From contig JAABTX010000003.1 in assembly GCA_011389655.1 (NCBI GenBank), positions 1 through 64,000 on the forward strand: a DNA stretch of 64,000 nucleotides, in the 5' to 3' direction. Positions 1 through 64,000 of this stretch are shown here, one piece after another (position 1 is the stretch's first letter; each line of letters starts with the position of its first letter). The translations under genes were made by a program, and so were the position numbers. Under the pieces are notes generated by a model. That model worked only from the letters and a program-made list of their open reading frames with translations. It did not search any database and was not told the origin of the DNA. The DNA comes from Thioalkalivibrio sp. (GTDB lineage: Bacteria; Pseudomonadota; Gammaproteobacteria; Ectothiorhodospirales; Ectothiorhodospiraceae).

Positions 1-717
1 TTCGCGCGCCGCGGCGTCCCGCGCCGCGACCGGCACCAGATCGAGCCCGGCGGGAAGGGCGGCCTCGAGCGCCGCCGGGGCGTCTGGTCGATCGAGCCGG
101 GCATCGATACGGTCCAGCCGGCCGACACGGTCCAGCAACAGTTGCGCAGTGGCGATGTCCGCGATCCACACCCGTGCATCGTCGCCCGCCTCCGGGGCCG
201 CAAGCACGGTCACCTCGCGTGTGCCGGCCGGAGTGATCAGCGAGACCCGATCCCCGCCTCCCTGGGTGGACTGCAGGTCCAGCCATTGCGGTGGCACCAG
301 CACGGTGCCGGGCTCGGTGAGCAGCCGCTGGATCGGTGCTGCGCCGAAGCTTGCCGCCCCCTCGCGAAACGGGGCCTCCGCCAGCGGATCGATACCGAGC
401 AGGTAGATCGTCTCGCCGGACTCCAGCCGCAGCGGTCCCTCGACGATCGGCGCAAGATCGCGCCAGCCCTGCAGCCGCAGGTCGCGGTAGTGGCCCTCGG
501 GGAATCCCTCCACCGGACCGAGCACCTGGTGGGTGGCCGCCCCGGCCACCTCGATCATCGAACGATCGAAGGCCCGTTGCGCCGACTGGTTCGCGAGGTC
601 CACGGCCAGCACGACGGCCACCGCAATGACCACGCCGAGTATCGTCAGCAGGCGTTGCAGCGGATGGCGCGTCCAGTCGCGCAGCCAGGCGCGCAACAGC
701 AGGGCGTTTCCGGTCAT
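1..717 (-). CDS. ABC transporter permease, FtsX/LolC-E type (partial at window edge)
   Basis: This gene is not in the ORF track because it runs off the window. Translating the minus strand from the ATG at 717 gives 239 uninterrupted codons (start MTGNALLLRAWLRDW). There is one N-terminal membrane helix at about residues 20-42, followed by a soluble periplasmic-type region. This is the layout of the MacB/FtsX-like permease class, which has a large extracytoplasmic domain after TM1. The gene follows the LolD-like ATPase on the same strand, so the two probably form an exporter or lipoprotein-release pair. The substrate is unknown. The two genes once overlapped at ATGA and are now separated by a 102-bp palindromic insertion. 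Confidence 0.8.
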   Translation of the reverse strand, partial: MTGNALLLRAWLRDWTRHPLQRLLTILGVVIAVAVVLAVDLANQSAQRAFDRSMIEVAGAATHQVLGPVEGFPEGHYRDLRLQGWRDLAPIVEGPLRLESGETIYLLGIDPLAEAPFREGAASFGAAPIQRLLTEPGTVLVPPQWLDLQSTQGGGDRVSLITPAGTREVTVLAAPEAGDDARVWIADIATAQLLLDRVGRLDRIDARLDRPDAPAALEAALPAGLDLVPVAARDAAARE

Positions 718-828
718 GGGTGCCTTCGGGAGCGTCGCGCCCCCTCCCCAACGCCTCCCCCGCAAGCGGGGGAGCGACCTGACCCGACTCCGCCGTCTGC
801 GGCGGAGGGGCGTGGCATCACGGTCATG
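711..828. mobile_element. Small palindromic insertion flanked by an 8-bp direct repeat
   Basis: CGGTCATG occurs at 711-718 and again at 821-828. The 102 bp between them carry two perfect hairpins. One is ctcccccgc-AA-gcgggggag at 755-774 and the other is ctccgccg-TCTG-cggcggag at 788-807. Removing one repeat and the insert restores GCATGACCGG, in which the ATPase stop TGA overlaps the permease start ATG. This fits insertion of a REP/MITE-like unit with target-site duplication. I see no clear terminal inverted repeats. Confidence 0.65.
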
Positions 829-1525
829 CCTCGCCTCCGGCCAGCAAGCGCCCGTCGACCATGCGCAGCGTGCGATCCAGCCGCGCCGCCAGCGACTCGC
901 TGTGCGTAACCATCAGCAGCGCGGCTGCCGACTCCTGCACCTGGTCCAGCAGCAGCTGAAACACCGCGTCGCCGGTCCTCGAATCCAGGTTTCCGGTGGG
1001 TTCGTCGGCAAGGATCAGGATCGGCCGATGCACCAGTGCCCGGGCGATCGCGACCCGTTGCTGCTCGCCGCCGGAGAGCTGCTCCGGATAGCGATCCGGT
1101 TTGTCGGCCAGTCCGACCCGTTCGAGCTGCACGCCCGCCCGCGCGCGGGCCTCTGCGCCCCGGGCCGTCCCGGACAGCTCGAGCGGCAGCGCCACGTTCT
1201 CCAGGGCGGTCAGGGTGGGAATCAGGTGGAAGGCCTGAAACACGATCCCCATCCGCTGGCGGCGAAGCAGCGTCCGCTCGCGCTCGCTGAGGGCGCCCAG
1301 CTCACTGTCTGCGATCCGCACCGTGCCACCACTCGGCCGTTCGAGGCCACCGGCCAGGTGCAGCAATGTGGACTTGCCACTGCCGCTCTCGCCGACGATC
1401 GCGACCCGCTCCCCACCCGACAGGGTCAGGTCGACCGCGTTCAGGACCGTCGCGGAGCCCGCGCCGCCGCGATAGGCGAAACCGAGGGATCGGCACTCGA
1501 GGACCGTACTGGGCTGCGTTGTCAT
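824..1525 (-). CDS. ABC transporter ATP-binding protein, LolD/YbbA-like
   Basis: The protein has 233 aa, a normal length for LolD/MacB-type ATPases. It powers the FtsX-type permease encoded next. Walker [10 protein letters not shown] lies at residues 45-53, the Q-loop at about 97, the LSGGEQQR signature at 150-157, Walker B ILADEP at 171-176 and the switch His in MVTHSES at about 206. The segment [17 protein letters not shown] is typical of the LolD/YbbA group. The stop TGA originally overlapped the downstream permease start. Whether this pair is LolCDE, YbbAP or another exporter cannot be decided from the visible part of the permease. Confidence 0.88.
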
Positions 1526-2088
1526 TCCTCTTTCCGGGTCGACCTCTGCGGAGGGACCCCGGCGTCCGGTTTTGGTTCGGGGTTCCGGGGTGCTGCGGTT
1601 GGTCGTGGCGCGGAAGGCAGGTCCGCGGCGCTTGACCCACCCTGCCTGGAGAGGGACACCGTACTCCCCCGACCGCCTGGGTCAAGCACAACGGGGACCA
1701 CCATGCAAAACGCGACCACCCCGGAGCCACCCGGGCGCGATGCCGGGGTCATCCCGGTTTCGCCCGCAGCGGTCCTCCGTTACAATCTCGCCGCTATCCG
1801 ATGATTGGGTATCTGCCTTGAAACGCAACCGACGCAGTCGATCTAGTCAAGCCCTGCGGTAGCAGACCTCTCCTGGTTCGGTCTTCTTCTGCAGGGCACG
1901 TGGAAGTTGGGCCGGGCCTTCGTGTGATTTCCCCGCGATCTCGCTGCCTGAAGCCGCCCCGCCCCCGGTGGAGGCAAGGCCGAAGGAAGCGCTGATCGGC
2001 ACACCGTTCCCGCGCCAGACTCCGAGGGGGCGCCGCAACCGGCGCGAGCCACGTTCCGGTCGCGGCCCGGAACGGCCAGGAGATGGGC
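1526..2088. other. 563-bp divergent intergenic region with hairpins
   Basis: This separates the ABC ATPase (minus) from mgtE (plus). A perfect 10-bp inverted repeat, gcttgaccca at 1630-1639 and tgggtcaagc at 1678-1687, encloses 38 nt. In the mgtE leader a hairpin forms from gccctgc (1851-1857) and gcagggc (1891-1897), with an inner agacc/ggtct helix. A further 8-bp stem, cgttccgg/ccggaacg, lies at 2052-2074 just before the Shine-Dalgarno. I looked for a magnesium M-box and do not recognise one. The ORFs crossing this region look like shadows. Confidence 0.5.
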
Positions 2089-3453
2089 ATGGAACACAAC
2101 CTGGAACAGTTCGTCGTCGAGATCCAGGAGCTGCTGCGCCTGGACGATCGCGACGCGCTTCAGGAAACGCTCGACTTCATGCGCGTCCAGGACATCGCCT
2201 GGGTGCTGATGGAGCTCTCCAGCGACGATGTCCCCGCCGTGTTCAACCGCCTCCCGCCCGGGCGCAAGGCGGACGTCTTCGGCTATCTCGACCTTGAGTA
2301 CCAGGTCCGGCTGCTCGCCGCGACGCCGCGTGCCGACGCCCGCTTCCTGCTCTCGGAGATGGACACCGACGACCTCACCGCGCTGCTGCAGTCGCTGGAC
2401 GAGGACGAACTCCGCGAGTACCTGCGGCTGCTGCCCTTCCGCGCCATCCGGCGAGCCCTGAAGCAGCTCAACTACCCGGAAAACTCGGTGGGCCGGGTGA
2501 TGTCATCGGACGTGGTGGCGGTGGAACCGGACTGGAGCATCTGGCGGGCCCTGGCGTTCATTCGCCGCAATGCCGACGAGCACTCGAACAACGTGATCTT
2601 TGTGGTCGATGCGGATCGCCGGCTGCTGGCCGCCGTGCCGATCCGGCATTTCCTGCGTGGACGGCCCGTTGATCCGGTCGCGACATTGCTGCAGGACGCC
2701 TCGCCGGTGTCCGTATCGGTACTGGAGGAGCCCACCGAGGCCGCGCGCCTGATCCAGCACTACGATCTCGAGACGCTCCCGGTGGTCGGCGAGGACGGTG
2801 TGCTGCTCGGCGTCGTTACCGTCGACGACGTGGTGGACCTGCTGGAGGCCGAGTCAACCGAGGACTTTCACAAGATGGGCTCGGTCGGCAGCCTCACGCT
2901 GAGCCTGCAGACCGCGAGTCCCGTGCTGCTCTTCCGCAAGCGCGTCGGCTGGCTGCTGGTGCTGGTCGCCTTCAATACCATGGGCGGCTACGTGATCTCT
3001 CGCTACGAAGAGGCGATCGAGACGCTGGTGGCCCTGGTCTTCTTCCTGCCGCTGATCATCGCCTCCGGGGGCAATGCCGGCGCGCAGAGTTCCATGCTGA
3101 TGGTCCGCGCGATCGCGACCGGCGAGGTCACCGCCCGTGACTGGCTCAAGCTCTGGGGCAAGGAGATCGGCGTCTCCGTCGCGCTGGGCCTAACGATGGG
3201 CCTCGCCGTGTCGCTGATCGGGCTGTGGCGGGGCGGATACGAACTGGCGCTGCTGGTTGCAACCGCCATGACCCTGATCGTGGCCGCGGCCAGTGTCGTC
3301 GGCATGCTGCTGCCGATCATCCTGAGCCGGCTCAAGCTGGACCCGGCGACCGCCAGCGTGCCGCTGGTCACGTCGCTGGCGGACATCTTCGGCATCCTGA
3401 TCTATTTCACGCTGGCGGTGGGAATCTTCAACATCGCCGTGGGCGGGGTCTGA
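2089..3453 (+). CDS. mgtE: Magnesium transporter MgtE (first of a tandem pair)
   Basis: MgtE is an Mg2+-gated Mg2+ channel of the inner membrane. The 454-aa protein has an N-terminal superhelical domain (about 1-125), a pair of CBS domains (about 135-255, with VVTVDDVVDLLEAE), a connecting helix and five membrane helices (about 285-454). The pore-region motif GGNAGAQ is present. The ORF track starts at 2083, but AGGAG at 2078-2082 touches that ATG directly. The ATG at 2089 has a proper 6-nt spacing, so I use it. A second mgtE follows 10 bp downstream, and the two are probably cotranscribed. Confidence 0.93.
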   Translation: MEHNLEQFVVEIQELLRLDDRDALQETLDFMRVQDIAWVLMELSSDDVPAVFNRLPPGRKADVFGYLDLEYQVRLLAATPRADARFLLSEMDTDDLTALLQSLDEDELREYLRLLPFRAIRRALKQLNYPENSVGRVMSSDVVAVEPDWSIWRALAFIRRNADEHSNNVIFVVDADRRLLAAVPIRHFLRGRPVDPVATLLQDASPVSVSVLEEPTEAARLIQHYDLETLPVVGEDGVLLGVVTVDDVVDLLEAESTEDFHKMGSVGSLTLSLQTASPVLLFRKRVGWLLVLVAFNTMGGYVISRYEEAIETLVALVFFLPLIIASGGNAGAQSSMLMVRAIATGEVTARDWLKLWGKEIGVSVALGLTMGLAVSLIGLWRGGYELALLVATAMTLIVAAASVVGMLLPIILSRLKLDPATASVPLVTSLADIFGILIYFTLAVGIFNIAVGGV

Positions 3454-3463
3454 CCTCATCACC

Positions 3464-4825
3464 ATGAACACCGTCGTCCAGGAGGACCCGACCCTCGCGG
3501 ATGTCCTGCGCGAGACGCTGGATCAGGGGGATGCCGACCGCCTGCGGGAGCTGGTGGACGCTCACGCCGGGCAGGACATCGCGCACGCGCTGACCAAACT
3601 GCCCCGCCAGCAGTGGCAACGCCTGCTCGAGCGTCTGGACCATGAGCACGCGGCTGATATCTACGCGCATCTGCCCACCGAGCAGCAGACGCTGCTGCTG
3701 GAGGAGCTCGAACACGACCAGGCGACCCGCCTGATCGGACAGCTCTCCTACGATGATGCAGCGGCGGTGCTGCATGAACTGGAGGACGAACACGCCGGCA
3801 CGATCCTGAGCGCGCTGCCCGAAGACGACCAGCGGGTGCTCAATGCGCTGCTTGCCTACCCCGAGGAGAGCGCCGGACGGATCATGACGCCGGAGTACGC
3901 GACCGTGCGGCCCGAATGGACGGTGGAAGAGGCGCTGGATCACCTCCGCGAACACAGCGACATCGCGGAGACGGTGAACACCATCTTCGCCGTCTCACCG
4001 GGGGGGCAGCTGCTGGGCTGGGCGCGACTGAAGGACCTGCTGCTGAGCCGCCCCCGCGCACGCGTCGAGACGGTCCTGCGTATGGACATCATCAGCATCG
4101 AGGCCCACGAGGACCAGGAAGAGGCGGCTCGGCGGATCAGCCACTATGACCTCGACGTGCTGCCGGTGGTCGATGAACACGGCGCAATCCTCGGGATCAT
4201 CACCGTGGACGATGTGCTCGACATCATCCGCGACGAGACCACCGAGGACTTCCATCGCATGGCGGCCGTGTCCGACCTCCCGCTCTCCATGCGCGAGGCC
4301 AGCATGCGCCTGCTTTATCGCAAGCGCGTCGGCTGGCTGGTGATCCTGGTCGCGGTGAACATCCTGTCCGGGGCCGCCATCGCCTTCTTCGAGGCGTCGA
4401 TCGAGGCCGTTGTGGCCCTGGTCTTCTTCCTCCCGATGGTCATCGCCACCGGGGGAAATGCCGGGGCCCAGGCCTCGACCCTGATGGTGCGCGCCCTGGC
4501 AACCGGCGACATCCAGATGCGGGACTGGTTGCGTCTGGGAACGAAGGAGGTCCTGGTCGCCACGGCCCTGGGATTCGCGATGGCGGCCGCCATCTGGCTC
4601 GCCGGCAACTGGCTGGGCGACTTCGCGGTCGCGAACGCCATCGCGATCGCGATGTTCCTGGTGGTGTTGTTCGGCTCGATGTTCGGGATGACGCTGCCGT
4701 TCATTCTGACCCGCCTGGAGCTGGATCCGGCAACCGCCAGCGCCCCCCTGATCACCTCGGTGGTGGACGTGATCGGGATCATCATCTACTTCGGCGTCGC
4801 GACCGCGATCCTGCAGCTCCACTAG
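3464..4825 (+). CDS. mgtE: Magnesium transporter MgtE (second of a tandem pair)
   Basis: This 453-aa MgtE paralogue has the same architecture as its upstream neighbour: N domain, two CBS domains (VDDVLDIIRDETTEDFH) and a five-helix membrane domain with GGNAGAQ. The N domain is more divergent from the first copy than the membrane domain is. That suggests an old duplication or different Mg2+ or ATP set points in the sensor rather than a recent copy. It follows mgtE-1 after 10 bp. The family can also carry Co2+ and other divalent ions. The Mn2+ exporter gene downstream is convergent. Confidence 0.92.
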   Translation: MNTVVQEDPTLADVLRETLDQGDADRLRELVDAHAGQDIAHALTKLPRQQWQRLLERLDHEHAADIYAHLPTEQQTLLLEELEHDQATRLIGQLSYDDAAAVLHELEDEHAGTILSALPEDDQRVLNALLAYPEESAGRIMTPEYATVRPEWTVEEALDHLREHSDIAETVNTIFAVSPGGQLLGWARLKDLLLSRPRARVETVLRMDIISIEAHEDQEEAARRISHYDLDVLPVVDEHGAILGIITVDDVLDIIRDETTEDFHRMAAVSDLPLSMREASMRLLYRKRVGWLVILVAVNILSGAAIAFFEASIEAVVALVFFLPMVIATGGNAGAQASTLMVRALATGDIQMRDWLRLGTKEVLVATALGFAMAAAIWLAGNWLGDFAVANAIAIAMFLVVLFGSMFGMTLPFILTRLELDPATASAPLITSVVDVIGIIIYFGVATAILQLH

Positions 4826-4872
4826 CGAGCCGGCCGCGCCCGGCAGGCGGCCGTCGAAGCCTCCGCGCCCCC

Positions 4873-4897
4873 GGGGACAGATTTTGAATCTGTCCCC
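4873..4897. repeat. REP palindrome (GGGGACAGATTTATAAATCTGTCCCC family)
   Basis: The sequence is ggggacagatt-ttg-aatctgtcccc, an 11-bp stem with a 3-nt loop. It lies between the convergent mgtE-2 and GDT1-family genes, where it could also act as a bidirectional terminator. It is followed by degenerate cctgtccccgttcgctcc sequence that looks like a decayed half copy. Confidence 0.8.
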
Positions 4898-4951
4898 TTT
4901 CGCTCCTGTCCCCGTTCGCTCCGCTGCCCCTGCAGAGAGACGGTCCTGCCC

Positions 4952-5530
4952 TCACGCACCGGCATGGTTCCAGAACGCGACGATCAGCACCCAGATGCCG
5001 ATGAATGCGAAGATCCCCGCGCTCAGCCGCTGCATCAGCCGCGCGGGGATTCTCGTGGCATAGCGGTGTCCGATCCAGATTGCGGGCGCATTGGCCACGA
5101 CCATGCCCAGCGTGCTTCCGGCGACCACCCAGGCCACGGTCTCGAAGTTGGCGGCCAGCGCCGCGGTCGCGACCTGGGTCTTGTCACCCATCTCCATCAG
5201 GAAGAACAGGACGAAGGTGGTGAAGAACGCGCCGCGCACCGAGACCGCGGGTGGACGCTCGCCCTCGTGATCGCCTTGAAGCGTCCAGGCCGCCATCGCG
5301 AGAAACCCGAGGCCGACGATCCACGCGATGACGTGGTCGGGAAGCAGGCGGGACACCCACATACCGGCGACCGCAGCCAGACCGTGATTGGCCGCCGAGG
5401 CGGCGAACACGCCCCAGAACACGGGCCAGGGTCTGCGGAAGCGGGCACTGAGCGTCAGCGTGATGAACTGCGTCTTGTCGCCGATCTCGGCGATCGCGAC
5501 CGTGAACAGTGCCAGAAGGAAGATCTCCAT
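4952..5530 (-). CDS. UPF0016/GDT1 family manganese exporter
   Basis: The protein has 192 aa and six predicted membrane helices in two repeats. Each repeat carries the family motif E-x-G-D-(K/R)-(T/S): EIGDKT at residues 15-20 and EMGDKT at 113-118. Bacterial members (MneA/Mnx type) export Mn2+. The track ORF starts at 5713, inside what reads as a riboswitch. MEIFLLALF at 5530 is the family start and is the one used here. The yybP-ykoY leader upstream strongly supports a role in Mn2+ homeostasis, with expression switched on by excess Mn2+. Confidence 0.9.
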   Translation of the reverse strand: MEIFLLALFTVAIAEIGDKTQFITLTLSARFRRPWPVFWGVFAASAANHGLAAVAGMWVSRLLPDHVIAWIVGLGFLAMAAWTLQGDHEGERPPAVSVRGAFFTTFVLFFLMEMGDKTQVATAALAANFETVAWVVAGSTLGMVVANAPAIWIGHRYATRIPARLMQRLSAGIFAFIGIWVLIVAFWNHAGA

Positions 5531-5598
5531 GGGGGCTCCCAAGGGGTCGGAGGGCGAACACCAGTGGCACCGCCGACGGCCCGACCCGGTCCCGACGC

Positions 5599-5708
5599 GG
5601 ATACCACAGGTCTCGCCAAGCCCAGCCGGGCCGCACGCGCCATGACCATCGGTCAATTGTGTTGACGCGCACTCCCGGCATCGCGCCGGGACGGCTACTC
5701 CCCTGAAG
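5599..5708 (-). promoter_or_regulatory. yybP-ykoY manganese riboswitch
   Basis: On the minus strand the leader contains the conserved parts of this class in order. These are TCAGGGGAGTAGCC at the 5' side, a variable hairpin (cccggcgcgatgccggg), GCGTCAACAC, and then GGGCTTGGCGAGACC closing the motif. The aptamer ends about 70 nt before the ATG of a UPF0016 gene, a gene family this riboswitch is known to control. The sequence between aptamer and ATG could sequester the ribosome binding site. I cannot tell transcriptional from translational control. Confidence 0.88.
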
Positions 5709-5727
5709 CGCATGCGATGTTAGGGGG

Positions 5728-5756
5728 GGCCGGCGCAGATTTCAAATCGGCCCCGG
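5728..5756. repeat. Degenerate REP palindrome
   Basis: The sequence ccggcgcagatttcaaatcggccccgg keeps the GAGATTT-type core and the CCCC arms of the window's REP family with about two mismatches between arms. It lies between the riboswitch and ispG. Confidence 0.4.
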
Positions 5757-5825
5757 AGGGGGAGTTTTGCAACGCTTCGCTTGCGGCGGGACAATGGCCT
5801 TCTCACCAACGGACTTCACCAGGCC

Positions 5826-7052
5826 ATGAACGCGATTCCTGCCCGGCACCGGACCACCCCCGTACGGGTCGGCCACGTCACCGTCGGCGGGGACGCGCCG
5901 GTCGTGGTGCAGTCGATGACCAATACCGACACCGCGGATCCGGTCCGCACCGCAATCCAGGTGGCGGAACTGTCGCGTGCCGGCTCCGAGATCGTGCGCA
6001 TCACCGTGAATACCGAGGAGGCGGCCGCTGCGGTTCCGGAGATTCGCGAGCGTCTGGACGGCATGGGGCTGGACGTGCCGCTGGTCGGGGACTTTCACTT
6101 CAACGGCCACAAACTGCTGGCGAAATACCCGGCCTGCGCGGAGGCCCTGGCCAAGCTGCGCATCAATCCCGGCAACGTCGGCAGGGGCTCGAGGCGCGAC
6201 GCGCAGTTCGAGGCGATGATCGAGGTCGCCTGCCGCTACGACAAGCCGGTGCGCATTGGCGTGAACTGGGGGAGTCTCGATCAGGCGGTGCTCGCGCGCC
6301 TGCTCGACGCGAACGCCTCCCGCCCGGACCCGCTCCCGCTTGAGGACGTGACCCGCGAGGCGCTGATTGCCTCCGCGCTCGAGAGCGCCGCCCAGGCCGA
6401 GGCCATCGGCCTGCCGCACGATCGCATTGTGCTGTCGGCCAAGGTCAGCGGGGTGCAGCCGCTGATCCGCGTCTACACGGACCTGGCCGCCCGCTGCGAC
6501 TACCCGCTGCATCTCGGGCTGACCGAGGCCGGAATGGGCGTGAAGGGCATCGTCGCCTCCACCGCCGCGCTGGCGGTGCTGTTGCAGCAGGGCATTGGCG
6601 ACACCATCCGCATCTCGCTGACACCGGAACCGGGCGGTGACCGCACCCAGGAGGTCCTCGTCGCGCAGGAGATCCTGCAGAGCCTCGGTCTGCGCAGCTT
6701 CCTGCCCGCGGTGATCGCCTGCCCGGGTTGCGGCCGCACCTCGAGCGACTATTTCCAGAAACTCGCGCAGGACATCCAGGGCTTCATCCGTCACCAGATG
6801 CCGGACTGGAAGAAGCGCTATCCCGGCGTCGAGGAGATGACCGTTGCGGTGATGGGCTGTGTGGTGAACGGCCCGGGGGAGAGCCGGCACGCGAACATCG
6901 GCATCAGCCTCCCGGGCACCGGCGAGGTCCCGGTCGCACCGGTCTACGAGGATGGCGAAAAGACCGTGACCCTGAAGGGCGACCGGATCGCGGAGGAATT
7001 CCAGGCCCGCGTCGAGGCCTACATCGAACGGCGGTTCGGGCAGAGCCCATAG
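5826..7052 (+). CDS. ispG: 4-hydroxy-3-methylbut-2-en-1-yl diphosphate synthase
   Basis: IspG is the [4Fe-4S] enzyme of the MEP isoprenoid pathway that converts MEcPP to HMBPP. The N-terminal motif [11 protein letters not shown] is clear. The cluster ligands are in CPGC and in [10 protein letters not shown] near the C-terminus. At 408 aa it is longer than the E. coli type (372 aa) and has an extra segment before the second cysteine motif, like alphaproteobacterial and xanthomonad enzymes. The track start at 5781 is a TTG. I use the ATG at 5826, which matches the family N-terminus. The gene is not in its usual place between rodZ and hisS, which lies about 43 kb away in this window. Confidence 0.93.
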
Positions 7053-7122
7053 GCCGAGCCGGTTCGCCGTTGGCTCGAAACACGGGCCAAACGGCCGGCC
7101 TTGCAGGATTTGTCCCGGCCTC

Positions 7123-7186
7123 GTGGGAGGCGAGCCCTCTCGGCGAGCGGGCGCCGGAGATTGTCGCCCAGGGGCTGGCCTCCTAC
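7123..7186. repeat. GTGGGAGGCGAG...CTCCTAC inverted-repeat unit, copy 1
   Basis: A 64-bp unit begins gtgggaggcgagccctctcg and ends gggctggcctcctac. It closely resembles 43034-43098, and a 5' fragment recurs at 7648-7670. It is noncoding, and its ends are complementary. Confidence 0.6.
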
Positions 7187-7213
7187 GGCATTCGTCCCAT
7201 AGGAGCGGCCCTT

Positions 7214-7648
7214 GTGGGAGCGGCCTCTGGCCGCGATGGCCCTAGGCACCCACGGCAACGCCGCATCGCGGCTGGAAGCCGCTCCTACAGGCCCGGCCCT
7301 GGTGGGAGCGGCCTCTGGCCGCGACGGCCCCAGGCACCCAGAGTAACGCCGCATCGCGGCTGGAAGCCGCTCCTACAGGCCCGGCCCTGGTGGGAGCGGC
7401 CTCTGGCCGCGATGGCCCCAGGCACCCACGGCAATGCCGCATCGCGGCTGGAAGCCGCTCCTACACGCCCGGCCCTGGTGGGAGCGGCCTCTGGCCGCGA
7501 TGGCCCCAGGCACCCAGAGCAATGCCGCATCGCGGCTGGAAGCCGCTCCTACAGGCCCGGCCCTGGTGGGGCGGCCTCTGGCCGCGATGGCCCCAGGCAC
7601 CCACGGCAACGCCGCATCGCGGCTGGAAGCCGCTCCTACACGCCCCCG
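7214..7648. repeat. Tandem array of five 88-bp BIME-like units
   Basis: Units start at 7214, 7302, 7390, 7478 and 7566. Each pairs gtgggagcggcctctggccgcgatg with catcgcggctggaagccgctcctac, two inverted copies of one REP-like sequence. Units 1, 3 and 5 carry cccacggcaa, while units 2 and 4 carry cccagagtaa or cccagagcaa. This alternation implies growth by a two-unit (176-bp) step. Unit 5 has lost one A (gtggggcgg). The ORFs crossing the array are artefacts of its 88-bp period. Confidence 0.9.
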
Positions 7649-7677
7649 TGGGAGGCGAGCCGTCTCGGGGACCTTGG

Positions 7678-7706
7678 CTGTAACCGATTCATCACCCCGA
7701 CGTCAC
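7678..7706 (+). promoter_or_regulatory. Candidate Pho box upstream of the GT4-PAP2 pair
   Basis: Three 7-mers occur at 11-bp steps: CTGTAAC (7678), TCATCAC (7689) and ACGTCAC (7700). The last A/C bases and the 4-bp spacers fit the PhoB direct-repeat consensus. A looser fourth unit, TTGACAA, follows at 7711. The box ends 34 bp before the ATG. Confidence 0.65.
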
Positions 7707-7739
7707 ACGGTTGACAAGCGCAGAGCGCACAGTGCACGC

Positions 7740-8945
7740 ATGAACGGTTCCATGCTGCACCTGCGACAAACGGACGTCGCCGCTTCCGGGCAGACGGCAC
7801 GTCGCCGTCGGCGGGTTACGGTCGTCACCGAGACCTGGCCACCGGAGGTCAACGGGGTGGCGATGACCATCCACCAGCTGGTCGACTGGCTGAGCCGCCG
7901 GCACGAGGTCTCGCTGATCCGCGTGCGACAGCGCGGCGGTGATCGGGGCATCACGCTCCCCGGTGTAACCACGCGGGTGATGCCGGGCGTGCCCGTGCCG
8001 CGCTACCGCGAGCTGCGCATGGGGGTTCCCTCCACCCGCGCCCTGAAGCGGCTGTGGCAACGGGAACCTCCCGACATCGTGCACGTGATCACCGAAGGCC
8101 CGCTGGGCTGGTCGGCCATCCGTGCCGCGAACGCGGCCGGAATCCCGGTGATCAGCGACTTCCACACGAATTTTCACCAGTACACCACGCACTACGGCAT
8201 GGGGCTGTTGCGACCCATCGCGCTGCACTACCTGCGCAGCCTGCACAACCGGACCCGCCTGACACTGGTTCCCACCCGGATGCTCGCAGACGATCTCGAA
8301 CGGGCGGGCTTCCGCGGCCTGGATGTGCTGGCGCGCGGCATCGACACCGAGCGGTTCAGCCCCCGCCAGCGGCAGGAGACGCTGCGGGCACACTGGGGTG
8401 CGAACCCGGACGACCCGGTCCTCCTGATGGTCAGCCGCATCGCGCCGGAGAAGAACCTGCCGCTGGCGCTGAAGGCCTTCGAGCAGGCCCGCGCACGCGC
8501 AGCCGGAGCCCGCATGGTGGTCGTCGGGGACGGCCCCGCGAGGGCCTCATTCGCCAAGGCTCACCCCGATGTGCACTTCGTCGGGATGCAGACCGGCGAG
8601 ACCCTGGCCGAACACTATGCCTCCGCCGACATCTTCGTGTTTCCGAGCCTGAGCGAGACCTTCGGCAACGTGACCCTGGAGGCAATGGCCAGCGGACTGG
8701 CTGTCGTCGCCTTTGACTACGCGGCGGCACGGGAGCATATCGCCGACGGCCGGAACGGGCGCTCGGTTCCGTGTACGGATGCGGCAGCCTTCGCGGACGT
8801 GGTCGCCGAACTTGCGGTGGACCGCCTGCAGACGAAGCGCCTCGGCAACGCCGCGCGCGAGACCGCGCTCGCAATCGACTGGGAACGGATCTGCGAGCGT
8901 TACGAGTTCTTCCTGGAGCAATGCGTGGAGGCCCCCGATGGCTGA
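7740..8945 (+). CDS. GT4 family glycosyltransferase (candidate Pho-regulated lipid glycosyltransferase)
   Basis: This is a 401-aa GT-B protein of family GT4. The N-terminal half begins VTETWPPEVNGVA, as in SqdX/MgtA/PimB-like lipid glycosyltransferases. The C-terminal half holds the donor-site E-x7-E motif in SETFGNVTLEAMASG (about 305-320). A PAP2 phosphatase gene overlaps its end by 8 bp, so the two are cotranslated. With the Pho box and neighbours plcP and olsB, I infer that it adds a sugar to diacylglycerol under phosphate starvation, like Agt. The substrate is not shown by the sequence; alpha-mannosyltransferase is the usual automatic name. The ATG at 7752 is an alternative start. The longer track ORF reads through repeats. 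Confidence 0.82.
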   Translation: MNGSMLHLRQTDVAASGQTARRRRRVTVVTETWPPEVNGVAMTIHQLVDWLSRRHEVSLIRVRQRGGDRGITLPGVTTRVMPGVPVPRYRELRMGVPSTRALKRLWQREPPDIVHVITEGPLGWSAIRAANAAGIPVISDFHTNFHQYTTHYGMGLLRPIALHYLRSLHNRTRLTLVPTRMLADDLERAGFRGLDVLARGIDTERFSPRQRQETLRAHWGANPDDPVLLMVSRIAPEKNLPLALKAFEQARARAAGARMVVVGDGPARASFAKAHPDVHFVGMQTGETLAEHYASADIFVFPSLSETFGNVTLEAMASGLAVVAFDYAAAREHIADGRNGRSVPCTDAAAFADVVAELAVDRLQTKRLGNAARETALAIDWERICERYEFFLEQCVEAPDG

Positions 8946-9501
8946 ACCAATGCTTACCTCCTCCTCACCCGGGTTCGCGCGAATCCAGGCGCTGGACCTC
9001 TTCCTTTGCAGCCTGCTGAACCGGGCCAACCGACGCGAGCACGTCGGGCGCCTCTTCGCCCTGTTCAGCCGGCTGGGCGACGGCATCTTCTGGTACACGC
9101 TGATCGCGCTGCTGCCGTTCCTTCACGGTGCCGGGGCAATAACCATCAGCCTGCACATGGCGCTGACCGGCCTGGCAGCCCTGCTGATCTACAAGTGGCT
9201 GAAGGCGCGCACCAGCCGTCCGCGGCCGTTCATGGTCAGCGATGCAATCATCCGCCGCGTGCCGCCCCTGGACGAATACAGCTTTCCCTCGGGCCACACG
9301 CTGCATGCGGTGGCCTTCTCGCTGGTGCTGCTGAGCCACCTGCCCGAGTGGTTCTGGGTGGTGGTCCCCTTCAGCGTGCTGGTCGCGGCCTCGCGGCCGG
9401 TGCTCGGGCTTCACTACCCGAGCGACGTGCTGGCCGGCGCAATGATCGGTGCGCTGGTGGCGGGCAGCTCGATCGCGGCTGCCTCCCTGTTGCTGGCCTG
9501 A
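8938..9501 (+). CDS. PAP2 family phosphatase
   Basis: The 187-aa membrane protein has about five helices and the complete PAP2 signature. KARTSRPRP lies at about 89-97, PSGH at 117-120 and SRPVLGLHYPSD at 152-163, with the catalytic histidines in the last two. The family dephosphorylates phosphatidate, undecaprenyl diphosphate or similar lipids at the membrane. Its ATG lies inside the end of the GT4 gene. In this context it would supply diacylglycerol to the glycosyltransferase and release phosphate. A role in recycling undecaprenyl diphosphate is an alternative. Confidence 0.88.
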   Translation: MAEPMLTSSSPGFARIQALDLFLCSLLNRANRREHVGRLFALFSRLGDGIFWYTLIALLPFLHGAGAITISLHMALTGLAALLIYKWLKARTSRPRPFMVSDAIIRRVPPLDEYSFPSGHTLHAVAFSLVLLSHLPEWFWVVVPFSVLVAASRPVLGLHYPSDVLAGAMIGALVAGSSIAAASLLLA

Positions 9502-9548
9502 CCGGCCCGCGACCGGCGCCGTCTTCCTGACGGCGGACCGGCCCGGGC

Positions 9549-11456
9549 TCAGACCAGCGGCGGATCCTGCGCCACCGCGAGATTCAGTGCCCGCAGCTGC
9601 GGCATCTTCTTCTGCTGATGATCCTGCATGCGATGCAGAATGCGATCCAGCGTACGCAATGCGGAGACGATGAACGGACCCTTGTTCAGCATCACGCACT
9701 CGGCCCGCACCGACATGGCGGCATCGCTCAACTCCGGACGCGAGACGGCCCCGGTCTTGGCCATCGTCTCCAGCACCTGCGTGGCCCAGATCACCGGCAC
9801 GTGACCACCCTCGGCCAGCCAGAGGATCTCCTCCTGGATCTCCGCGAGCCGCTCGCCGCCCACCTCGACCGCGAGATCGCCGCGCGCGATCATGATCGCC
9901 AGCGGGTAGCGCCCGATGGTGCTCAGCATGATCTCGGGAAGATTGCGCAGTGCGCGACCGGTCTCGATCTTGGCCACGATCGCCAGCGCCCCGGCACCGC
10001 GACGCTTGAGCTCTTCCATCAGCACGCGCATGTCCCCTGCACTCTCGACGAAGGAGAACCCGACCAGGTCGGCATGGCGCACGACGAAGTCGAGATCGGC
10101 CAGATCCTTTCCGCTCAACGGACCGAGACCGAGCTCGGCACCCGGAAGGTTGATCCCCTTGTCGGCGCGCAGCCGGAAACCGTCGGGCGCTGCGTGTGTC
10201 ACCCGCAGAGAGACGAAGTCCGGCCCCGTTTCCTCCACCATCGCGCCGAGACGCCCGTCATCGATCCACACGGCCTGCCCGACACACAGATGCGGCAGAA
10301 CCCGGGATGCGGTAATGCCGACGCGCGCCGGCTCACGTTCGTTTCCCTCCGCGTCCAGGAGTGGCGGACGTCCGGGAAGCTCGGGTCCCGTAAGCTGCAG
10401 GAGATCCCCGAGATGCAGGCGGATCTTTACCGGGAGCCGACGATGCCCGCTCAAGCGCACGGGATCGACCGTCACCCGGGCCCAGCGATCATCCTGCCAC
10501 CGCATCAGCCGCATCGCGGTATCCGGGCCGATCACGCTGGTCTTGCTGGCGCGCACGAGCCAGCCCAGCCCCCCGAGTTTCCGTTCCACCACCAGGCGGC
10601 GGTTCCGACCGCGCAGATCGGTGAACTGCAGACGGTCGCCCGCTTCCATCGCGACGAGGACCCAGTCCTCGGCGACCAGGCAGACGTCCGCAATCCCATC
10701 GGGCAGTGCGTGTTGCCCGGCAGCCGACACCAGGGCCACCCTCACCGGTTCGCGCACACCCGAAGCCGCGGCCCGTCGCGGCCGCAGGCGGGTCGAGGCC
10801 GGCGCATCCTCCAGTGGCCCGGTACGGATCTTGTGGCCGGCGAGATCCATCAGTATCCGGCAGCCCCGGCCCAGGCTCGCCTCCGCGTTGCGGATGTTCT
10901 CGATCATGCGCCGCCAGACCGGCAGATCGTCGTGGGCGCAATTGATGCGAGCACAGTCCATGCCGGACTCGAGCAGGGCCCTCACAAGACCCTCATTCGT
11001 GGCTGCCTCGGCCGGCATCGTGACCATGATCCGCGCCGTGCGCCGCGGCTGAGGCGGCCCGAAGACCGTCCTGGCATTGATTGCCAACAATTCGTTACCG
11101 GCATCGAAGCCGGGGACCGCCGCAGGCTCCAGCATCGGGTCGGGTTCACCGCACAGTGCGGTGAGGACGCCGATCACCTGATCGATGCTCGCGAGCACGT
11201 GGGCCTCGACCCGGCCGAGCGACGACAGGCCCTGCCGCGCCAACCGGAGCTGCAGCGGCCGCAGGTCCCGGCAGCGCAGCGCGAGGTAGTCGGCCAGGTT
11301 GCGGGCGCTGACTGCATAGTCTCCGTCGACGTCCGTCCGTGCGAACCAGCGCAGGCGCTGGGCCGCGCCTGCCAGGACTTCCTCGCGCAACGCAAGCATC
11401 TCCGAAAGCAGGGCCCGGTATTCCACGGCCGGGCCGGCCGGGTCAGATTCGATCAT
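9549..11456 (-). CDS. Pyruvate-kinase-like protein with N-terminal extension and altered active site
   Basis: This protein of about 635 aa has a roughly 135-aa helical N-terminus of unknown kind, then a pyruvate kinase barrel and no C-terminal regulatory domain. Barrel motifs are recognisable but changed. RINCAHDD replaces RLNFSHG, MDLAGHKIRTG replaces DTKGPEIRTG, and FSFVESA replaces ASFIRKA, so the catalytic Lys (K270 in rabbit) is missing. AKIE, IARGD (metal ligands) and ATQ remain. A large B-domain-like insert of about 200 aa sits in the middle. The Pho box just upstream puts it under PhoB. The track start is a TTG at 11519 upstream of the Pho box and is unlikely. ATGs at 11456 or 11399 are more plausible. 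The function is unknown; PEP or another phosphoacid may be bound. Confidence 0.75.
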   Translation of the reverse strand: MIESDPAGPAVEYRALLSEMLALREEVLAGAAQRLRWFARTDVDGDYAVSARNLADYLALRCRDLRPLQLRLARQGLSSLGRVEAHVLASIDQVIGVLTALCGEPDPMLEPAAVPGFDAGNELLAINARTVFGPPQPRRTARIMVTMPAEAATNEGLVRALLESGMDCARINCAHDDLPVWRRMIENIRNAEASLGRGCRILMDLAGHKIRTGPLEDAPASTRLRPRRAAASGVREPVRVALVSAAGQHALPDGIADVCLVAEDWVLVAMEAGDRLQFTDLRGRNRRLVVERKLGGLGWLVRASKTSVIGPDTAMRLMRWQDDRWARVTVDPVRLSGHRRLPVKIRLHLGDLLQLTGPELPGRPPLLDAEGNEREPARVGITASRVLPHLCVGQAVWIDDGRLGAMVEETGPDFVSLRVTHAAPDGFRLRADKGINLPGAELGLGPLSGKDLADLDFVVRHADLVGFSFVESAGDMRVLMEELKRRGAGALAIVAKIETGRALRNLPEIMLSTIGRYPLAIMIARGDLAVEVGGERLAEIQEEILWLAEGGHVPVIWATQVLETMAKTGAVSRPELSDAAMSVRAECVMLNKGPFIVSALRTLDRILHRMQDHQQKKMPQLRALNLAVAQDPPLV

Positions 11457-11480
11457 GGGCGCGGTGTTTAGCATGACTGA

Positions 11481-11509
11481 ATGACAAGGCGATGACTGTT
11501 TGGTGACAA
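11481..11509 (-). promoter_or_regulatory. Candidate Pho box upstream of the pyruvate-kinase-like gene
   Basis: On the minus strand the sequence reads TTGTCAC-CAAA-CAGTCAT-CGCC-TTGTCAT, three units at exact 11-bp steps close to CTGTCAT. It lies about 25 bp before the ATG at 11456. Its position excludes the upstream TTG start and hints at a very short or absent 5' leader. Confidence 0.8.
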
Positions 11510-11680
11510 AGGCCTGCAACGCGGAAACGATACTCTCCCGCCCCGCGAGGAAGGGAGCCGACGAAGGGCCAGGAGGCGCCCACCTAGCGTGAAGGTCGCG
11601 CGCCGCGCCCCGGACGCGCTATTGCTTTCGAGACCGGCCCCTGGCTGGACAGTCTACGGTCTGTCGCCCCGGGTTAGCGC

Positions 11681-11787
11681 TATGGAGTGCGGGAGCTTGC
11701 TCACGCCTTCACGCGCGGAAGCTTGCTTCCGCAACGGGAGGCGAGCCTCCTGCAGGGCAAAACGGCGGCAAGCCGCCGCACTCCATA
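11681..11787. mobile_element. 107-bp MITE-like element with perfect 12-bp terminal inverted repeats
   Basis: The element opens with tatggagtgcgg and closes with ccgcactccata, exact reverse complements. Inside are smaller hairpins, including gcggaagc-ttgc-ttccgc and cggcggcaagccgccg. It is noncoding. It sits between the pyruvate-kinase-like gene and the olsB promoter. I see no obvious target duplication. Confidence 0.7.
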
Positions 11788-11872
11788 CCGGGCTTACGCC
11801 TTCATCGTCCGGGGTGGCGCGGTGCCATGACAGTTGGCGAAGGCCGGCGTAAACGAAGGATCGCGGGCTCAA

Positions 11873-11912
11873 GATTCACAGCGCTGTCAACTAAATTTCA
11901 AGGGCCTGTCAC
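11873..11912 (+). promoter_or_regulatory. Candidate four-unit Pho box upstream of olsB
   Basis: Units at 11-bp steps are GATTCAC (11873), CTGTCAA (11884), ATTTCAA (11895) and CTGTCAC (11906). The second and fourth match the PhoB consensus closely. The box ends 45 bp before the chosen ATG. Confidence 0.75.
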
Positions 11913-11956
11913 CATGCGCCCCCAAGCTATGGGGTCTGTAACCCAAGAGGATGTTC

Positions 11957-12730
11957 ATGCCGCAACTCGCTGAATACGGGCCCTGGGCACCGGCTCCCCG
12001 TCAGGCCCTGGTCACCGAGCTGGCCTCCAGCCCGGCCGATGTACTCGCCTGTCAGCAGCTGCGCTACCGGGTCTTCGCCCAGGAGATGGGCGCGCGTCTG
12101 CCGACCGCCGATCGCGGTATCGATGCCGATGGCTATGACGCATTCTGCCGCCATCTGCTTGTCCGCGAGGTCGATACCGGTGAGGTCGTGGCCAGTACCC
12201 GCATCCTGGTTTCGGACGACGCACCCGCCGCGGGCGGTTTTTACTCCCAAGGCGAATTCGACCTCGGAGCGCTGGTGGATCTTCCCGGCCGGGTCATGGA
12301 GGTCGGACGGACCTGCGTGCGCGCGGACTACCGCACGGGCTGGGCCATCAACGCGCTCTGGACCGGCCTGGCAAGGGTGATGACCCGGGGAGGTTTCGAC
12401 TTCATGATCGGTTGCGCGAGCATTCCCTTTGCACCGCATGACAAGGCAGCACATGCGCTGCTGAAGCAGCTCTACGCGAAGCATCCCTCGCCGCCGCAGT
12501 ACCGCGTCCATCCCCGCCAGCCGATGCCCGCCACGCCCGGCGCGTCCGCCTCACCGGCGCCCCTGCCACCCCTGCTGAAGGCATACCTGCGGCTGGGCGC
12601 GAGCATCTGCGGCGAGGCCTGCTGGGATCCGGACTTCGGGGTCGCCGACGTCTTCATCCTCCTGGATGTCAGGGAGGTGCCGGATCGGTATCGACGTCAT
12701 TTCCTGCGGGAACCGATGCTGGTGCCGTGA
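11957..12730 (+). CDS. olsB: L-ornithine N-alpha-acyltransferase OlsB (ornithine lipid synthesis)
   Basis: OlsB moves a 3-hydroxyacyl group from ACP to ornithine, the first step to phosphorus-free ornithine lipids. The 257-aa protein has the GNAT-like hemolysin/OlsB domain with LRYRVFAQEMG near residue 35, VGRTCVRADYR at about 115-125 and DFMIGCASIPF at about 150. The final part holds a family-typical DPDFGVADVFILLD segment. AGAGG at 11946-11950 abuts the ATG at 11951, so I choose the ATG at 11957 with 6-nt spacing. No olsA-type second acyltransferase is adjacent; it would have to be elsewhere. The upstream Pho box fits the known induction of ornithine lipids by phosphate limitation. Confidence 0.85.
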   Translation: MPQLAEYGPWAPAPRQALVTELASSPADVLACQQLRYRVFAQEMGARLPTADRGIDADGYDAFCRHLLVREVDTGEVVASTRILVSDDAPAAGGFYSQGEFDLGALVDLPGRVMEVGRTCVRADYRTGWAINALWTGLARVMTRGGFDFMIGCASIPFAPHDKAAHALLKQLYAKHPSPPQYRVHPRQPMPATPGASASPAPLPPLLKAYLRLGASICGEACWDPDFGVADVFILLDVREVPDRYRRHFLREPMLVP

Positions 12731-12872
12731 TCCCCGCTACCGACGCAGGCGGCTGCAGTTGAGAGACCGCGATCGACCGGCTGTAGCCGCCCGCAGGAGC
12801 ATTGTGGCCTCTGGGCCGACCCAATGTACCGAAGCCGCGGGCCAGCAGTGACCGCACCGTGACCACCCGCCG

Positions 12873-13175
12873 CGAGACCGTTTCGTCTTCGCCTCGCGGA
12901 CGGACACGCAGCGCCTGGTGCTCCTGGAATCCATGGCGCTGGGCGTCCCCGTGGTAGCGCTGGCCGAGATGGGCACCAAGGACATCCTGGCGCCGGGGCG
13001 TGGCGCACTGGTCGCCCGTGAGGATCCGGAGGACTTCGCCGCAAAGGACCTGCAGTTGGTGCACAATCCGGGGCTGCGCGACGCACTGGCGATGGAGGCG
13101 AGGGAGTATGCAAGGAACTGGGACGGGCCGGTTCTCGCGCAGCGCATGCTCGATCTGTACCGTAGCCTGCGGTAG
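12873..13175 (+). pseudogene. Remnant of a GT4 glycosyltransferase (C-terminal end only)
   Basis: The open frame beginning near 12873 reads DRFVFASRTDTQRLVLLESMALG and continues to LYRSLR. It is the final 100 or so residues of a GT4 enzyme, including the second Glu of the E-x7-E region. The usual 280 upstream residues are absent, and the 140 bp between olsB and this point encode nothing recognisable. The track start is a GTG at 12918 inside the conserved block. Most likely it is a 5' deletion pseudogene of a lipid glycosyltransferase that once followed olsB. Expression as an 85-aa peptide cannot be excluded. Confidence 0.7.
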
Positions 13176-13280
13176 GCGGCCACCCCTGTCGGGGCCGCGT
13201 TATCCAGCGCGGGATCACCAACAGGACTCGCCTCCTGCACTGCGCTGGGAGGCCTTTGAACGAGAGAAGAGGAGGCAGTC

Positions 13281-14294
13281 ATGTCGATCCGCGTGGGCAT
13301 CAACGGTTTCGGGCGAATCGGGCGTCTCGCACTGCGGGCCGCCTGGGGCCGCGCAGACCTCGAGTTCGGGTTGATCAACGAGAAGGGTGGTGACGGCACC
13401 GTTTCCGCGCATCTGCTGGAATTCGATTCAGTGCACGGACGCTGGCCGCGTGCGGTGTCCGGCGAGTCGGACCGAGTCGGCATCGATGGAGAATGGATCG
13501 CGCACGTCAGTCACGACGCGCCGGGTGCCGTACCCTGGCGCGAGCACGGCATCGACCTGGTGATCGAATCCAGCGGACGTTTCCGCACCCTGGAGACGCT
13601 GGCGCCCTACTTCGACGCGGGGGTCCGCAAGGTCGTGGTCGCCGCGCCGGTCAAGGACCCGGGCGCGCTGAACGTGGTGGTCGGCGTGAATCATCACCTC
13701 TACGAACCCGGCCGTCACCGGGTGATCACCGCCGCCTCCTGCACCACCAATTGCCTCGCCCCGATCGTGAGTGTGCTGCACGCGGGCATCGGGATCCGCC
13801 ACGGTTCGATCCTCACGGTCCACGACATGACCGCCACGCAGTCGCCCGTCGACCGGCCACACGCCGACCTGCGGCGCGCCCGAGCCGCCGGTGTCTCGCT
13901 GATTCCCACCACCACCGGCTCCGCACGGGCCATCGGCGACATCTTTCCGGAGCTGAACGGACGTCTGAACGGCCACGCGGTCCGGGTCCCGCTGATGAAT
14001 GCATCCTTGACCGATTTCACCTTCGAGGCGGCCCGCGAGACCACCACCGACGAGGTCAACGGGCGGCTGAAGGCCGCGGCGGCGGCCGGACCGCTGGCGG
14101 GTATCCTGGGTTACGAGGAGCGCCCGCTGGTCTCCGCCGATTACCGGACCGATCCGCGCTCGGCGATCGTCGACGCCCCATCGACGCTGGTGATCGACGG
14201 CACGCAGGTGAAGGTGCTCGCCTGGTACGACAACGAATGGGGCTATGCGAACCGCCTGGTGGAGCTGGTCGAGCAGGTGGCGGCCTCGATGTAG
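13281..14294 (+). CDS. Glyceraldehyde-3-phosphate dehydrogenase, ArsJ-associated type
   Basis: The 337-aa protein has the Rossmann motif [15 protein letters not shown] at the N-terminus, the catalytic Cys in SCTTNC (C154) and the C-terminal [11 protein letters not shown]. From memory, the overall sequence ([27 protein letters not shown]-like and [12 protein letters not shown] blocks) is nearest to GAPDHs that sit beside arsJ. Those make 1-arseno-3-phosphoglycerate for export by ArsJ. No arsJ is present in this window. AGAGGAGG lies 7 nt before the ATG. A housekeeping glycolytic or gluconeogenic role is the alternative. No convincing Pho box precedes it. Confidence 0.85.
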
Positions 14295-14342
14295 CACCCA
14301 GCACCGAATATCGCCCCTGACCCCGCAGCTTCGGACTCAACG

Positions 14343-14702
14343 ATGGCATACAGCAATCACCGCGGACTCACCCGCATCATCAAGGCCTTCGGCTATTCCT
14401 GGAGTGGGCTGCGTTCGACCTTCCGGCACGAGGAGGCCTTCCGGCAGGAACTGCTGCTGTGCCTGGTGCTGATTCCCGCGGCCTTGTGGCTCACCGATGT
14501 CGGCGTCGAACGCGCGCTGCTGATCGGCAGCCTGTTCCTGATCCTGATCGTGGAACTGCTGAACTCCGGGATCGAGGCGGCCATCGACCGCTTCGGTGAG
14601 GAACTGCACAAGTTGTCCGCGCGCGCGAAGGACATGGGCTCCGCCGCGGTGCTGCTCTCGTTCATCAACGCCGGGGCAATCTGGCTGCTGGTGTTGCTGT
14701 AG
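14343..14702 (+). CDS. dgkA: Diacylglycerol kinase
   Basis: This is a 119-aa three-helix membrane enzyme that phosphorylates diacylglycerol to phosphatidate with ATP. The signature ELLNSGIEAAIDRF is present at about residues 69-82, and the glutamate-rich first helix (FRHEEAFRQE) is conserved. In this neighbourhood it would return diacylglycerol released by PlcP to phospholipid synthesis, opposing the PAP2 and glycosyltransferase route. It lies 48 bp after the GAPDH gene on the same strand. Confidence 0.93.
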   Translation: MAYSNHRGLTRIIKAFGYSWSGLRSTFRHEEAFRQELLLCLVLIPAALWLTDVGVERALLIGSLFLILIVELLNSGIEAAIDRFGEELHKLSARAKDMGSAAVLLSFINAGAIWLLVLL

Positions 14703-14732
14703 GAGAAACGGCGGGAACGGCGGGCGGGAACG

Positions 14733-14756
14733 GGGACAGATTTATAAATCTGTCCC
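14733..14756. repeat. REP palindrome
   Basis: The sequence gggacagattta/taaatctgtccc is a perfect 24-bp palindrome 30 bp after dgkA. It is the same family as 4873, 16635, 17092, 27833, 30066 and 40940. Confidence 0.9.
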
Positions 14757-14812
14757 AGACTGCCATCAATACACTTTTTATCAGTGTCTTGGAACGCCTT
14801 TCTTAGAAAAAA

Positions 14813-14852
14813 TCGTCAGAAAACCTTCAACCCGATGCCATGGATACGTAAC
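14813..14852 (+). promoter_or_regulatory. Weak candidate Pho box upstream of the PlcP-like gene
   Basis: Four degenerate units occur at 11-bp steps: TCGTCAG, CCTTCAA, ATGCCAT and ACGTAAC. The periodicity is exact but each unit departs from CTGTCAT. The block ends 46 bp before the ATG, the same distance as in olsB. Confidence 0.4.
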
Positions 14853-14897
14853 GGATGAAGAGCAGGCTGGCCGCATGTTGAATGCCGGAGTCAAGCC

Positions 14898-15743
14898 ATG
14901 CCTTCCTTCGACTGCCGAACCGCCTTCGTATCCGACGTCCACCTGGGTACCCGCGACTGCCGCGCCGCCTACCTGCTCGATTTCCTGAAGCGCCTCGACT
15001 GCGACCGGCTCGTACTGGTCGGGGATGTCTTCGACCTGTGGGCGATGCGCCGCCGCGTGGTGTGGACCCGGGAGCAGTCCGCGATCCTCGAGCATGTGTT
15101 CGCCCTTGCCGAGAACGGTACCGAGGTCATCTACATACCCGGCAACCACGACGAACACATGCGCCGCCTGATCGGCTCGGAGATCCGGGGCGTTCGCATC
15201 CTTCGGAATATGGAACACGAGACCGCGGACGGGCGGCGCTTTCTCGTGAGCCATGGCGATGAATTCGACGATGAAGTCCGTCACAGTCGATTCCAGCACC
15301 ACATCGGAGACCTCAGCTATCAGTTCCTGCTGCAGATCAGCTACTGGGTCGACCGGCTTCGAAGGCGGATGCAGCGGCCCTACTGGTCTCTGTCCACCTG
15401 GGCGAAGACCCGGGTGGGGCGGGTGCGCGACTACATCGGCCGCTTCGAGGCGGCCGCCACCCGCGCGGCCCGCGAGGGCGGCTACGACGGGTATATCGGC
15501 GGCCATATCCACAAGGCCGCGATCAGCCCGCGGCACGGCATCCTCTATTGCAACACCGGAGACTGGGTGGAGCACTGCACCGCCCTGATCGAGGACCATG
15601 GCGGCTATCTGCACCTGGTGCACTGGTCCGACCACGCGCGGCTGGATGCCAGCGATAGTGGTCGAACGGGCGCCGGACGTGACACGGGACGTCTGCCACC
15701 TGAGCTTGCCTGGTTGTACGCCGCGGCAACAACGACCCGCTGA
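14898..15743 (+). CDS. plcP: PlcP-type metallophosphoesterase (phospholipase C-like, LpxH-related)
   Basis: This 281-aa calcineurin-like phosphoesterase has all five metal motifs: SDVHLGT (12-18), GDVFDLW, GNHDEHM, SHGDEFD and GHIHKA. LpxH is about 240 aa. This protein has the longer middle region and C-terminal tail of the PlcP group, which cuts phospholipid headgroups to give diacylglycerol under phosphate starvation in rhizobia and marine bacteria. The nearby olsB, dgkA, GT4 and pst genes support that reading over lipid A synthesis. GGAG lies 7 nt before the ATG. Assignment as PlcP rather than an LpxH paralogue is from motif and context only. Confidence 0.75.
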   Translation: MPSFDCRTAFVSDVHLGTRDCRAAYLLDFLKRLDCDRLVLVGDVFDLWAMRRRVVWTREQSAILEHVFALAENGTEVIYIPGNHDEHMRRLIGSEIRGVRILRNMEHETADGRRFLVSHGDEFDDEVRHSRFQHHIGDLSYQFLLQISYWVDRLRRRMQRPYWSLSTWAKTRVGRVRDYIGRFEAAATRAAREGGYDGYIGGHIHKAAISPRHGILYCNTGDWVEHCTALIEDHGGYLHLVHWSDHARLDASDSGRTGAGRDTGRLPPELAWLYAAATTTR

Positions 15744-16181
15744 CAACAGGCCGGCATTGCACGATCCGCGGCATGGCCCAGGCTGTTGTGCGCCAGGAGT
15801 TGCGAATCAGGGCACAAGACACGATCGAAACCGATTCAGACGCCACGCGGCCAGCGGTAGCGCATGGCAGGGGCACAGATTATAAAACCGTGCCGATCGT
15901 GTGGAGCGTGGCTGCCCGATCCGCAGGGCGGCGGCTGCATCTGCAGGTCGCCTGCGCAGGAGTGGGACCCGCATTTCCCGACCCGTGGCGCATTCGAGCC
16001 TGGTGGAACCAGGGAAGCGCTGAATAAAGCCATCCTGGCTTTCTCAGCGCACACTGCGCTGCAAATGTGATTTGAAGCTTGCTTCAGAATCAACCACCTG
16101 CGGCGGTCGATTCTGGCGGCACTTCCGTGTGCCGCAGGGAAATGCCGATAAATCAGCGTTTCCCTAGGGCTCTGGCTGGGC
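15744..16181. other. 438-bp intergenic region with decayed repeats
   Basis: No gene is supported here. A degenerate REP (gggcacagattataaaaccgtgcc) lies at about 15869-15893. A MITE-like element fills 16011-16165. The track ORFs at 15773-16027 and 15836-16303 show no family features. Confidence 0.6.
16011..16165. mobile_element. 155-bp MITE-like element
   Basis: The left end agggaagcgctgaata and the right end taaatcagcgtttccct are imperfect inverted repeats (AGGGAAACGCTGATTTA type). Internal hairpins include gatttgaagcttgcttcagaatc. It carries no transposase and is probably a non-autonomous relic of an insertion sequence. Confidence 0.5.
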
Positions 16182-16499
16182 TTAGCCCGACGAGGCCGCT
16201 CGCGACTTGACCGCTTTCGGGCTGGACGGGCGCCGTCGCGCACCGGCCCGCCGTTCCGCCTGCAACTCGCGCAGGACCCGAACGCCCTTCGCCCTCTGCG
16301 CATGAACTGCGCTCAGTTTGTCGGCCAGGTCTGCGCGCTGATCGCCGTCCGTGACCCTGGCCTGGAGATCCAGCAGCGCCCGTTCCCTGCCCCGGAGTTG
16401 CTTCAGCACCCTGCGGATCACCCGGATGCGCTCGTTCTCCCGGGACCTCTGCGGAGTCAGGCCTTCCAACAGTGTCAGCCAGAGCCTTCGAATATCCAT
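16182..16499 (-). CDS. Orphan basic coiled-coil protein with an upstream Pho box
   Basis: I do not recognise a family. The ATG at 16499 gives 105 aa (MDIRRLWLTLLEGL...). A GTG at 16508 would add three residues. The middle is a charged helix rich in Arg, Glu and Leu with coiled-coil character (about 25-85). The C-terminus is very basic (RRAGARRRPSSPKAVKSR). There is no signal peptide or membrane helix. A clear three-unit Pho box lies 49 bp upstream on the same strand, so it looks like a true phosphate-regulated gene. DNA, RNA or polyphosphate binding is possible from the charge, but that is a guess. Confidence 0.6.
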   Translation of the reverse strand: MDIRRLWLTLLEGLTPQRSRENERIRVIRRVLKQLRGRERALLDLQARVTDGDQRADLADKLSAVHAQRAKGVRVLRELQAERRAGARRRPSSPKAVKSRAASSG

Positions 16500-16547
16500 C
16501 GCCCGCACTTGGAACGGATTATCTCGTTCGGAGTCTGCCTGGCGTCA

Positions 16548-16576
16548 GTGACGTCCTGATGACGCTTTTGTGACAA
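16548..16576 (-). promoter_or_regulatory. Candidate Pho box upstream of the orphan coiled-coil gene
   Basis: The minus strand reads TTGTCAC-AAAA-GCGTCAT-CAGG-ACGTCAC, three units at 11-bp steps, all keeping GTCA. The A-rich first spacer matches the classical Pho box. Confidence 0.75.
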
Positions 16577-16634
16577 ACCCCGCCAGGACGGCTACCCGAC
16601 TACGGGAACGGATTGGAACCCTCGGGGAGGCCCT

Positions 16635-16662
16635 CGGGGACAGATTTATTAATCTGTCCCCG
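16635..16662. repeat. REP palindrome at the 3' end of a membrane protein gene
   Basis: cggggacagatt and aatctgtccccg form a 12-bp stem. The stop codon of the minus-strand membrane protein gene (16649) lies inside this copy. Confidence 0.85.
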
Positions 16663-17074
16663 GGGCGCCCCTGGCGTGCCGAGGACGCGAGGGGGGCATG
16701 AGGCGGAAGCGGAAGGCGGCCTCAAGCAGGCGCAGCGAGACCACGAACGCGAGCACGAGAAAGGCGATCGTGCCGTTGGCAATGCCGCCCGCCAATCCGC
16801 CCGCCAGTCCGAGGCCCAGGAGCAGCGTCAGCAGCGTGGCCGCAAGACGGCTTCGGGCCCAGCCCGCGAACAGTGCCAGCAGGGCCACCAGCGTCCCCTC
16901 GATCATCGTCGGCAGGTGGTTCATCAGGAATCCGAGCAGCACCACGGTCACGCCGGACAGCATCAGCAGCCAGCCCGCGGCGCGCGCCAGCCGGAGCGCC
17001 TGCTCGCGGGAACGCAGAGGACGGAAGATCAGGAGAAGATCCGCCGGAGGGCTGGGTCGCCTGGGTTTGGTCAT
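16649..17074 (-). CDS. Hypothetical membrane protein
   Basis: I do not recognise a family. The 141-aa protein has about four hydrophobic helices from residue 30 to 120 (AAGWLLMLSGVTVVLLGFLM onwards) between basic ends. It lies downstream of phoU on the same strand and is flanked on both sides by REP palindromes. Its last codons (PGTD and stop) are supplied by the downstream REP, so the original C-terminus may have been replaced. No good Shine-Dalgarno precedes the ATG. It could be translated from the phoU message. Confidence 0.55.
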   Translation of the reverse strand: MTKPRRPSPPADLLLIFRPLRSREQALRLARAAGWLLMLSGVTVVLLGFLMNHLPTMIEGTLVALLALFAGWARSRLAATLLTLLLGLGLAGGLAGGIANGTIAFLVLAFVVSLRLLEAAFRFRLMPPSRPRHARGAPGTD

Positions 17075-17091
17075 CAGGAAGGGGGAAGGGC

Positions 17092-17117
17092 GGGGACAGA
17101 TTTATAAATCTGTCCCC
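17092..17117. repeat. REP palindrome at the 3' end of phoU
   Basis: ggggacagattta/taaatctgtcccc is a perfect 26-bp palindrome. The minus-strand reading GGG ACA GAT TTA TAA gives the last residues and stop of PhoU. Confidence 0.92.
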
Positions 17118-17851
17118 TCTGTGCCCTGTCCGGCCTTTTCCTCGACGATGGCCTCCATCTCGCTCAGATCGATGTGGCGCACGTCGCGCCCCTTGACGAG
17201 GTAGATGGTGTATTCGCACATGTTCCGGGCGTGGTCCCCGACGCGCTCCAGCGCCCTGGTCGCATGGGTCACGTCCAGCATCCGCGAGATGTTCCGCGGA
17301 TCCTCCATCATGTACGTCACGTTCTGCCGCATGATGGCCTCGTGGTCGCTGTCGATCGCGAAGTCCTGGCGCACCACGGTCACCGCGGCGGCGGCGTCCA
17401 TGCGGGCGAATGCATCGAGCGCATCCCCGAGCATCTTGATCACGCGGTTGCCCATGGTCTCGATGTCGCGGAAGGTCTGCTTGCGCGGCCGGTCGCCCTG
17501 GGCCTGGCGCAGCGCCATGCGTGCGATCGACGCCGCCAGGTCGCCGATGCGTTCGAGGTCCGTGATGGTCTTGATCACCGCGACGATCAGGCGCAGGTCC
17601 ATCGCCGCCGGCTGGCGCCGGGCGAGGATCTCCACGCAGCGTTCGTCAATGGTCACCTCGAAGGTGTTGACCCGCGTATCGTTCTCCGTGACCTCCTGCG
17701 CGACCGGGGAATCGCCGTCGATGAAGGCCTGGAGCGCGTTCGACAGTTGGGACTCCACGAGGCCACCCATGGCAAGCACACGGTTGACGACCTCTTCCAG
17801 CTCCGCGTCGTAACGATGCGAGTAATGCCCGCCAATACGCCTGTTTTCCAT
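17102..17851 (-). CDS. phoU: Phosphate-specific transport system accessory protein PhoU
   Basis: PhoU links PstSCAB to PhoR and keeps the Pho regulon off when phosphate is ample. The 249-aa protein is two three-helix bundles with the metal-binding repeats (KTITDLERIGDLAASIAR at about 95-112 and TRALERVGDHARNMCEY at about 200). It is last in the minus-strand pstC-pstA-pstB-phoU order. The C-terminal residues GTDL come from an inserted REP palindrome; the family normally ends without such a sequence. Confidence 0.96.
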   Translation of the reverse strand: MENRRIGGHYSHRYDAELEEVVNRVLAMGGLVESQLSNALQAFIDGDSPVAQEVTENDTRVNTFEVTIDERCVEILARRQPAAMDLRLIVAVIKTITDLERIGDLAASIARMALRQAQGDRPRKQTFRDIETMGNRVIKMLGDALDAFARMDAAAAVTVVRQDFAIDSDHEAIMRQNVTYMMEDPRNISRMLDVTHATRALERVGDHARNMCEYTIYLVKGRDVRHIDLSEMEAIVEEKAGQGTEGTDL

Positions 17852-17915
17852 GCCGACCCCTTCCTGCTGGTGGTTTCAAGTTTGTGGACCAACCGGGCTT
17901 CGCGCGACCCGCGCT

Positions 17916-18755
17916 TCAGCCGTAGCGGCCAGTGATGTAATCCTCGGTCGCCTTCTGGCCCGGATTGGTGAACAGGTGCATGGTGTCGGCATATTCGATC
18001 AATTCGCCGAGATACATGTACGCGGTGTAATCGGAGACGCGCGCCGCCTGCTGCATGTTGTGGGTGACGATCAGGATGGTGTATTTCTCCTTCAGCTCCT
18101 CCATCAGCTCCTCGATCTTGGCGGTCGAGATCGGGTCCAGTGCCGAGGTGGGCTCGTCGAGCAGGATCACTTCCGGCTCGATCGCGATCGCGCGGGCAAT
18201 CACCAGGCGCTGCTGCTGCCCGCCGGACAGGCCGAAGGCGTTGCTCTGCAGGCGGTCCTTCACCTCGTCCCACAGCCCGACGGCCTTGATCGAACGCTCG
18301 ACGACCTCATCGAGCAGGCGCTTGTTCTTCACTCCCTGCAGCCGCAGGCCGTAGGCGACGTTCTCGTAGATCGACTTCGGAAATGGATTCGGCTTCTGGA
18401 ACACCATCCCCACCCGGCGGCGGAGCTCTGCGACATCGGTACCCCGGCCGTAGATGTTGTCACCATGCAGATTGATCGCCCCCTCGATCCGGCAGGAGTC
18501 CACCAGATCGTTCATGCGATTGAAGCACCGCAGCAGGGTCGACTTGCCGCAGCCTGAAGGGCCGATGAAGGCGGTCACCCGCCTCTCGGGAATCTTCATG
18601 CTAATCCCCTTCAGGGCCTGGTCATCGCCGTAGTACAGGTCCAGGCCTTCCACGGTGATCGCTATTTTTTCGTCCGCAAGGGACCGGACCTGGCGGCTGG
18701 TGCCCTCGAACAGACTGGCATTCAGGCTGGTCGCGGCGGGGTTCCTCTGGCTCAT
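17916..18755 (-). CDS. pstB: Phosphate ABC transporter ATP-binding protein PstB
   Basis: This is the ATPase of the high-affinity phosphate importer. It has Walker [10 protein letters not shown], signature LSGGQQQR, Walker B VILLDEP and the PstB-typical block [19 protein letters not shown]. The track start at 18782 gives 288 aa. I prefer the ATG at 18755 (279 aa) because GGAG stands 6 nt before it. It lies between pstA and phoU on the minus strand. Confidence 0.95.
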
Positions 18756-18809
18756 TTGGTTCTCCGTCAACATACTCGACATCTCGTCACTGGGCCGAAT
18801 TACCGGCCC

Positions 18810-20465
18810 TCAATCGCTTTCCGCGCGGTACTTCTCGCGCAGGTGGTTACGGATCGTGATCGCGGTGAGGTTCAGCACCACGATCAGCAGCACCAGGATC
18901 AATGCGGTGGCATAGACCAGTTGCTCTGCAGCCTCTGCGTGCGGGCTCTGGAAGCCCACGTCGTAGATGTGGAACCCGAGGTGCATGATCTTGCGCTCCA
19001 GGTGAATGAACGGGAAATTCCCATCGACGGGCAGCGTTGGTGCAAGCTTCACCACGCCGACGAGCATCAGCGGGGCGACCTCGCCGGCGGCACGCGCGAT
19101 CGCCAGGATCAGGCCGGTCATCATCGCGGGCGTTGCCAGCGGCACCACCACCTTCCACAGAGTTTCCCCCTTCGTCGCCCCCAGCGCCAGCGAACCCTCG
19201 CGGATCGTCGACGGAATGCGCGCGAGACCCTCCTCGGTGGATACGATCACCACCGGCAGCGTCAGCAGCGCGAGGGTCAGCGAGGCCCAGAACAGGCCCG
19301 GTGTGCCGAAGGTGGGTGCCGGCAGCGCCTCGGGATAGAAGGTCCGATCGATGGCCCCGCCCAGGAAGTACACGAAGAAGCCGAGACCGAAGACCCCGAA
19401 CACGATCGACGGCACCCCCGCCAGGTTGTAAACGGAGATGCGCACCGTCTTCAGGATGGGTCCCTGTCGCGCGTACTCGCGCAGGTAGATCGCCGCGAGG
19501 ATGCCGAAGGGGGTCACGATGATGGACATCACCAGCACCATCACCACGGTGCCGAATATTGCCGGGAAGATCCCCCCCTCGGTGTTCGCCTCGCGGGGAT
19601 AGCCGAAGATGAAGTCGAAGAAGTCCTTCGCGTAGAAGCCGATCTTCTCGAGCACGGACATGTTGTTCGGCTGCCAGGCCTTCACGATATCGGCGAGCCG
19701 GATCGTCACCTCCTGCCCATCGGCCACCCGCATCACGATACCGTCGCGTGCGGCCGCTTCGTAGAGCCGGTTCAGCTGTTCCTCCAGCACGCGGTACTCT
19801 GCCTGCAGCTCCTCGCGCCGCTGCTCCAATTCCGCCCGCCGCTCATCCGTCAAGGCTCCCCGGAGTTCCGCCTTGCGTTCATCCAGACGCACGCGTTCGA
19901 TCGCGAAATTGATCCGGCCGATCGCGCCGCGCTCGATGCCCCGGATCTCGTCGTAGAGGTTGTTGCTCCTCTCCAGCCGGCGCTGGAACTCGGGCCACAG
20001 CTCATCGCCCACCGCTACCGTGGAGCCCTCCTCGAGCAGACGCAACGGGTATCCCATGAAGTCGCCCCACTCCCGCCGCTCCAGGACCCCGATGTCCTCA
20101 GGGTACCGCCAATCGTCCATGAAGCCGTCTATGAAGTATCCAAAATCCTGATTGGTTACATCACGGTTGCCCATCTTGATCAGGTGCCGCTCAATCAGCA
20201 GCTGATCCCCCGGAATGTCGACCCCGGCGTCCCGCATCGACTGAGCGGTGAGCGTTTCCGACCGGCGCAGTTCGCCAATCACCCGTACCGGGGTATCCGC
20301 ATCCGGGTGCGTGTAGGTCGTCTCGAGAATCGCATGGGGCCAGAAGTTTCCGAACCCGCGCACCAGGATCAGCAGGAGCAGTCCGAAGACCATGATCATG
20401 CTGATTGTTACCGCTCCGCCGTTCAGCCAGATCCACGGGGAACCGCTCTTCCACCATTCTCTCAT
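18810..20465 (-). CDS. pstA: Phosphate ABC transporter permease PstA (long form)
   Basis: This is an inner-membrane subunit of the Pst importer. The usual six-helix permease domain occupies about residues 290-540, with GALRAAGEVAPL-like coupling sequence (AIARAAGEVAPLMLVG). In front is a first helix at about 16-38 and then about 240 extra residues, partly a charged helical hairpin (ERRAELEQRREELQAEYR). The total of 551 aa compares with about 296 in E. coli. Long PstA forms occur in Pseudomonas-type and chromatial Pst systems. The gene follows pstC by 26 bp. Confidence 0.93.
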   Translation of the reverse strand: MREWWKSGSPWIWLNGGAVTISMIMVFGLLLLILVRGFGNFWPHAILETTYTHPDADTPVRVIGELRRSETLTAQSMRDAGVDIPGDQLLIERHLIKMGNRDVTNQDFGYFIDGFMDDWRYPEDIGVLERREWGDFMGYPLRLLEEGSTVAVGDELWPEFQRRLERSNNLYDEIRGIERGAIGRINFAIERVRLDERKAELRGALTDERRAELEQRREELQAEYRVLEEQLNRLYEAAARDGIVMRVADGQEVTIRLADIVKAWQPNNMSVLEKIGFYAKDFFDFIFGYPREANTEGGIFPAIFGTVVMVLVMSIIVTPFGILAAIYLREYARQGPILKTVRISVYNLAGVPSIVFGVFGLGFFVYFLGGAIDRTFYPEALPAPTFGTPGLFWASLTLALLTLPVVIVSTEEGLARIPSTIREGSLALGATKGETLWKVVVPLATPAMMTGLILAIARAAGEVAPLMLVGVVKLAPTLPVDGNFPFIHLERKIMHLGFHIYDVGFQSPHAEAAEQLVYATALILVLLIVVLNLTAITIRNHLREKYRAESD

Positions 20466-20491
20466 CTCGCGTTCCTCGAATCAGATCCGGG

Positions 20492-22789
20492 TCAGAGCGA
20501 CGCGTAGCGCTTGCGGAGTCGCTGGCGCACGATCTCCGCTGCCGTATTCAGCACGAAGGTGAACACCAGGAGAACCAGCGCGGAGAGGAACAGCACCCGG
20601 AAATGGGTTGAACCCACGGCGGTCTCCGGCAGCTCCACGGCGACATTGGCGGCAAGCGTGCGCATGCCCTCAAACAGGTTGAAATTCACCACCGGGCTGT
20701 TGCCGGAGGCCATCAGCACGATCATGGTCTCGCCAACGGCACGCCCGAAGCCGATCATGATCGCGGAGAAGATTCCGGGACTTGCGGTCAACAGCACGAC
20801 GCCCATCATGGTCTGCCAGGGTGTGGCGCCCAACGCCAGCGAACCGTTGGTCAGATGGCGGGGCACGTTGAACACCGCGTCCTCCGCGATGGAGAAGATG
20901 GTGGGAATCACCGCAAAACCCATGGCCATGCCCACGATCAGTGCATTGCGCTGATCGTAGGGAATGCCGACATCGGTGAACCACTGTCGCATCGAGCCAT
21001 CGAAGAACCAGACTTCGATAAGGGGGCTGGTGGCCACCACCAGCCAGCCGGTTGCGATTACGACCGGAATCAGGAGCGCCGCTTCCCACCCTCCCGGCAC
21101 CAGCTCACGCACCGAGTGCGGGAGCCGGGACCAGAGGAATGCGGCCACCAGGATGAACAGAGGGAAGGCGATCAGCCCGGTGAGCAGGATTGGCAGATTG
21201 TTCTCGATATAGGGCGCGAGCCAGATCCCGGCGAGAAATCCAAGGATCACGGTCGGCAACGCCTCCATCAGCTCGATGGAGGGCTTGACCACGCGGCGGA
21301 TGGCGGGCGCCATGAAATACGCGGTGTAGATGGCCCCCATGATGGCCAACGGCATCGCCAGCAGCATCGCGAATACCGCAGCCTTGAGTGTCCCCACGGA
21401 CAGGGGTATGAGACTGTACTTGGCCTCGAAGGCATCGTCGGCCGAGGACGACTGCCAGACGAAAGCGGGTTCCCCGCGACCCTCGTACCAGACGGGTCCC
21501 CAGAGCGCACTGATCGAGGTCTGCGGGTGTGGATTGTCGATCGTCAGAACCCGCATCTCGTCGGAGGCCTCGCCGGTCACCAGCGCGCGACCGTTATTGG
21601 GGCCCATCGCAATGCGCACGATCGCACTCTCGGTCACTTGCTGCATCGCGAGCGTCGCATGGGAGGTGGCGTAGTGCAGGCCGACGTTGCCTTCGGCATC
21701 ACCGGTCATGAAGCCCTTGCGAAGGTATTCCGGCTCGATCACGGTGACCGCGCCGGCGTGTCTCCGGAAGCTTCGAATCGGGGTCATGCGCGGTTCGCCG
21801 GTCTCCTCGTCACGGACCAGGAACCACTGGCGGACGCTGCCATCCGAGCCGCCGACGATCAGTGAGCGCGACCCCACGAGGAGCTCGGCCGCGGTGACCC
21901 GTGCATCCGGTCCGGTCAGGTCGACCTCCTCGATCAGGAACGGGTTGTTCCGGTCGACGATGTCGAAGTTGAAGAGGCGGCCACGGTCATCGACAACGAA
22001 GAGGTTGCGAAGCGAATCGTTGACCAGGATCTGGCGCACCGGGTGCCCCAGGTCGGGCAGACGGAAATCCCGGCGCTGTTTTTCGACTGCGCCGGTCATC
22101 AGATTGGTCCGGGTGGTGAAGAGCGCCATCGTGATCTCGCCCGCTTCGGTGCCACCGGCGACAATGTACCCGCCCCGCCCGTCGACCACGGTCAGCGCCG
22201 AGTAGTCCGCGATCCCCCTGTCACCGAGGGAGATGGGTTCCTCGCCGAGCGGAAACCCGAGCTCCGGTTCGATCTGCCGAACGCCGCGCACAAAGCTCTG
22301 CGTGTACTCGACCTCCAGGGGCAGCATACTGCCATCCGAAAATCCGTAGACATAGAGACGATCCCGACTCTCGCCGCTACCGAAGGCCGTGACGCGCTCG
22401 CCTTCCGGCACCGGGACCGGCACGCGCGAGCGGACGGCACCGGATCCCGCTTCGAAAAACGTGATGACCCCGGTCCCGGAAAAGTGGGCGCCGATCTTCT
22501 CGTAACGGTCCAGGGTGAGATGCAGGGTCGATGTCTGATCGGTGTCCCACGGCACCGAGAACTCGGTCTCCATCGCGACGTTAACGGGCTTGAGTAGCGG
22601 GAAGGCCTCGTAAAACAGGTAAACGAAGATCAGGGCCAGCGCGATGATCACGCCGATGCCGCTGGAACCCACACCATAGCGCGAGAACCCGTCACGAAAG
22701 GCGCGTTTCCTGCGCAGCTTCTGGCGCCGTTCCGAAGTCGGGAGCGGGGATTCGTAAGGGAGCCCGTCTTCGGGCGTGGTCGCAGACAT
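20492..22789 (-). CDS. pstC: Phosphate ABC transporter permease PstC (long form with periplasmic domain)
   Basis: The 765-aa protein has an N-terminal helix at about 46-64. A large soluble insert of about 380 residues follows, rich in beta strands and in Gly/Asp-type turns that suggest a propeller-like fold (SRSLIVGGSDGSVRQWFL). Then comes the canonical permease domain (about 455-760) with GRAVGETMIVLMASGN. E. coli PstC is 319 aa. The insert is known from pseudomonad-type PstC proteins and has no assigned role. The gene pairs with long PstA next to it. Confidence 0.93.
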   Translation of the reverse strand: MSATTPEDGLPYESPLPTSERRQKLRRKRAFRDGFSRYGVGSSGIGVIIALALIFVYLFYEAFPLLKPVNVAMETEFSVPWDTDQTSTLHLTLDRYEKIGAHFSGTGVITFFEAGSGAVRSRVPVPVPEGERVTAFGSGESRDRLYVYGFSDGSMLPLEVEYTQSFVRGVRQIEPELGFPLGEEPISLGDRGIADYSALTVVDGRGGYIVAGGTEAGEITMALFTTRTNLMTGAVEKQRRDFRLPDLGHPVRQILVNDSLRNLFVVDDRGRLFNFDIVDRNNPFLIEEVDLTGPDARVTAAELLVGSRSLIVGGSDGSVRQWFLVRDEETGEPRMTPIRSFRRHAGAVTVIEPEYLRKGFMTGDAEGNVGLHYATSHATLAMQQVTESAIVRIAMGPNNGRALVTGEASDEMRVLTIDNPHPQTSISALWGPVWYEGRGEPAFVWQSSSADDAFEAKYSLIPLSVGTLKAAVFAMLLAMPLAIMGAIYTAYFMAPAIRRVVKPSIELMEALPTVILGFLAGIWLAPYIENNLPILLTGLIAFPLFILVAAFLWSRLPHSVRELVPGGWEAALLIPVVIATGWLVVATSPLIEVWFFDGSMRQWFTDVGIPYDQRNALIVGMAMGFAVIPTIFSIAEDAVFNVPRHLTNGSLALGATPWQTMMGVVLLTASPGIFSAIMIGFGRAVGETMIVLMASGNSPVVNFNLFEGMRTLAANVAVELPETAVGSTHFRVLFLSALVLLVFTFVLNTAAEIVRQRLRKRYASL

Positions 22790-22828
22790 GGTCTACCCCT
22801 GATTGCGCGCTATCGTTTCAGAGAGAAA

Positions 22829-22859
22829 GGGGCCCCGCCACAGACAGTGACGGGGCCCC
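22829..22859 (-). terminator. Attenuating terminator between pstS and pstC
   Basis: The 9-bp stem ggggccccg/cggggcccc has a 13-nt loop. On the minus strand it is followed by TTTCTCTCT. It lies just after the pstS stop and would let pstS be expressed above the rest of the operon. Confidence 0.75.
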
Positions 22860-22878
22860 GTCCCACAGGCCAGCGAAC

Positions 22879-23835
22879 TCAGTCCAGGTTCTTCTCGTTC
22901 AGGAAGCGCTCCGCGGCCGCGGCGGACAGCGGAACGTAGCCATCCTTGTCCACGACCTCCTGGCCTTCCTTCGAGAGCACCATGCGGAAGAACTCCTGCT
23001 CCAGCGGGTTCCAGCCGTCGTTCGGATGCTGGTTGGCATACACGTAGAGGAAGCGGGCCAGCGGGAATTCGCCGGACACGGCGTTGTCCGCAGTGGCCTC
23101 GGCGCCGTTCAGCGGGATCGCGCGCACGCCGGAGGTCTTGTAGCCGATGCCGGAGTAGCCGATGCCGCCGAGCGTCTGCTCAACGCCCCGAACCACGGCC
23201 GAGGAGCCCGGCTGTTCGTTGACCTCCGCCTTGAAGTCGCCGCCGCAGAGTGCGTTCTCCTTGAAGTAGCCGTAGGTGCCGGACACGGCGTTACGACCGT
23301 AAATGGTGATGTCCCGGTCGGCCCAGCTACCGGTCATGCCAGCGTCACCCCAGCTGCTGATGTCCTGGTCGTAGCCGCAGGCGCGGGTCTCGGAGAAGAT
23401 GGCGTCCACCTGCTCCAGGGTCAGGCCTTCGATCGGGTTGTCCTTGTTTACATACACCGCAACCATGTCGATCGCGACCGGGACCTCCGCCGGCGGATAA
23501 CCGTATTTTTCCTCGAACTCACGCACCTCGGAGTCACGCATCTGCCGGCTCATCGGCCCGAAGTTGGCGGTGCCCTCGATCAGGGCAGGGGGCGCGGTGG
23601 AGCTGCCGGCACCCTGGATCTGGATATTCACGTTCGGGTAGAACTTCGTGAACTCTTCCGCCCAGAGGGTCATCAGGTTGTTCAGCGTGTCGGAACCCAC
23701 GGAACTCAGGTTGCCGGAGATGCCGGATACACGCTCGTAGCTGGGCAGGTTCGGGTCGACCTGGGCGGAGGCCACTGAGACGGACATTCCCAGGGCGGCG
23801 ACGACGCCCAGGGCGAGGGATTTCTTCATCATCAT
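22879..23835 (-). CDS. pstS: Phosphate ABC transporter substrate-binding protein PstS
   Basis: This is the periplasmic phosphate binder of the Pst importer. The 318-aa protein begins [25 protein letters not shown], a Sec signal peptide. Binding-site blocks [30 protein letters not shown] and [14 protein letters not shown] are clear. Two Cys (RACGYD and NALCGGDF) may pair. The track ORF starts at 24015, upstream of the Pho box, and is too long. GAGGA lies 9 nt before the ATG at 23835. A Pho box lies about 105 bp upstream. Confidence 0.96.
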
Positions 23836-23940
23836 GATCGGTATTCCTCGGTTTGGAATGGTAGTCACGAACAGGGCAGGCATTCGGGCCATTGCCATTG
23901 CTTCGCGGGCCTCAGTATTGCGTTCAGGGATCACAACGAT

Positions 23941-23969
23941 ATGACCGAAAGATGACAATTCGATGACAG
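23941..23969 (-). promoter_or_regulatory. Pho box upstream of pstS
   Basis: The minus strand reads CTGTCAT-CGAA-TTGTCAT-CTTT-CGGTCAT, three near-consensus units at 11-bp steps. This is the best Pho box in the window and calibrates the others. Confidence 0.9.
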
Positions 23970-23978
23970 GCGATGCAT

Positions 23979-24872
23979 TCATCGCGAGGGGGGTCCTGCC
24001 GCCGCCGGAGCCCACTGCACGATGCCCAGCTGCAACTCCAGGCGCGTGAAGGCGTTGACCGTCCCGGGCGCCTCGATCAGGCGCATGCGCCTGGGTCGCA
24101 GACCTGTATCGGACCAGTTCCAGCCCTCGTATTCGACTCGCACCCGTTCACCACCGGCATCGTCCCGCAGCTCGAGATGGATGGGGCGCTCCAGATTGTC
24201 AAGCTGCAGCCTGATGCCGAGCCCTCCGGGGCGGATCCGCCCCACCCGGGTGCGCCCGTCGTCCAGATCCTCCCATTCGATTCCCTGCCCGGCGAACCAG
24301 ACCCAGGGCGTCAACACCGCTTCGCCGAGCGCCTGAGCCCTGAGTGCGAGTTCGGAGGATCGAGCCGCGGGGTGGTGAATCCGCCACACGCCCAGCCACC
24401 AGTATCCGCTCGAGACGGATCCTTCCTCGACCTCATGCATCTCGTCGATCCAGCCGAGGTACCGGAGCCGCACCCGCCGGATCTGGGCCCACCAGACGCC
24501 GGGGATGCTGAAGGTGTCGGCCACCACCGGCCGCTCCCGCTGATCCTGGTCGTAGCGCAGCCAGCCCCGTGCAGGCCAGCAAGCCGGGCCCGCGGGTTGA
24601 CGGTCGACAGTCATGCCCCGTAGCAGACGCCGGGCCGACTCACCGGAAATCTGCGCGATCACCCGGGCGGCCGTTGGCGGCGCCTTCTGCGCATGAAAAT
24701 CCGCAACCGCTTCCAGGTAGCGGCCCTCGATCTGCAGGCGAATCCGGCGCAGCCGCAGCCAGGGCAGGATCAGCACCATGGACGCGAGCAGAACCGCCGC
24801 CAGGGCCGTACCCAGGGCCACCCAGAGCGACAGGCCGCTGCCGGTCACGGTCTCATCCTCGGCCTGGCGCAC
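23979..24872 (-). CDS. DUF6544/DUF6920-like membrane-anchored protein
   Basis: The 297-aa protein has one N-terminal helix at about 14-36 and a soluble remainder. The blocks [45 protein letters not shown]-like and a terminal LELQL segment resemble the uncharacterised DUF6544 family. Its role is unknown. It ends 10 bp before the pstS Pho box and follows the FKBP gene with almost no gap on the same strand. It may be transcribed with sel1 and fkbp. Confidence 0.55.
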
Positions 24873-25424
24873 TCATTGCAGCCCCGGAACCGGCCGTTCC
24901 CATTCCTCGGGCTCCACTTCCTCCCGAGGCTCGACGATCGCGAGCAATGCCAGCTCGAAGATCAGCGTCTCTTCCGGACCGATCCTGCCGGCGCCGGCGC
25001 GCCCGTAGGCCAGTTCCGGAGGCAGTACCAACCGCAGCCTGGTGCCGACCGGTGTCGCCACCAGTGCCTGGCGCCAGCCGGGTATCGTACGTTCAACCGG
25101 TATCGTGGCCGGCTCGCCCCTGCGCCGGGAATTCTCGAACTCGCGGCCATCGATGTGCCAGCCGCGGTAGTGCACCTGCACCCAGCTCTCCTCTTCGGGC
25201 ACGGCACCAGCGCCCTCCTCCAGCACCTCGACCTGCAAGCCGTTCCCGAGGGTCACGACACCGGGCCTTCGACCGTTTGCGGTGCGATAGGCCCTGCCCT
25301 CCTCCGCGTTCAGCTCGGCGAGCAGGATACGGTCCTCGACCTGTTCCGGCGTGAGGCCGCAGGAGCGTGCCCCCAGCGCGACCACGACCAGGGCGAACAG
25401 GCTGAACAGGATCACCCTCAGCAT
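24873..25424 (-). CDS. FKBP-type peptidyl-prolyl isomerase, membrane anchored
   Basis: The 183-aa protein has an N-terminal helix (LRVILFSLFALVVVALGA) that anchors it or acts as signal. A FKBP domain at about 75-170 has VQVHYRGWHIDGREFENS, PGWRQAL and PPELAYG, the standard FKBP core. It should catalyse prolyl isomerisation in the periplasm. GAGGA precedes the ATG at 25424 by 8 nt. The longer track start adds residues before the signal and is rejected. Confidence 0.85.
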   Translation of the reverse strand: MLRVILFSLFALVVVALGARSCGLTPEQVEDRILLAELNAEEGRAYRTANGRRPGVVTLGNGLQVEVLEEGAGAVPEEESWVQVHYRGWHIDGREFENSRRRGEPATIPVERTIPGWRQALVATPVGTRLRLVLPPELAYGRAGAGRIGPEETLIFELALLAIVEPREEVEPEEWERPVPGLQ

Positions 25425-25435
25425 CGGCTTCGTCC

Positions 25436-26269
25436 TCAGGGCCGGGCGAGCGCCCATTCCACTGCGCGGCGGCGCGCTTCATCAATCTGCTCCGGCTCAA
25501 GCTGCTCGTCGAGGGCCAGCCGGAGCTCGTTGCCGAGTGAGTCGCCTTCAGAGGCCGCAAGATTGGCCCACTTGGCCGCCGCCACTGGATCCGCATCGAC
25601 GCCCCGGCCTTCGTAGTACATCAAGCCTAGCCAGCCCTGCATCTGGGGATGACCACTCTCGGCGCCGATCCGGGTGTAGTGGGCCGCCATTCCGTCTTCG
25701 ACCGGATGGTCGCCAATCCCCTCGATATAGAGACGGGCAAGGAAATAGGACGCCAGCACCGCGCCCTGCTCCAGGGCCTCCTCCAGCAGGGAGCGGGCCT
25801 CGAACACATGTTCCGTATTGCGGCCGCCCAGGGCATCGGCGATCAGCACCGAGGCCCAGGCGATCTTCGCCGGTGCATGCCCGGCATCGATGGCGCGTCG
25901 GAACCAGTGTTCCGCCTGCTCGCGATCGCGGGGCACACCATCGCCGGACAGGTGCATCCAGCCGACCTTCATCGCGAGCTCGTGCGCACCGGCGCGCGCG
26001 GCCCGGCCGTACCAGCGCACGGCCTCACTGGCGTCAGGCTCGACGCCGTGCCCCTCCTCGTACATCCAGCCGAGATGACCCATCGCCGTCGACGACCCCG
26101 CCTGCGCGGCCTCCTCGAAGGCGGCACGTGCGGAATCCCAGTCAGGGGGATCGAGCGCCATGTAGGCATGCGCGCGCGCTTCCGGTGTCGCCGAAGCGCC
26201 CGGCAGGTCGGAATCGGCCAGCAGGGGACCGGCCAGCAGGGCCCACAACAGCATGACCAGAGGAAACAT
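25436..26269 (-). CDS. Sel1-repeat (TPR-like) periplasmic protein
   Basis: The 277-aa protein starts with a signal peptide (MFPLVMLLWALLAGPLLADS). It then has about five Sel1 repeats of 36 residues with A-x-G-x-x-x-A-x-x-x-x-G-W-M-Y-E-x-G-x-G-V type sequence (GHLGWMYEEGHGVEPDAS; GLMYYEGRGVDADP). Such repeats mediate protein contacts. GAGGT lies 7 nt before the ATG at 26269. The fkbp gene follows after 11 bp. The partner is unknown. Confidence 0.85.
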   Translation of the reverse strand: MFPLVMLLWALLAGPLLADSDLPGASATPEARAHAYMALDPPDWDSARAAFEEAAQAGSSTAMGHLGWMYEEGHGVEPDASEAVRWYGRAARAGAHELAMKVGWMHLSGDGVPRDREQAEHWFRRAIDAGHAPAKIAWASVLIADALGGRNTEHVFEARSLLEEALEQGAVLASYFLARLYIEGIGDHPVEDGMAAHYTRIGAESGHPQMQGWLGLMYYEGRGVDADPVAAAKWANLAASEGDSLGNELRLALDEQLEPEQIDEARRRAVEWALARP

Positions 26270-26441
26270 CCCGGAGACCTCATCAGGCCTGCTGGCCCGG
26301 GAACCGACAGAATTGCACATGGCTCAATCTTCCATTCAGTGAATCAACGCGATCGACATCACGCGCGCAGGGCTCCTCACCCTCTCCGGACTGGGCCGGG
26401 ACAGACCGGCAAGACAGGGTTCGACCACAATCGGGTCCGGA

Positions 26442-27776
26442 TCACGCAGTCGCGCGATGTCGGTCCACACCGGAACGGCGCAGGATCCCCGGCGGAAACG
26501 AACAGGTGAAGGTGCTGCCCCTGCCCGGCTCGCTGTCGATGCTCAGCCGGGCGCTGTGGCGCATCAGTACGTGCTTCACGATCGCGAGCCCGAGGCCGGT
26601 GCCACCGCGGCTCTTTGACCGGCCCGTGTCGACGCGATAGAAGCGCTCGGTCAGCCGCTCGATGTGCTGAGCCTCGATCCCGATCCCGGTGTCGCTTACC
26701 TGCAGCCGGGCACCCGACGCATCGGCCCACCAGCGCAGATCGACCTCGCCCCCGTCCGGGGTGTAGTTGATCGCGTTCGCCAGCAGGTTCGCGAAGGCGC
26801 TTCGCAATTCCTTTTCGTTGCCGAGTATCACCAGGTCGGGCTCGGCCTCCAGCGTGATCCGGTGGCGCCGCGCGCCGGAGAGCAGACGTCCCTCCTCGAT
26901 CAGCCCGGAAAGAAGCTCCGGCACGTCGACCCAGTCACCGTGTCCCGGTTTGCCACCGGTCTCGAGCCGAGCCAGCAGCAGCAGGTCGTCCACGAGGATC
27001 TTCATGCGTTCCGCCTGCTCCTGCAGGAGTTCCACGGAGCGCGCATATTCCGGGTCTTCGCCCAGTTCGTGGCCCAGCGTCTCGCTGACGCCGTAGATCA
27101 CCGTCAACGGCGTTCGCAGTTCGTGCGAGACATTGGCGACGAAGTCGCTGCGCATGGTCTCGAGACGGCGGAACGCGGTGATGTCGCGGGCAAGCAGCAG
27201 GTAGCGCTTTTTCGCATGGGGCACCAGCCGAACCTCCAGCCAGAGCCGGGCATCCACGGGTGACGGCAGGGAAACGGTCCTCGCCTCGCGTCCGTGCCAG
27301 GAAACGAAGGTCACGAAATCGGGGTGACGCACGATGTTGCTGATACGCTGTCCCTCGTCGCGTGGCCAACGCAGTCCCAGGAGATCCAGCGCCGCCTGGT
27401 TGCACCACTCGATTCGATAGTCCTCGGACAGCACCACGGTGGCATCGGGCATCGCCTTGATCGAATCGCGGTAGTTGCGCACCAGCTTGCGGCGTCGCCG
27501 GTCCCGTTCCCGGCTGCGTTTGCGCATGCGGTAAAGCCCGTCAAAGATGTCCCCCCAGAAGCCGACGGATTTCGGCGGATCGAGCTTGCGGCCGAAGCGC
27601 AACCAGCGCTCAAGACGCCGGAGATTGATCCAGTCCCATACCAGGGCGGCCAGCGCGCCCAGCAGGAAGACCAGCAGCCACTGCCCCGTGAGCAGGCCCA
27701 GCACCAGCATCCCGAGCAGCGCCAGTGCAACCCGGGTGTACACCATCGGCCAGGGATTCTCAGGTCTTATGGCCAT
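26442..27776 (-). CDS. phoR: Phosphate regulon sensor histidine kinase PhoR
   Basis: The 444-aa kinase has two close N-terminal helices (about 11-48), a basic linker and a PAS domain (about 105-200). HisKA has the phosphorylated His in VSHELRTPL (H218), and HATPase has NLLANAINYTP, DTGIGI and GGTGLGLAIVKH. There is no periplasmic sensor loop, as is typical for PhoR, which reads Pst activity through PhoU. It phosphorylates PhoB. A REP palindrome separates the two genes. Confidence 0.95.
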   Translation of the reverse strand: MAIRPENPWPMVYTRVALALLGMLVLGLLTGQWLLVFLLGALAALVWDWINLRRLERWLRFGRKLDPPKSVGFWGDIFDGLYRMRKRSRERDRRRRKLVRNYRDSIKAMPDATVVLSEDYRIEWCNQAALDLLGLRWPRDEGQRISNIVRHPDFVTFVSWHGREARTVSLPSPVDARLWLEVRLVPHAKKRYLLLARDITAFRRLETMRSDFVANVSHELRTPLTVIYGVSETLGHELGEDPEYARSVELLQEQAERMKILVDDLLLLARLETGGKPGHGDWVDVPELLSGLIEEGRLLSGARRHRITLEAEPDLVILGNEKELRSAFANLLANAINYTPDGGEVDLRWWADASGARLQVSDTGIGIEAQHIERLTERFYRVDTGRSKSRGGTGLGLAIVKHVLMRHSARLSIDSEPGRGSTFTCSFPPGILRRSGVDRHRATA

Positions 27777-27832
27777 CAGCGGCGGATCGGAAGGGTAAAT
27801 GACATACGGATAACAGCTTAATGATAAGAAAT

Positions 27833-27870
27833 GATAAAGGGGACAGATTTATAAATCTGTCCCCTTTATC
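27833..27870. repeat. REP palindrome, 38-bp perfect copy between phoB and phoR
   Basis: gataaaggggacagattta is followed directly by its exact reverse complement. It is the longest perfect copy in the window and could form a 19-bp hairpin in the phoBR transcript. Confidence 0.95.
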
Positions 27871-27923
27871 GCTTTATCAGTCCCTTCATCATTCCCACGC
27901 GACTGTCCCGGCCGCCCCCGACC

Positions 27924-28613
27924 TCAGTTCTGCCTGGAGAACCGGTAGCCGGCACCGCGGATCGTCTGGACGAGGGTGTCGTGACCGGACTCCGCGAGGG
28001 CCAGCCGGAGTCGGCGAATGTGCACATCGACCGTTCGCTCTTCCACGTAGACGTTGGTGCCCCATACATTATCGAGCAACTGGCCACGGGAGAATACCCG
28101 GTCCTCGTGGGTCATGAAGAAATGCAGGAGACGGTATTCCGTCGGCCCCATCTCCACGGTTCTGCCGCTTGCGCTCACGCGGTGACTGACCGGGTCCAGC
28201 CGCAGGCCCGCCACCTCGACCGGTTCATCGCTGCTGGTCGGCGTGGTGCGTCTGAGCACCGCGCGGATCCGGGCGATCAGTTCGCGCGGGGAGAACGGCT
28301 TGGTCACGTAGTCGTCGGCCCCGACGTCGAGGCCGCGGACCCGGTCCTCCTCCTCGCCCCGGGCCGTCAGCATGATGATCGGCAGCTCCCGCGTGTGCGG
28401 GGCCTCCTTCAGGGTGCGGGCCCACTCGACGCCGCTGACATCCGGCAGCATCCAGTCGAGCAGGACCAGGTCGGGCTCGCGTACCAGCATCGACTCGCGG
28501 GCCTGCCGCACATCGGCCGCCTCGGAGACGGTGAAGCCGGCCTTTTGAAGCGGCAGGGCGAGCACCTCGCGAACCGCCGCGTCATCCTCGACCAGGAGGA
28601 TATGAAGGCTCAT
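27924..28613 (-). CDS. phoB: Phosphate regulon response regulator PhoB
   Basis: The 229-aa OmpR-type regulator has the phosphoacceptor D53 in LLDWMLPD, K105 in TKPFSPREL and a C-terminal winged helix (about 130-227) with [12 protein letters not shown] and RGAGYRF. It binds Pho boxes as direct-repeat dimers. Its own gene has a Pho box 35 bp upstream, so it is probably autoactivated. Confidence 0.95.
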
Positions 28614-28647
28614 CAGGGGTTTCCGCTCGTGTCATTGCCGGTATTAG

Positions 28648-28676
28648 ATAACAGCGATGTTACATGGATTTGACAG
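28648..28676 (-). promoter_or_regulatory. Pho box upstream of phoB
   Basis: The minus strand reads CTGTCAA-ATCC-ATGTAAC-ATCG-CTGTTAT, three units at 11-bp steps, with CTGT in two. Confidence 0.8.
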
Positions 28677-28912
28677 TCTGTCTGTCGGTTACGTGCGTGG
28701 CGTGTCATTTCCCCGTGGCTGGGGCTAGACTTTCGGAGTGCGGTTCCGCATGTGCGACCGGTGTCCATTGACGCTGGGTGCGCATGCCGCAGGGTCGGTC
28801 CGGATCTGTTGCCCGCGTTGCCCCCCGACACCGGGCCTTTGCGGGAAGCAGCCAGCCTGATCGATAAGGGGCGCGATACCGCCCGGATCATCTAGTGGAG
28901 GAGAGACCAGAA

Positions 28913-30031
28913 ATGAGCATGAAGCGTCGTGATTTCCTGAAATTCGGTCCCGCCGCGGCTGCCGGAGCCGGTATCGCCGCCGCCCCGGCGATCCTCAAGG
29001 CACAGGAGCGATTCAACTGGCGCATGACCACGACCTGGCCCTCCGGCCTGCCGTTCTTCCAGACCGGCCCCGGGAGCGCGACGGACTTCGCCAGACGGGT
29101 GGAGGAGATGTCCGACGGCCGCATCAGCATCCGCGTGTACGCGGCGAACGAGCTGGTGCCCGCGTTCGAGGGCTTCGACGCCGCCTCGGCGGGCAGGCAG
29201 GTACAGCTGAATCACGGCTGCGCCTACTACTGGGCGGGCAAGTCCTTCGCCGCGCAGTACTTCACCACGGTACCCTTCGGCATGACCTTCCAGGGCCACA
29301 ACGCCTGGCTGAACGAGGGGGGCGGCTACGAGCTCTACGAGGAGGTCTACGAGCCCTTCGACCTGGTGCCACTGGTGGTCGGATGCACCGGTGTCCAGCC
29401 TGTCGGCTGGTTCCGCGAGCCGGTGGAGGGCCTGAGTGACTTCAACGGACTGAACATCCGGATGCCCGGTCTTGCCGGGGACATCTACAATGCGATCGGC
29501 GCGAACGCGCGGCTCCTGCCGGGCGGCGAGCTGTTCGCCGCGCTGGAGCGCGGCGCGATCGACGCCGCCGAGTGGGTGGGCCCCTACTCCGACCGCGCGC
29601 TGGGCCTGCACAACGCCGCGAAGCACTACTACTCCTCGGGCTGGCACGAGCCCGCAACCAGCACGGAGGTGGTCGTCAACCGCCGCGCCTGGGATTCGCT
29701 GCCGAAGGACCTGCAGGCGATCATGCGCAACGCGGCCGCGGCCTGCAACATCACCTCGCACGTGTGGCTGGAGGCCCGCAATGCCGACGCGCTGGACGAC
29801 CTGATCAACAACCACGGGGTCGACTTCGGCCCGCTGCCGGACGACGTGATCGAGGCCCTGCTCGAGGCTACAAAGGACATCCTCAGCGAGAACGCGGCGA
29901 AGGATCCCCTGATCCGCCGGGTCCACGAGAGCTACTTCCGGTTCAAGGCCCGTCACGACCGCTGGCAGCAGAACTCCGAGACCGCCTTCCAGACCCAGAT
30001 CCGGGATCTGGGGCGGGCGATCCTGAGCTGA
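28913..30031 (+). CDS. dctP: TRAP transporter substrate-binding protein, DctP/TakP family, Tat exported
   Basis: The 372-aa solute receptor belongs to a tripartite ATP-independent periplasmic transporter. The N-terminus MSMKRRDFLKFGPAAAAGAG is a twin-arginine signal. The DctP domain follows, with FNWRMTTTWPSG, the substrate-carboxylate region GLNIRMPG and GELFAALERGAIDAAEWVGPYSD. The TakP-like character suggests 2-oxo acids or similar organic acids, but the ligand cannot be fixed. GGAGGAG precedes the ATG. The dctQ and dctM genes follow. Confidence 0.9.
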   Translation: MSMKRRDFLKFGPAAAAGAGIAAAPAILKAQERFNWRMTTTWPSGLPFFQTGPGSATDFARRVEEMSDGRISIRVYAANELVPAFEGFDAASAGRQVQLNHGCAYYWAGKSFAAQYFTTVPFGMTFQGHNAWLNEGGGYELYEEVYEPFDLVPLVVGCTGVQPVGWFREPVEGLSDFNGLNIRMPGLAGDIYNAIGANARLLPGGELFAALERGAIDAAEWVGPYSDRALGLHNAAKHYYSSGWHEPATSTEVVVNRRAWDSLPKDLQAIMRNAAAACNITSHVWLEARNADALDDLINNHGVDFGPLPDDVIEALLEATKDILSENAAKDPLIRRVHESYFRFKARHDRWQQNSETAFQTQIRDLGRAILS

Positions 30032-30065
30032 GGACCGCAGGTCAGGGGGGTTTGGGGACCGGAGA

Positions 30066-30095
30066 CCGGGGACAGATTTGCAAATCTGTCCCCGG
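30066..30095. repeat. REP palindrome
   Basis: ccggggacagatttg/caaatctgtccccgg is a perfect 30-bp palindrome between dctP and dctQ. It may lower expression of the membrane subunits relative to the binding protein. Confidence 0.92.
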
Positions 30096-30132
30096 CAGCG
30101 CTGAGTGCCACGAGAGTCAACGTGAAGATTGA

Positions 30133-30211
30133 GCCACGGAAGAGCACGGACATCACGGAAAAGCAGGGGGACTCGAGGTCGTTTCCGTGTGTTTCCGTGT
30201 TCTTCCGTGGC
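30133..30211. repeat. 79-bp inverted-repeat element (CCACGGAAGANCACGG family)
   Basis: gccacggaagagcacgg and ccgtgttcttccgtggc pair with one mismatch across 45 bp, with further cacgga/tccgtg repeats inside. It is noncoding and lies in the dctP-dctQ gap. Confidence 0.7.
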
Positions 30212-30246
30212 GCGCTTTTCCATTTTCAGAGGTCGCGCGTATCACC

Positions 30247-30795
30247 ATGATCGTCAGGATGGTGCTGAGGCTGGAGCGATTGCTGCGCGGGCTGACCCGC
30301 TTCTCCGGCTGGGCATCGGCCATCGGCATGGTGCTGATGATCCTGCTGGTCTTCGGCAACATGTCGGCCCGCTACCTGTTCGGTACCGGCGCGGTCTGGC
30401 TGCAGGAGCTGGAGCTCTACCTGCTGGCCTTCACGGTGATGACCGGGTTCGCCTATGCGATGCGCCACAACGACCACGTGCGCATCGACGTGTTCTCCAG
30501 TCGTCTGAACCGCACCGGCAGGCTCTGGCTGGATGTGATCACCATGCTCCTGGTCGCGATCCCGGTGTCGCTCCTGATCCTGTACTACGCCTGGCCCTAC
30601 GTCTCCACCGCCTACGTACGCGGCGAGGGCTCCCCGAACGCCGGCGGCATGCCCTGGCTGTTCCTGCCGAAGGGGATGATTCTCGTCGGCTTCGCCCTGG
30701 TGCTGCTTGAGGCGCTGCGGCAACTGCTGGCGGGCAGCCGCCGCCTCTTCTTCCACTACCGGCGCCCACGCCGCGCTCCGCTTGCGGGGTCCTGA
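30247..30795 (+). CDS. dctQ: TRAP transporter small permease, DctQ family
   Basis: The 182-aa protein has four membrane helices. The family block WLQELELYLLAFTVMTGFAYAMRHNDHVRIDVF is clear at about 55-88, quoted here only to name it. It couples the receptor to the large permease. The track start at 30187 reads out of a repeat, so I use the ATG at 30247. DctM starts 3 bp after its stop. Confidence 0.9.
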   Translation: MIVRMVLRLERLLRGLTRFSGWASAIGMVLMILLVFGNMSARYLFGTGAVWLQELELYLLAFTVMTGFAYAMRHNDHVRIDVFSSRLNRTGRLWLDVITMLLVAIPVSLLILYYAWPYVSTAYVRGEGSPNAGGMPWLFLPKGMILVGFALVLLEALRQLLAGSRRLFFHYRRPRRAPLAGS

Positions 30796-30798
30796 TCC

Positions 30799-32124
30799 GT
30801 GCCACTCGAATACTTCGCCCTGATGATGGTGATCGCGTTCTTCGTGCTGGTGCTCACGGGCATGCCCGTCGCCTTCGCGATCGCTGCGGTGGGCTTCCTG
30901 TTCGGTTTCATCGGCTTCGACGGCTGGCTGTTCGAACTGTTGCCTTCCCGCATCTACGGCACCATCAGCAACTACACCCTGCTGGCGATCCCGCTGTTTG
31001 TGTTCATGGGCGTGATGCTGGACAAGACCCGGGTCGCGGAACGGATGCTGGAGGTGATCGGCTATGTCAGCGGGGCCCTGCCCGGGGGCATGGCGCTCGC
31101 GGTGATCGCCGTCGGGGTGCTGCTCGGCGCCGCCACCGGGATCGTCGGCGCGGCCATCGTCACGCTGACGCTGATCGCCTTGCCCACGCTGCTGCGGCGC
31201 GGCTACAAGCGCACGGTTGCCTGCGGCACGATCTGCGCCTCGGGCACCCTGGGACAGATCATCCCGCCGAGCCTGGTGCTGCTGGTGCTGGCCGACACCA
31301 TGAATCTCTCCGTCGGCAGCCTGTTCGCGGCCGCGCTGGTTCCCGGCCTGATGCTGGCCGGCCTGTACGTGCTGTATCTGCTCACGCTGGCATGGTTCTA
31401 CAGCGCTGACGTGCCCGCGATCGATGCCATCGAGCGCGCACGGATGAGCAAGGCCCAGATCGTGAAGGACCTGTTCACCGCGGTACTGCCTCCCGCCCTC
31501 CTGGTCTTCGCGGTACTCGGATCGATCATCGCCGGGATCGCGGCCCCCACCGAGGCCGCCGCCGTCGGTGCGGTCGGCGCGGTGGTGGTGGCGGCCATCA
31601 TGCGCCGGCTCGGCTGGACCGTGTTCCGGGAGGCGGTGCTCTCCAGCGTGCGCATCACCGCGATGGTCTTCTTCGTGCTGATCGCCTCGCAGGTCTTCGC
31701 GCTGGCCTTTCGCGGGCTCGACGGCGAGTTCCTGATCGAGGCCATGTTCAACTGGGTGCCCGGCGGCGCCTATGGCACGCTGGTGTTCATGCTGCTGCTG
31801 ATCTTCCTGCTCGGCTTCTTTCTCGAATGGATCCAGATCACCTACATCGCGGTCCCGCTGTTCCTGCCCTTCCTCGCCGGGTACCCGGAGTTCTCCCTGG
31901 TCTGGATCGCGATACTGATTGCGATGAACCTCCAGACCTCCTTCCTCACCCCGCCCTTCGGCTGGTCCCTGATCTTCATGAAGGGCGTCGCGCCACCGGA
32001 GATCCGCACCGCCGAGATCTACCGTGGGGCGATACCCTTCGTGATCATCCAGGTGATCGCACTGGCCCTGCTGATCCTCTTCCCCGGAATCGCGTTATGG
32101 CTGCCGGAGGCCATCGGCTGGTAG
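30799..32124 (+). CDS. dctM: TRAP transporter large permease, DctM family
   Basis: The 441-aa, 12-helix Na+-dependent permease belongs to the TRAP system. Typical blocks are GMPVAFAIAAVGFLFGF, GVLLGAATGIVGAAIVTLTLI and NLQTSFLTPPFGWSLIF near the C-terminus. The start is GTG, 3 bp after dctQ. The gene ends the operon; no terminator of its own is seen, only the porin terminator on the other strand. Confidence 0.92.
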   Translation: MPLEYFALMMVIAFFVLVLTGMPVAFAIAAVGFLFGFIGFDGWLFELLPSRIYGTISNYTLLAIPLFVFMGVMLDKTRVAERMLEVIGYVSGALPGGMALAVIAVGVLLGAATGIVGAAIVTLTLIALPTLLRRGYKRTVACGTICASGTLGQIIPPSLVLLVLADTMNLSVGSLFAAALVPGLMLAGLYVLYLLTLAWFYSADVPAIDAIERARMSKAQIVKDLFTAVLPPALLVFAVLGSIIAGIAAPTEAAAVGAVGAVVVAAIMRRLGWTVFREAVLSSVRITAMVFFVLIASQVFALAFRGLDGEFLIEAMFNWVPGGAYGTLVFMLLLIFLLGFFLEWIQITYIAVPLFLPFLAGYPEFSLVWIAILIAMNLQTSFLTPPFGWSLIFMKGVAPPEIRTAEIYRGAIPFVIIQVIALALLILFPGIALWLPEAIGW

Positions 32125-32176
32125 GGCCCTGCGTGCAAGCCATGGCAGTCAGGAAGGACGCACAGGAAGGACGCAT

Positions 32177-32202
32177 AAAAAAACGGGCGCGGATGCGCCC
32201 GT
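32177..32202 (-). terminator. Rho-independent terminator of the porin gene
   Basis: The stem acgggcgc-GGAT-gcgcccgt (8 bp) is followed by seven T on the minus strand, 63 bp after the porin stop. Confidence 0.88.
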
Positions 32203-32265
32203 AAGACACCGATGCGAAGTCCTGGGAGACTTGTTGCGTTCGGTGAGGAGGAATCTCCCGGAGGT

Positions 32266-33285
32266 CTAGAAGTCGTAGCGGATCCCCAGCTGCAGCGCTG
32301 TTGCGGTCTCGCCCGTCGCATCGCCCTCGCCGGGACCGCCGCCCTGAGTCCAAGGCGTCAGCGCCGAGTTGTCGTCATTGTCCATCGAACCCAGGTTGAC
32401 ACGGATGCGCAGATCCTTGTCGATCCGACGCTCGATTCCAACGGCGAACAGGGTCGCGTCGGAATCGTCCGCATCGGAATCCAGAACAAAGCCCTGACCG
32501 CGGACATACCAGTTCGGAGCGAACTGGTATTGGGCGGCGACACCGTAGGCATCGGCCTCGTCACCTTCGGGGGCCTCCGTATTCTGATACAGGGCACCGA
32601 TCTCGAGGGTCGGGGTGAGCTTGTATGCCAGCGCCAGACGCACGGCATCGACATCCTCGGTTGCCTCGTTGTTCTGCTGCTCATAGGCGACGGCCCCGGT
32701 GAAGCCACCCTGCTTGAAGTTGAGCGCGGTGCTGAACCCATCGTCCGCGTCAGCACGCGTGTCCTGCTGACCACGATCGGTGGAATACTGCACGTCCCAG
32801 GTCACCCCAGCGAAGCTCGGCGTGCGGTAGTGGATGCTGTTGCGAAACCGCTGGTCAAATTTCCCGTGCCGGTCGGTCCGCAGGATGTTGCGGATGTCGC
32901 CGACCTGATCGCCGAAGTAGTTGACCGCCCCGCGGGCCCGCTTGAAGGGCGTGTCGAATCGACCGACGCGCAACATGCCCCAGTCGGAACCCTTGAAGCC
33001 GACGAAGGTATCCCGGGTGGTAAAGGTCTCGCCTTCGCTGGAATCGAAGTCGATCTGCTGCTCGACCTGAAAGATGCCCACGAGCTGGTCGCTCCACTCG
33101 CGCTCGCCCTTGAAGCCGAGGCGGCTGGATCGGCTCACGAGGTCGAGCTCGCTGAAGTCGTTGCCGTCATCGAGGAAGTCGGCGGAGACGTTGGCGCGGC
33201 CGTAGATGGTCCAGTCGGCGGCGACGAGGGTGGGGATGGTCAGGCCTGCGGCCATCATCCCGATCAGGATCTTCTTGCGGTTCAT
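32266..33285 (-). CDS. Gram-negative general porin (Porin_4/OmpC-like)
   Basis: The 339-aa outer-membrane protein has the signal peptide MNRKKILIGMMAAGLTIPTLVAA and a 16-strand-type beta barrel. It shows DWTIYGRANVSADF at the N-terminus, SRLGFKGEREWSD, SDWGMLRVGRFDTPFK, and the terminal Phe (LGIRYDF) needed by BAM. It should pass small hydrophilic solutes. A weak Pho-box-like block upstream raises the possibility that it is phosphate-regulated like PhoE. The track start at 33348 is upstream of the signal peptide. Confidence 0.92.
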   Translation of the reverse strand: MNRKKILIGMMAAGLTIPTLVAADWTIYGRANVSADFLDDGNDFSELDLVSRSSRLGFKGEREWSDQLVGIFQVEQQIDFDSSEGETFTTRDTFVGFKGSDWGMLRVGRFDTPFKRARGAVNYFGDQVGDIRNILRTDRHGKFDQRFRNSIHYRTPSFAGVTWDVQYSTDRGQQDTRADADDGFSTALNFKQGGFTGAVAYEQQNNEATEDVDAVRLALAYKLTPTLEIGALYQNTEAPEGDEADAYGVAAQYQFAPNWYVRGQGFVLDSDADDSDATLFAVGIERRIDKDLRIRVNLGSMDNDDNSALTPWTQGGGPGEGDATGETATALQLGIRYDF

Positions 33286-33366
33286 TCTCGATTCTCCAGT
33301 CTGCACGTGGTCGGGCGGAAACCCATCGATGTGTGTCACATCGGGCACAGAGACTGGAGGAGAGAC

Positions 33367-33395
33367 GTTACGGCTAGGTCACGTTTGGATGAACT
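33367..33395 (-). promoter_or_regulatory. Weak candidate Pho box upstream of the porin
   Basis: The minus strand reads AGTTCAT-CCAA-ACGTGAC-CTAG-CCGTAAC, three degenerate units at 11-bp steps. Two other symmetries lie nearby: GATGTG-TGT-CACATC at 33328-33342 and ACAACA-CT-TGTTGT at 33408-33421. Either could be a different regulator site. Confidence 0.3.
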
Positions 33396-33496
33396 TTTGA
33401 TTAAAATACAACACTTGTTGTAAAAAAGAAACGCGAAATCGGGGGTTGCACGCGCGCCATTGCGCATAGGCGCCACCCGAGACGATGAAATGAGGG

Positions 33497-33579
33497 CGTA
33501 GGGTGGGCAAGACGAAGTGTGCCCACCAGCCACCGACACGGCCAGAATGGTGGGCCCGCTGCGCTTGGCCCACCCTACG
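33497..33579. repeat. 83-bp inverted repeat (CGTAGGGTGGGC family)
   Basis: cgtagggtgggcaa at the left end matches ttggcccaccctacg at the right end with one difference. A partial copy (ggtgggcacacttcgttttgcccaccctgc) lies at 57180-57212. Confidence 0.75.
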
Positions 33580-33604
33580 GCACGCTGCCGGCGAAACGCT
33601 GGCG

Positions 33605-34594
33605 TCAGGGGTCCTCCGCGCGGCAGAAGCTGCCGCGGAAACCGGCACGCACGGTCATCGCCAGGAACAGAAGAACCAGCACCGCCACGCACAACAGCAG
33701 CGCGAGCCCGGTCCAGAAATAGAACCGGACACCGGAGAGATGCGCCATCTCGATCAGCGCGATGCTCATCGCGGCCAGCGGGAAGGTGTAGGACCAGGCC
33801 GCCAGCGAAAACGGAATCTGCGCCTGACCACGGATGCGCGTGAACAGCAGGATGGTCAGGAACAGCGCGATGAAGAACAGGATGCGCGCGAAGGAATCCA
33901 GCTCGCCGGTGAGATCCACGTAGGCGATGAAGCCCACTGCGGGCGGCGCGATCAGGATGAACAGGGTCGGAATCACCCGCACCGGCAGCGGCTCGTGGAA
34001 CAGGATCCGGTAGAACACGATGGTCATCAGCATGGCCCAGAACAGCAGGCCGGCACTGAAGAAGAACCAGCCGATCTCCCCAAAGCCGAAGGCGACGGCC
34101 GGTATCGCGACCAGCACGTTCCCGACTGCGGGAATGAACCAGGCCGGATTCACCTGAGTGATCGCGAAGCGCGCGTGGTGCATCCAGAAATTCACGACCA
34201 GGATGGTCACGATCAGGTGAAAGCTCGCTCCGAGCGCGAAGACCCCCTTCGCCGGCAGCGGCTCGTGCGGCTGCAGCACCATGCTCATCAGCACGATCGA
34301 GATCGAGATCGCGGCCAGGTAGTTCAGCCGCACCGGGTGGCGCAGGTCGATGATCGTCTCCGCCGGGTAACGGATCGCCTTGAAGATGAACAGCACCGCG
34401 AGCAGGAAGAAGACCATCCACGCGAACATCAGCACCGGCTCGCCAAGCCATGCCGGAGCCCCGTACTCGCCCCAGGTGCGCAGCCCCAGGCCGAGGCCGG
34501 CGATTCCCATCACCATCGCGAAGATCGACAGCGGAAAGTGTTCCACGCAGTCGCGAAAAGAGCGGCCCATCTCTTGCTCATCCAGTTCGAACAT
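33605..34594 (-). CDS. SLAC1/TehA family anion channel or C4-dicarboxylate/tellurite exporter-like protein
   Basis: The 329-aa protein has about ten membrane helices. The segments FPLSIFAMVMGIAGLGLGLR, NPAWFIPAVGNVLVAIPA and PPAVGFIAYVD match the TehA/SLAC1 fold. The family includes anion channels and the TehA tellurite-resistance protein. The substrate is not known. It reads away from the fpr gene across a 600-bp gap. I use the ATG at 34594 (MFELDEQEMGRSFRD); the track start at 34687 lacks support. Confidence 0.82.
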   Translation of the reverse strand: MFELDEQEMGRSFRDCVEHFPLSIFAMVMGIAGLGLGLRTWGEYGAPAWLGEPVLMFAWMVFFLLAVLFIFKAIRYPAETIIDLRHPVRLNYLAAISISIVLMSMVLQPHEPLPAKGVFALGASFHLIVTILVVNFWMHHARFAITQVNPAWFIPAVGNVLVAIPAVAFGFGEIGWFFFSAGLLFWAMLMTIVFYRILFHEPLPVRVIPTLFILIAPPAVGFIAYVDLTGELDSFARILFFIALFLTILLFTRIRGQAQIPFSLAAWSYTFPLAAMSIALIEMAHLSGVRFYFWTGLALLLCVAVLVLLFLAMTVRAGFRGSFCRAEDP

Positions 34595-35197
34595 CGGTGA
34601 CGTGTAAAGGCTGTGCCATACCATGGGCACAAGCCGCGGATCCGCCGCTGATCCGCGAAACCCGTGTGATCCGCCGCGTCCGGTCATTGGTCATCGGGTC
34701 GTCGGCAGGATCATGCTCCGGCGCAAGGATAACTCAGCAGCGGGTCGGGAGGGAGCCGATCTGCCCCAGTCACGGACAGCCGATGCAGCGGACGCGAAGG
34801 TGTATCGCGCTTGCATGAACCCGGAGTTCAGGTGGGCGTGGTGTCCCGATTCCGCAACCCGCGGCAAGTACCTATTGGCTCCCTGGCCTGCAGCACCCCG
34901 CGTCTTCGCTGCGATCGGCGGTTCCGCTGGGTGCGGGAAGGCCCGAGCCCGGCCTTCCGTTTCCGCGGAAAAGAAATCCGTCCCGGGTTTCGCCGGGTCT
35001 CGCGGTTGTGATCGGGCAATGTCGCGCGGATGAACAGTGCATTACAGGATTTCACGGCACTTCGGTGGTTCAACTCGCCCTCCGCTCCCCAAGCCGTTCC
35101 CTCGGTATGACCGTCAAATCCCCACGGGTGTAACCCGTTGCTGCAACGCCTGCCACAAAGCTGCTAACGTTCAGGGGCAAAAAATTGGAGGGAAGTC
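34595..35197. other. 603-bp divergent intergenic region
   Basis: Between the SLAC1-like gene and fpr I see no supported gene, RNA or repeat family. The ORFs at 34623-35033 and 34811-35011 lack a family, a good start or codon character. Promoters for both flanking genes should lie here. Confidence 0.5.
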
Positions 35198-35950
35198 TTG
35201 CCATACAATCAACAGAGCATTACCTCGATCCGGCGCTGGTCCCCGAAGACCTTCAGCTTCAAGGCCACCCGGCCCGAGGGATTCCGGTTCAAGAACGGCC
35301 AGTTCGTCACCCTGGGCCTGCGCTGCGACGGCAAGCTGGTTCCGCGCGCATACTCGATCGTCTCCGACCCCGGCGAGCCGGATCTGGAATTCCTCAGCAT
35401 CCACGTGCCGGACGGGTCGCTCACCAGCCAGCTCGCGCAGGCCAGCGTGGGCGACACGATCTGGATCAACAGCAAGGTGACCGGCTCGCTCACGCTCGAA
35501 CACGTGCAGCCGGGCCGCAACCTCTACCTGCTGGCCACCGGCACGGGGATCGCACCCTTCATCTCGCTGATCCGGGGTGAGGCGCTATTCGAACGTTTCG
35601 AGACAGTGATCCTGGTGCATAGCGTGCGCACTGCCCCCGAGCTCAGCTATCGGGAGGAGATTGAGGCGCGGGCCGGTGGGCGGCTGCGTTACGTGCCGAC
35701 CGTCACTCGCGAACCGCACGAAATCACCGGGCGTGGGGCCGACCTCTTCCGCAGCGGCGAGCTCTCGCGCATGCTCGAACTGCCGGACCCGGACCCCGAA
35801 CTGGACCGCGTGATGCTCTGCGGCAACCCGCAGATGAACAAGGAGATGACGGCCTACCTGAAGGAACAGGGCTGGACCATGACGAACTACAAGGGTGTCG
35901 GCAACTTCACGGTCGAACAGGCCTTCGTCACCACGCAGTGCGACGACTGA
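35198..35950 (+). CDS. fpr: Ferredoxin--NADP+ reductase
   Basis: The 250-aa flavoenzyme exchanges electrons between NADPH and ferredoxin or flavodoxin. It has the FAD motif RAYSIVS (about 50), the NADP-binding LLATGTGIAPFISL (about 108-121), MLCGNPQMNKEM, and the subclass I C-terminal TVEQAFV. The start is TTG with GGAGGGA just upstream, giving MPYNQQSITSIRRW. It stands alone between a long upstream gap and a convergent hydrolase gene. Confidence 0.93.
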   Translation: MPYNQQSITSIRRWSPKTFSFKATRPEGFRFKNGQFVTLGLRCDGKLVPRAYSIVSDPGEPDLEFLSIHVPDGSLTSQLAQASVGDTIWINSKVTGSLTLEHVQPGRNLYLLATGTGIAPFISLIRGEALFERFETVILVHSVRTAPELSYREEIEARAGGRLRYVPTVTREPHEITGRGADLFRSGELSRMLELPDPDPELDRVMLCGNPQMNKEMTAYLKEQGWTMTNYKGVGNFTVEQAFVTTQCDD

Positions 35951-35992
35951 GGGCATGATCCCGGACGGCGCCGGTCCGGGTGATCCACCCGC

Positions 35993-37012
35993 TCAGGATG
36001 GCAGCCCCCGCGATTTCACGCCATCCACGCTTCGGGAACTGATCTCCGCCCGGTAGAACCACTCGTTTCCCGGCAGCGCATTGGGATTGGGAAAGACGAT
36101 GAAGCCGTCCGCCGGCGAGGACACGACCGCGCCGTTCGCGCGCACGCCGATCTCCTCGCCGGCGCGGATCCGGTCAAAGCTCTGCCAGGGGCGGGAGAAG
36201 GCGTCCAGGGGATCATCGCGGTCGACCACCTCCACCAGGCGCAGGACCTCGAGGTCGTTGCGCGGCGGAGGCGGCGGCAGTCGCATCAGCTCCAGGTGGG
36301 ACAGCGTGTTCAGGATCGCCCGATACGCGACGTCCGGCGCCTCCGGGTCATCGTGCTGACCGCACTCCAGCGTGACGCCATAGCCCCCCTGGCTGCGCAT
36401 GTGCTCGGTGGTGCCGATGCCGTAGCTGGGATCCGTGCTGAGCATCTGCGCGCGCAGCGTCGCATTCGGATTGCGCAGCCGCCGCGCGACGCCGACCGCA
36501 TAGGTGTCGAGCCACCCCTCGACGATCCGCCGCGGCCCCAGCCGGCGCACCAATGCCTCCTCCTCCGGTGCCCGATGAAAGGACTCGAGACCATGATCAT
36601 TGTTCTCCGGACCGAGCATCACGAAGGGCTCTCCGGGCGTGTGAAAGGAATGCAGGTCGAGCAGCACGTCGTGGGCCGCGAGCAGCGGACAGAGGCGGTT
36701 GGCCAGCCGGTCCTCGAAGTCCTGCGGCGCATCCGTGATCCGGAAATTGCGGTTCAGGTTGCGCTCGCCCATGCGCTGAACGCGCCGGAAGGCGAGCGGA
36801 TTCGTGACCGGTACCAGGGTCAGCGTGCCCCGCAGCAGCTGCCGCTCGTCGCGTTCCAGCTCGCCGGCCAGGCGGAGAATGGCCCCGGTGCCGCAGGTCT
36901 CGTTGCCGTGCACCGCGCCGAGCACGATCAGACCCGGACCGGGCTCCAATCCGTGATAGGTGATGCTGCGCAGCGCAGTCGGCAGCTGGCTGGGGATGGG
37001 GCTGGAAGACAT
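35993..37012 (-). CDS. Succinylglutamate desuccinylase/aspartoacylase family metallohydrolase
   Basis: The 339-aa protein is related to M14 carboxypeptidases. Zinc ligands are visible in GAVHGNETCG (His and Glu at about 40-46) and LDLHSFH (about 118). TLECGQHDD supplies the region of the catalytic Glu. The C-terminal 60 residues resemble the biotinyl-like cap of AstE/ASPA proteins. The substrate is an N-acylated or peptide-like compound, not known. GGAG lies 7 nt before the ATG at 37012. The longer track ORF runs into the hisI promoter region. Confidence 0.8.
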   Translation of the reverse strand: MSSSPIPSQLPTALRSITYHGLEPGPGLIVLGAVHGNETCGTGAILRLAGELERDERQLLRGTLTLVPVTNPLAFRRVQRMGERNLNRNFRITDAPQDFEDRLANRLCPLLAAHDVLLDLHSFHTPGEPFVMLGPENNDHGLESFHRAPEEEALVRRLGPRRIVEGWLDTYAVGVARRLRNPNATLRAQMLSTDPSYGIGTTEHMRSQGGYGVTLECGQHDDPEAPDVAYRAILNTLSHLELMRLPPPPPRNDLEVLRLVEVVDRDDPLDAFSRPWQSFDRIRAGEEIGVRANGAVVSSPADGFIVFPNPNALPGNEWFYRAEISSRSVDGVKSRGLPS

Positions 37013-37236
37013 GCAAATGCTCCGTGACCGGTTGCCGGATGCCCGTGACGCGGCCGCCCGGGGCAGAATGCGAGGACCGCCCCGGCGTCTCCCGACATGC
37101 CTCGACGCGGCACAGGCAGTACACTGCGGCTGCGCCATCCGGCCGGGGCACCCGGGGCGTCCGGGCCCGTAGAATTGTTAGTCTGTAACATTCGGCGCCC
37201 CGGCCCGAAACCAGTAGCCGGACAGGAGGCCTGCAA

Positions 37237-37710
37237 ATGCTGAAGGATATCGAAAATCTGCCGCGAGGGAGCCGTTTTTCGCGCTCGGAGATCTTTGCCG
37301 GGCTGAGGCTGAACGCCGATGGACTGATTCCGGCGATCGCCCAGCAGCACGACACCGGAGAGGTCCTGATGATGGCCTGGATGAACGAGGAGGCCCTGAA
37401 CGAGACCCTGGCGACGGGGCGCGTGTGCTATTTCTCCCGTTCCCGCAACCGTCTCTGGAGAAAGGGCGAGAGCTCGGGCCAGGTGCAGCAGCTGAAGGGG
37501 CTGTACATCGACTGCGATGGCGACACCCTGCTGCTGCGCGTGGACCAGACCGGGCCGGCCTGCCACACCGGCCGCTCCAACTGCTTCTTCCTGCGGGTAG
37601 ACGGCGACGAGGTGGTCATCACCACGAACCCGCTGATCGACCCCGAGACCCTGTACGGCGGCCACGGCGCATCCGGCGCCAACGCCGGGTCACCGAAAGA
37701 TCCGCAATGA
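37237..37710 (+). CDS. hisI: Phosphoribosyl-AMP cyclohydrolase
   Basis: This is the third step of histidine synthesis. The 157-aa Zn2+ enzyme has [28 protein letters not shown] and the metal and catalytic Cys block DCDGDTLLL...[13 protein letters not shown]. An N-terminal 25-residue extension precedes the core. There is no HisE domain, so HisE must be separate. Its stop overlaps the cysS start (ATGA). Confidence 0.93.
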
Positions 37711-39113
37711 AGACGCTGCTCCTGCACAACACCCTCGGAGGCGAAACCGCGCCCTTTGCGCCGGCCGATCCGGGCCGTGTGACCATGTATGTCTGCGGGC
37801 CCACGGTGTACAACTACGTGCACATCGGCAACGGACGTCCGGTGGTCGTGTTCGACGTGCTGTTCCGCGTGCTGCGGGCGCTGTACGGACCCGAACACGT
37901 GGTCTATGCCCGCAACATCACCGACGTGGACGACAAGATCAACCAGGCCGCAGCCGCCAACGACGAGGACATCGGCACGCTGACCGCGCGCTTCACCGAG
38001 GCCTTCCACGAGGATGTCGCCCGCCTGGGCGCCCTGCCTCCGACCCTGGAGCCGCGCGCCACCGCCCACGTCGGCGAGATGATCGCGATGATCGAGCACC
38101 TGATCGCCAGCGGCCACGCCTATGTCGCCGGCGGACACGTGCTCTACGACGTCCGTTCCTACCCCGGGTACGGCCGTCTGTCCCGGCGCAGCCTGGACGA
38201 CATGCGGGCCGGGGCGCGGGTCGAGGTCGCGGACTACAAGCGCGACCCCGCCGACTTCGTGCTGTGGAAGCCGTCACGGCCCGGGGAACCCGCCTGGGAC
38301 AGTCCCTGGGGCCCGGGCCGGCCCGGCTGGCATCTCGAGTGCTCGGCGATGACCGAGGCCCACCTCGGGGACACCATCGACATCCACGGCGGCGGTCACG
38401 ACCTGGTCTTTCCGCATCACGAGAACGAGATCGCCCAGAGCTGCGCGGCACACGGCGTGGAATACGCCCGCTTCTGGGTGCACAACGGCCACGTCACGGT
38501 GGACGGCGAGAAGATGTCCAAGTCCCTGGGCAACTTCCGGCTGCTTCGGGATCTGCTCGAGGTCTACCCGGGCGAGGTGCTCAGGCTCGCCCTGCTGGCC
38601 CGTCACTACCGCGCACCGCTGAACTTCTCCGAGCGCGGACTGGAACAGGCGCGTAACAGCCTGAACAGCCTCTACCGCGTGCTGCGCGAACATGCCGACG
38701 TACCGGCCGGAACGGCCGATGCGCGCGACAGCGCGGTCTTCGATGCGCTGCTCGACGATCTCAACACACCGGGTGCGATCGCCGGTCTGCACCAACTGGC
38801 CGACCTGCTGGCCGCAGCGCATACACCGGAAGAGGCCGCAGCGCGCAAGGCGGAGCTGCTGGCAGCCGGTGAGGTGCTGGGCGTGCTGCAGCAGGACCCG
38901 GTGGGCTGGTTCCAGGCCGGGGCGGAGGACGCGGTCTCCGCGGAATGGATCGAGGCTCGCATCGCCGAGCGCCAGGCGGCCCGCAAGGCCCGCGACTTCC
39001 AGCGTTCCGACGCGATCCGCGACGAACTGGCCGCGGCCGGGATCCTGCTGGAGGACACACCGGAGGGTACGCGGTGGCAACGGGCGGACACGGTCCCGAC
39101 CGACGGCCCATGA
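37707..39113 (+). CDS. cysS: Cysteinyl-tRNA synthetase
   Basis: The 468-aa class I synthetase charges tRNA-Cys. It has the Zn ligand Cys in [15 protein letters not shown], which also holds the HIGN signature. HLECSAM and HHENEIAQS give the other Zn ligands, and KMSKSLGN gives the ATP loop. The C-terminal DALR-type domain ends in DTPEGTRW. It overlaps hisI by 4 bp and the next gene by 4 bp, so all three are one transcript. Confidence 0.97.
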
Positions 39114-39745
39114 ACCGCATCCTCCCGATCGCGGTCCTGCTGCTCTTTTGCGGGACACTCACCGCCCATCCGCATGCGTGGATCGATCTGCGCGTCAGCG
39201 TGCTGTTCACCGAGGCGGGCGACCTGAAGGCCTTGCGGCAGGAGTGGGCCTTCGACCCCACCTACAGCCACCTGCTGCTGGAGGACCTGGCTGCCGGTCA
39301 GCCGGACCTGGACCTCGACACGGCCTTGCAGGTGATGACGGAACGCATGCTCGCGAATCTGCGCGAACATGGCTACTTCACGGAGATCGAGATGGGTGGG
39401 CGGCGCCTTGAGCCGGCACCGGCGCGCAATGGCTCCCTGAATCTGCGCCAGCGGCGGCTGCACCTGCAGTTCGAGCTCCCCCTGGAGGCGGCGCGTCCGG
39501 ATCCGACACAGCCGCTGAGCTACCGCGTGTACGACCCGACCTACTGGATCGAGATCCTGCACGACGAGGAAGACGTGATCCATCTCGCCGGCGGCAGCGG
39601 CTGCAGTACGCGTATCGAGTCCCCGCGACCGGAGGCCCGGCTGGTGGCCTATGCGGCCACGCTTGATCGGAACCAGCGGGCGCCCATCGAGGATCTCGGC
39701 AGACCCTTCGCCGAGGTCGTCTCCGTCGAATGCACACCACGATAG
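39110..39745 (+). CDS. DUF1007 family periplasmic protein
   Basis: The 211-aa protein has a signal peptide ([24 protein letters not shown]). The motif [11 protein letters not shown] right after cleavage is the DUF1007 hallmark, a His-rich end that may bind metal. The family commonly pairs with NicO/RcnA-type nickel-cobalt transporters, as here, where such a gene follows after 14 bp. It overlaps cysS by ATGA. Confidence 0.85.
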
Positions 39746-39759
39746 GCATCGAGGCACCC

Positions 39760-40890
<1,131 letters not shown>

Positions 40891-40939
40891 GGACGCCGTA
40901 CCCCTCTCCCGCCTCGGCGGGGGAAGGGGGACCGGGGAA

Positions 40940-40965
40940 GGGGACCGATTTATGAATCTGTCCCC
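40940..40965. repeat. REP palindrome, imperfect copy
   Basis: ggggaccgattta/tgaatctgtcccc has two arm mismatches. It is preceded by cccctctcccgcctcggcgggggaaggggg, a second hairpin of the cccctccc type also seen at 755-774. Confidence 0.8.
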
Positions 40966-41083
40966 GGAGGGCTTGCGGAGGGCTCTCCCAATCCGCCGGA
41001 AAGGGCCACGCTTGCGCTCCAACGCGGCAACCGGTAAAAACCGGACACCGCCCTCGCGGGCGCCGCGTCGTCTCAGGAGCACC

Positions 41084-42898
41084 ATGACCACGTCCGTGAT
41101 CGTCCCGGAAACGGCCGAGAGCCTCGCCGGCCTCTTCCGCGAGCGTGTGCGCGCGAACCCCACCAAGACCGCCTACCGGCAATACGATCACGCCCGGGGG
41201 GACTGGGTCAGGTGCACCTGGGCCGACATGGCGGCGGAGGTCGGGCGGTGGCAGTTCGCGCTGCGGCGCGAGGGGCTCGAGCCGGGCGACCGCGTCGCGA
41301 TGATGCTCCGCAACTGCAGGGAGTGGGTGACCTTTGACCTGGCGGCGCTGGGTCTCGGGCTGATCACCATACCGCTGTACACCGACGATCGCGCCGAAAA
41401 CATCGCCTATATCCTGGAACAGGCCGGCGTGAAGCTGCTGCTGGTGGAGGGCAAGATCCAGTGGCGCCGCCTGGCCCCGGCGCGGGACCGGATGCCGACG
41501 GTGAAGAGCATCATCTCGCTGCACAGCATCGAGGACGAGGACCTGCCCGGCGATCCACGCCTGAAGATGGCCCCCGACTGGCTGTTCGGGCTGGACGGCG
41601 AGCTGATCACGCGATCCGTCGAACCGGATGCGCTGGCGACCATCGTCTACACCTCCGGCACCACCGGCCGGCCGAAGGGGGTGATGCTGTCGCACCGGAA
41701 CATCCTGTTCAATGCCCATGCCGCCTCGCAGTGCGGGCCCCTGAACCAGGATGACGTCTTCCTCTCGTTCCTGCCGCTGTCGCACACGCTGGAGCGGACC
41801 GCCGGCTGCTACCTGCCGATGATGATTGGCGCAGAGGTGGCCTTCGCCCGCTCGATCCCGCAGCTGGGTGAGGATCTGACCGTGGTCCGCCCCACCGTAC
41901 TGATCTCGGTACCCCGCATCTACGAGAGCGTGTACGCGAAGATCCAGGCCGGGCTGAAGCAGAAGTCGGCCCTCGCCCGCGCCCTGTTCCGGCTTACCGT
42001 CGATACCGGCTGGGCCCGCTTCGAGCACGCGCAGGGACGCGCGGGCTGGTCCCCACGCCTGCTGCTATGGCCCCTGCTCGACCGGCTCGTGGCGCGCAAG
42101 GTCCGGGCACGGCTGGGTGGCCGCATGCAGTACGCGGTGTGCGGAGGCGCGCCCCTGCCACCTCCGATCGCGCGCTTCTTCACCGGCCTCGGCCTGCCCG
42201 TCTACCACGGCTATGGTCTGACCGAATCGAGCCCCGTGGTCAGCGCAAACCGCCCAGCCGACAATCTGCCCGCCTCGATCGGCCGGCCACTGCCGGGAGT
42301 GGATGTTCGAGTGGGTCCGAAGGACGAACTGCTGACCCGCAGCCCCTCGGTGATGCTCGGCTACTGGCAGGACGAGGAGGCCACGAAGGCGACCATCGAC
42401 GACGACGGGTGGCTGCGCACTGGCGACAAGGCGCGCTTCGACGAAGAGGGCCACATCTTCATCACCGGGCGGATCAAGGACATCATCGTGCTCGGCAATG
42501 GCGAAAAGCTCCCGCCGGCCGACATGGAGATGGCGATCCAGCTCGACAGCCTGTTCGAACAGGTCATGATCGTGGGCGAGGGCCGACCCTTTCTGTCGGC
42601 CCTCGTGGTGCTGAATCCGGAGGCGTGGCGCGAGTTTGCCGCGCAACTCGACGTCAACCCGGCAAGCGGCGAGGATCTGCGCAGCCGCTTCGTCGAACGC
42701 AGCCTGCTCGCACGAGTCAACCGCCAGCTCCACGACTTCCCCGGCTTCGCCCGGATCCGGCGCCTGATCCCGCTGCGCGAGCCGTGGACGGTGGACCATG
42801 GCCTGCTGACCCCCACCCTGAAGATGAAGCGCGAGCGCATCGCGGACAGTTTCCGGGACGAGGTCGACGCCGCCTACGCGGATTATGCGGATATCTGA
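41084..42898 (+). CDS. AMP-dependent long-chain acyl-CoA synthetase (FadD/FACL family)
   Basis: The 604-aa enzyme activates fatty acids with ATP and CoA. Motifs are IVYTSGTTGRPKGVMLSHRN (about 186-205), YHGYGLTESSPV, DDGWLRTGDKARFD and the FACL-type GRIKDIIVLGNGEKLPPADME. It belongs to the long form with AMP-binding-C merged, like Faa/LACS enzymes. AGGAG lies just before the ATG at 41084. The track start at 40778 reads through a REP. It could recycle acyl chains freed in lipid turnover, but nothing ties it to the Pho genes. Confidence 0.9.
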   Translation: MTTSVIVPETAESLAGLFRERVRANPTKTAYRQYDHARGDWVRCTWADMAAEVGRWQFALRREGLEPGDRVAMMLRNCREWVTFDLAALGLGLITIPLYTDDRAENIAYILEQAGVKLLLVEGKIQWRRLAPARDRMPTVKSIISLHSIEDEDLPGDPRLKMAPDWLFGLDGELITRSVEPDALATIVYTSGTTGRPKGVMLSHRNILFNAHAASQCGPLNQDDVFLSFLPLSHTLERTAGCYLPMMIGAEVAFARSIPQLGEDLTVVRPTVLISVPRIYESVYAKIQAGLKQKSALARALFRLTVDTGWARFEHAQGRAGWSPRLLLWPLLDRLVARKVRARLGGRMQYAVCGGAPLPPPIARFFTGLGLPVYHGYGLTESSPVVSANRPADNLPASIGRPLPGVDVRVGPKDELLTRSPSVMLGYWQDEEATKATIDDDGWLRTGDKARFDEEGHIFITGRIKDIIVLGNGEKLPPADMEMAIQLDSLFEQVMIVGEGRPFLSALVVLNPEAWREFAAQLDVNPASGEDLRSRFVERSLLARVNRQLHDFPGFARIRRLIPLREPWTVDHGLLTPTLKMKRERIADSFRDEVDAAYADYADI

Positions 42899-42924
42899 GG
42901 AAAGGTCGATTCATCCGGCCTCCT

Positions 42925-43014
42925 GTAGGAGCGAGCCTGCTCGCGAACGCGCCGAAGGCGCGACCAACGCCGGGGCCCGCCCAACGCCCATTCGCGTGCG
43001 AGGCACGCTCCTAC
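42925..43014. repeat. 90-bp inverted-repeat unit (GTAGGAGCGAG...CGCTCCTAC)
   Basis: gtaggagcgagcctgctcgcgaa at the left faces ttcgcgtgcgaggcacgctcctac at the right. It is the same GTAGGAGCG-type end as the 88-bp array at 7214, with a different core. Confidence 0.7.
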
Positions 43015-43033
43015 GGCGTTCGCTCCGACCCCC

Positions 43034-43098
43034 GTGGGAGGCGGGCCTCTCGCCGATTCCGGCGCCGGGGAGGATCGGCCGGGGGGCTGGTCTCCTAC
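43034..43098. repeat. GTGGGAGGCGAG...CTCCTAC unit, copy 2
   Basis: gtgggaggcgggcctctcgccgattccggcgccgg...ggggggctggtctcctac aligns with 7123-7186 over its whole length. Confidence 0.65.
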
Positions 43099-43129
43099 GA
43101 GGGTCGGGCCCGACGGCAGCTCCCCTCAT

Positions 43130-44296
43130 TTACCTCGCAAGAACCGGCCGCAGCCGCGCGACGGCCTCCTCGAGACGCTCGCGCGGCTGCGTGTAGGCGA
43201 TGCGGATGTGATCGCGTCCGGAGCCGGGGCTGAAGTCCGTCCCGGGGGTCAGGGCGACCCCGACCTCGTCGAGAATTCGGGCGCACAGGGCCTCCGAGTC
43301 GGATCCGTGGGCGCGGCTGTCCGCATAGATGTAGAAGGCGCCCTCGGGGCGGGCGTGCAGCTCGAGGCCGAGCCCGGGGAGCGCCGCGAGCAGGAAGTCG
43401 CGCCGCGCCTGCAGCTCACGGACCCGCGCCTGCAACAGGGTCTCGGTGGCGGGCTCGAAGGCGGCCAGCGCAGCCGTCTGGGCCACGGTCGGCGGGGCGA
43501 CGAAGAGATTTTGCGCCAGCCGTCTGACCGGCTCGATCCAGTCCTCCGGCACCACCATCCAGCCCAGACGCCAGCCGGTCATCACGTAGTACTTGGAGAA
43601 GCTGTTCACGATGACCGCGTCGGGCACCGTCGAGAGCGCGGTGCCGGGCGGCCGGTCGAAGATCAGGCGCCCGTAGATCTCGTCCATGATCAGCACCCCG
43701 CCGCGCCCCCGGACCACCTCGGCGATGGCGGTCAACTCCGCCTCCGGGAGCAGCGTTCCGGTGGGGTTCGCGGGCGATGCCAGCATCAACGCGCGGGTCC
43801 CGGGACGCCATGCGGCCGCGATCCGGCTCGCGGTGGGCTGGAAGCCCGATTGCGGCGGGACGGGTACCGGGACCGGCTGCCCGCCCAGGGCGGTGACGAA
43901 CTGGCGGTTGCAGGCGTAACCGGGGTCGGGCAACAGCACCGCGTCGCCTGCATCGGTCCCGGCCGCGAGCGCAAGCAGGATCGCCGCCGAGGCTCCGCTG
44001 GTGACGACCACGCGTTCCGGATCGATGCGCAGACCGTAGAGCCTCAGGTAGTCCCCGGCGATCGCGGCGCGCAGTGCACCGGTACCGTGCGCCGGCGTGT
44101 ACCGGACCACGCCCGCGGCCATGGCCCGTGTTGCCGCCGCAACGACCGGCTCCGGGGTGGGGAAGTCCGGCTCCCCCACCTCCAGGTGGATCACGTCCCG
44201 GCCCACGGCCTCCAGGGCCTGGGACCGGGCCAGCACCTGCATCACCCGGAACGGCTCCATCCCGAGGCCCCGCTCCGACAGTCCCGGCGCGGACAT
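43130..44296 (-). CDS. PLP-dependent aminotransferase, class I/II (AspC-like)
   Basis: The 388-aa fold-type I aminotransferase has HLEVGEPDFPTP, SPANPTGTLL, DEIYGRL and the PLP lysine in NSFSKYYVMTGWRLGWM. The C-terminal Arg in HIRIAYTQ binds the substrate carboxylate. Substrate specificity (aspartate, alanine, aromatic or other) is not clear. It starts 2 bp after the der stop, so it is the distal gene of the hisS-yfgM-bamB-der operon, where it is not a standard member. Confidence 0.9.
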   Translation of the reverse strand: MSAPGLSERGLGMEPFRVMQVLARSQALEAVGRDVIHLEVGEPDFPTPEPVVAAATRAMAAGVVRYTPAHGTGALRAAIAGDYLRLYGLRIDPERVVVTSGASAAILLALAAGTDAGDAVLLPDPGYACNRQFVTALGGQPVPVPVPPQSGFQPTASRIAAAWRPGTRALMLASPANPTGTLLPEAELTAIAEVVRGRGGVLIMDEIYGRLIFDRPPGTALSTVPDAVIVNSFSKYYVMTGWRLGWMVVPEDWIEPVRRLAQNLFVAPPTVAQTAALAAFEPATETLLQARVRELQARRDFLLAALPGLGLELHARPEGAFYIYADSRAHGSDSEALCARILDEVGVALTPGTDFSPGSGRDHIRIAYTQPRERLEEAVARLRPVLAR

Positions 44297-44298
44297 CC

Positions 44299-45726
44299 TC
44301 AGCGCTTCTTCACGTGGCGCAGCATGCGCTTGCGCTTGCGCCGCTGCCGTTCCGTGAGCACGTTCCTGCGGCCGGCAAAGGGATTCCTGCCGGTCCTGAA
44401 CTCCAGGCGCAACGGGGTTCCGACCAGTCCCAGGTGCTTGCGAAAGAAGTTCTCCAGGAAGCGCTTGTAGCTCGCCGGCAGGGCCTCGGTCTGGTTGCCG
44501 TGGATCACGATCACGGGCGGGTTCTGCCCGCCCTGGTGGGCATAGCGCAGCTTGATCCGCCGGTGTCCGACCAGCGGCGGCTGATGTTCGGCCACCGCCG
44601 ATTCGAGCAGCCGGGAGAGCTGCGGGGTGGAGAGCTCGGCGAAGGCGCTGGCCCAGGCCTCGCGCACGTCCTCGAGCAGGTGTCCGACGTTCGTGCCGTG
44701 CAGCGCCGAGATCAGGCGCAGCCGCGCGAAACGCAGGAAACCGAGCCGGCGCTCGAGGTCCCGGCGCACCATCTCGCGGCTATCCGGCTCGAGGCCATCC
44801 CACTTGTTCACCGCCAGCACGAGCGCCCTCCCCGCCTCCAGCGCCAGGCCGAGCAGGTGGGCGTCCTGATCCGCGATGCCGGACTGGGCATCGAGCACCA
44901 TGATCACCACGTGCGCGGCCTCGATCGCCTTCAGCGTCTTGATCACGCTGAATTTCTCCACGGTGTCGTGTACCCGGGCCCGGCGCCGCACGCCGGCCGT
45001 GTCGATCAGCGTGTAATCCTGCCCGTCGCGGGTGAAGGGAATGAAGATGCTGTCCCGCGTGGTTCCGGCGATCGGGGTGGCGAGCACGCGCTCAGCGCCC
45101 AGCAGCCGGTTGATCAGCGTGGACTTGCCGACGTTCGGACGGCCGATCACCGCGACCCGGATTCCGGGCCAGCGATCCAGTGCCTCCGCCTCTTCTGCCG
45201 GGACCGGCCCCTCGCCGCCCGGTTCCGCCTGCTGCAGATCGAGTTCATCGCGCACCCGCTGCATCAGTACCGTGACCCCGCGCCCGTGCACGGCCGCGAT
45301 CGGCAGGATAGGCCCGAGTCCGAGGGCGTGGAACTCCGCGGTGGCCGAATCGATGTCGAGACCGTCGGTCTTGTTCGCCACCACGAGGGCCCGCACCCCC
45401 TCGCTGCGCAGCCCGCGCGCGATCGACTCGTCCAGTGCGGTCAACCCGGCCCGGGCATCCACCATCAGCAGCACCAGGTCGGCCTCGGCGATCGCCTGGC
45501 GCGTCTGCCGGGCCATCGCGGCGTCCATGGTCTCTTCCTCGCCCGACAGCCCCCCGGTGTCCACCACCATGTACGGGAAGCCACCGGTCCGGCCAATCCC
45601 GTACTGGCGATCCCTGGTGAGGCCCGGCAGGTCCGCGACCAGTGCGTCCCTGGAACGCGTGAGTTGGTTGAAGAGTGTGGATTTTCCGACATTGGGCCGC
45701 CCGACCAGGGCGATCACCGGAATCAT
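44299..45726 (-). CDS. der: GTPase Der (EngA), ribosome assembly
   Basis: The 475-aa protein has two tandem G domains, each with GRPNVGKST (about 9-17 and 195-203), DTGG/DTAG and NKTD/NKWD, and a C-terminal KH-like domain ending in a basic tail ([16 protein letters not shown]). It is needed for 50S assembly. The ATG at 45726 ([11 protein letters not shown]) is preferred to the upstream GTG. The bamB gene is 60 bp upstream. Confidence 0.96.
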
Positions 45727-45786
45727 CCCGCCCACCCTGCAGAGGGCTCATGCGCCGGGCGCTGCCGACGCGCCCGGCGTCTGGTC

Positions 45787-46965
45787 TCAGTCATCGTCCA
45801 CACGCGCCCGGATCGCGCTGACCCGGCCATCGGCAGAGATGACATAGAGCACCCCGTCGTTCAGCACCGGCCGGGTGACGATCGCACCGGAACCCGGCCG
45901 GGTCCGGGCCATGATGCTGCCATCGTCGAGGCTCAGCCAGTGCAGGTAGCCCTGGTAATCCCCGACGACGGCCTGATCGCCGACCGCAACCGGTGCGGTA
46001 ACACCGCGCAACCGCAGGTCGCGCTGCTGCCAGAGGTCTCCGCCATTGCGCGGATCGAGCCCCCAGATGTGGCTGTCTGCCGCCGTCATCACCAGCACCG
46101 CGGACTCCGGATCGATGTCACCCCCCTGGTAGGAGGAGAATTCCCGGGACCAGATCGTGTCCCCGCTGTCCAGTGTGACCGCGACCAGGCGGCCCTGGTA
46201 GGTGGCGGCGAAGGCTGCGCCCCGATGGACCGGTATGTAGCCATCGGCATCGATCAGCCGCTCCAGTTCCGAGCGGCCGGAGGGAATCCCGACGGTGGCC
46301 TCCCACAGCACGTTGCCCCGACCGGCGCCCAGCATCAGCAGGCGCCCGGTGTCGAAACTGGCCAGCACCCTGCCGGGCAGTATCTGCGGCACCTGTGCGC
46401 CTCGCAGGCTCAGCGCGGGTGTGGTGCGCAGCGCCGTCCAGCGGGTGGAGCCCGAGGCCGCGTCCAGGGCGTGCAGCCGGCCGTCGTTGGTCCGTGCAAT
46501 CACCTGTCCACCCGCCACCGCGGAGACCGCCACCACCTCGCTGGACAGCTGCGTGCGCCAGATCTCGTCGCCGTCGTCGAGATTCACGGCGATCGCCAGG
46601 CCCTCGAGTGTCCCGAGCACGGCAATATCGTCCCCGACACCCATGCCCGCGGCGACCTGGACGTCATCCAGGCGCGTATCCCAGCGCGCGCTTCCGGAAT
46701 CGAGCTCCAGCGCCGTCACGCGACCACGGACATCCGCCACCACGATCAGGTCCTCGGTCACCCCGGGACGCATCTGCCAGAGAAAGCGGTCGCCGCCCCG
46801 GCCGATGGACCGGGACCACAGGGTGGTCGGCGTCCCCACCGCGGTGAACTCGGGCAGCGGTGCCGGCGGTTCCGTGGTGTCGCGGCTCCACAGGCCGCAG
46901 GCGGCAAGGGAGAGAACAAGCGCGGAGACCAGACCGAGACGCAGCGCAGCGGCGATCATGTTCAA
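45787..46965 (-). CDS. bamB: Outer membrane protein assembly factor BamB
   Basis: The 392-aa lipoprotein has signal peptide and lipobox LSLAACG (Cys about 23). The remainder is an eight-bladed PQQ-like propeller with repeated D-x-G-x-x-x-W units (LDSGSARWD, LDSGDTIWSR, LDDGSIMART). It is part of the BAM complex at the outer membrane. The TTG at 46965 has AGGG at the right spacing; the ATG at 46959 is a close alternative. The order yfgM-bamB-der is conserved. Confidence 0.93.
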   Translation of the reverse strand: MNMIAAALRLGLVSALVLSLAACGLWSRDTTEPPAPLPEFTAVGTPTTLWSRSIGRGGDRFLWQMRPGVTEDLIVVADVRGRVTALELDSGSARWDTRLDDVQVAAGMGVGDDIAVLGTLEGLAIAVNLDDGDEIWRTQLSSEVVAVSAVAGGQVIARTNDGRLHALDAASGSTRWTALRTTPALSLRGAQVPQILPGRVLASFDTGRLLMLGAGRGNVLWEATVGIPSGRSELERLIDADGYIPVHRGAAFAATYQGRLVAVTLDSGDTIWSREFSSYQGGDIDPESAVLVMTAADSHIWGLDPRNGGDLWQQRDLRLRGVTAPVAVGDQAVVGDYQGYLHWLSLDDGSIMARTRPGSGAIVTRPVLNDGVLYVISADGRVSAIRARVDDD

Positions 46966-47056
46966 TGGTGACCCTTGACCTGGCGGTGAGACAGAACCAG
47001 CACAGCATTGCGCGGCCGGAGTTCAATCTTCGGAATCACGTGTCGGGCCATTGCCG

Positions 47057-47671
47057 TCAGGCCGCGAGTTCATCGAGCTTCAGACGCAGAAACTCGGTGT
47101 CGTGTCCGGCCGCGAGGGCCTCCTCGTAGCGCCGCCGGGCCTCCTCGTTCTCGCCCCGGGCCCGGGCGATGTCGCCGCGGACCTCGGCGCGCAGCCCCGA
47201 AAAGGCATCCGAGGTCACATCCGCCAGCACCGCCTCCGCCTCGTCGACGCGTTCCGCAGCCACCAGATGACGCGCCAGGCGCAGCGACATGACCTGGCGA
47301 TAGCCCGCTTCCACGGCGGCCGAGCGCGCCTGCTCGAGCGCATGAATCGCCCTCTCCGAGTCGTCCTGGCGGACCGCGGCGTCCGCGATCAGCGCCCAGC
47401 CCATGGACACATAGGGCGTGCCGCGGCCGTTCTCGGCGAGTTCCGGTGCCAGCGCGGAGGCCTGCGCGAACTGGCCGGCCTCAACATGCGACCGCACCAT
47501 CATGTACAACTCGGATGCGGCCTCCGCACGGTCCGCCTGGCGATCGGTCCACCAGTTCCAGCCAAAGAGTCCGGCGATGCCCAGTATCACACCGCCGATG
47601 ACAGCGGATCCGTTGTCGGACCACCACTGCTTGATTCGTTCGCCTTTTTCCTCGTCGGTGAGGTCGCTCAT
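47057..47671 (-). CDS. yfgM: YfgM family tetratricopeptide membrane protein
   Basis: The 204-aa protein has a short cytoplasmic N-terminus ([21 protein letters not shown], shortened in family terms), one membrane helix at about 23-42 and periplasmic TPR-like helices. In E. coli YfgM works with PpiD at the Sec translocon and affects the Rcs response. GGAGGA lies 8 nt before the ATG, which overlaps the hisS stop. The track ORF of 368 aa runs back into hisS and is wrong. Confidence 0.9.
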
Positions 47672-48966
47672 CTGTCCGGTCCTCCGGGTTGTCTCTGAAG
47701 CCGCGCCCGCATCAGTGCCGGCAGATCCTGCTGGGCAAGCGTCAGCTGCCCGGCCGCCGAATCGCGCAGCGGCTTCAGCACCACCGTGCCCGCGGCGATC
47801 TCGTCGACACCAAGGATAACCGCGTAGCGGGCACCGGTCCTGTCGGCCTTCTTCATCTGCGCCTTCATGCTGCCGCCGCCGCAGTTCAGCGTCAGACGCA
47901 GTGTCGGCAGTTCGTCGCGCAGGCGCTCGGCCAGCGCGAAGGCCTCCGGGCCCGCCCCGGCCCCGGCCGGGACGACCAGATAGATATCCGGCCCCACCGG
48001 CTCCGATGCCGATCCCTGCGCGAGCAGCAGGGTAACCAGCCGCTCGAGGCCCATCGCGAGCCCGATGGCCGGGGTGGCGCGTCCACCCAGCTGTTCCACC
48101 AGGCCGTCGTAGCGCCCCCCCGCACAGACCGTGCCCTGGGCGCCGAGTTCGTCGGTGACCCACTCGAACACCGTGTGGGTGTAGTAGTCGAGCCCGCGCA
48201 CGAGGCGCGGATTGTGCGTGTAGGCGATGCCCAGGGTGTCGAGATGGGTCAGCAGCATGTCGAAGTGCGCGCGCGATTCCGCGTCGAGATCGTCGAACAG
48301 GGTCGGCGCCTCGCGCGCCACCGCAGCGGTGTCGGGATGCTTGCTGTCCAGAAGCCGCAGGGGATTGTCGTAGAGCCGCCGAAGTGCCTCCGGATCCAGC
48401 GCCTCCTGGCGGGCCTCAAAATAGGTGATCAGCCGATCACGGTAACGGGCGCGGCTGGCGGGGGTGCCGAGGGTATTGATCTCCAGGCGCAGGTTGCGCA
48501 GCCCCAGCGTTCGCCAGAGTCTGGCGGTGAAGGCCAGCAGCTCGGCGTCGATGTCCGGGCCCGGCACCCCGAAGACCTCGATGCCGACCTGATGGAACTG
48601 CCGGTAGCGGCCCTTCTGCGGACGCTCGTGCCGGAACATCGGCCCCAGGTACCAGAGCCGCTGCACCTGATTGTGCAGCAGACCGTGCTCGATGCCGGCG
48701 CGCACGCAGCCCGCGGTACCCTCCGGCCGCAGGCTCAGCAGATCGCCATTGCGATCCTCGAAGGTGTACATCTCCTTTTCGACGATGTCGGTGACATCGC
48801 CGATCGAGCGCGCGAAGAGTTCGGTAAACTCGACCGACGGCAGACGGATCTCCTGGTAACCGTAGGCCTCGAGCTGGCGGCGGATCTGGTGCTCGAGTTC
48901 CTGCCACACGTGCACCGTGTCGGGCAGGATGTCGTGCATTCCCCGGATCGATCGAATCGCCTTCAT
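47668..48966 (-). CDS. hisS: Histidyl-tRNA synthetase
   Basis: The 432-aa class II synthetase has motif 1 near [16 protein letters not shown], motif 2 [16 protein letters not shown], His-specific [14 protein letters not shown] and motif 3 GLAMGLERL. The C-terminal anticodon domain follows. It overlaps yfgM by 4 bp. In related genomes ispG lies just upstream; here rodZ is directly upstream after 43 bp. Confidence 0.97.
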
Positions 48967-49009
48967 GCCGGTACCGGTGCGCCGGCGCGGCTGTTGTGTG
49001 ACCGCCGCA

Positions 49010-50392
49010 TCAGTCGGCGCCCAGCGTCAATCGTGCGGTCCGGTCCTCGCGCGTGTATGCCTCCAGGGCCACCGGCCCGCCGTCCCGGCTCACGCGGACC
49101 TCGGGTGCATTGCCGAGGATCAACCGCGCCGGCATCTCCACCACGATGCGGCGTTCGTCGCCCGCATGGAAGACGCCCTGCAAGACCACGTCGTCGGCCG
49201 CGGAGCGGACTTCGATCCAGGAGGTTCCGTCAAAGGACAGGGTCAGCGTGCTTGGGTCGCCGACCGCGGCAACGCCACCCTGCCCCGAGGGTGGCATCGG
49301 CTCCGGAACGGCCGGCATCCCGGGGTCGGCCGGCATGCCCGTCTGCGCTTCCGCGCGCACGCCCGGATCAGGCGCTGGGACCGTGGTCGTTCCGGCCTCC
49401 GGGGTGCCCGGCATTGGTTCCGTGGCCGGTGCCGGTACTGCCGCCGATGGCTCCAATGGGGGCTCCGGCGCGGGCTCCGGAGCCGGCCCCGGCTCAGGCG
49501 CGGGCGCCGCCGGCTCGGCGGGAGCGGCAGGCAGCCCGGGCTCCTGCAGCAAGGGCTCCGGCGGGGCCGGCAACGGGTCGGGTGGCAACGGCTCGCCGAC
49601 CCGGCCGAGGGCCTCCGGCCCGGGAACCCGCTGCAGTTCCTCCGCCGGCTCCGGCACCATTGGGGTTCCCGACTCCGGCTCGGCCAGCGGCTCGGGCGCA
49701 GCGCCTGCGAAGCGCTGGACCTGTTCGCCGAACCAATCCGACAGAGCGGCCGTCGGGGCCTCTCCGTTGCCACCGCTCCAGGTGTAGACGCCAAGGCCGA
49801 GGGCCGAGGCGAGGATCGCCGCCACCGTCAGCCCCCAGATACCGCGGCTCAGGCCCCAGCGCCCGGAGGCATCCCGCTGCACGGTGGCCTTGAGGACGGG
49901 CTCCGCGTAACCCAGCCCCTCGTAGGACCGGATCCAGGTCTCCGCGTCGTTGTTCAGTTCCCGCGCCACCGTCCGAAGGTAGCCGCGCACATAGGCCGGC
50001 GGCATCGCCTCGAAGCGGTTGGCCTCGAGGTCCTCGATGATCCGGCGGGACAGGCGCGTGCGCGAGGCAAGATCGGCGATGGCGATCCCCGCCCGCTCGC
50101 GTGCATGCCGCATGGCCGCCCCCGGGTGCCCCGGGGAGGCCTCCTCCATCTCCACTGGCGAGGACTGGGTGCGCGCAGTCAGGCTGCCGACCACCGACAC
50201 CGGCGGTCCCGGTTCGAGGATGTCATCGCGCCGCTGCCGTACACTGCCATTCACCCGGGGCGGGGCCTCGTCAGAGGCACCCGATTCCCGCTCACCGGAA
50301 CCGCCATTGCGCAGGCCCAGCGGCAGGCTGGAGATGTCATCGAGGTCATCCAGCCGGCCGAACACGGGCTCCTTGTCCTTCCGTTCAGCCAC
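49010..50392 (-). CDS. rodZ: Cytoskeletal protein RodZ
   Basis: The 460-aa protein has an unusually long N-terminal region of about 90 residues and then a Cro/C1-type HTH (about 92-160, [25 protein letters not shown]). It is followed by a basic stretch and a membrane helix (about 188-207). A 170-residue Pro/Glu/Ala-rich periplasmic linker leads to the C-terminal DUF4115 beta domain ([14 protein letters not shown]...). RodZ links MreB to the cell-wall machinery. It overlaps the upstream pilF gene by 8 bp. Confidence 0.9.
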
Positions 50393-51296
50393 GTTCCTGC
50401 TCCAGGCGTTGGAGTTCGGCGGCCTCTTCGCTCTCGGCGAAATCCCGCATCAACCGCTGTGCGCAGCGCAGCGCGTCCTCCCGGTTGCCGAGCTGCATCT
50501 CGGCCCGATAGCAAAGCAGCAGGGATTCCGGCGTCACCACGTCGAGGGCGCGCAGACGCGACAGGAAGGCGCGGGTCTGAAACGGCCGCCCGTCCTGGTA
50601 GGTCAGTCGCGCCATCTCGTAGAGGGCATCCGGAAACCGCGGAGCGATCTCCAGGGCCTCGCGGATCCTGCGCTCGGCGCGCTCCGTCTCCCCGGCCTTC
50701 AGGTCACAGACCCCGGCGCCCACCAGTGCCACGTGACGGGCGCGGTATGACGGGTTCGTGCCCGCCTGCTCGAGGAGCGCCCGGCCCTCCGCGACTTCCC
50801 CCTGCCGGCAGAGCAGATCGCCAAGGTTCGTCTGCACGTAGGGGTCGTCCGGGTCGAGGGCCAGGGCCTTGCGATAGTGTTCCAGGGCGCGGTCGAGCAA
50901 ATCCTGGCGTTCGCGCAGCGATGCCATGCCCAGGTGGGCCATCGCCAGTCTCGGATCGAACTGGATCGCCCGCTCCAGGGCCCGCTCGGCCTGCATCAGG
51001 TCGTTCTGCCGCAGGTAGCTGATTCCCAGCTCCGCGTTGATCTCCGCGGCCCGGCGCTGGTCCTCGCTCGCCTTCGGCTGCAGCCCGGCACATCCCGCGA
51101 GCAGCATGGCCGCGGCCAGCCAGAAGAGCAGCAGCGAAACCAGCCGTCCATGCGGCTTGAGATGCCGACCCGGGGTCAGCGGGATCCGCGGAAGCGAGCG
51201 CCGGCGCAGAGTGGCATGGCTGTGGGCGCCGTCGCGCCGTGCATGGATCGAGTCGGCCGATGCGTCCGTGGTGAGGGCCGTGACCGACGTCGTCAT
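50385..51296 (-). CDS. pilF: Type IV pilus biogenesis/stability lipoprotein PilF (PilW)
   Basis: The 303-aa protein has a late lipobox, MLLAGCAG (Cys about 69), after a 50-residue polar leader, and then about six TPRs ([27 protein letters not shown]). It helps assemble the PilQ secretin. No ATG, GTG or TTG lies between the first Met and the signal core, so the long leader seems genuine, or an atypical start is used. The ATG overlaps the rlmN stop. Confidence 0.88.
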
Positions 51297-52426
51297 GCGC
51301 TGGCCCCGGGTTGCACCGGAAGCTCCGCGTGCAGCCTGATCATGCGCGCCGGGCGGTTGCTGCGGTCCATCACCTGGCCGATGAGCTGTCCACAGGCCGC
51401 ATCGATATCGTCTCCACGGGTGCGCCGGACGATGGTCACGAATCCCGCCTCCGCGAGCAGGCGCTCGAAGGCCCGGACGGCATTCAGCGAGGGGCGCGCG
51501 AACGGCGCGCCGGGAAACGGGTTGAACGGGATCAGGTTCACCTTGCAGGGGATCTCCCGCAGCAGGTCGATCAGCTGCTGCGCGTGTTCCGGCTGGTCAT
51601 TGATTCCTGCCAGCAGCACGTATTCGAAGGTCACCCGATGGTGGTGTCCGCCATCGCGCGTGTATCGGCGGCAGGCCTGCAGCAGTTCACGGATGGGGTA
51701 CTTGCGGTTGATCGGTACCAGCCGGTCCCGCAGCTCATCGTTGGGGGCGTGCAGGCTGACCGCCAGCGCCACATCCGTGACCCCGCCGAGACGGTCGAGC
51801 GCCGGCACCAGCCCGGAGGTGCTCACCGTGACCCGACGCTTGCTCAGCCCATAGGCATGGTCATCCAGCATCAGGTCGATCGCCTCCACCAGCGCCTCGA
51901 AATTCGCCAGCGGCTCGCCCATGCCCATGAAGACCACGTTGGTGACGGCTCGCGAGCGGCCTTCGGGCACCGGCAATCTCCGGTTCGCCATCCAGATCTG
52001 GCCGATGATCTCGTCCGCCGTGAGGTTGCGGTTGAAGCCCTGCTGAGCCGTGGAGCAGAAGGTGCAGTCCAGCGCGCAGCCCACCTGGGACGACACGCAG
52101 AGGGTGCCTCGGTCGTCCTCGGGGATGAATACCGTCTCAATGGCATTGCCATCCGCGAGGCGCATCACCCACTTCACGGTGCCGTCGTCCGAGCCCCGTT
52201 CCAGCGCGACCTCCGGCGGCCGGACGATGGCCTCCGCGGCAAGATGCTGACGCAGCGCCTTCGAGAGGTCGGTCATCGCGCTGAAATCGGTCACGCCGCG
52301 CTGATGGATCCAGCGGACCAGTTGCGTTGCGCGGAATCCGCGCTCGCCCCACCGCTCGAACTGCTCCGCCAGCCGCTGGCGGGACATGCCGAGGAGGTTC
52401 AACGGATTGGCGAGAGTTGCTGACAT
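51293..52426 (-). CDS. rlmN: 23S rRNA m2A2503 / tRNA m2A37 methyltransferase RlmN
   Basis: The 377-aa radical-SAM enzyme has the cluster motif CALDCTFC (CxxxCxxC) and [10 protein letters not shown]. The methyl-carrying Cys is in [15 protein letters not shown] near the C-terminus. I use the ATG at 52426 ([13 protein letters not shown]) rather than 52558. The ndk-rlmN-pilF-rodZ order is conserved in gammaproteobacteria. Confidence 0.95.
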
Positions 52427-52729
52427 GGCGTCTGGTTTCTGGCCCTCGGCACGATCAGGCGGAACAACGCCCGAGGCGCGTTCCGTATCGTCCCTCCTGC
52501 CCGTGGCGGAGGGATGGGAAGAGGAAGCGATCATGCCGACGCGCGACCGGTTTTTCATCCTGCATGACGCCCTTCGGCGCCGCCCTTCCTAGTTTAATCC
52601 ACCGGCGAAGGAAGCGCATTCGCGATCCGCGCCCCGGAACCCGACTTTTCCAGACCAGCGGGGGAGAGGGCGCACGGCGCCTGCCAGCACCCCGGGATTC
52701 CCGGGAGTGGACGGGAACCCCTGGCGAAC
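52427..52729. other. 303-bp intergenic region between ndk and rlmN
   Basis: I see no gene here. A short stem, ccccgggattcccggg, at about 52690-52706 lies just after the ndk stop and could be a weak terminator. The small ORFs in this stretch are unsupported. Confidence 0.45.
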
Positions 52730-53161
52730 TCAACGGGTTCGCGGGCAGATGCCGTCGTCGTCGAAGAAGAACGCGATCTCCGTGCGCGCAGTGTCGGGGC
52801 CATCCGATCCATGCACGGCATTTTCGTCAATACTGGTCGCGAAGTCCGCGCGGATCGTGCCGGGCGCCGCTTCCTTCGGGTTGGTCGCACCCATGATCTC
52901 GCGGTTCCGGGCAATCGCGTCCTCGCCCTCGAGTACCTGGACCATTACCGGTCCGGAGATCATGAACTCGACGAGGTCGGTAAAAAAGGGCCGCTCGCGG
53001 TGCACCGCATAGAAACCCTCGGCCTGGTCCCGGGAAAGCTGCAGCATCCGGGCGGCCACGATACGCAGCTCCCCCTTCTCGAAGCGGCTGTAGATCTCCC
53101 CGATCACGTTCTTCGCGACGGCATCGGGCTTGATGATGGACAGGGTGCGTTCCTCGGCCAC
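52730..53161 (-). CDS. ndk: Nucleoside diphosphate kinase
   Basis: The 143-aa enzyme exchanges the gamma phosphate between NTPs and NDPs through a phospho-His, here H117 in NAVHGSD. It begins with [10 protein letters not shown]. The start is GTG at 53161 with AGGAG 7 nt upstream; the track start at 53296 is too early. The C-terminus ([15 protein letters not shown]) is of the common bacterial type. Confidence 0.96.
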
Positions 53162-53323
53162 GGACAGTCTCCTGGTAGACGGAATTGGGCTGGGCCGCCC
53201 GGGAGGGCGGCCGATGAAGCTGAAATCGCGGAGTAGTCTAGCGGCAGCCCCCTGCCGCGGCAATGAAGGTGACCGGCTCCCGGGGCCTGATCCCACAGGC
53301 CGGCGACGCTGCCGGGTGTCGAC

Positions 53324-53854
53324 TCAGCCGCCCCGGGCCTCTGGAGGAGGCGCCGAAGCCTCGCCCACCGGCACGATCGGGATCGTCCGCTGCGAGGGTG
53401 GTCCCTGTCGAGCGCCCTCGGCATCGTGCTCCCCGTCCGGGCCGCGCGCCCGGCGGCGCCGCTCGAGCACATCGGCCAGGCTACGGCTGCTGAAGAACTG
53501 GTCCATCTGCCGGCTGAGCTCCACCCAGAGGTCGTGGGTAAGACACCGGGAGTCCTGGTTGCAGTTCACCAGCCCACCGCAGCGGGTCACATCGACCGGC
53601 TCGTCGACAGCGGAGATCACCTCGGCCACAGAGATCTCCGCGGCAGGCCGGCTCAGCCGGTAGCCGCCGCCCGGTCCCCGGCTGCTGCGCACCAGACCGC
53701 GCTTGCGCAGCCGGGAGAAGAGCTGCTCGAGATAGGAGAGCGACAGTCGCTGACGCTCTGCCACGTCTCCCAGCGACACCGGGCCTCCGCCCGAATACAG
53801 GGCTACATCGAGAATGGCGGTGACCGCATAGCGGCCCCGGGTCGTCAGTTTCAT
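53324..53854 (-). CDS. iscR: Rrf2-family [2Fe-2S] regulator IscR
   Basis: The 176-aa regulator has a winged helix ([19 protein letters not shown]) and three cluster Cys at 92, 98 and 104 ([13 protein letters not shown]), the same numbers as E. coli IscR. The C-terminal 40 residues are a low-complexity tail. It normally heads iscSUA-hscBA-fdx-iscX. Here the next gene is ndk, with none of those present. It may control a SUF system elsewhere. Confidence 0.93.
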
Positions 53855-53908
53855 GGCTCTCCCTGCGGTAATCCCGCAGTGCACATTATCCGGGACCCTG
53901 GCGGGCGA

Positions 53909-54706
53909 TCACCTATTTCCCGACGTGTTGCGCGGGGGAATCTCGCGCTCATCCGGTTCCAGGCCCTCCAGGTCGCGCTCCGAGACCGGGTGCATCTCGC
54001 CCGCGCCCCCGATGTCGATGCCGGCACCCTTGAGGGCGGCGCTGGTTCGCTCGAGACGTTCGTCGAGCTCGTGCATGTGACCAACGATGCGGTGAATCGC
54101 GTTGGCCACGGGATCGGGCATGTCCCGACTCAGGCCATAGGCGTCAAAGCCCATGCGATCGGCCATCGCCTTGAAGCGCGCATCCGGTTCCACCGGCGGC
54201 GCAAGCACCCGCGCGGGAATGCCGACCGCGGTGGCCTCGGCGGGCACATCGCGCAGCACCACCGCGTTGGAGCCCACCCGCGCGCGCGCGCCGATGCGCA
54301 CCGGACCGAGGATCTTGGCCCCGGCACCGACCACCACGCCATCCTCCAGCGTCGGATGGCGCTTCCCCTTGTCCCAGCTCGTGCCGCCCAGCGTAACCTG
54401 ATGGTACAGCGTGCAGTCGTCCCCGATCTCCGCGGTCTCCCCGATGACCACGCCCATTCCGTGATCGATGAAGAAGCGCCGGCCGATCCGCGCGCCGGGG
54501 TGGATCTCGATGCCGGTCAGCAGGCGGGTCACATTGGCCAGTACGCGGGCCAGCCAGCGCAGGCGCAGGCGCCAGAGGCCGTGCGCGGCGCGGTGCACCC
54601 AGACCGCCTGCAGGCCCGGATACGTGGTCAGCACCTCGAAGGTGTTGCGCGCGGCGGGATCGCGCTCGAACACGCACTGGATGTCTTCTCTGAGCCTGTG
54701 GAACAT
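53909..54706 (-). CDS. cysE: Serine O-acetyltransferase
   Basis: The 265-aa enzyme makes O-acetylserine for cysteine synthesis. An N-terminal helical part ([20 protein letters not shown]) precedes a left-handed beta-helix of hexapeptide repeats, with the catalytic His in [12 protein letters not shown] and [15 protein letters not shown]. It is of the short epsilon-proteobacterial/plant-like length class, with an added C-terminal tail. It precedes iscR by 54 bp. Confidence 0.95.
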
Positions 54707-54741
54707 GGATACGGAGCCCGCGATTCAGGGACGTTACGATA

Positions 54742-55491
54742 TCATGCGGAGCCGGGCGGACGTCCGCCGCCGCGCTCGGTGTGGGTCAGGATGCCGCGCA
54801 GGATCCGGACCTCGCTGGCACTCAGTCCGGCGCGCAGATAGAGATGCCGCAGACGCCGCATCAGGTGTCGCGGCTTCTCCGGGTCCAGGAACTCGATCCG
54901 GATCAGCGCCCGCAGGTAATGGTCGAACAGGGCCTCCAGCTCGGACTGCGTCGCCGGCGGGTCCGGGTCGTAGCCGGGCGGCGACGCCGGCACCTGCTCG
55001 AGCGCAGCCACGCGGCAGCTGTAGGCCAGCACCTGCACCGCCGCGGCCAGATTCAGGGAACTGAAGGCGGAGTTGGTCGGAATCTGCACCAGGGCGTTGC
55101 AGCAGTCCAGCTCCTCGTTGGACAGCCCGCTGCTCTCGCGGCCGAAGACCAGGGCAACCGTGCCGCGCTCCGCCCGATCGACCAGGTCCCGGGCGGCGGC
55201 CGCCGGATCCACCGCCGGAACGGAGTGGCCCCGCCGGCGGGCACTGGTGCCCACCACCCAGACACAATCCGCGACCGCCTCTGCGAGGCCTGGGAGCACG
55301 CGGGCCGCGGTCAGCAGGTCATCCGCGCCGGCGGCCAGCGTGGTGGCCTCGGCCGACGGGAACCGCGCCGGATCGACCAGGACCAGGTCCGCAAGACCCA
55401 TGGTCTTCATCGCGCGCGCCGCCGACCCGATATTCCCCGGATGGGTGGTGCCGACGAGGATCACGCGGATACGGGAGAGTGCTTCAGACAT
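54742..55491 (-). CDS. trmJ: tRNA (cytidine/uridine-2'-O-)-methyltransferase TrmJ
   Basis: The 249-aa SPOUT methyltransferase modifies position 32 of tRNA. It has RVILVGTTHPGNIGSAARAMKTMG, FGRESSGLSNEEL and the knot motif IPTNSAFSSLNLAAAVQVL. The C-terminal alpha-helical extension is complete. The trmJ-cysE-iscR order is conserved in gammaproteobacteria. Confidence 0.94.
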   Translation of the reverse strand: MSEALSRIRVILVGTTHPGNIGSAARAMKTMGLADLVLVDPARFPSAEATTLAAGADDLLTAARVLPGLAEAVADCVWVVGTSARRRGHSVPAVDPAAAARDLVDRAERGTVALVFGRESSGLSNEELDCCNALVQIPTNSAFSSLNLAAAVQVLAYSCRVAALEQVPASPPGYDPDPPATQSELEALFDHYLRALIRIEFLDPEKPRHLMRRLRHLYLRAGLSASEVRILRGILTHTERGGGRPPGSA

Positions 55492-55666
55492 GCCGGGCTC
55501 CGAATGCGACAGGGCGATGAACGGTTCCGGGCATTATCGGCCTTGCGGCCGCGCACGTCCCGTCCCGCCATCGTCCCGGCACGCGATCGCCGACCGGGCC
55601 GGTGCATCCCGTGGCATGGTGCGGATTTGGATCCCCGGGAGGCACGACGCGATAGAATTCGCAGCC

Positions 55667-56416
55667 ATGACCGAAGGATCCTCACAAGCCGTGGCCGTGG
55701 ATGCCGAGATCCGCTGCATCACCTTCGATCTCGACGACACCCTGTGGCCGGTGATGCCGGCGATCCATCGCGCCGAGGCCCGCTTATACGAGTGGCTGCG
55801 TGTCAACGCGCCGCAGGTGTGCGAGCGCTACAGTCCCGAGGCCCTGGTCGCCGCCCGCGGCGCCTTCATCCGGTCGGCACCCACATCCGAGCGGCACGAT
55901 CTCACCGGCCTGCGCAAGCGCTGGCTGCGCGGTATTGCCGAGGAGACGGGGGCCTGCCCGGAGCGCATCAGCTCCGAGGGCTTCGAGGTCTTCTGGATCG
56001 CGCGCAACGAGGTCGAACCGGATCCCGAGGCCGCCTCCGTCCTGGAGGTGCTGTCGCGCCACTTCCGGCTCGGTGCGATCAGCAATGGCAACGCCGACGT
56101 CTTCCGGACGCCGCTTGGCCGCTACTTCGATTTCGCGGTCCCGGCGGCCGAGGCGGGCGCGGCGAAGCCCGACCCGGCGATCTTCCGCGCCGCGGTCCGG
56201 CGCGCCGGCGTCGCGGTCGAGTCCATGCTCCACATCGGCGACGATCCGCTCTGCGACGTGCTGGGTGCGCGCAAGGCCGGCATGCGCGCGGGCTGGTTCA
56301 ACCCGCACACCACCGCCTGGCCGCACGACGAGCCCGGACCCGAATTCGCCTTCGGGCGCCTGGGCCAGATCCCGATCCGGCTCGGCCTGGTCAGACCCGC
56401 ACCGTTGCGCCCATGA
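55667..56416 (+). CDS. HAD-superfamily hydrolase
   Basis: The 249-aa protein has HAD motif I DLDDTLWP (D21, D23), motif II AISNGN, motif III Lys in AGAAKPDPAIF and motif IV GDDPLCDV. The helical cap between motifs I and II places it in the C1 group, like YigB/YjjG. The substrate is unknown; members hydrolyse FMN or nucleotide phosphates. It is divergent from trmJ, and its 3' end overlaps kdsB by 26 bp tail to tail. Confidence 0.88.
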   Translation: MTEGSSQAVAVDAEIRCITFDLDDTLWPVMPAIHRAEARLYEWLRVNAPQVCERYSPEALVAARGAFIRSAPTSERHDLTGLRKRWLRGIAEETGACPERISSEGFEVFWIARNEVEPDPEAASVLEVLSRHFRLGAISNGNADVFRTPLGRYFDFAVPAAEAGAAKPDPAIFRAAVRRAGVAVESMLHIGDDPLCDVLGARKAGMRAGWFNPHTTAWPHDEPGPEFAFGRLGQIPIRLGLVRPAPLRP

Positions 56417-57164
56417 GCGCCTCCAGTCGCTCGACATCCTCCGGCGTGTCCACGCCCGGGGGCACGCCCAGGTCCACCGAGCCCACCTGAATCCACGCAC
56501 CGAGCGCCAGCGCCCGCAGCTGCTCGAGCTGTTCGAGGCGCTCCAGCCGCGCGGGCGGCTCGGCGGTGAGCCGGCGCAGGAAACCCGCGCGGTAGGCGTA
56601 CAGGCCGAGGTGCCGGCGCGCCAGCGACAGATCCGGTGCCTGCCCGAGCCGGTGCGCCTCCCGGTCCCAGGGGATCGGCGCACGCGAGAAGTACAGGGCC
56701 CGCCCGGAGGCATCGGTCACCAGCTTCACCTGGTTGGGATCGTGCAGATCCCCGACAGCGCGGATCGGCACGCCCAGGGTCGCCATGTCCGCCCCGGGAT
56801 GGCGCTCCAGCAGCGATGCCAGTTCATCCAGCAGGCTGCCCGGCGTCAGCGGCTCGTCTCCCTGCAGGTTCACCACGCAGGTGGCGTCGGACCAGCCCTC
56901 CTCCGCCGCAACCGCCGCGATCCGGTCGGTTCCCGAAGGCAGATCGGCCGGCGTCCACCGCGCCTCGGCACCGGCCTGGCGCGCGGCCTCGAGCACCCGC
57001 TCGTCGTCGCTGGCGACGATCACCTGCCGTGCCGCGCTCTCCCGCGCCCGGGCGACCACGTGCGCGATCAGGGGCCTTCCCGCAATCGCGATCAACGGCT
57101 TCCCCGGCAACCGGCTGGACGCCATCCGCGCGGGGATCACCACCACGAATCCGTGTTCAGTCAT
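56391..57164 (-). CDS. kdsB: 3-deoxy-manno-octulosonate cytidylyltransferase
   Basis: The 257-aa enzyme makes CMP-Kdo for lipopolysaccharide. It has VVIPARMASSRLPGKPL, SGTDRIA, VNLQGDEPL and YFSRAPIPWDR. I start at the ATG at 57164 (MTEHGFVVVIPAR). The longer track ORF takes its first residues (MGKTKCAH) from a dispersed repeat. It is distal in the exbB-exbD-lpxK-ycaR-kdsB cluster, separated from ycaR by 199 bp containing that repeat. Confidence 0.95.
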   Translation of the reverse strand: MTEHGFVVVIPARMASSRLPGKPLIAIAGRPLIAHVVARARESAARQVIVASDDERVLEAARQAGAEARWTPADLPSGTDRIAAVAAEEGWSDATCVVNLQGDEPLTPGSLLDELASLLERHPGADMATLGVPIRAVGDLHDPNQVKLVTDASGRALYFSRAPIPWDREAHRLGQAPDLSLARRHLGLYAYRAGFLRRLTAEPPARLERLEQLEQLRALALGAWIQVGSVDLGVPPGVDTPEDVERLEALMGATVRV

Positions 57165-57179
57165 ATGCAATCCGGGTCT

Positions 57180-57212
57180 TTGGTGGGCACACTTCGTTTT
57201 GCCCACCCTGCA
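57180..57212. repeat. Partial copy of the CGTAGGGTGGGC repeat
   Basis: ggtgggcacacttcgttttgcccaccctgcag matches one half of the element at 33497-33579. It lies between ycaR and kdsB, so it interrupts an otherwise tight operon. Confidence 0.6.
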
Positions 57213-57363
57213 GCTGTCCCCGGCCCTCTGACCGTCGAGGCGCCGGAGGGTGGGCGCTGCGGGCGGGTGTCGGCAGCAGGGATGCTGCCGTCAAGCCTAC
57301 ACGGATGTATTCACGGCGTCCCGCCGGCAGGAGCGCCCCTCCGATTCCGCCCCGGAACGCAGC

Positions 57364-57558
57364 TCACTTCCCGCGCCAGCGTTCCTTTTCCTCCTCCGAG
57401 AGCACGCGGGCCTCGTCTTCGAGCATCACCGGGATGTCGTCCCGGATCGGATAGGCCAGGCCGGCGGAGACCGAGATCAGTTCCTGTGCCTCGCGGTCGT
57501 AGTGGAGCGGGCCCTTGGTGACCGGGCAGACGAGAATATCGAGCAGGCGCTTGTCCAT
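57364..57558 (-). CDS. ycaR: Trm112-like small protein YcaR (UPF0434)
   Basis: The 64-aa protein ([18 protein letters not shown]...) resembles the zinc-ribbon-like Trm112 fold with only one CP motif left. YcaR is found between lpxK and kdsB in most gammaproteobacteria, as here. Its function is uncharacterised. It begins 6 bp after lpxK. Confidence 0.92.
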
Positions 57559-57564
57559 CTTGTG

Positions 57565-58578
57565 TTACCCCAGGTATTTGAGCCGAATGGATGTCTCGAG
57601 GCGGTGCAGCAGCGCCTGTTCCAGGCCGGCCTCGGGCTGTGCCGAGACCGGCCAGTACCAGTGCCGCTCATCGGCGAAGTCCCGGCATTTTACGGCATCC
57701 TTCTCGGTCATCAGTACCGGGGCCTGATCGTCGAAGACAATGTCCCGCGCCCGAAAGCGGTGGTGATCGGGGAAGGGATGCGGCACCACGGCGATGCCTG
57801 CCGCCTCGAGGGCGTCGAAAAACCGCTCGGGATCGGCGATTCCCGCCACTGCGTGGGCGACCTGTCCGGCCAGTTCCTGCAGGGGCCGCGTGGAGGCCGG
57901 GCGATCCACCCGGCGCAGCAACGTCGATGGCGCCAGGTGCATGCGGTACTCGCCAGGCTGGGGGTCCCCGCCCGTGACCACCACGAAATCCGCCCGTTCG
58001 GCGGCCGAACGGGGCTCGCGCAACGGACCGGCGGGGAGGCACAGACCGTTGCCGAACCGGCGCCGGCCATCAACCATCAGGATGCTGATGTCCCTTGGCA
58101 GTCGGTGATGCTGCAGCCCATCGTCGGAGATCACCACGTCCACGCCCTGTTGCTCGGCCAGCGCGCGGGCCGCCCGCACACGGTCGCGGTCCACCCAGAC
58201 CGGCAACGCGGTGCGCCGTGCCAGCATGATCGGCTCGTCCCCGACCGTGGCCGGGTCGGCGCCGGGACCCACCAGCACGCTGGCGGCCCCGTTGCGACGT
58301 CCGTAGCCACGGCTGACGATGCCCGGTCGATAGCCGGCATCCCGCAGCCGCCCCGCGAGCCACGCGGTCATGGGCGTCTTCCCGCTGCCGCCCACTGTGA
58401 TATTGCCGATGACGATCACCGCCTTCACCGGCAGGAAGACGGTGCGCTGGACCTCCTCCAGCCGGTTGCGCTTCCAGTTCGCGATCCCCGCGTAGATCAG
58501 CGACAGCGGAAACATGGCCGCGGCAAAGGGACCGCGCCGGCTCCACTGGCGCCACAGCCACCGCTCTACCACATCCAC
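57565..58578 (-). CDS. lpxK: Tetraacyldisaccharide 4'-kinase LpxK
   Basis: LpxK phosphorylates the lipid A precursor at the 4' position. The 337-aa protein has an N-terminal membrane helix (FPLSLIYAGIANWKR) and a P-loop in GNITVGGSGKTP (about 58-69). DEPIMLARR, DDGLQHHRL and a C-terminal VLMTEKDAVK also fit. It follows and overlaps by 13 bp the WaaA-like gene upstream. Confidence 0.95.
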   Translation of the reverse strand: MDVVERWLWRQWSRRGPFAAAMFPLSLIYAGIANWKRNRLEEVQRTVFLPVKAVIVIGNITVGGSGKTPMTAWLAGRLRDAGYRPGIVSRGYGRRNGAASVLVGPGADPATVGDEPIMLARRTALPVWVDRDRVRAARALAEQQGVDVVISDDGLQHHRLPRDISILMVDGRRRFGNGLCLPAGPLREPRSAAERADFVVVTGGDPQPGEYRMHLAPSTLLRRVDRPASTRPLQELAGQVAHAVAGIADPERFFDALEAAGIAVVPHPFPDHHRFRARDIVFDDQAPVLMTEKDAVKCRDFADERHWYWPVSAQPEAGLEQALLHRLETSIRLKYLG

Positions 58579-59750
58579 ACCCGGTCCATCAGGGCCGTGA
58601 GGTTTGCATCGACCTGACGCCGTTCCTCCCAGAACCGCCGGCGCCCCGCGTCCCCCCGCCTCCGGCGCAGGGCCTCGTCGCCCCGCAGTTCCTGCCAGTG
58701 GCCGGTGACCCCGGCCGGGGCCGGGAGAAGTGCCACCGGCAGGCCGTCGACGTCTGCCTGTGCGCCGAGACTCAGTGCCGAACCCGCGGCCAGGGCCTGC
58801 CAGAGCGCGTGGCGTCCGGGATATGCGAGATGCACGCCGTGGGCCGCGCTTGCCGCCGCGGCATACCAGCGGGGGTCATCCACGTGCAGCAGGGTCCCTC
58901 CCGGCAGGCCCGTGCGATCCCAGGCACTGGCCTTCAGCGTGGCCTCGGCGGGAGACACACCACCCTCGAGGCTCACCATCAGGATGTCGTCGCCGGACGG
59001 CGGCCATGCCTGCCACGCCTCCAGCCACGCCGGCCATTGTGCAGCCGTGCCGTGCCACCACCACAGGTGCCGTTCACCGCCCCCCGCGAGGCTGCGGAGC
59101 ACTACGTCGGCCTGGGCCTCGGCAAAGCGCGCCTGAGGATCCGCGGCGGGCATCAGCTCGCCGGCCTGCCCCGTTTCCTGCCAGCCGGCGCGATCCGCCG
59201 CGGACAGAGGCCAGGCCACGGCGACGGGGGCGGTGGCGGCACCACCGACGACGGCCACCGGCGCCAGTGTCCTCCGCAGCAGGTTCTCCGGCGGCGTCGA
59301 TTCCGCGACGATGATGCCGCAGGGCTGAAAGCGATCCAGCACCCGGGTCACTACGCTCGGCCGGTCGCAGGGACCGTACCCGATCCCGACCCTCGGCCAG
59401 GGCTGCAGCAGGCGGGTGAGCAGCGCCGGATCGTCCTCCTCGAAGGTCAGCACCACTCGCACGTCGCGGCGCCGGTCGCGAACCGCACCCAGCAGCTCCA
59501 CGCCGAGCCGGAGCGAATCCGGGCCGGCACCGGCCTTGATCCAGACCACGCGGCCGCGTCCCTCCGGCGGTGTCAGGAAGCCGAGGCGGGCACGCGCACG
59601 GTGACCCTCGCCCTGGCGGTAGTCGCGCACCAGCGCACGCCATACCGCCCCGAACGCCGCGCTGTAACCGGGATCCGATTTCAATGGAGCGGGCTCCGGG
59701 ACCGCGGTTGCGGGCCGTGCCGCCACGTGGTCGGGGTGCCGGACGCGCAT
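58566..59750 (-). CDS. WaaA/KdtA-like GT-B protein lacking the catalytic glutamate
   Basis: I align this 394-aa protein by eye to Kdo transferase. YRQGEGHRARARLGFL matches YRKRWGERYGF, VVWIKAGAGPDSLR stands where WaaA has the catalytic HSVSVGETLA block, and RFQPCGIIVAESTPPENLL stands where it has KLVLIMETELWPNLI. AYPGRHALWQALAAGSALSLG resembles the donor-site GGHNPLEAAA region. The Glu of SVGE is absent, and so is the N-terminal membrane anchor. It sits in the place where msbA often lies, between exbD and lpxK. It is either an inactive paralogue or a transferase of changed specificity; similarity is weak. Confidence 0.5.
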   Translation of the reverse strand: MRVRHPDHVAARPATAVPEPAPLKSDPGYSAAFGAVWRALVRDYRQGEGHRARARLGFLTPPEGRGRVVWIKAGAGPDSLRLGVELLGAVRDRRRDVRVVLTFEEDDPALLTRLLQPWPRVGIGYGPCDRPSVVTRVLDRFQPCGIIVAESTPPENLLRRTLAPVAVVGGAATAPVAVAWPLSAADRAGWQETGQAGELMPAADPQARFAEAQADVVLRSLAGGGERHLWWWHGTAAQWPAWLEAWQAWPPSGDDILMVSLEGGVSPAEATLKASAWDRTGLPGGTLLHVDDPRWYAAAASAAHGVHLAYPGRHALWQALAAGSALSLGAQADVDGLPVALLPAPAGVTGHWQELRGDEALRRRRGDAGRRRFWEERRQVDANLTALMDRVWMW

Positions 59751-59783
59751 CCGGCGCGAACGGTCCGGCCCGGTGTCCGCGGA

Positions 59784-60209
59784 CTACTCTGCATCCGGTC
59801 CGGTTCCGACCGTCGCAATCGAGACCGCGGTGACGCCAAGCCGGCCCACCACGTCCAGTGCAGTGACCACCGACTGGTGGGTCGTGCCGGCATCCGCCCG
59901 GATCAGCACGGGATCCTCGGGCCGATCAGCGAGCGCCTGCTCCACCGCCCGTTCCAGGGTCTCGGGACGGCGGTTCACCAGCTCGCGGTCATCGACGTAG
60001 TACTGCCCCGTGGCATCGATCAGGATGTCGACCCACGCGCGTTCGGTGGCCACCGGCTCACGCTCGGCGGATGGAAGCTGCAGCTGGATGTCGGCGTGGC
60101 GATCGAAGGTGGTGGAGACCATGAAGAAGATCAGCAGCAGGAACACCACGTCGATCAGCGGCGTGAGATTGATCCCCGCCTCGTCGGTGCGTGGCCTGCG
60201 GAAGTTCAT
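59784..60209 (-). CDS. exbD: Biopolymer transport protein ExbD/TolR family
   Basis: The 141-aa protein has one membrane helix (about 16-35) carrying the conserved Asp in NLTPLIDVVFLLLIFFMV and a periplasmic domain. With ExbB it forms a proton-driven motor. In this exbBD-lpxK-kdsB setting the motor probably serves envelope transport rather than a nearby TonB, which is not present. It overlaps exbB by 4 bp. Confidence 0.94.
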   Translation of the reverse strand: MNFRRPRTDEAGINLTPLIDVVFLLLIFFMVSTTFDRHADIQLQLPSAEREPVATERAWVDILIDATGQYYVDDRELVNRRPETLERAVEQALADRPEDPVLIRADAGTTHQSVVTALDVVGRLGVTAVSIATVGTGPDAE

Positions 60210-60841
60210 GTGACCGGACCCGCCCCGGAGGCGCTGCGCTCGCCGTGGATCACCTCGACCAGCTTCACGGCCTCCATCTCCATCTCCAGCACGAGTTCGT
60301 CGACCCGGCCGCGGAAATAGCGGTGGAAGATCAGTGTCGGAATCGCGACGCCAATGCCCGCGGCGGTGGTCACCAGGGCCTGCGAGATGCCCCCGGCGAG
60401 ATCACGCGGGCTGCCGACACCGACGTCGGTGATCACGGTGAAGACCTCGATCATCCCCACCACGGTGCCGAGCAGCCCCAGCAGCGGCGTGATCATCGCG
60501 ATCGTCCCGAGGGTATTCAGGAAGCGCTCCAGTTCGTATGCGACCCGCCGCCCAGTCTCCTCGATGGTCTCCTTCATCACCTCGCGCGAACGGTCCTGTG
60601 CCGCCAGTCCGGCCGCCAGCACCCGACCCAGCGGGGACCGTGCGCGCAGCCGCTGCAGCTGCATGTCGGCATCGGGCCCGCCGCCACGAACCTGCTCCCA
60701 GACCGTCAGCAGCAGTCCCCGGGGGACCACCCGCGAGCGGCGCAGCGACCAGAGGCGTTCCAGCACAATGGCCATTGCAATCACCGAACACAGCAGGATC
60801 GGCACCATCAGCCAACCGCCCGCCCTCACGATCTCCAGCAT
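60206..60841 (-). CDS. exbB: Biopolymer transport protein ExbB/TolQ family (MotA/TolQ/ExbB proton channel)
   Basis: The 211-aa protein has three helices and the family block FLNTLGTIAMITPLLGLLGTVVGMIEVF at about 112-139, plus GISQALVTTAAGIGVAIP. GGAGGT lies 4-5 nt before the ATG at 60841, which I prefer to 60853. It forms the stator pore with ExbD, the next gene. Confidence 0.94.
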   Translation of the reverse strand: MLEIVRAGGWLMVPILLCSVIAMAIVLERLWSLRRSRVVPRGLLLTVWEQVRGGGPDADMQLQRLRARSPLGRVLAAGLAAQDRSREVMKETIEETGRRVAYELERFLNTLGTIAMITPLLGLLGTVVGMIEVFTVITDVGVGSPRDLAGGISQALVTTAAGIGVAIPTLIFHRYFRGRVDELVLEMEMEAVKLVEVIHGERSASGAGPVT

Positions 60842-60943
60842 ACCGACCTCCATCCTCTCGCGTCCGCGGTGCTGCCCCGCCCGCGATCAACCGGTGATGA
60901 TAACTGCAGCCCCGAAGGCACGAAACTCGCCGCCGGCCCGATT

Positions 60944-62260
60944 TCAGGCGCGGGTGAACAACGCCATGGACTCCACGTGCGCCGTGTGCGGAAACATGTC
61001 CATGATCCCGGCCGCTTCCAGGCGGTAACCGAAGTGATGCACCAGCCGCTCGGCGTCCCGGGCCAGCGTGGCCGGGTTGCAGGACACGTACAGCAGGCGC
61101 GGAATCGCGATCGGTCCCAGCGCCTCGACCACCATCGCGGCCCCGGCCCGGGGCGGGTCCAGCAGTGCGCGGTCGAAGGGGTCGCGCAGCCACGGCCGGT
61201 CGCCGAGCGTCTCGTCATCGAGGTTGGCGCAGACATGGCGGGTGTTGCGGATACCCTGCGCCTCGGCATTGGCTCGCGCGCGCTCGAGCATCCGCGCGTC
61301 GCCCTCGACACCGACCACCTCGCCGGCGCGCCGCGCCAGCGGCAGCGTGAAGTTGCCGAGACCGCAGAAGAGATCCAGCACGCGGGAACCTGCATCGGGC
61401 TCCAGCAGATCGAGCGCCCGGCGCACCATCTCGCGGTTGACCCCCGCATGCACCTGGATGAAGTCGAGCGGCGCGAAGTCCACCGCTACGTCGAAATCGG
61501 GGTGGCCATAGGACAGGCCGGTGCGTGGCCCGGCGTGGTAGTGCACGCTGTTCGGCCCCGCCGGCTGCAGATGGATCTGCAGCCCCTCCGTGTCGGCAAA
61601 CTCCGCAAGCCGCCGGCCGTCCGCCTCGGAGAGCGGCTGCAGATGCCGGAAGACCAGCGCGGCCGTGCCGGAATCGTCCACTACCGCCTCGATCTGCGGG
61701 ATCTTCGCGCGCGCGTCCAGCCCGTCGATCAGCCTGCGCAGCTGGCCGATCCGCTGCCCGAGCGCCGGGTGCAGCACGGGGCAGTCCCACATGTCCGCGA
61801 GGTAGCGCCCGGCGCGCTCGCGAAAGCCCACCAGTGTGCCCCCCTTTTTCGGCACGTACTTGACCCCCAGCCGGGCCGTGCGCCGGTAACCCAGGGTATC
61901 CCCGATCAGCGGCTCCAGCCGTCGCTCCGGGCTCACGCGCCCGATCCGGGACAGGGCCTCGAACAGGCCGTTCTCCTTCAGCTGCCGCTGCAGCCCCATG
62001 TCCGCGTGCATCAGCCGACACCCGCCGCAGATCCCGAACCACGTGCAAGGGGGCTCCACCCGTTCCGGCGCCGGTTCCAGTACGGACTCGAGCCGCGCGA
62101 TGTCGTAGTTCCGCTTGCGCCGGGTCTGGACCGCCCGCACGCGCTCACCGGGCAACGCACCGGGTACGAAGCAGGCCTTGCCGTCGCGGCGCCCGACCCC
62201 CTGCCCGTCCAGGGTCAGGTCCTCGATCCGGACTTCGAACGGGTTGCGGTCGGTGCTCAT
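60944..62260 (-). CDS. rlmD: 23S rRNA (uracil-1939-C5)-methyltransferase RlmD
   Basis: The 438-aa enzyme has a TRAM domain (about 8-65) and [4Fe-4S] ligands in CTWFGICGGC with the fourth Cys in MWDCPVL. It has a SAM-binding LDLFCGLGNFTLPLA block and the catalytic Cys in YVSCNPATLARD. Its ATG at 62260 overlaps the exonuclease stop. Confidence 0.95.
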   Translation of the reverse strand: MSTDRNPFEVRIEDLTLDGQGVGRRDGKACFVPGALPGERVRAVQTRRKRNYDIARLESVLEPAPERVEPPCTWFGICGGCRLMHADMGLQRQLKENGLFEALSRIGRVSPERRLEPLIGDTLGYRRTARLGVKYVPKKGGTLVGFRERAGRYLADMWDCPVLHPALGQRIGQLRRLIDGLDARAKIPQIEAVVDDSGTAALVFRHLQPLSEADGRRLAEFADTEGLQIHLQPAGPNSVHYHAGPRTGLSYGHPDFDVAVDFAPLDFIQVHAGVNREMVRRALDLLEPDAGSRVLDLFCGLGNFTLPLARRAGEVVGVEGDARMLERARANAEAQGIRNTRHVCANLDDETLGDRPWLRDPFDRALLDPPRAGAAMVVEALGPIAIPRLLYVSCNPATLARDAERLVHHFGYRLEAAGIMDMFPHTAHVESMALFTRA

Positions 62261-63060
62261 GCGCTGGCGCGAGCGGGGGCCGCGCCGCTCCATGCCGACA
62301 GGAAGGCATCCAGATGCGGCTGCCGTTCCTGGGCGAGGTAGCCGCGCAGGAGCCCCTTGCGCTGCTCCAGCGCCTCGGCGCTCAGCGCGCCGCGCATGCG
62401 CTCAAAGTGCAGAAAGACCAGGTAGGTGTTCAGCACGTCGTGCTCGACGTAGTCGTGGATCATGCGACGATTTCCGTCCCGCCACGCGGGCCAGACCTGG
62501 CTGCCGTCCATCCCCAGTTTTCCGGGAAGTCCGAGCAGCGAGGCGATCATGTCGAGGCCGGCCACCGCCCGCGGCTGGTAGCCGGCGAGCACGTCCATCA
62601 GGTCGATGTGGCGCCAGTGAAAGCGGCTGAGATAGTTGTTGTAGCGGAAGCTGCGGTCCTCGTCCCCCTGGTCCCAGTAGCGCGGCGCGGCGACCCCGTG
62701 CAGCAGGGCGCGGTAGTGCAGCACCGGCAGGTCGAAGCCGCCGCCGTTCCAGCTGACGAGGGTCGGGGTCCGCTTCTCGATCACCTCGAAGAACTGGCGC
62801 AGCAGTTCCGCCTCGTCCTCGGTATCGCGCCCGAATGCGGAGACCTTGATCTGCTCGCCGCCCTGGTACAGCACCCCGATCGAGACCACGCGCTGCAGGG
62901 GGTGCTGCAGGAATTCCGTGCCCGTCCGGATGCGGCGCAGCGCGAACAGTGCCTCGGCCACCTCGGCGTCGGACAGCCCCTCGAAATCGTGCAGCCGCCG
63001 CGCGCCTTCGATGTCGGGAACCGTCTCGAGGTCGAAGACCAGTACCGGCCCGCTGCTCAT
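62257..63060 (-). CDS. Predicted 3'-5' exonuclease, PolB-like (DEDDy RNase H fold)
   Basis: The 267-aa protein has Exo I in VLVFDLETVPD (DxE), Exo II in VSWNGGGFDLPVL and Exo III in YVEHDVLNTYLV (YxxxD-like), which makes it a DEDDy exonuclease. It belongs to the PolB-like predicted 3'-5' exonuclease group. The substrate (DNA repair or RNA) is not known. It is tightly packed between cysM and rlmD, with 4-bp overlaps on both sides. Confidence 0.87.
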   Translation of the reverse strand: MSSGPVLVFDLETVPDIEGARRLHDFEGLSDAEVAEALFALRRIRTGTEFLQHPLQRVVSIGVLYQGGEQIKVSAFGRDTEDEAELLRQFFEVIEKRTPTLVSWNGGGFDLPVLHYRALLHGVAAPRYWDQGDEDRSFRYNNYLSRFHWRHIDLMDVLAGYQPRAVAGLDMIASLLGLPGKLGMDGSQVWPAWRDGNRRMIHDYVEHDVLNTYLVFLHFERMRGALSAEALEQRKGLLRGYLAQERQPHLDAFLSAWSGAAPARASA

Positions 63061-63965
63061 GCCGGGTACACGCCGGTCGAGATGTAGCGGTCACCCCGGT
63101 CGCAGACGATCGCGACCACCAGCCCGTCGCGAAGCCCGGCTGCCACCTTCAGGGCGGCGGCGACCGAGCCGCCGGAGGACACCCCGGCGAAGATCCCCTC
63201 CTCGGCGGCCAGCCGGCGCATCATCGTCTCGGCCTCCTCCTGGCTGATGTCCAGGGTCCGGTCAACCCGCGAGGCATCGAAGATCGACGGCAGGTAGGCC
63301 TCGGGCCAGCGCCGGATGCCCGGAATCGCAGAACCCTCGGTGGGCTGCACGCCGACGACGGTGACCGCGGAATCCTGCTCCTTCAGGAAGCGCGAGGTGC
63401 CCATGATGGTGCCCGTGGTCCCCATCGAACACACGAAGTGCGTGACCGCGCCCTCCGTGTCGCGCCAGATCTCCGGGCCGGTGCCGCGGTAGTGCGCGTC
63501 GGGATTGTCGGGGTTCGCAAACTGGTCGAGGACCCTGCCCCGGCCCTCGCGCTCCAGCTTCTGGGCCAGATCGCGTGCTCCCTCCATGCCCTGCTCCCGC
63601 GTGACCTGGATGATCTCCGCGCCGAAGGCCTTCATGGCGGCGCGGCGCTCGGCCGACATGTTCTCGGGCATGATCAGAAGCATGCGGTAGCCCTTTATCG
63701 CCGCGACCATCGCCAGCGCAATGCCGGTGTTGCCGCTGGTCGCCTCGATCAGCGTGGCGCCCGGACGGATCTCGCCGCGCAACTCGGCCTGCAGTATCAT
63801 GTTCAGGGCCGGCCGGTCCTTGACGGAGCCCGCCGGATTGTTGCCCTCGAGCTTCACCAGCACCGGCGCCGGCAACCCGGCCGCCAGGCGCTGCAACCGG
63901 ACCAGCGGGGTGTTGCCGACAAAGTCTTCCAGCGTGGGGAAGGATTCGGTCTTTGGTCGCCTCAT
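63057..63965 (-). CDS. cysM: Cysteine synthase B
   Basis: The 302-aa PLP enzyme joins O-acetylserine with sulfide or thiosulfate. It has the PLP Lys in NNPAGSVKDRPA (K49), the phosphate loop in SMGTTGTIMG and the substrate loop EATSGNTGIAL. CysM rather than CysK is indicated by length and by the RRWPEAYLPSIFD segment. The start ATG at 63965 gives MRRPKTESFP. A gtatac box just upstream (63971) may be part of the promoter. Confidence 0.94.
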   Translation of the reverse strand: MRRPKTESFPTLEDFVGNTPLVRLQRLAAGLPAPVLVKLEGNNPAGSVKDRPALNMILQAELRGEIRPGATLIEATSGNTGIALAMVAAIKGYRMLLIMPENMSAERRAAMKAFGAEIIQVTREQGMEGARDLAQKLEREGRGRVLDQFANPDNPDAHYRGTGPEIWRDTEGAVTHFVCSMGTTGTIMGTSRFLKEQDSAVTVVGVQPTEGSAIPGIRRWPEAYLPSIFDASRVDRTLDISQEEAETMMRRLAAEEGIFAGVSSGGSVAAALKVAAGLRDGLVVAIVCDRGDRYISTGVYPA

Positions 63966-64000
63966 GCCGGCAGAGTATACCGGCTCACGCAAGGGCGCAC

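Follow-up and report, generated by a model that had tools for sequence, protein, structure and literature searches.

Does the overlapping pair of genes described here, for a GT4 glycosyltransferase and a PAP2-family phosphatase, encode a phosphate-controlled route to glycolipid in which the phosphatase supplies diacylglycerol to the transferase? The pair lies on a contig of Thioalkalivibrio sp. (JAABTX010000003.1), within the 64,000-nucleotide stretch of DNA that was analysed (hereafter the window). An earlier note on this stretch had proposed such a route, with PAP2 acting first and GT4 second. The pair and its control elements comprise four features:

7678-7717, + strand: degenerate Pho box of four heptamers at 11-base spacing (CTGTAAC, TCATCAC, ACGTCAC, TTGACAA); 19/28, shuffle p = 0.002
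7740-8945, + strand: GT4 glycosyltransferase, Agt-like (clade A), predicted diacylglycerol glycosyltransferase (Pfam, tree, essential-residue check, AlphaFold2 pLDDT 90.8)
8927-8931, + strand: GGAGG ribosome-binding site of the PAP2 gene, within the GT4 gene (sequence read directly)
8938-9501, + strand: PAP2-family integral membrane lipid phosphatase, predicted phosphatidate phosphatase (Pfam, catalytic motifs invariant in 47 rows, fold match)

The GT4 gene runs from an ATG at 7740 to a stop codon at 8943-8945 and encodes 401 aa that match the Pfam families Glycos_transf_1 (118 bits) and Glyco_transf_4 (100 bits), both above cut-off. The PAP2 gene, from an ATG at 8938 to 9501, encodes 187 aa (Pfam PF01569, 78 bits against a cut-off of 27). 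As the earlier note had claimed, the phosphatase starts inside the GT4 gene, the two sharing the 8 bases ATGGCTGA (8938-8945). This overlap, together with the GGAGG located 6 bases 5' of the PAP2 start, suggests that translation of the two genes is likely coupled. The same 8-base overlap was identified in relatives L009-L014 (GT4 identity 71-91%), and in more distant relatives the two genes are mostly adjacent with short gaps. The closest named record for the window GT4 is from Thioalkalivibrio sp. SH-MAG144 (L170; 91% identity). Of the 71 genomes sampled with a clade A GT4, 65 have PAP2 next to it.

The Pho box ends 22 bases 5' of the GT4 start. The earlier note had also placed a Pho box before the pair, and this holds for the four-unit run but not for a classical two-unit site (10/14 positions, p = 0.16); the box is absent among two-unit Pho sites even when up to 3 mismatches are allowed. 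On the four-unit model, the GT4 box (19/28) scores below those of olsB (21/28) and pstS (24/28) in the same window. The same four-unit run was found upstream of GT4-PAP2 pairs in relatives. Among 63 clade A GT4 operons, 49 have a Pho box at p <= 0.05 and 39 at p <= 0.01, as compared to 5 and 1, respectively, among 150 control genes taken from these loci (Mann-Whitney p = 9e-23); the four-unit model was tried after the two-unit model had failed, and the control genes therefore matter to this comparison. As read from sequence, the evidence for a Pho box is moderate at the window GT4 site itself and strong across the orthologous GT4 operons as a set. The GT4 promoter is directly preceded, at 7206-7645, by a GC-rich tandem array of five 88-base units (94% matches) with REP-like palindromes.

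The phylogeny that the earlier note had named as a check on the GT4 protein places it beside plcP-linked Agt and apart from PimA/PimB'. The tree comprised 77 sequences rooted with PimA/PimB', with Agt represented by plcP-linked sequences. Three lineages were recovered, each as one clade. Clade A (support 97) is the window type (VTETxPPEVNGVA) and usually occurs with PAP2. Clade B (support 100) comprises proteins of ~345 aa (VTDAWxPQVNGVV) usually encoded directly beside plcP, and is called Agt on the basis of this adjacency, as tested Agts are described (PMC4796936, PMC8528852). Clade C (support 98) comprises proteins of ~400 aa (SDVYFPRxNGVST) often encoded beside PAP2 and/or plcP, with alpha-monoglucosyldiacylglycerol synthase as the best NCBIfam match (147 bits against a cut-off of 400). 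Clade A adjoins clade B with moderate support (83), and the window GT4 does not fall inside clade B. SqdX, represented by one sequence from a Tolypothrix genome that was defined by its neighbour SqdB, branches outside of A and B and shares 33% identity with the window GT4.

The window GT4 also retains nearly all residues on which a tested Agt depends. Mutagenesis of the HTCC7211 Agt identified residues whose change abolished activity (PMC8231724), and an alignment shows that the window GT4 keeps G39, G120, G123, H142, R199, R233, K238, T307, F308, G309, E314, and W383, which include TEGPLG, the His, the Lys, the diacylglycerol-contacting Arg, and the Trp. The one exception is the catalytic Asp256 of HTCC7211 Agt, which is Glu306 in the window GT4. 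The change D256E lowered the activity of HTCC7211 Agt by > 90% (PMC8231724), and Glu also occupies this position in MshA and the other GT4 enzymes that were aligned. The TEGPLG motif is common to clades A and B and absent in clade C, SqdX, and the PIM enzymes, and the RGVD arginine is common to A, B, and SqdX.

A cell-wall or capsule mannosyltransferase paired with a phosphatase that recycles undecaprenyl phosphate would also account for a GT4-PAP2 pair, since both families are common in polysaccharide pathways and PimA is the nearest solved sequence to the window GT4 (phmmer). The tree disfavours this reading of GT4: PimA and PimB' fall outside the group of clade A and Agt, and lack both TEGPLG and the RGVD arginine. 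Moreover, the neighbours recognised at GT4-PAP2 loci are lipid and Pho genes, and UppP is encoded elsewhere in the genome. We consider this reading highly improbable.

In addition to phoU, pst genes, and phoR, the window carries olsB, dgkA, and plcP downstream of the pair:

11884-11912, + strand: olsB Pho box, three units (CTGTCAACTAAATTTCAAGGGCCTGTCAC); three-unit score 17/21, p = 0.002
11951-12730, + strand: olsB, L-ornithine N-acyltransferase (ornithine lipid synthesis); best NCBIfam matches are OlsB families, below cut-offs
12918-13175, + strand: remnant of another GT4 gene, of clade C, keeping 85 codons of its C-terminal end; 53% identity to the C-terminus of the L044 gene, last third of Glycos_transf_1 only
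14343-14702, + strand: dgkA, diacylglycerol kinase (Pfam DAGK_prokar, 113 bits)
14898-15743, + strand: plcP, phospholipase C-type metallophosphoesterase resembling LpxH, of the plcP family that adjoins agt in relatives

The claim that this arrangement differs from plcP-agt in its operon partner proved correct, the partner being PAP2 and not plcP, and the distance of ~6 kb that had been given for plcP was close, as the gene starts at 14898, 5.4 kb downstream of the pair. The clade C remnant sits between olsB and a GAPDH gene. Its counterpart is intact in L044, where it lies between olsB and plcP, and is partial in L010, L013, and L045 as in the window, which suggests that the clade C gene is decaying in this group. 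The GAPDH gene (13281-14294), inside the lipid and Pho cluster, matches an NCBI ArsJ-associated family (517 bits against a cut-off of 450), and a link to arsenate is possible from this match. Between the pair and olsB is a gene for pyruvate kinase (9549-11519, - strand; PRK14725 type, above cut-off) with a three-unit Pho box at 11481-11509 (18/21) that is among the best in the window; a phosphate-controlled pyruvate kinase, as this box would imply, would be unusual.

Among relatives, the order olsB-olsA-GT4-PAP2 is frequent (L050, L051, L055-L057, and others), with lyso-ornithine lipid O-acyltransferase as the best match of OlsA. Other orders are GT4-PlcP-PAP2 (L093, L100, L103) and GT4-PAP2-dgkA-plcP (L047), and L103 combines GT4, PlcP, PAP2, a clade C GT, olsB, and olsA in one locus. 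The gene directly 3' of GT4 is PAP2 or PlcP depending on the species, and both follow GT4 in L093, L100, L103, and L220. No sqdB was seen beside the GT4-PAP2 pair. The same PAP2 family also adjoins a separate clade C GT in L150, L158, L163, L165, and L166, a second PAP2-GT module. A proteobacterial-type GT4-PAP2 locus with phoR was observed in a cyanobacterial assembly (L241, a record titled Tolypothrix campylonemoides) and is probably contamination.

The frequent linkage to olsBA raises the alternative that the GT4 acceptor is phosphatidylglycerol or ornithine lipid and that PAP2 dephosphorylates the product or a precursor. Consistent with this, the NCBIfam model that the window GT4 matches best is that of N-acetylglucosaminyl phosphatidylglycerol synthase (142 bits). 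However, the context-defined SqdX, an enzyme with diacylglycerol as acceptor, scores higher on the same model (166.6 bits), indicating that the match is non-specific. Several pairs are located away from olsBA, and the window GT4 clusters with plcP-linked Agt. We therefore regard an acceptor other than diacylglycerol as improbable. The name GlcN-PG synthase was rejected for GT4, its score being far below the cut-off of 480.

The PAP2 motifs K-x6-RP, PSGH, and SR-x5-H-x3-D are invariant in 47 sequences, and the AlphaFold2 model of the window protein (pLDDT 95.7) has B. subtilis PgpB and A. aeolicus LpxE as its closest folds. The best NCBIfam match is the undecaprenyl-diphosphatase SepP, a name that was rejected because 67.7 bits is far below the cut-off of 250; the cut-off for YbjG was likewise unmet (26.5 bits against 229). 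This is the sole PAP2-domain gene found in the genome of the window. UppP and PgpA are encoded elsewhere in that genome, and those housekeeping steps thus do not depend on PAP2.

The distribution of charged residues bears on the side of the membrane at which PAP2 would act. Excluding catalytic residues, the face bearing the active site has a mean of 8.7 K+R and the opposite face 0.4, a pattern that is reversed in no row. E. coli PgpB, B. subtilis PgpB, and LpxE hold 2-4 K/R in each loop opposite the active site, and six other bacterial PAP2 proteins also hold K/R in these loops, in a control set without E. coli YbjG and LpxT, which the motif pattern used did not fit. Two distant PAP2 proteins (L268, L276) resemble the window PAP2 in charge pattern. 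By the positive-inside rule, K/R are expected in the opposite loops where those loops are cytoplasmic. This rule and the charge-poor opposite face predict that the active site of the window PAP2 faces the cytoplasm; because catalysis itself also calls for positive charge on the active-site face, the charge-poor opposite face is the stronger argument. PlcP and GT4 are expected to act on the cytoplasmic side. We tentatively suggest that GT4-linked PAP2 may be inverted relative to PgpB and LpxE and may hand diacylglycerol to GT4 in the same leaflet, which would constitute PlcP-independent, Pho-regulated remodelling across Gammaproteobacteria (Betaproteobacteria included, following GTDB); we hold it possible that this proposal is correct in full.

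The distribution of PlcP provides a further line of evidence. PlcP was undetected (E 1e-22 to 1e-25) in 22 genomes with the GT4-PAP2 pair, in which the PlcP profile at E 1e-5 recovered weak LpxH-like matches only. Most PlcP-less genomes are 97-100% complete, and others less so (G008 79%, G018 66%, G164 95%, G016 96%), such that assembly gaps could account for the absence of PlcP in some of the incomplete genomes. Conversely, PlcP was present in all 28 genomes that were checked with GT4 and no adjacent PAP2. These comprised six clade A genomes (of the 71 sampled), all with PlcP, and 22 further named genomes in which the GT4 flank contains neither PAP2 nor PlcP, where a full PlcP was encoded elsewhere in 21 and PlcP was split over two contig fragments in the remaining one. 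Overall, 22 genomes had PAP2 and no PlcP, 43 had both, 28 had PlcP only, and none of the sampled genomes with GT4 had neither. This association is significant when uncorrected for relatedness (p = 1.2e-4) and not significant after correction for kinship, where the test had 9 independent pairs and no power; PAP2 changed in 1-2 of these pairs, always in the expected direction.

These data also bear on the alternative that PlcP or the general pool supplies the diacylglycerol on which GT4, a glycosyltransferase under Pho control, acts, and that PAP2 has another job under low phosphate, such as phosphate salvage with undecaprenyl diphosphate, lipid A, or PGP as substrate. The closest solved folds, a PGP phosphatase (B. 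subtilis PgpB) and a lipid A phosphatase (LpxE), are compatible with such a job, as are the SepP match, despite its low score, and the presence of PlcP in the window genome. Nevertheless, the 22 genomes retain the pair without PlcP, and genes of the PAP2 family are found next to GTs of two different clades and exchange places with PlcP. The window genome also encodes UppP and PgpA at other sites, and a predicted cytoplasmic active site is ill-suited to periplasmic substrates. A separate job for PAP2 is thus unlikely, albeit less so than either alternative for GT4.

We favour a Pho-controlled glycolipid module in which PAP2 probably dephosphorylates phosphatidate to diacylglycerol, either in place of PlcP or alongside it; we infer the PAP2 substrate, the sugar, the product, and the topology. 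Under low phosphate, PhoB-P would switch on the GT4-PAP2 operon as a member of the phosphate regulon, and one message would give both proteins through coupled translation. PAP2 would convert phosphatidate, the branch point of phospholipid synthesis, to diacylglycerol and free phosphate, and GT4 would transfer a sugar, most likely glucose or glucuronate from a UDP-sugar donor, to diacylglycerol at the inner face of the inner membrane, yielding a phosphate-free glycolipid. Ornithine lipid would be synthesised in parallel. PlcP strips existing phospholipids to diacylglycerol, and PAP2 would divert new lipid before phospholipid forms, making the two alternative or parallel suppliers. In the window genome, where PlcP is also present, the PAP2 route is at most parallel to PlcP and does not replace it.

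The route put forward in the earlier note is in part supported, in that the linkage to olsB, olsA, plcP, and dgkA, the Pho boxes, and the PlcP-less pair genomes fit it. A counterpoint is that the diacylglycerol kinase encoded by dgkA in this cluster would reverse the PAP2 reaction; it may return diacylglycerol to phosphatidate, perhaps once phosphate returns. Furthermore, when Agt enzymes are expressed in E. coli, glycolipid forms even though PlcP is absent (PMC8528852, PMC4796936), such that a dedicated source of diacylglycerol is not strictly required and PAP2 may instead raise flux. Sebastian et al. (PMC4796936) describe diacylglycerol as derived from dephosphorylation of phosphatidate or from PlcP, and discuss two marine strains apparently without phosphatidate phosphatases; the GT4-PAP2 pair would be the other diacylglycerol branch of that scheme.

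The proposed module resembles the PlcP-Agt pathway known in Sinorhizobium, Agrobacterium, SAR11, and Pseudomonas aeruginosa (PA3219-PA3218), in that a Pho-controlled Agt-type GT4 is in an operon with an enzyme able to supply diacylglycerol and is linked to synthesis of non-phosphorus lipids. What differs from known Pho-regulated glycolipid synthesis is the supplier, here a PAP2 membrane phosphatase and not the PlcP metallophosphoesterase, and the GT4, here of a separate sister clade with ~400 residues versus ~345. Plastid phosphatidate phosphatase feeding glycolipid synthases (PMC4796936, citing Nakamura 2007) follows the same order from phosphatidate through diacylglycerol to glycolipid, but is not described there as a Pho-box operon, whereas the phosphatase and transferase genes overlap here. 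The window PAP2 shares its fold and three catalytic motifs with PgpB and LpxE, yet is nearly devoid of K/R opposite the active site and is predicted to have the reverse orientation. SqdX is likewise a GT4 with diacylglycerol as acceptor, as predicted for the window GT4, but differs from it in tree position and in lacking TEGPLG. Among open-licence papers, we found no published description of a GT4-PAP2 pair under phosphate control.

Bacterial genomes are scored for phosphate-saving membrane remodelling with PlcP as a marker gene. Should PAP2 be able to supply diacylglycerol, genomes scored as unable to remodel may well do so, which here would include several of the Thioalkalivibrio group and members of ~10 other families. 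Remodelling in these organisms would proceed through diversion of phosphatidate from new lipid and not through stripping of old lipid, and a candidate glycolipid gene set is thereby named for organisms without PlcP.

Follow-up and report, generated by a model that had tools for sequence, protein, structure and literature searches.

On the minus strand of the window, the 64,000-nucleotide stretch of Thioalkalivibrio sp. DNA analysed here, the genes pstS, pstC, pstA and pstB (17916-24015, pstS having its own Pho box) are followed by phoU (17102-17851, PF01895) and, further 3', by the gene orfX (16182-16499). The product of orfX is a basic protein (pI 11.8) of 105 amino acids from its ATG, or 108 from an alternative GTG at 16508, and it contains the core motif KLSAVHAQRAKG. 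The GC content of the gene by codon position is 0.72/0.52/0.80. The first-pass annotation placed orfX beside pst-phoU. It does lie 3' of pstSCAB-phoU, but an ORF for a 141-aa membrane protein (16649-17074, minus strand), which has no family match and an orthologue seen only in L024, is located between orfX and phoU. In two relatives that lack orfX (G015 and G006), plcP and phoU converge with about 140 bp between them; orfX and the 141-aa ORF thus occupy an extra segment here.

Within the genus, orfX is carried by 5 of 30 genomes, including the window's own, and is thus dispensable for Pho regulation in general. The orthologues in the four other Thioalkalivibrio species share 51-61% identity, all five proteins start with MDIR, and pairwise dN/dS among the five ranges from 0.22 to 0.52. 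The lack of a conserved ORF in relatives had been named as grounds for refutation; instead, it is conserved in four species under purifying selection. The position 3' of phoU is kept in four of the five species. In the fifth (G012), orfX lies away from pst, adjoins a NUDIX-like gene and retains its Pho box.

Two other features of the surrounding DNA were observed. A near-palindromic, REP-like repeat of 22 bp, GGACAGATTTATNAATCTGTCC, occurs in six copies (at 14734, 16638, 17094, 27841, 30070 and 40942) where none is expected by chance, and three of them are situated around the plcP/orfX/phoU junction. The region 9549-15743 holds a probable Pho-regulated lipid-remodelling cluster, with genes for a pyruvate-kinase-like protein, an OlsB-like ornithine acyltransferase, a glycosyltransferase, GAPDH, DgkA and a PlcP-like phosphoesterase. 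In this cluster, the pyruvate-kinase-like gene has an exact Pho box (11481-11507) and the OlsB-like gene a degenerate four-unit Pho box (about 11872-11912). The gene order is largely kept in L277 and L278, with dgkA unmatched in both.

The Pho box and promoter of orfX

Three GTCA-containing units at exact 11-bp steps had been reported ahead of the ORF, and they are present on the minus strand at 16548-16576 (TTGTCAC, GCGTCAT and ACGTCAC), 77 bp before the orfX ATG. Their core, GTCAC-N6-GTCAT-N6-GTCAC at 16548-16574, is the only place in the window that matches this exact pattern with zero mismatches. When up to three mismatches were allowed, the window had eight matches (1.8 expected), a number reached by none of 100 shuffles. 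Across the 3.46-Mb genome, a perfect GTCAY-N6-GTCAY-N6-GTCAY was found four times, where about 0.03 are expected at 65% GC: ahead of orfX, ahead of pstS (23941), ahead of the pyruvate-kinase-like gene (11481) and at a contig edge. Three of these four boxes fall within one 12.5-kb stretch. Pho boxes are also rare in nine related genomes (2 to 5 each at no more than one mismatch; 0 or 1 in controls), and wherever orfX is present its box is among these few.

The architecture of the promoter is conserved. In all five orfX genes, the Pho box stands 76-78 bp upstream of the ATG in the orientation of the gene; these boxes beat at least 98% of shuffles on a two-unit score and all shuffles on a three-unit score. 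A putative -10 element, CAGACT (16532-16537, minus strand), lies 10 nt beyond the final Pho unit of orfX, and the promoter alignment gives exactly this distance in all five species, with CACACT as the element in one. The spacing to the -10 element is about the same at the window's pstS box, which has four units (23930-23967). Conservation of the box in a different orientation, for another gene, had been named as a further ground for refutation. The box instead keeps the orientation of orfX, the interval holds no divergent gene, and the next upstream gene is on the same strand. PhoR is encoded in the window, with a PhoB-like response regulator ORF adjacent (27924-28613). orfX is a real gene and is very probably controlled by PhoB.

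The hairpin family and its transporter neighbours

The first-pass annotation could name no family for orfX, and searches of Pfam, NCBIfam, PHROGs and PDB sequences confirmed this for orfX and its relatives alike; assignment to a known family was rejected because no match lay above a curated cut-off or at a significant E-value. To call orfX an orphan was nevertheless mistaken, since homologues occur across the phylum and make up a wide family whose usual link is to Na+/Pi symporters, with pst genes as a rarer one. Members have 80-105 amino acids and share the core L-x2-L-x3-E ... QRxKG, with orfX as a divergent branch. Searches with orfX retrieved proteins of 83-105 amino acids that start with MKTKKLL and contain the same core, and its direct matches to NptA-linked members, made without a profile, are at 1e-9 to 1e-7; the match of orfX to the class-wide family profile (1.4e-33) is to a profile that has orfX itself among its rows. 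Profile searches recovered the family from 21 of 369 genomes sampled across the class and from 25 of 399 sampled across the phylum, other classes included. Hosts include Ectothiorhodospira and Motiliproteus, and no plasmid-borne relatives were found. In the tree, the five orfX genes form a single clade (support 100/100) with a long stem, grouped with NptA-linked members of the family with modest support. The core of the family has a median pI of 9.9 and is usually basic, with a range from 5.5 to 11.8. A Pho box as a trait of the whole family was rejected: the NptA-linked members have no three-unit box in the 250 bp upstream, and a few show weak two-unit similarities.

AlphaFold2 predicts orfX to be an antiparallel hairpin of helices 17-48 and 52-88 (core pLDDT about 97) with one short additional helix and an Arg-rich tail modelled at low confidence. 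The hairpin has no fold match in the PDB at an E-value below 0.001; only generic coiled-coil hairpins were retrieved. Identity with PhoU was rejected, as PF01895 is absent from orfX and from four family members and the model lacks the paired three-helix bundles of PhoU. A diverged PhoU fragment was likewise rejected, since hhalign comparisons of the family with PhoU and with the C-terminal domain of NptA gave no match. A joint MAFFT alignment that placed the hairpins on PhoU-like helices of the fusion described below was judged spurious.

What does the family accompany? Outside the orfX branch, 61 distinct members were collected; two fetched through NptA were set aside, and 56 of the remaining 59 had 700 bp or more of contig ahead of them. 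Of these 56 members, 49 conform to one arrangement: the member is directly 3' of a same-strand Na+/Pi symporter gene or fused to it, with a gap that is usually under 130 bp and sometimes an overlap. Representative symporters were identified by PF02690 and NF037997. Two further members (L146 and L148) stand directly before an NptA-like gene, two (L149, 4477-4731; L150, 4739-4996) stand directly before pstS in another class, and three have no recognised transporter link. This linkage was not built into the search, because the profiles were made from the small protein alone. The fusion, seen once, is a 698-aa ORF (L141 in G433) in which a short linker connects NptA in frame with the hairpin. The reciprocal search pointed the same way within the genus, where a family member stands behind every one of the eight PhoU-type NptA genes whose downstream DNA could be read. 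In the class sample, a member was found behind 10 of about 13 such NptA genes (one weak); of 15 NptA genes that are more distant, not one has a member.

Several loci bring the family and Pst together. An NptA-hairpin-NptA-hairpin tandem occurs in L142 and L143, where the opposite strand carries pst genes within a few kb. In L032 (7327-9507), an NptA-hairpin pair is convergent with pstCAB-phoU, and the pstS neighbourhood of L149 and L150 is a second Pst link, in a distant lineage. orfX itself is not behind a Na+/Pi symporter, its branch being found 3' of pst-phoU instead. No NptA was detectable in the window's genome, which is 99.6% complete, and PhoU/Pst is thus the likely partner here.

The C-terminal half of the symporter has no Pfam match, and PF01895 also misses it. 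Its domain was modelled with the hairpin rows left out (mean pLDDT 89), and its best compact-fold matches were the PhoU crystal structures 1t72, 1t8b, 3l39 and 4q25. Foldseek gave these PhoU matches a probability of about 1 with TMt of at most 0.70 and weak E-values (0.06-0.4). The resemblance of the domain to PhoU is suggestive only.

Possible roles of orfX

With about even confidence, we propose that orfX is a PhoB-controlled accessory of phosphate transporters with PhoU-type regulation that has been recruited to Pst-PhoU. The proposal builds on what comparison of the sequences has established: a conserved coding gene, a conserved promoter architecture, family membership, tight linkage to Pi transporters and one fusion. 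The family would normally be made together with NptA-type Na+/Pi symporters bearing a PhoU-like C-terminal domain, and orfX would be a diverged copy, a small cytoplasmic helical hairpin under PhoB. The hairpin may dock on a phosphate transporter's PhoU-like regulator and thereby adjust transport or its signalling to PhoR, with an effect on import that could be positive or negative. In this lineage, pstSCAB-phoU would have received a duplicate of the NptA companion at its 3' end, and the duplicate would have gained a PhoB promoter of its own, so that orfX would be made in phosphate starvation as a partner of PhoU/PstSCAB. Such a recruitment to Pst-PhoU under PhoB is the simplest account. The generic fold of the hairpin, the weak E-values of the PhoU matches to the symporter domain and the failure of PF01895 to detect it, the unlinked orfX of G012, the sparse occurrence of orfX in the genus and the single occurrence of the fusion speak against the proposal. 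The earlier suggestion of an undescribed phosphate-response protein gains support from the conservation, the Pho box and the transporter linkage.

Might orfX act elsewhere in the starved cell? An effector with RNA, ribosomes, polyphosphate or DNA as its target would be co-regulated with the transporters without touching them. The high pI of orfX, its Arg-rich tail of low model confidence and the usually basic core of the family would suit such a binder, as would the G012 copy that keeps its Pho box away from pst. We consider this role unlikely, though it deserves some weight: the near-obligate adjacency to symporters, the recurrence at pst and the covalent fusion to NptA are hard to explain for a protein acting in trans, and the core pI of the family extends down to 5.5. 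Adjacency and fusion, together with the coiled-coil hairpin, would fit a chaperone or oligomerisation subunit that stabilises or assembles the NptA/PhoU-like domain or Pst with no role in signalling. A promoter of its own, beyond read-through from pst, suggests that the dosage of orfX is controlled separately from that of the transporter, and a purely structural role is judged rather improbable. It is very improbable that orfX is spurious or that its Pho box serves something else. Such an artefact could be short, GC-rich and confined to 5 of 30 genomes within the genus, as orfX is, but it would not be expected to show purifying selection, orthologues in four species that keep its start, orientation and promoter spacing, and membership of a wide family.

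Beyond orfX as a recruited transporter accessory, a tentative generalisation, which we hold somewhat short of even, is that the hairpins form an unrecognised class of transporter accessories that bind PhoU-type domains. Their usual partner would be NptA; in some lineages it would be Pst-PhoU under PhoB feedback, with the hairpin as a starvation-induced modulator of PhoU. The hairpin goes with PhoU-type domains across transporter classes and is once naturally fused to such a transporter. It would add to bacterial phosphate homeostasis a component that is absent from current family libraries. The coupling of transporter activity to PhoR by PhoU is an open question in phosphate sensing, for which a conserved small partner provides a concrete protein to test.

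Relation to known phosphate systems

The libraries and literature searched gave no description of the family or of its transfer from one class of transporter to another. Na+/Pi symporters of the NptA type whose C-terminal domain is PhoU-like have been described (PMC13170248), and the available portion of that source mentions no hairpin-type companion. The family shares Pi import with these symporters, its genes being directly behind theirs and in one case fused at the end. The hairpin differs from their PhoU-like domain in being a separate protein of 80-105 amino acids with no sequence relation detectable by profile comparison. The same portion describes SCO1846, a small gene beside pitA whose product is a membrane protein linked to PitA (PMC13170248). 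By description, orfX resembles it as a short uncharacterised protein encoded beside a Pi transporter and differs in that it looks soluble and belongs to a family tied to NptA and Pst.

The promoter of orfX shares with those of E. coli pstS, phoA and phoH the 11-bp direct repeats of TGTCA type at a fixed distance from the -10 element (PMC10294691), and a strict spacing of this kind is required at PhoB-activated promoters (PMC10294691). It differs from them in that its product is new and its binding by PhoB is predicted from the sequence. Like PhoU and PitR, orfX is a small, helical, presumably cytoplasmic protein encoded with a phosphate transporter, in this case 3' of phoU itself. Unlike them, it has no PF01895, is about 40% of their length and has two helices where they have paired three-helix bundles. 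An accessory regulator encoded together with a phosphate importer is nonetheless of a known kind.
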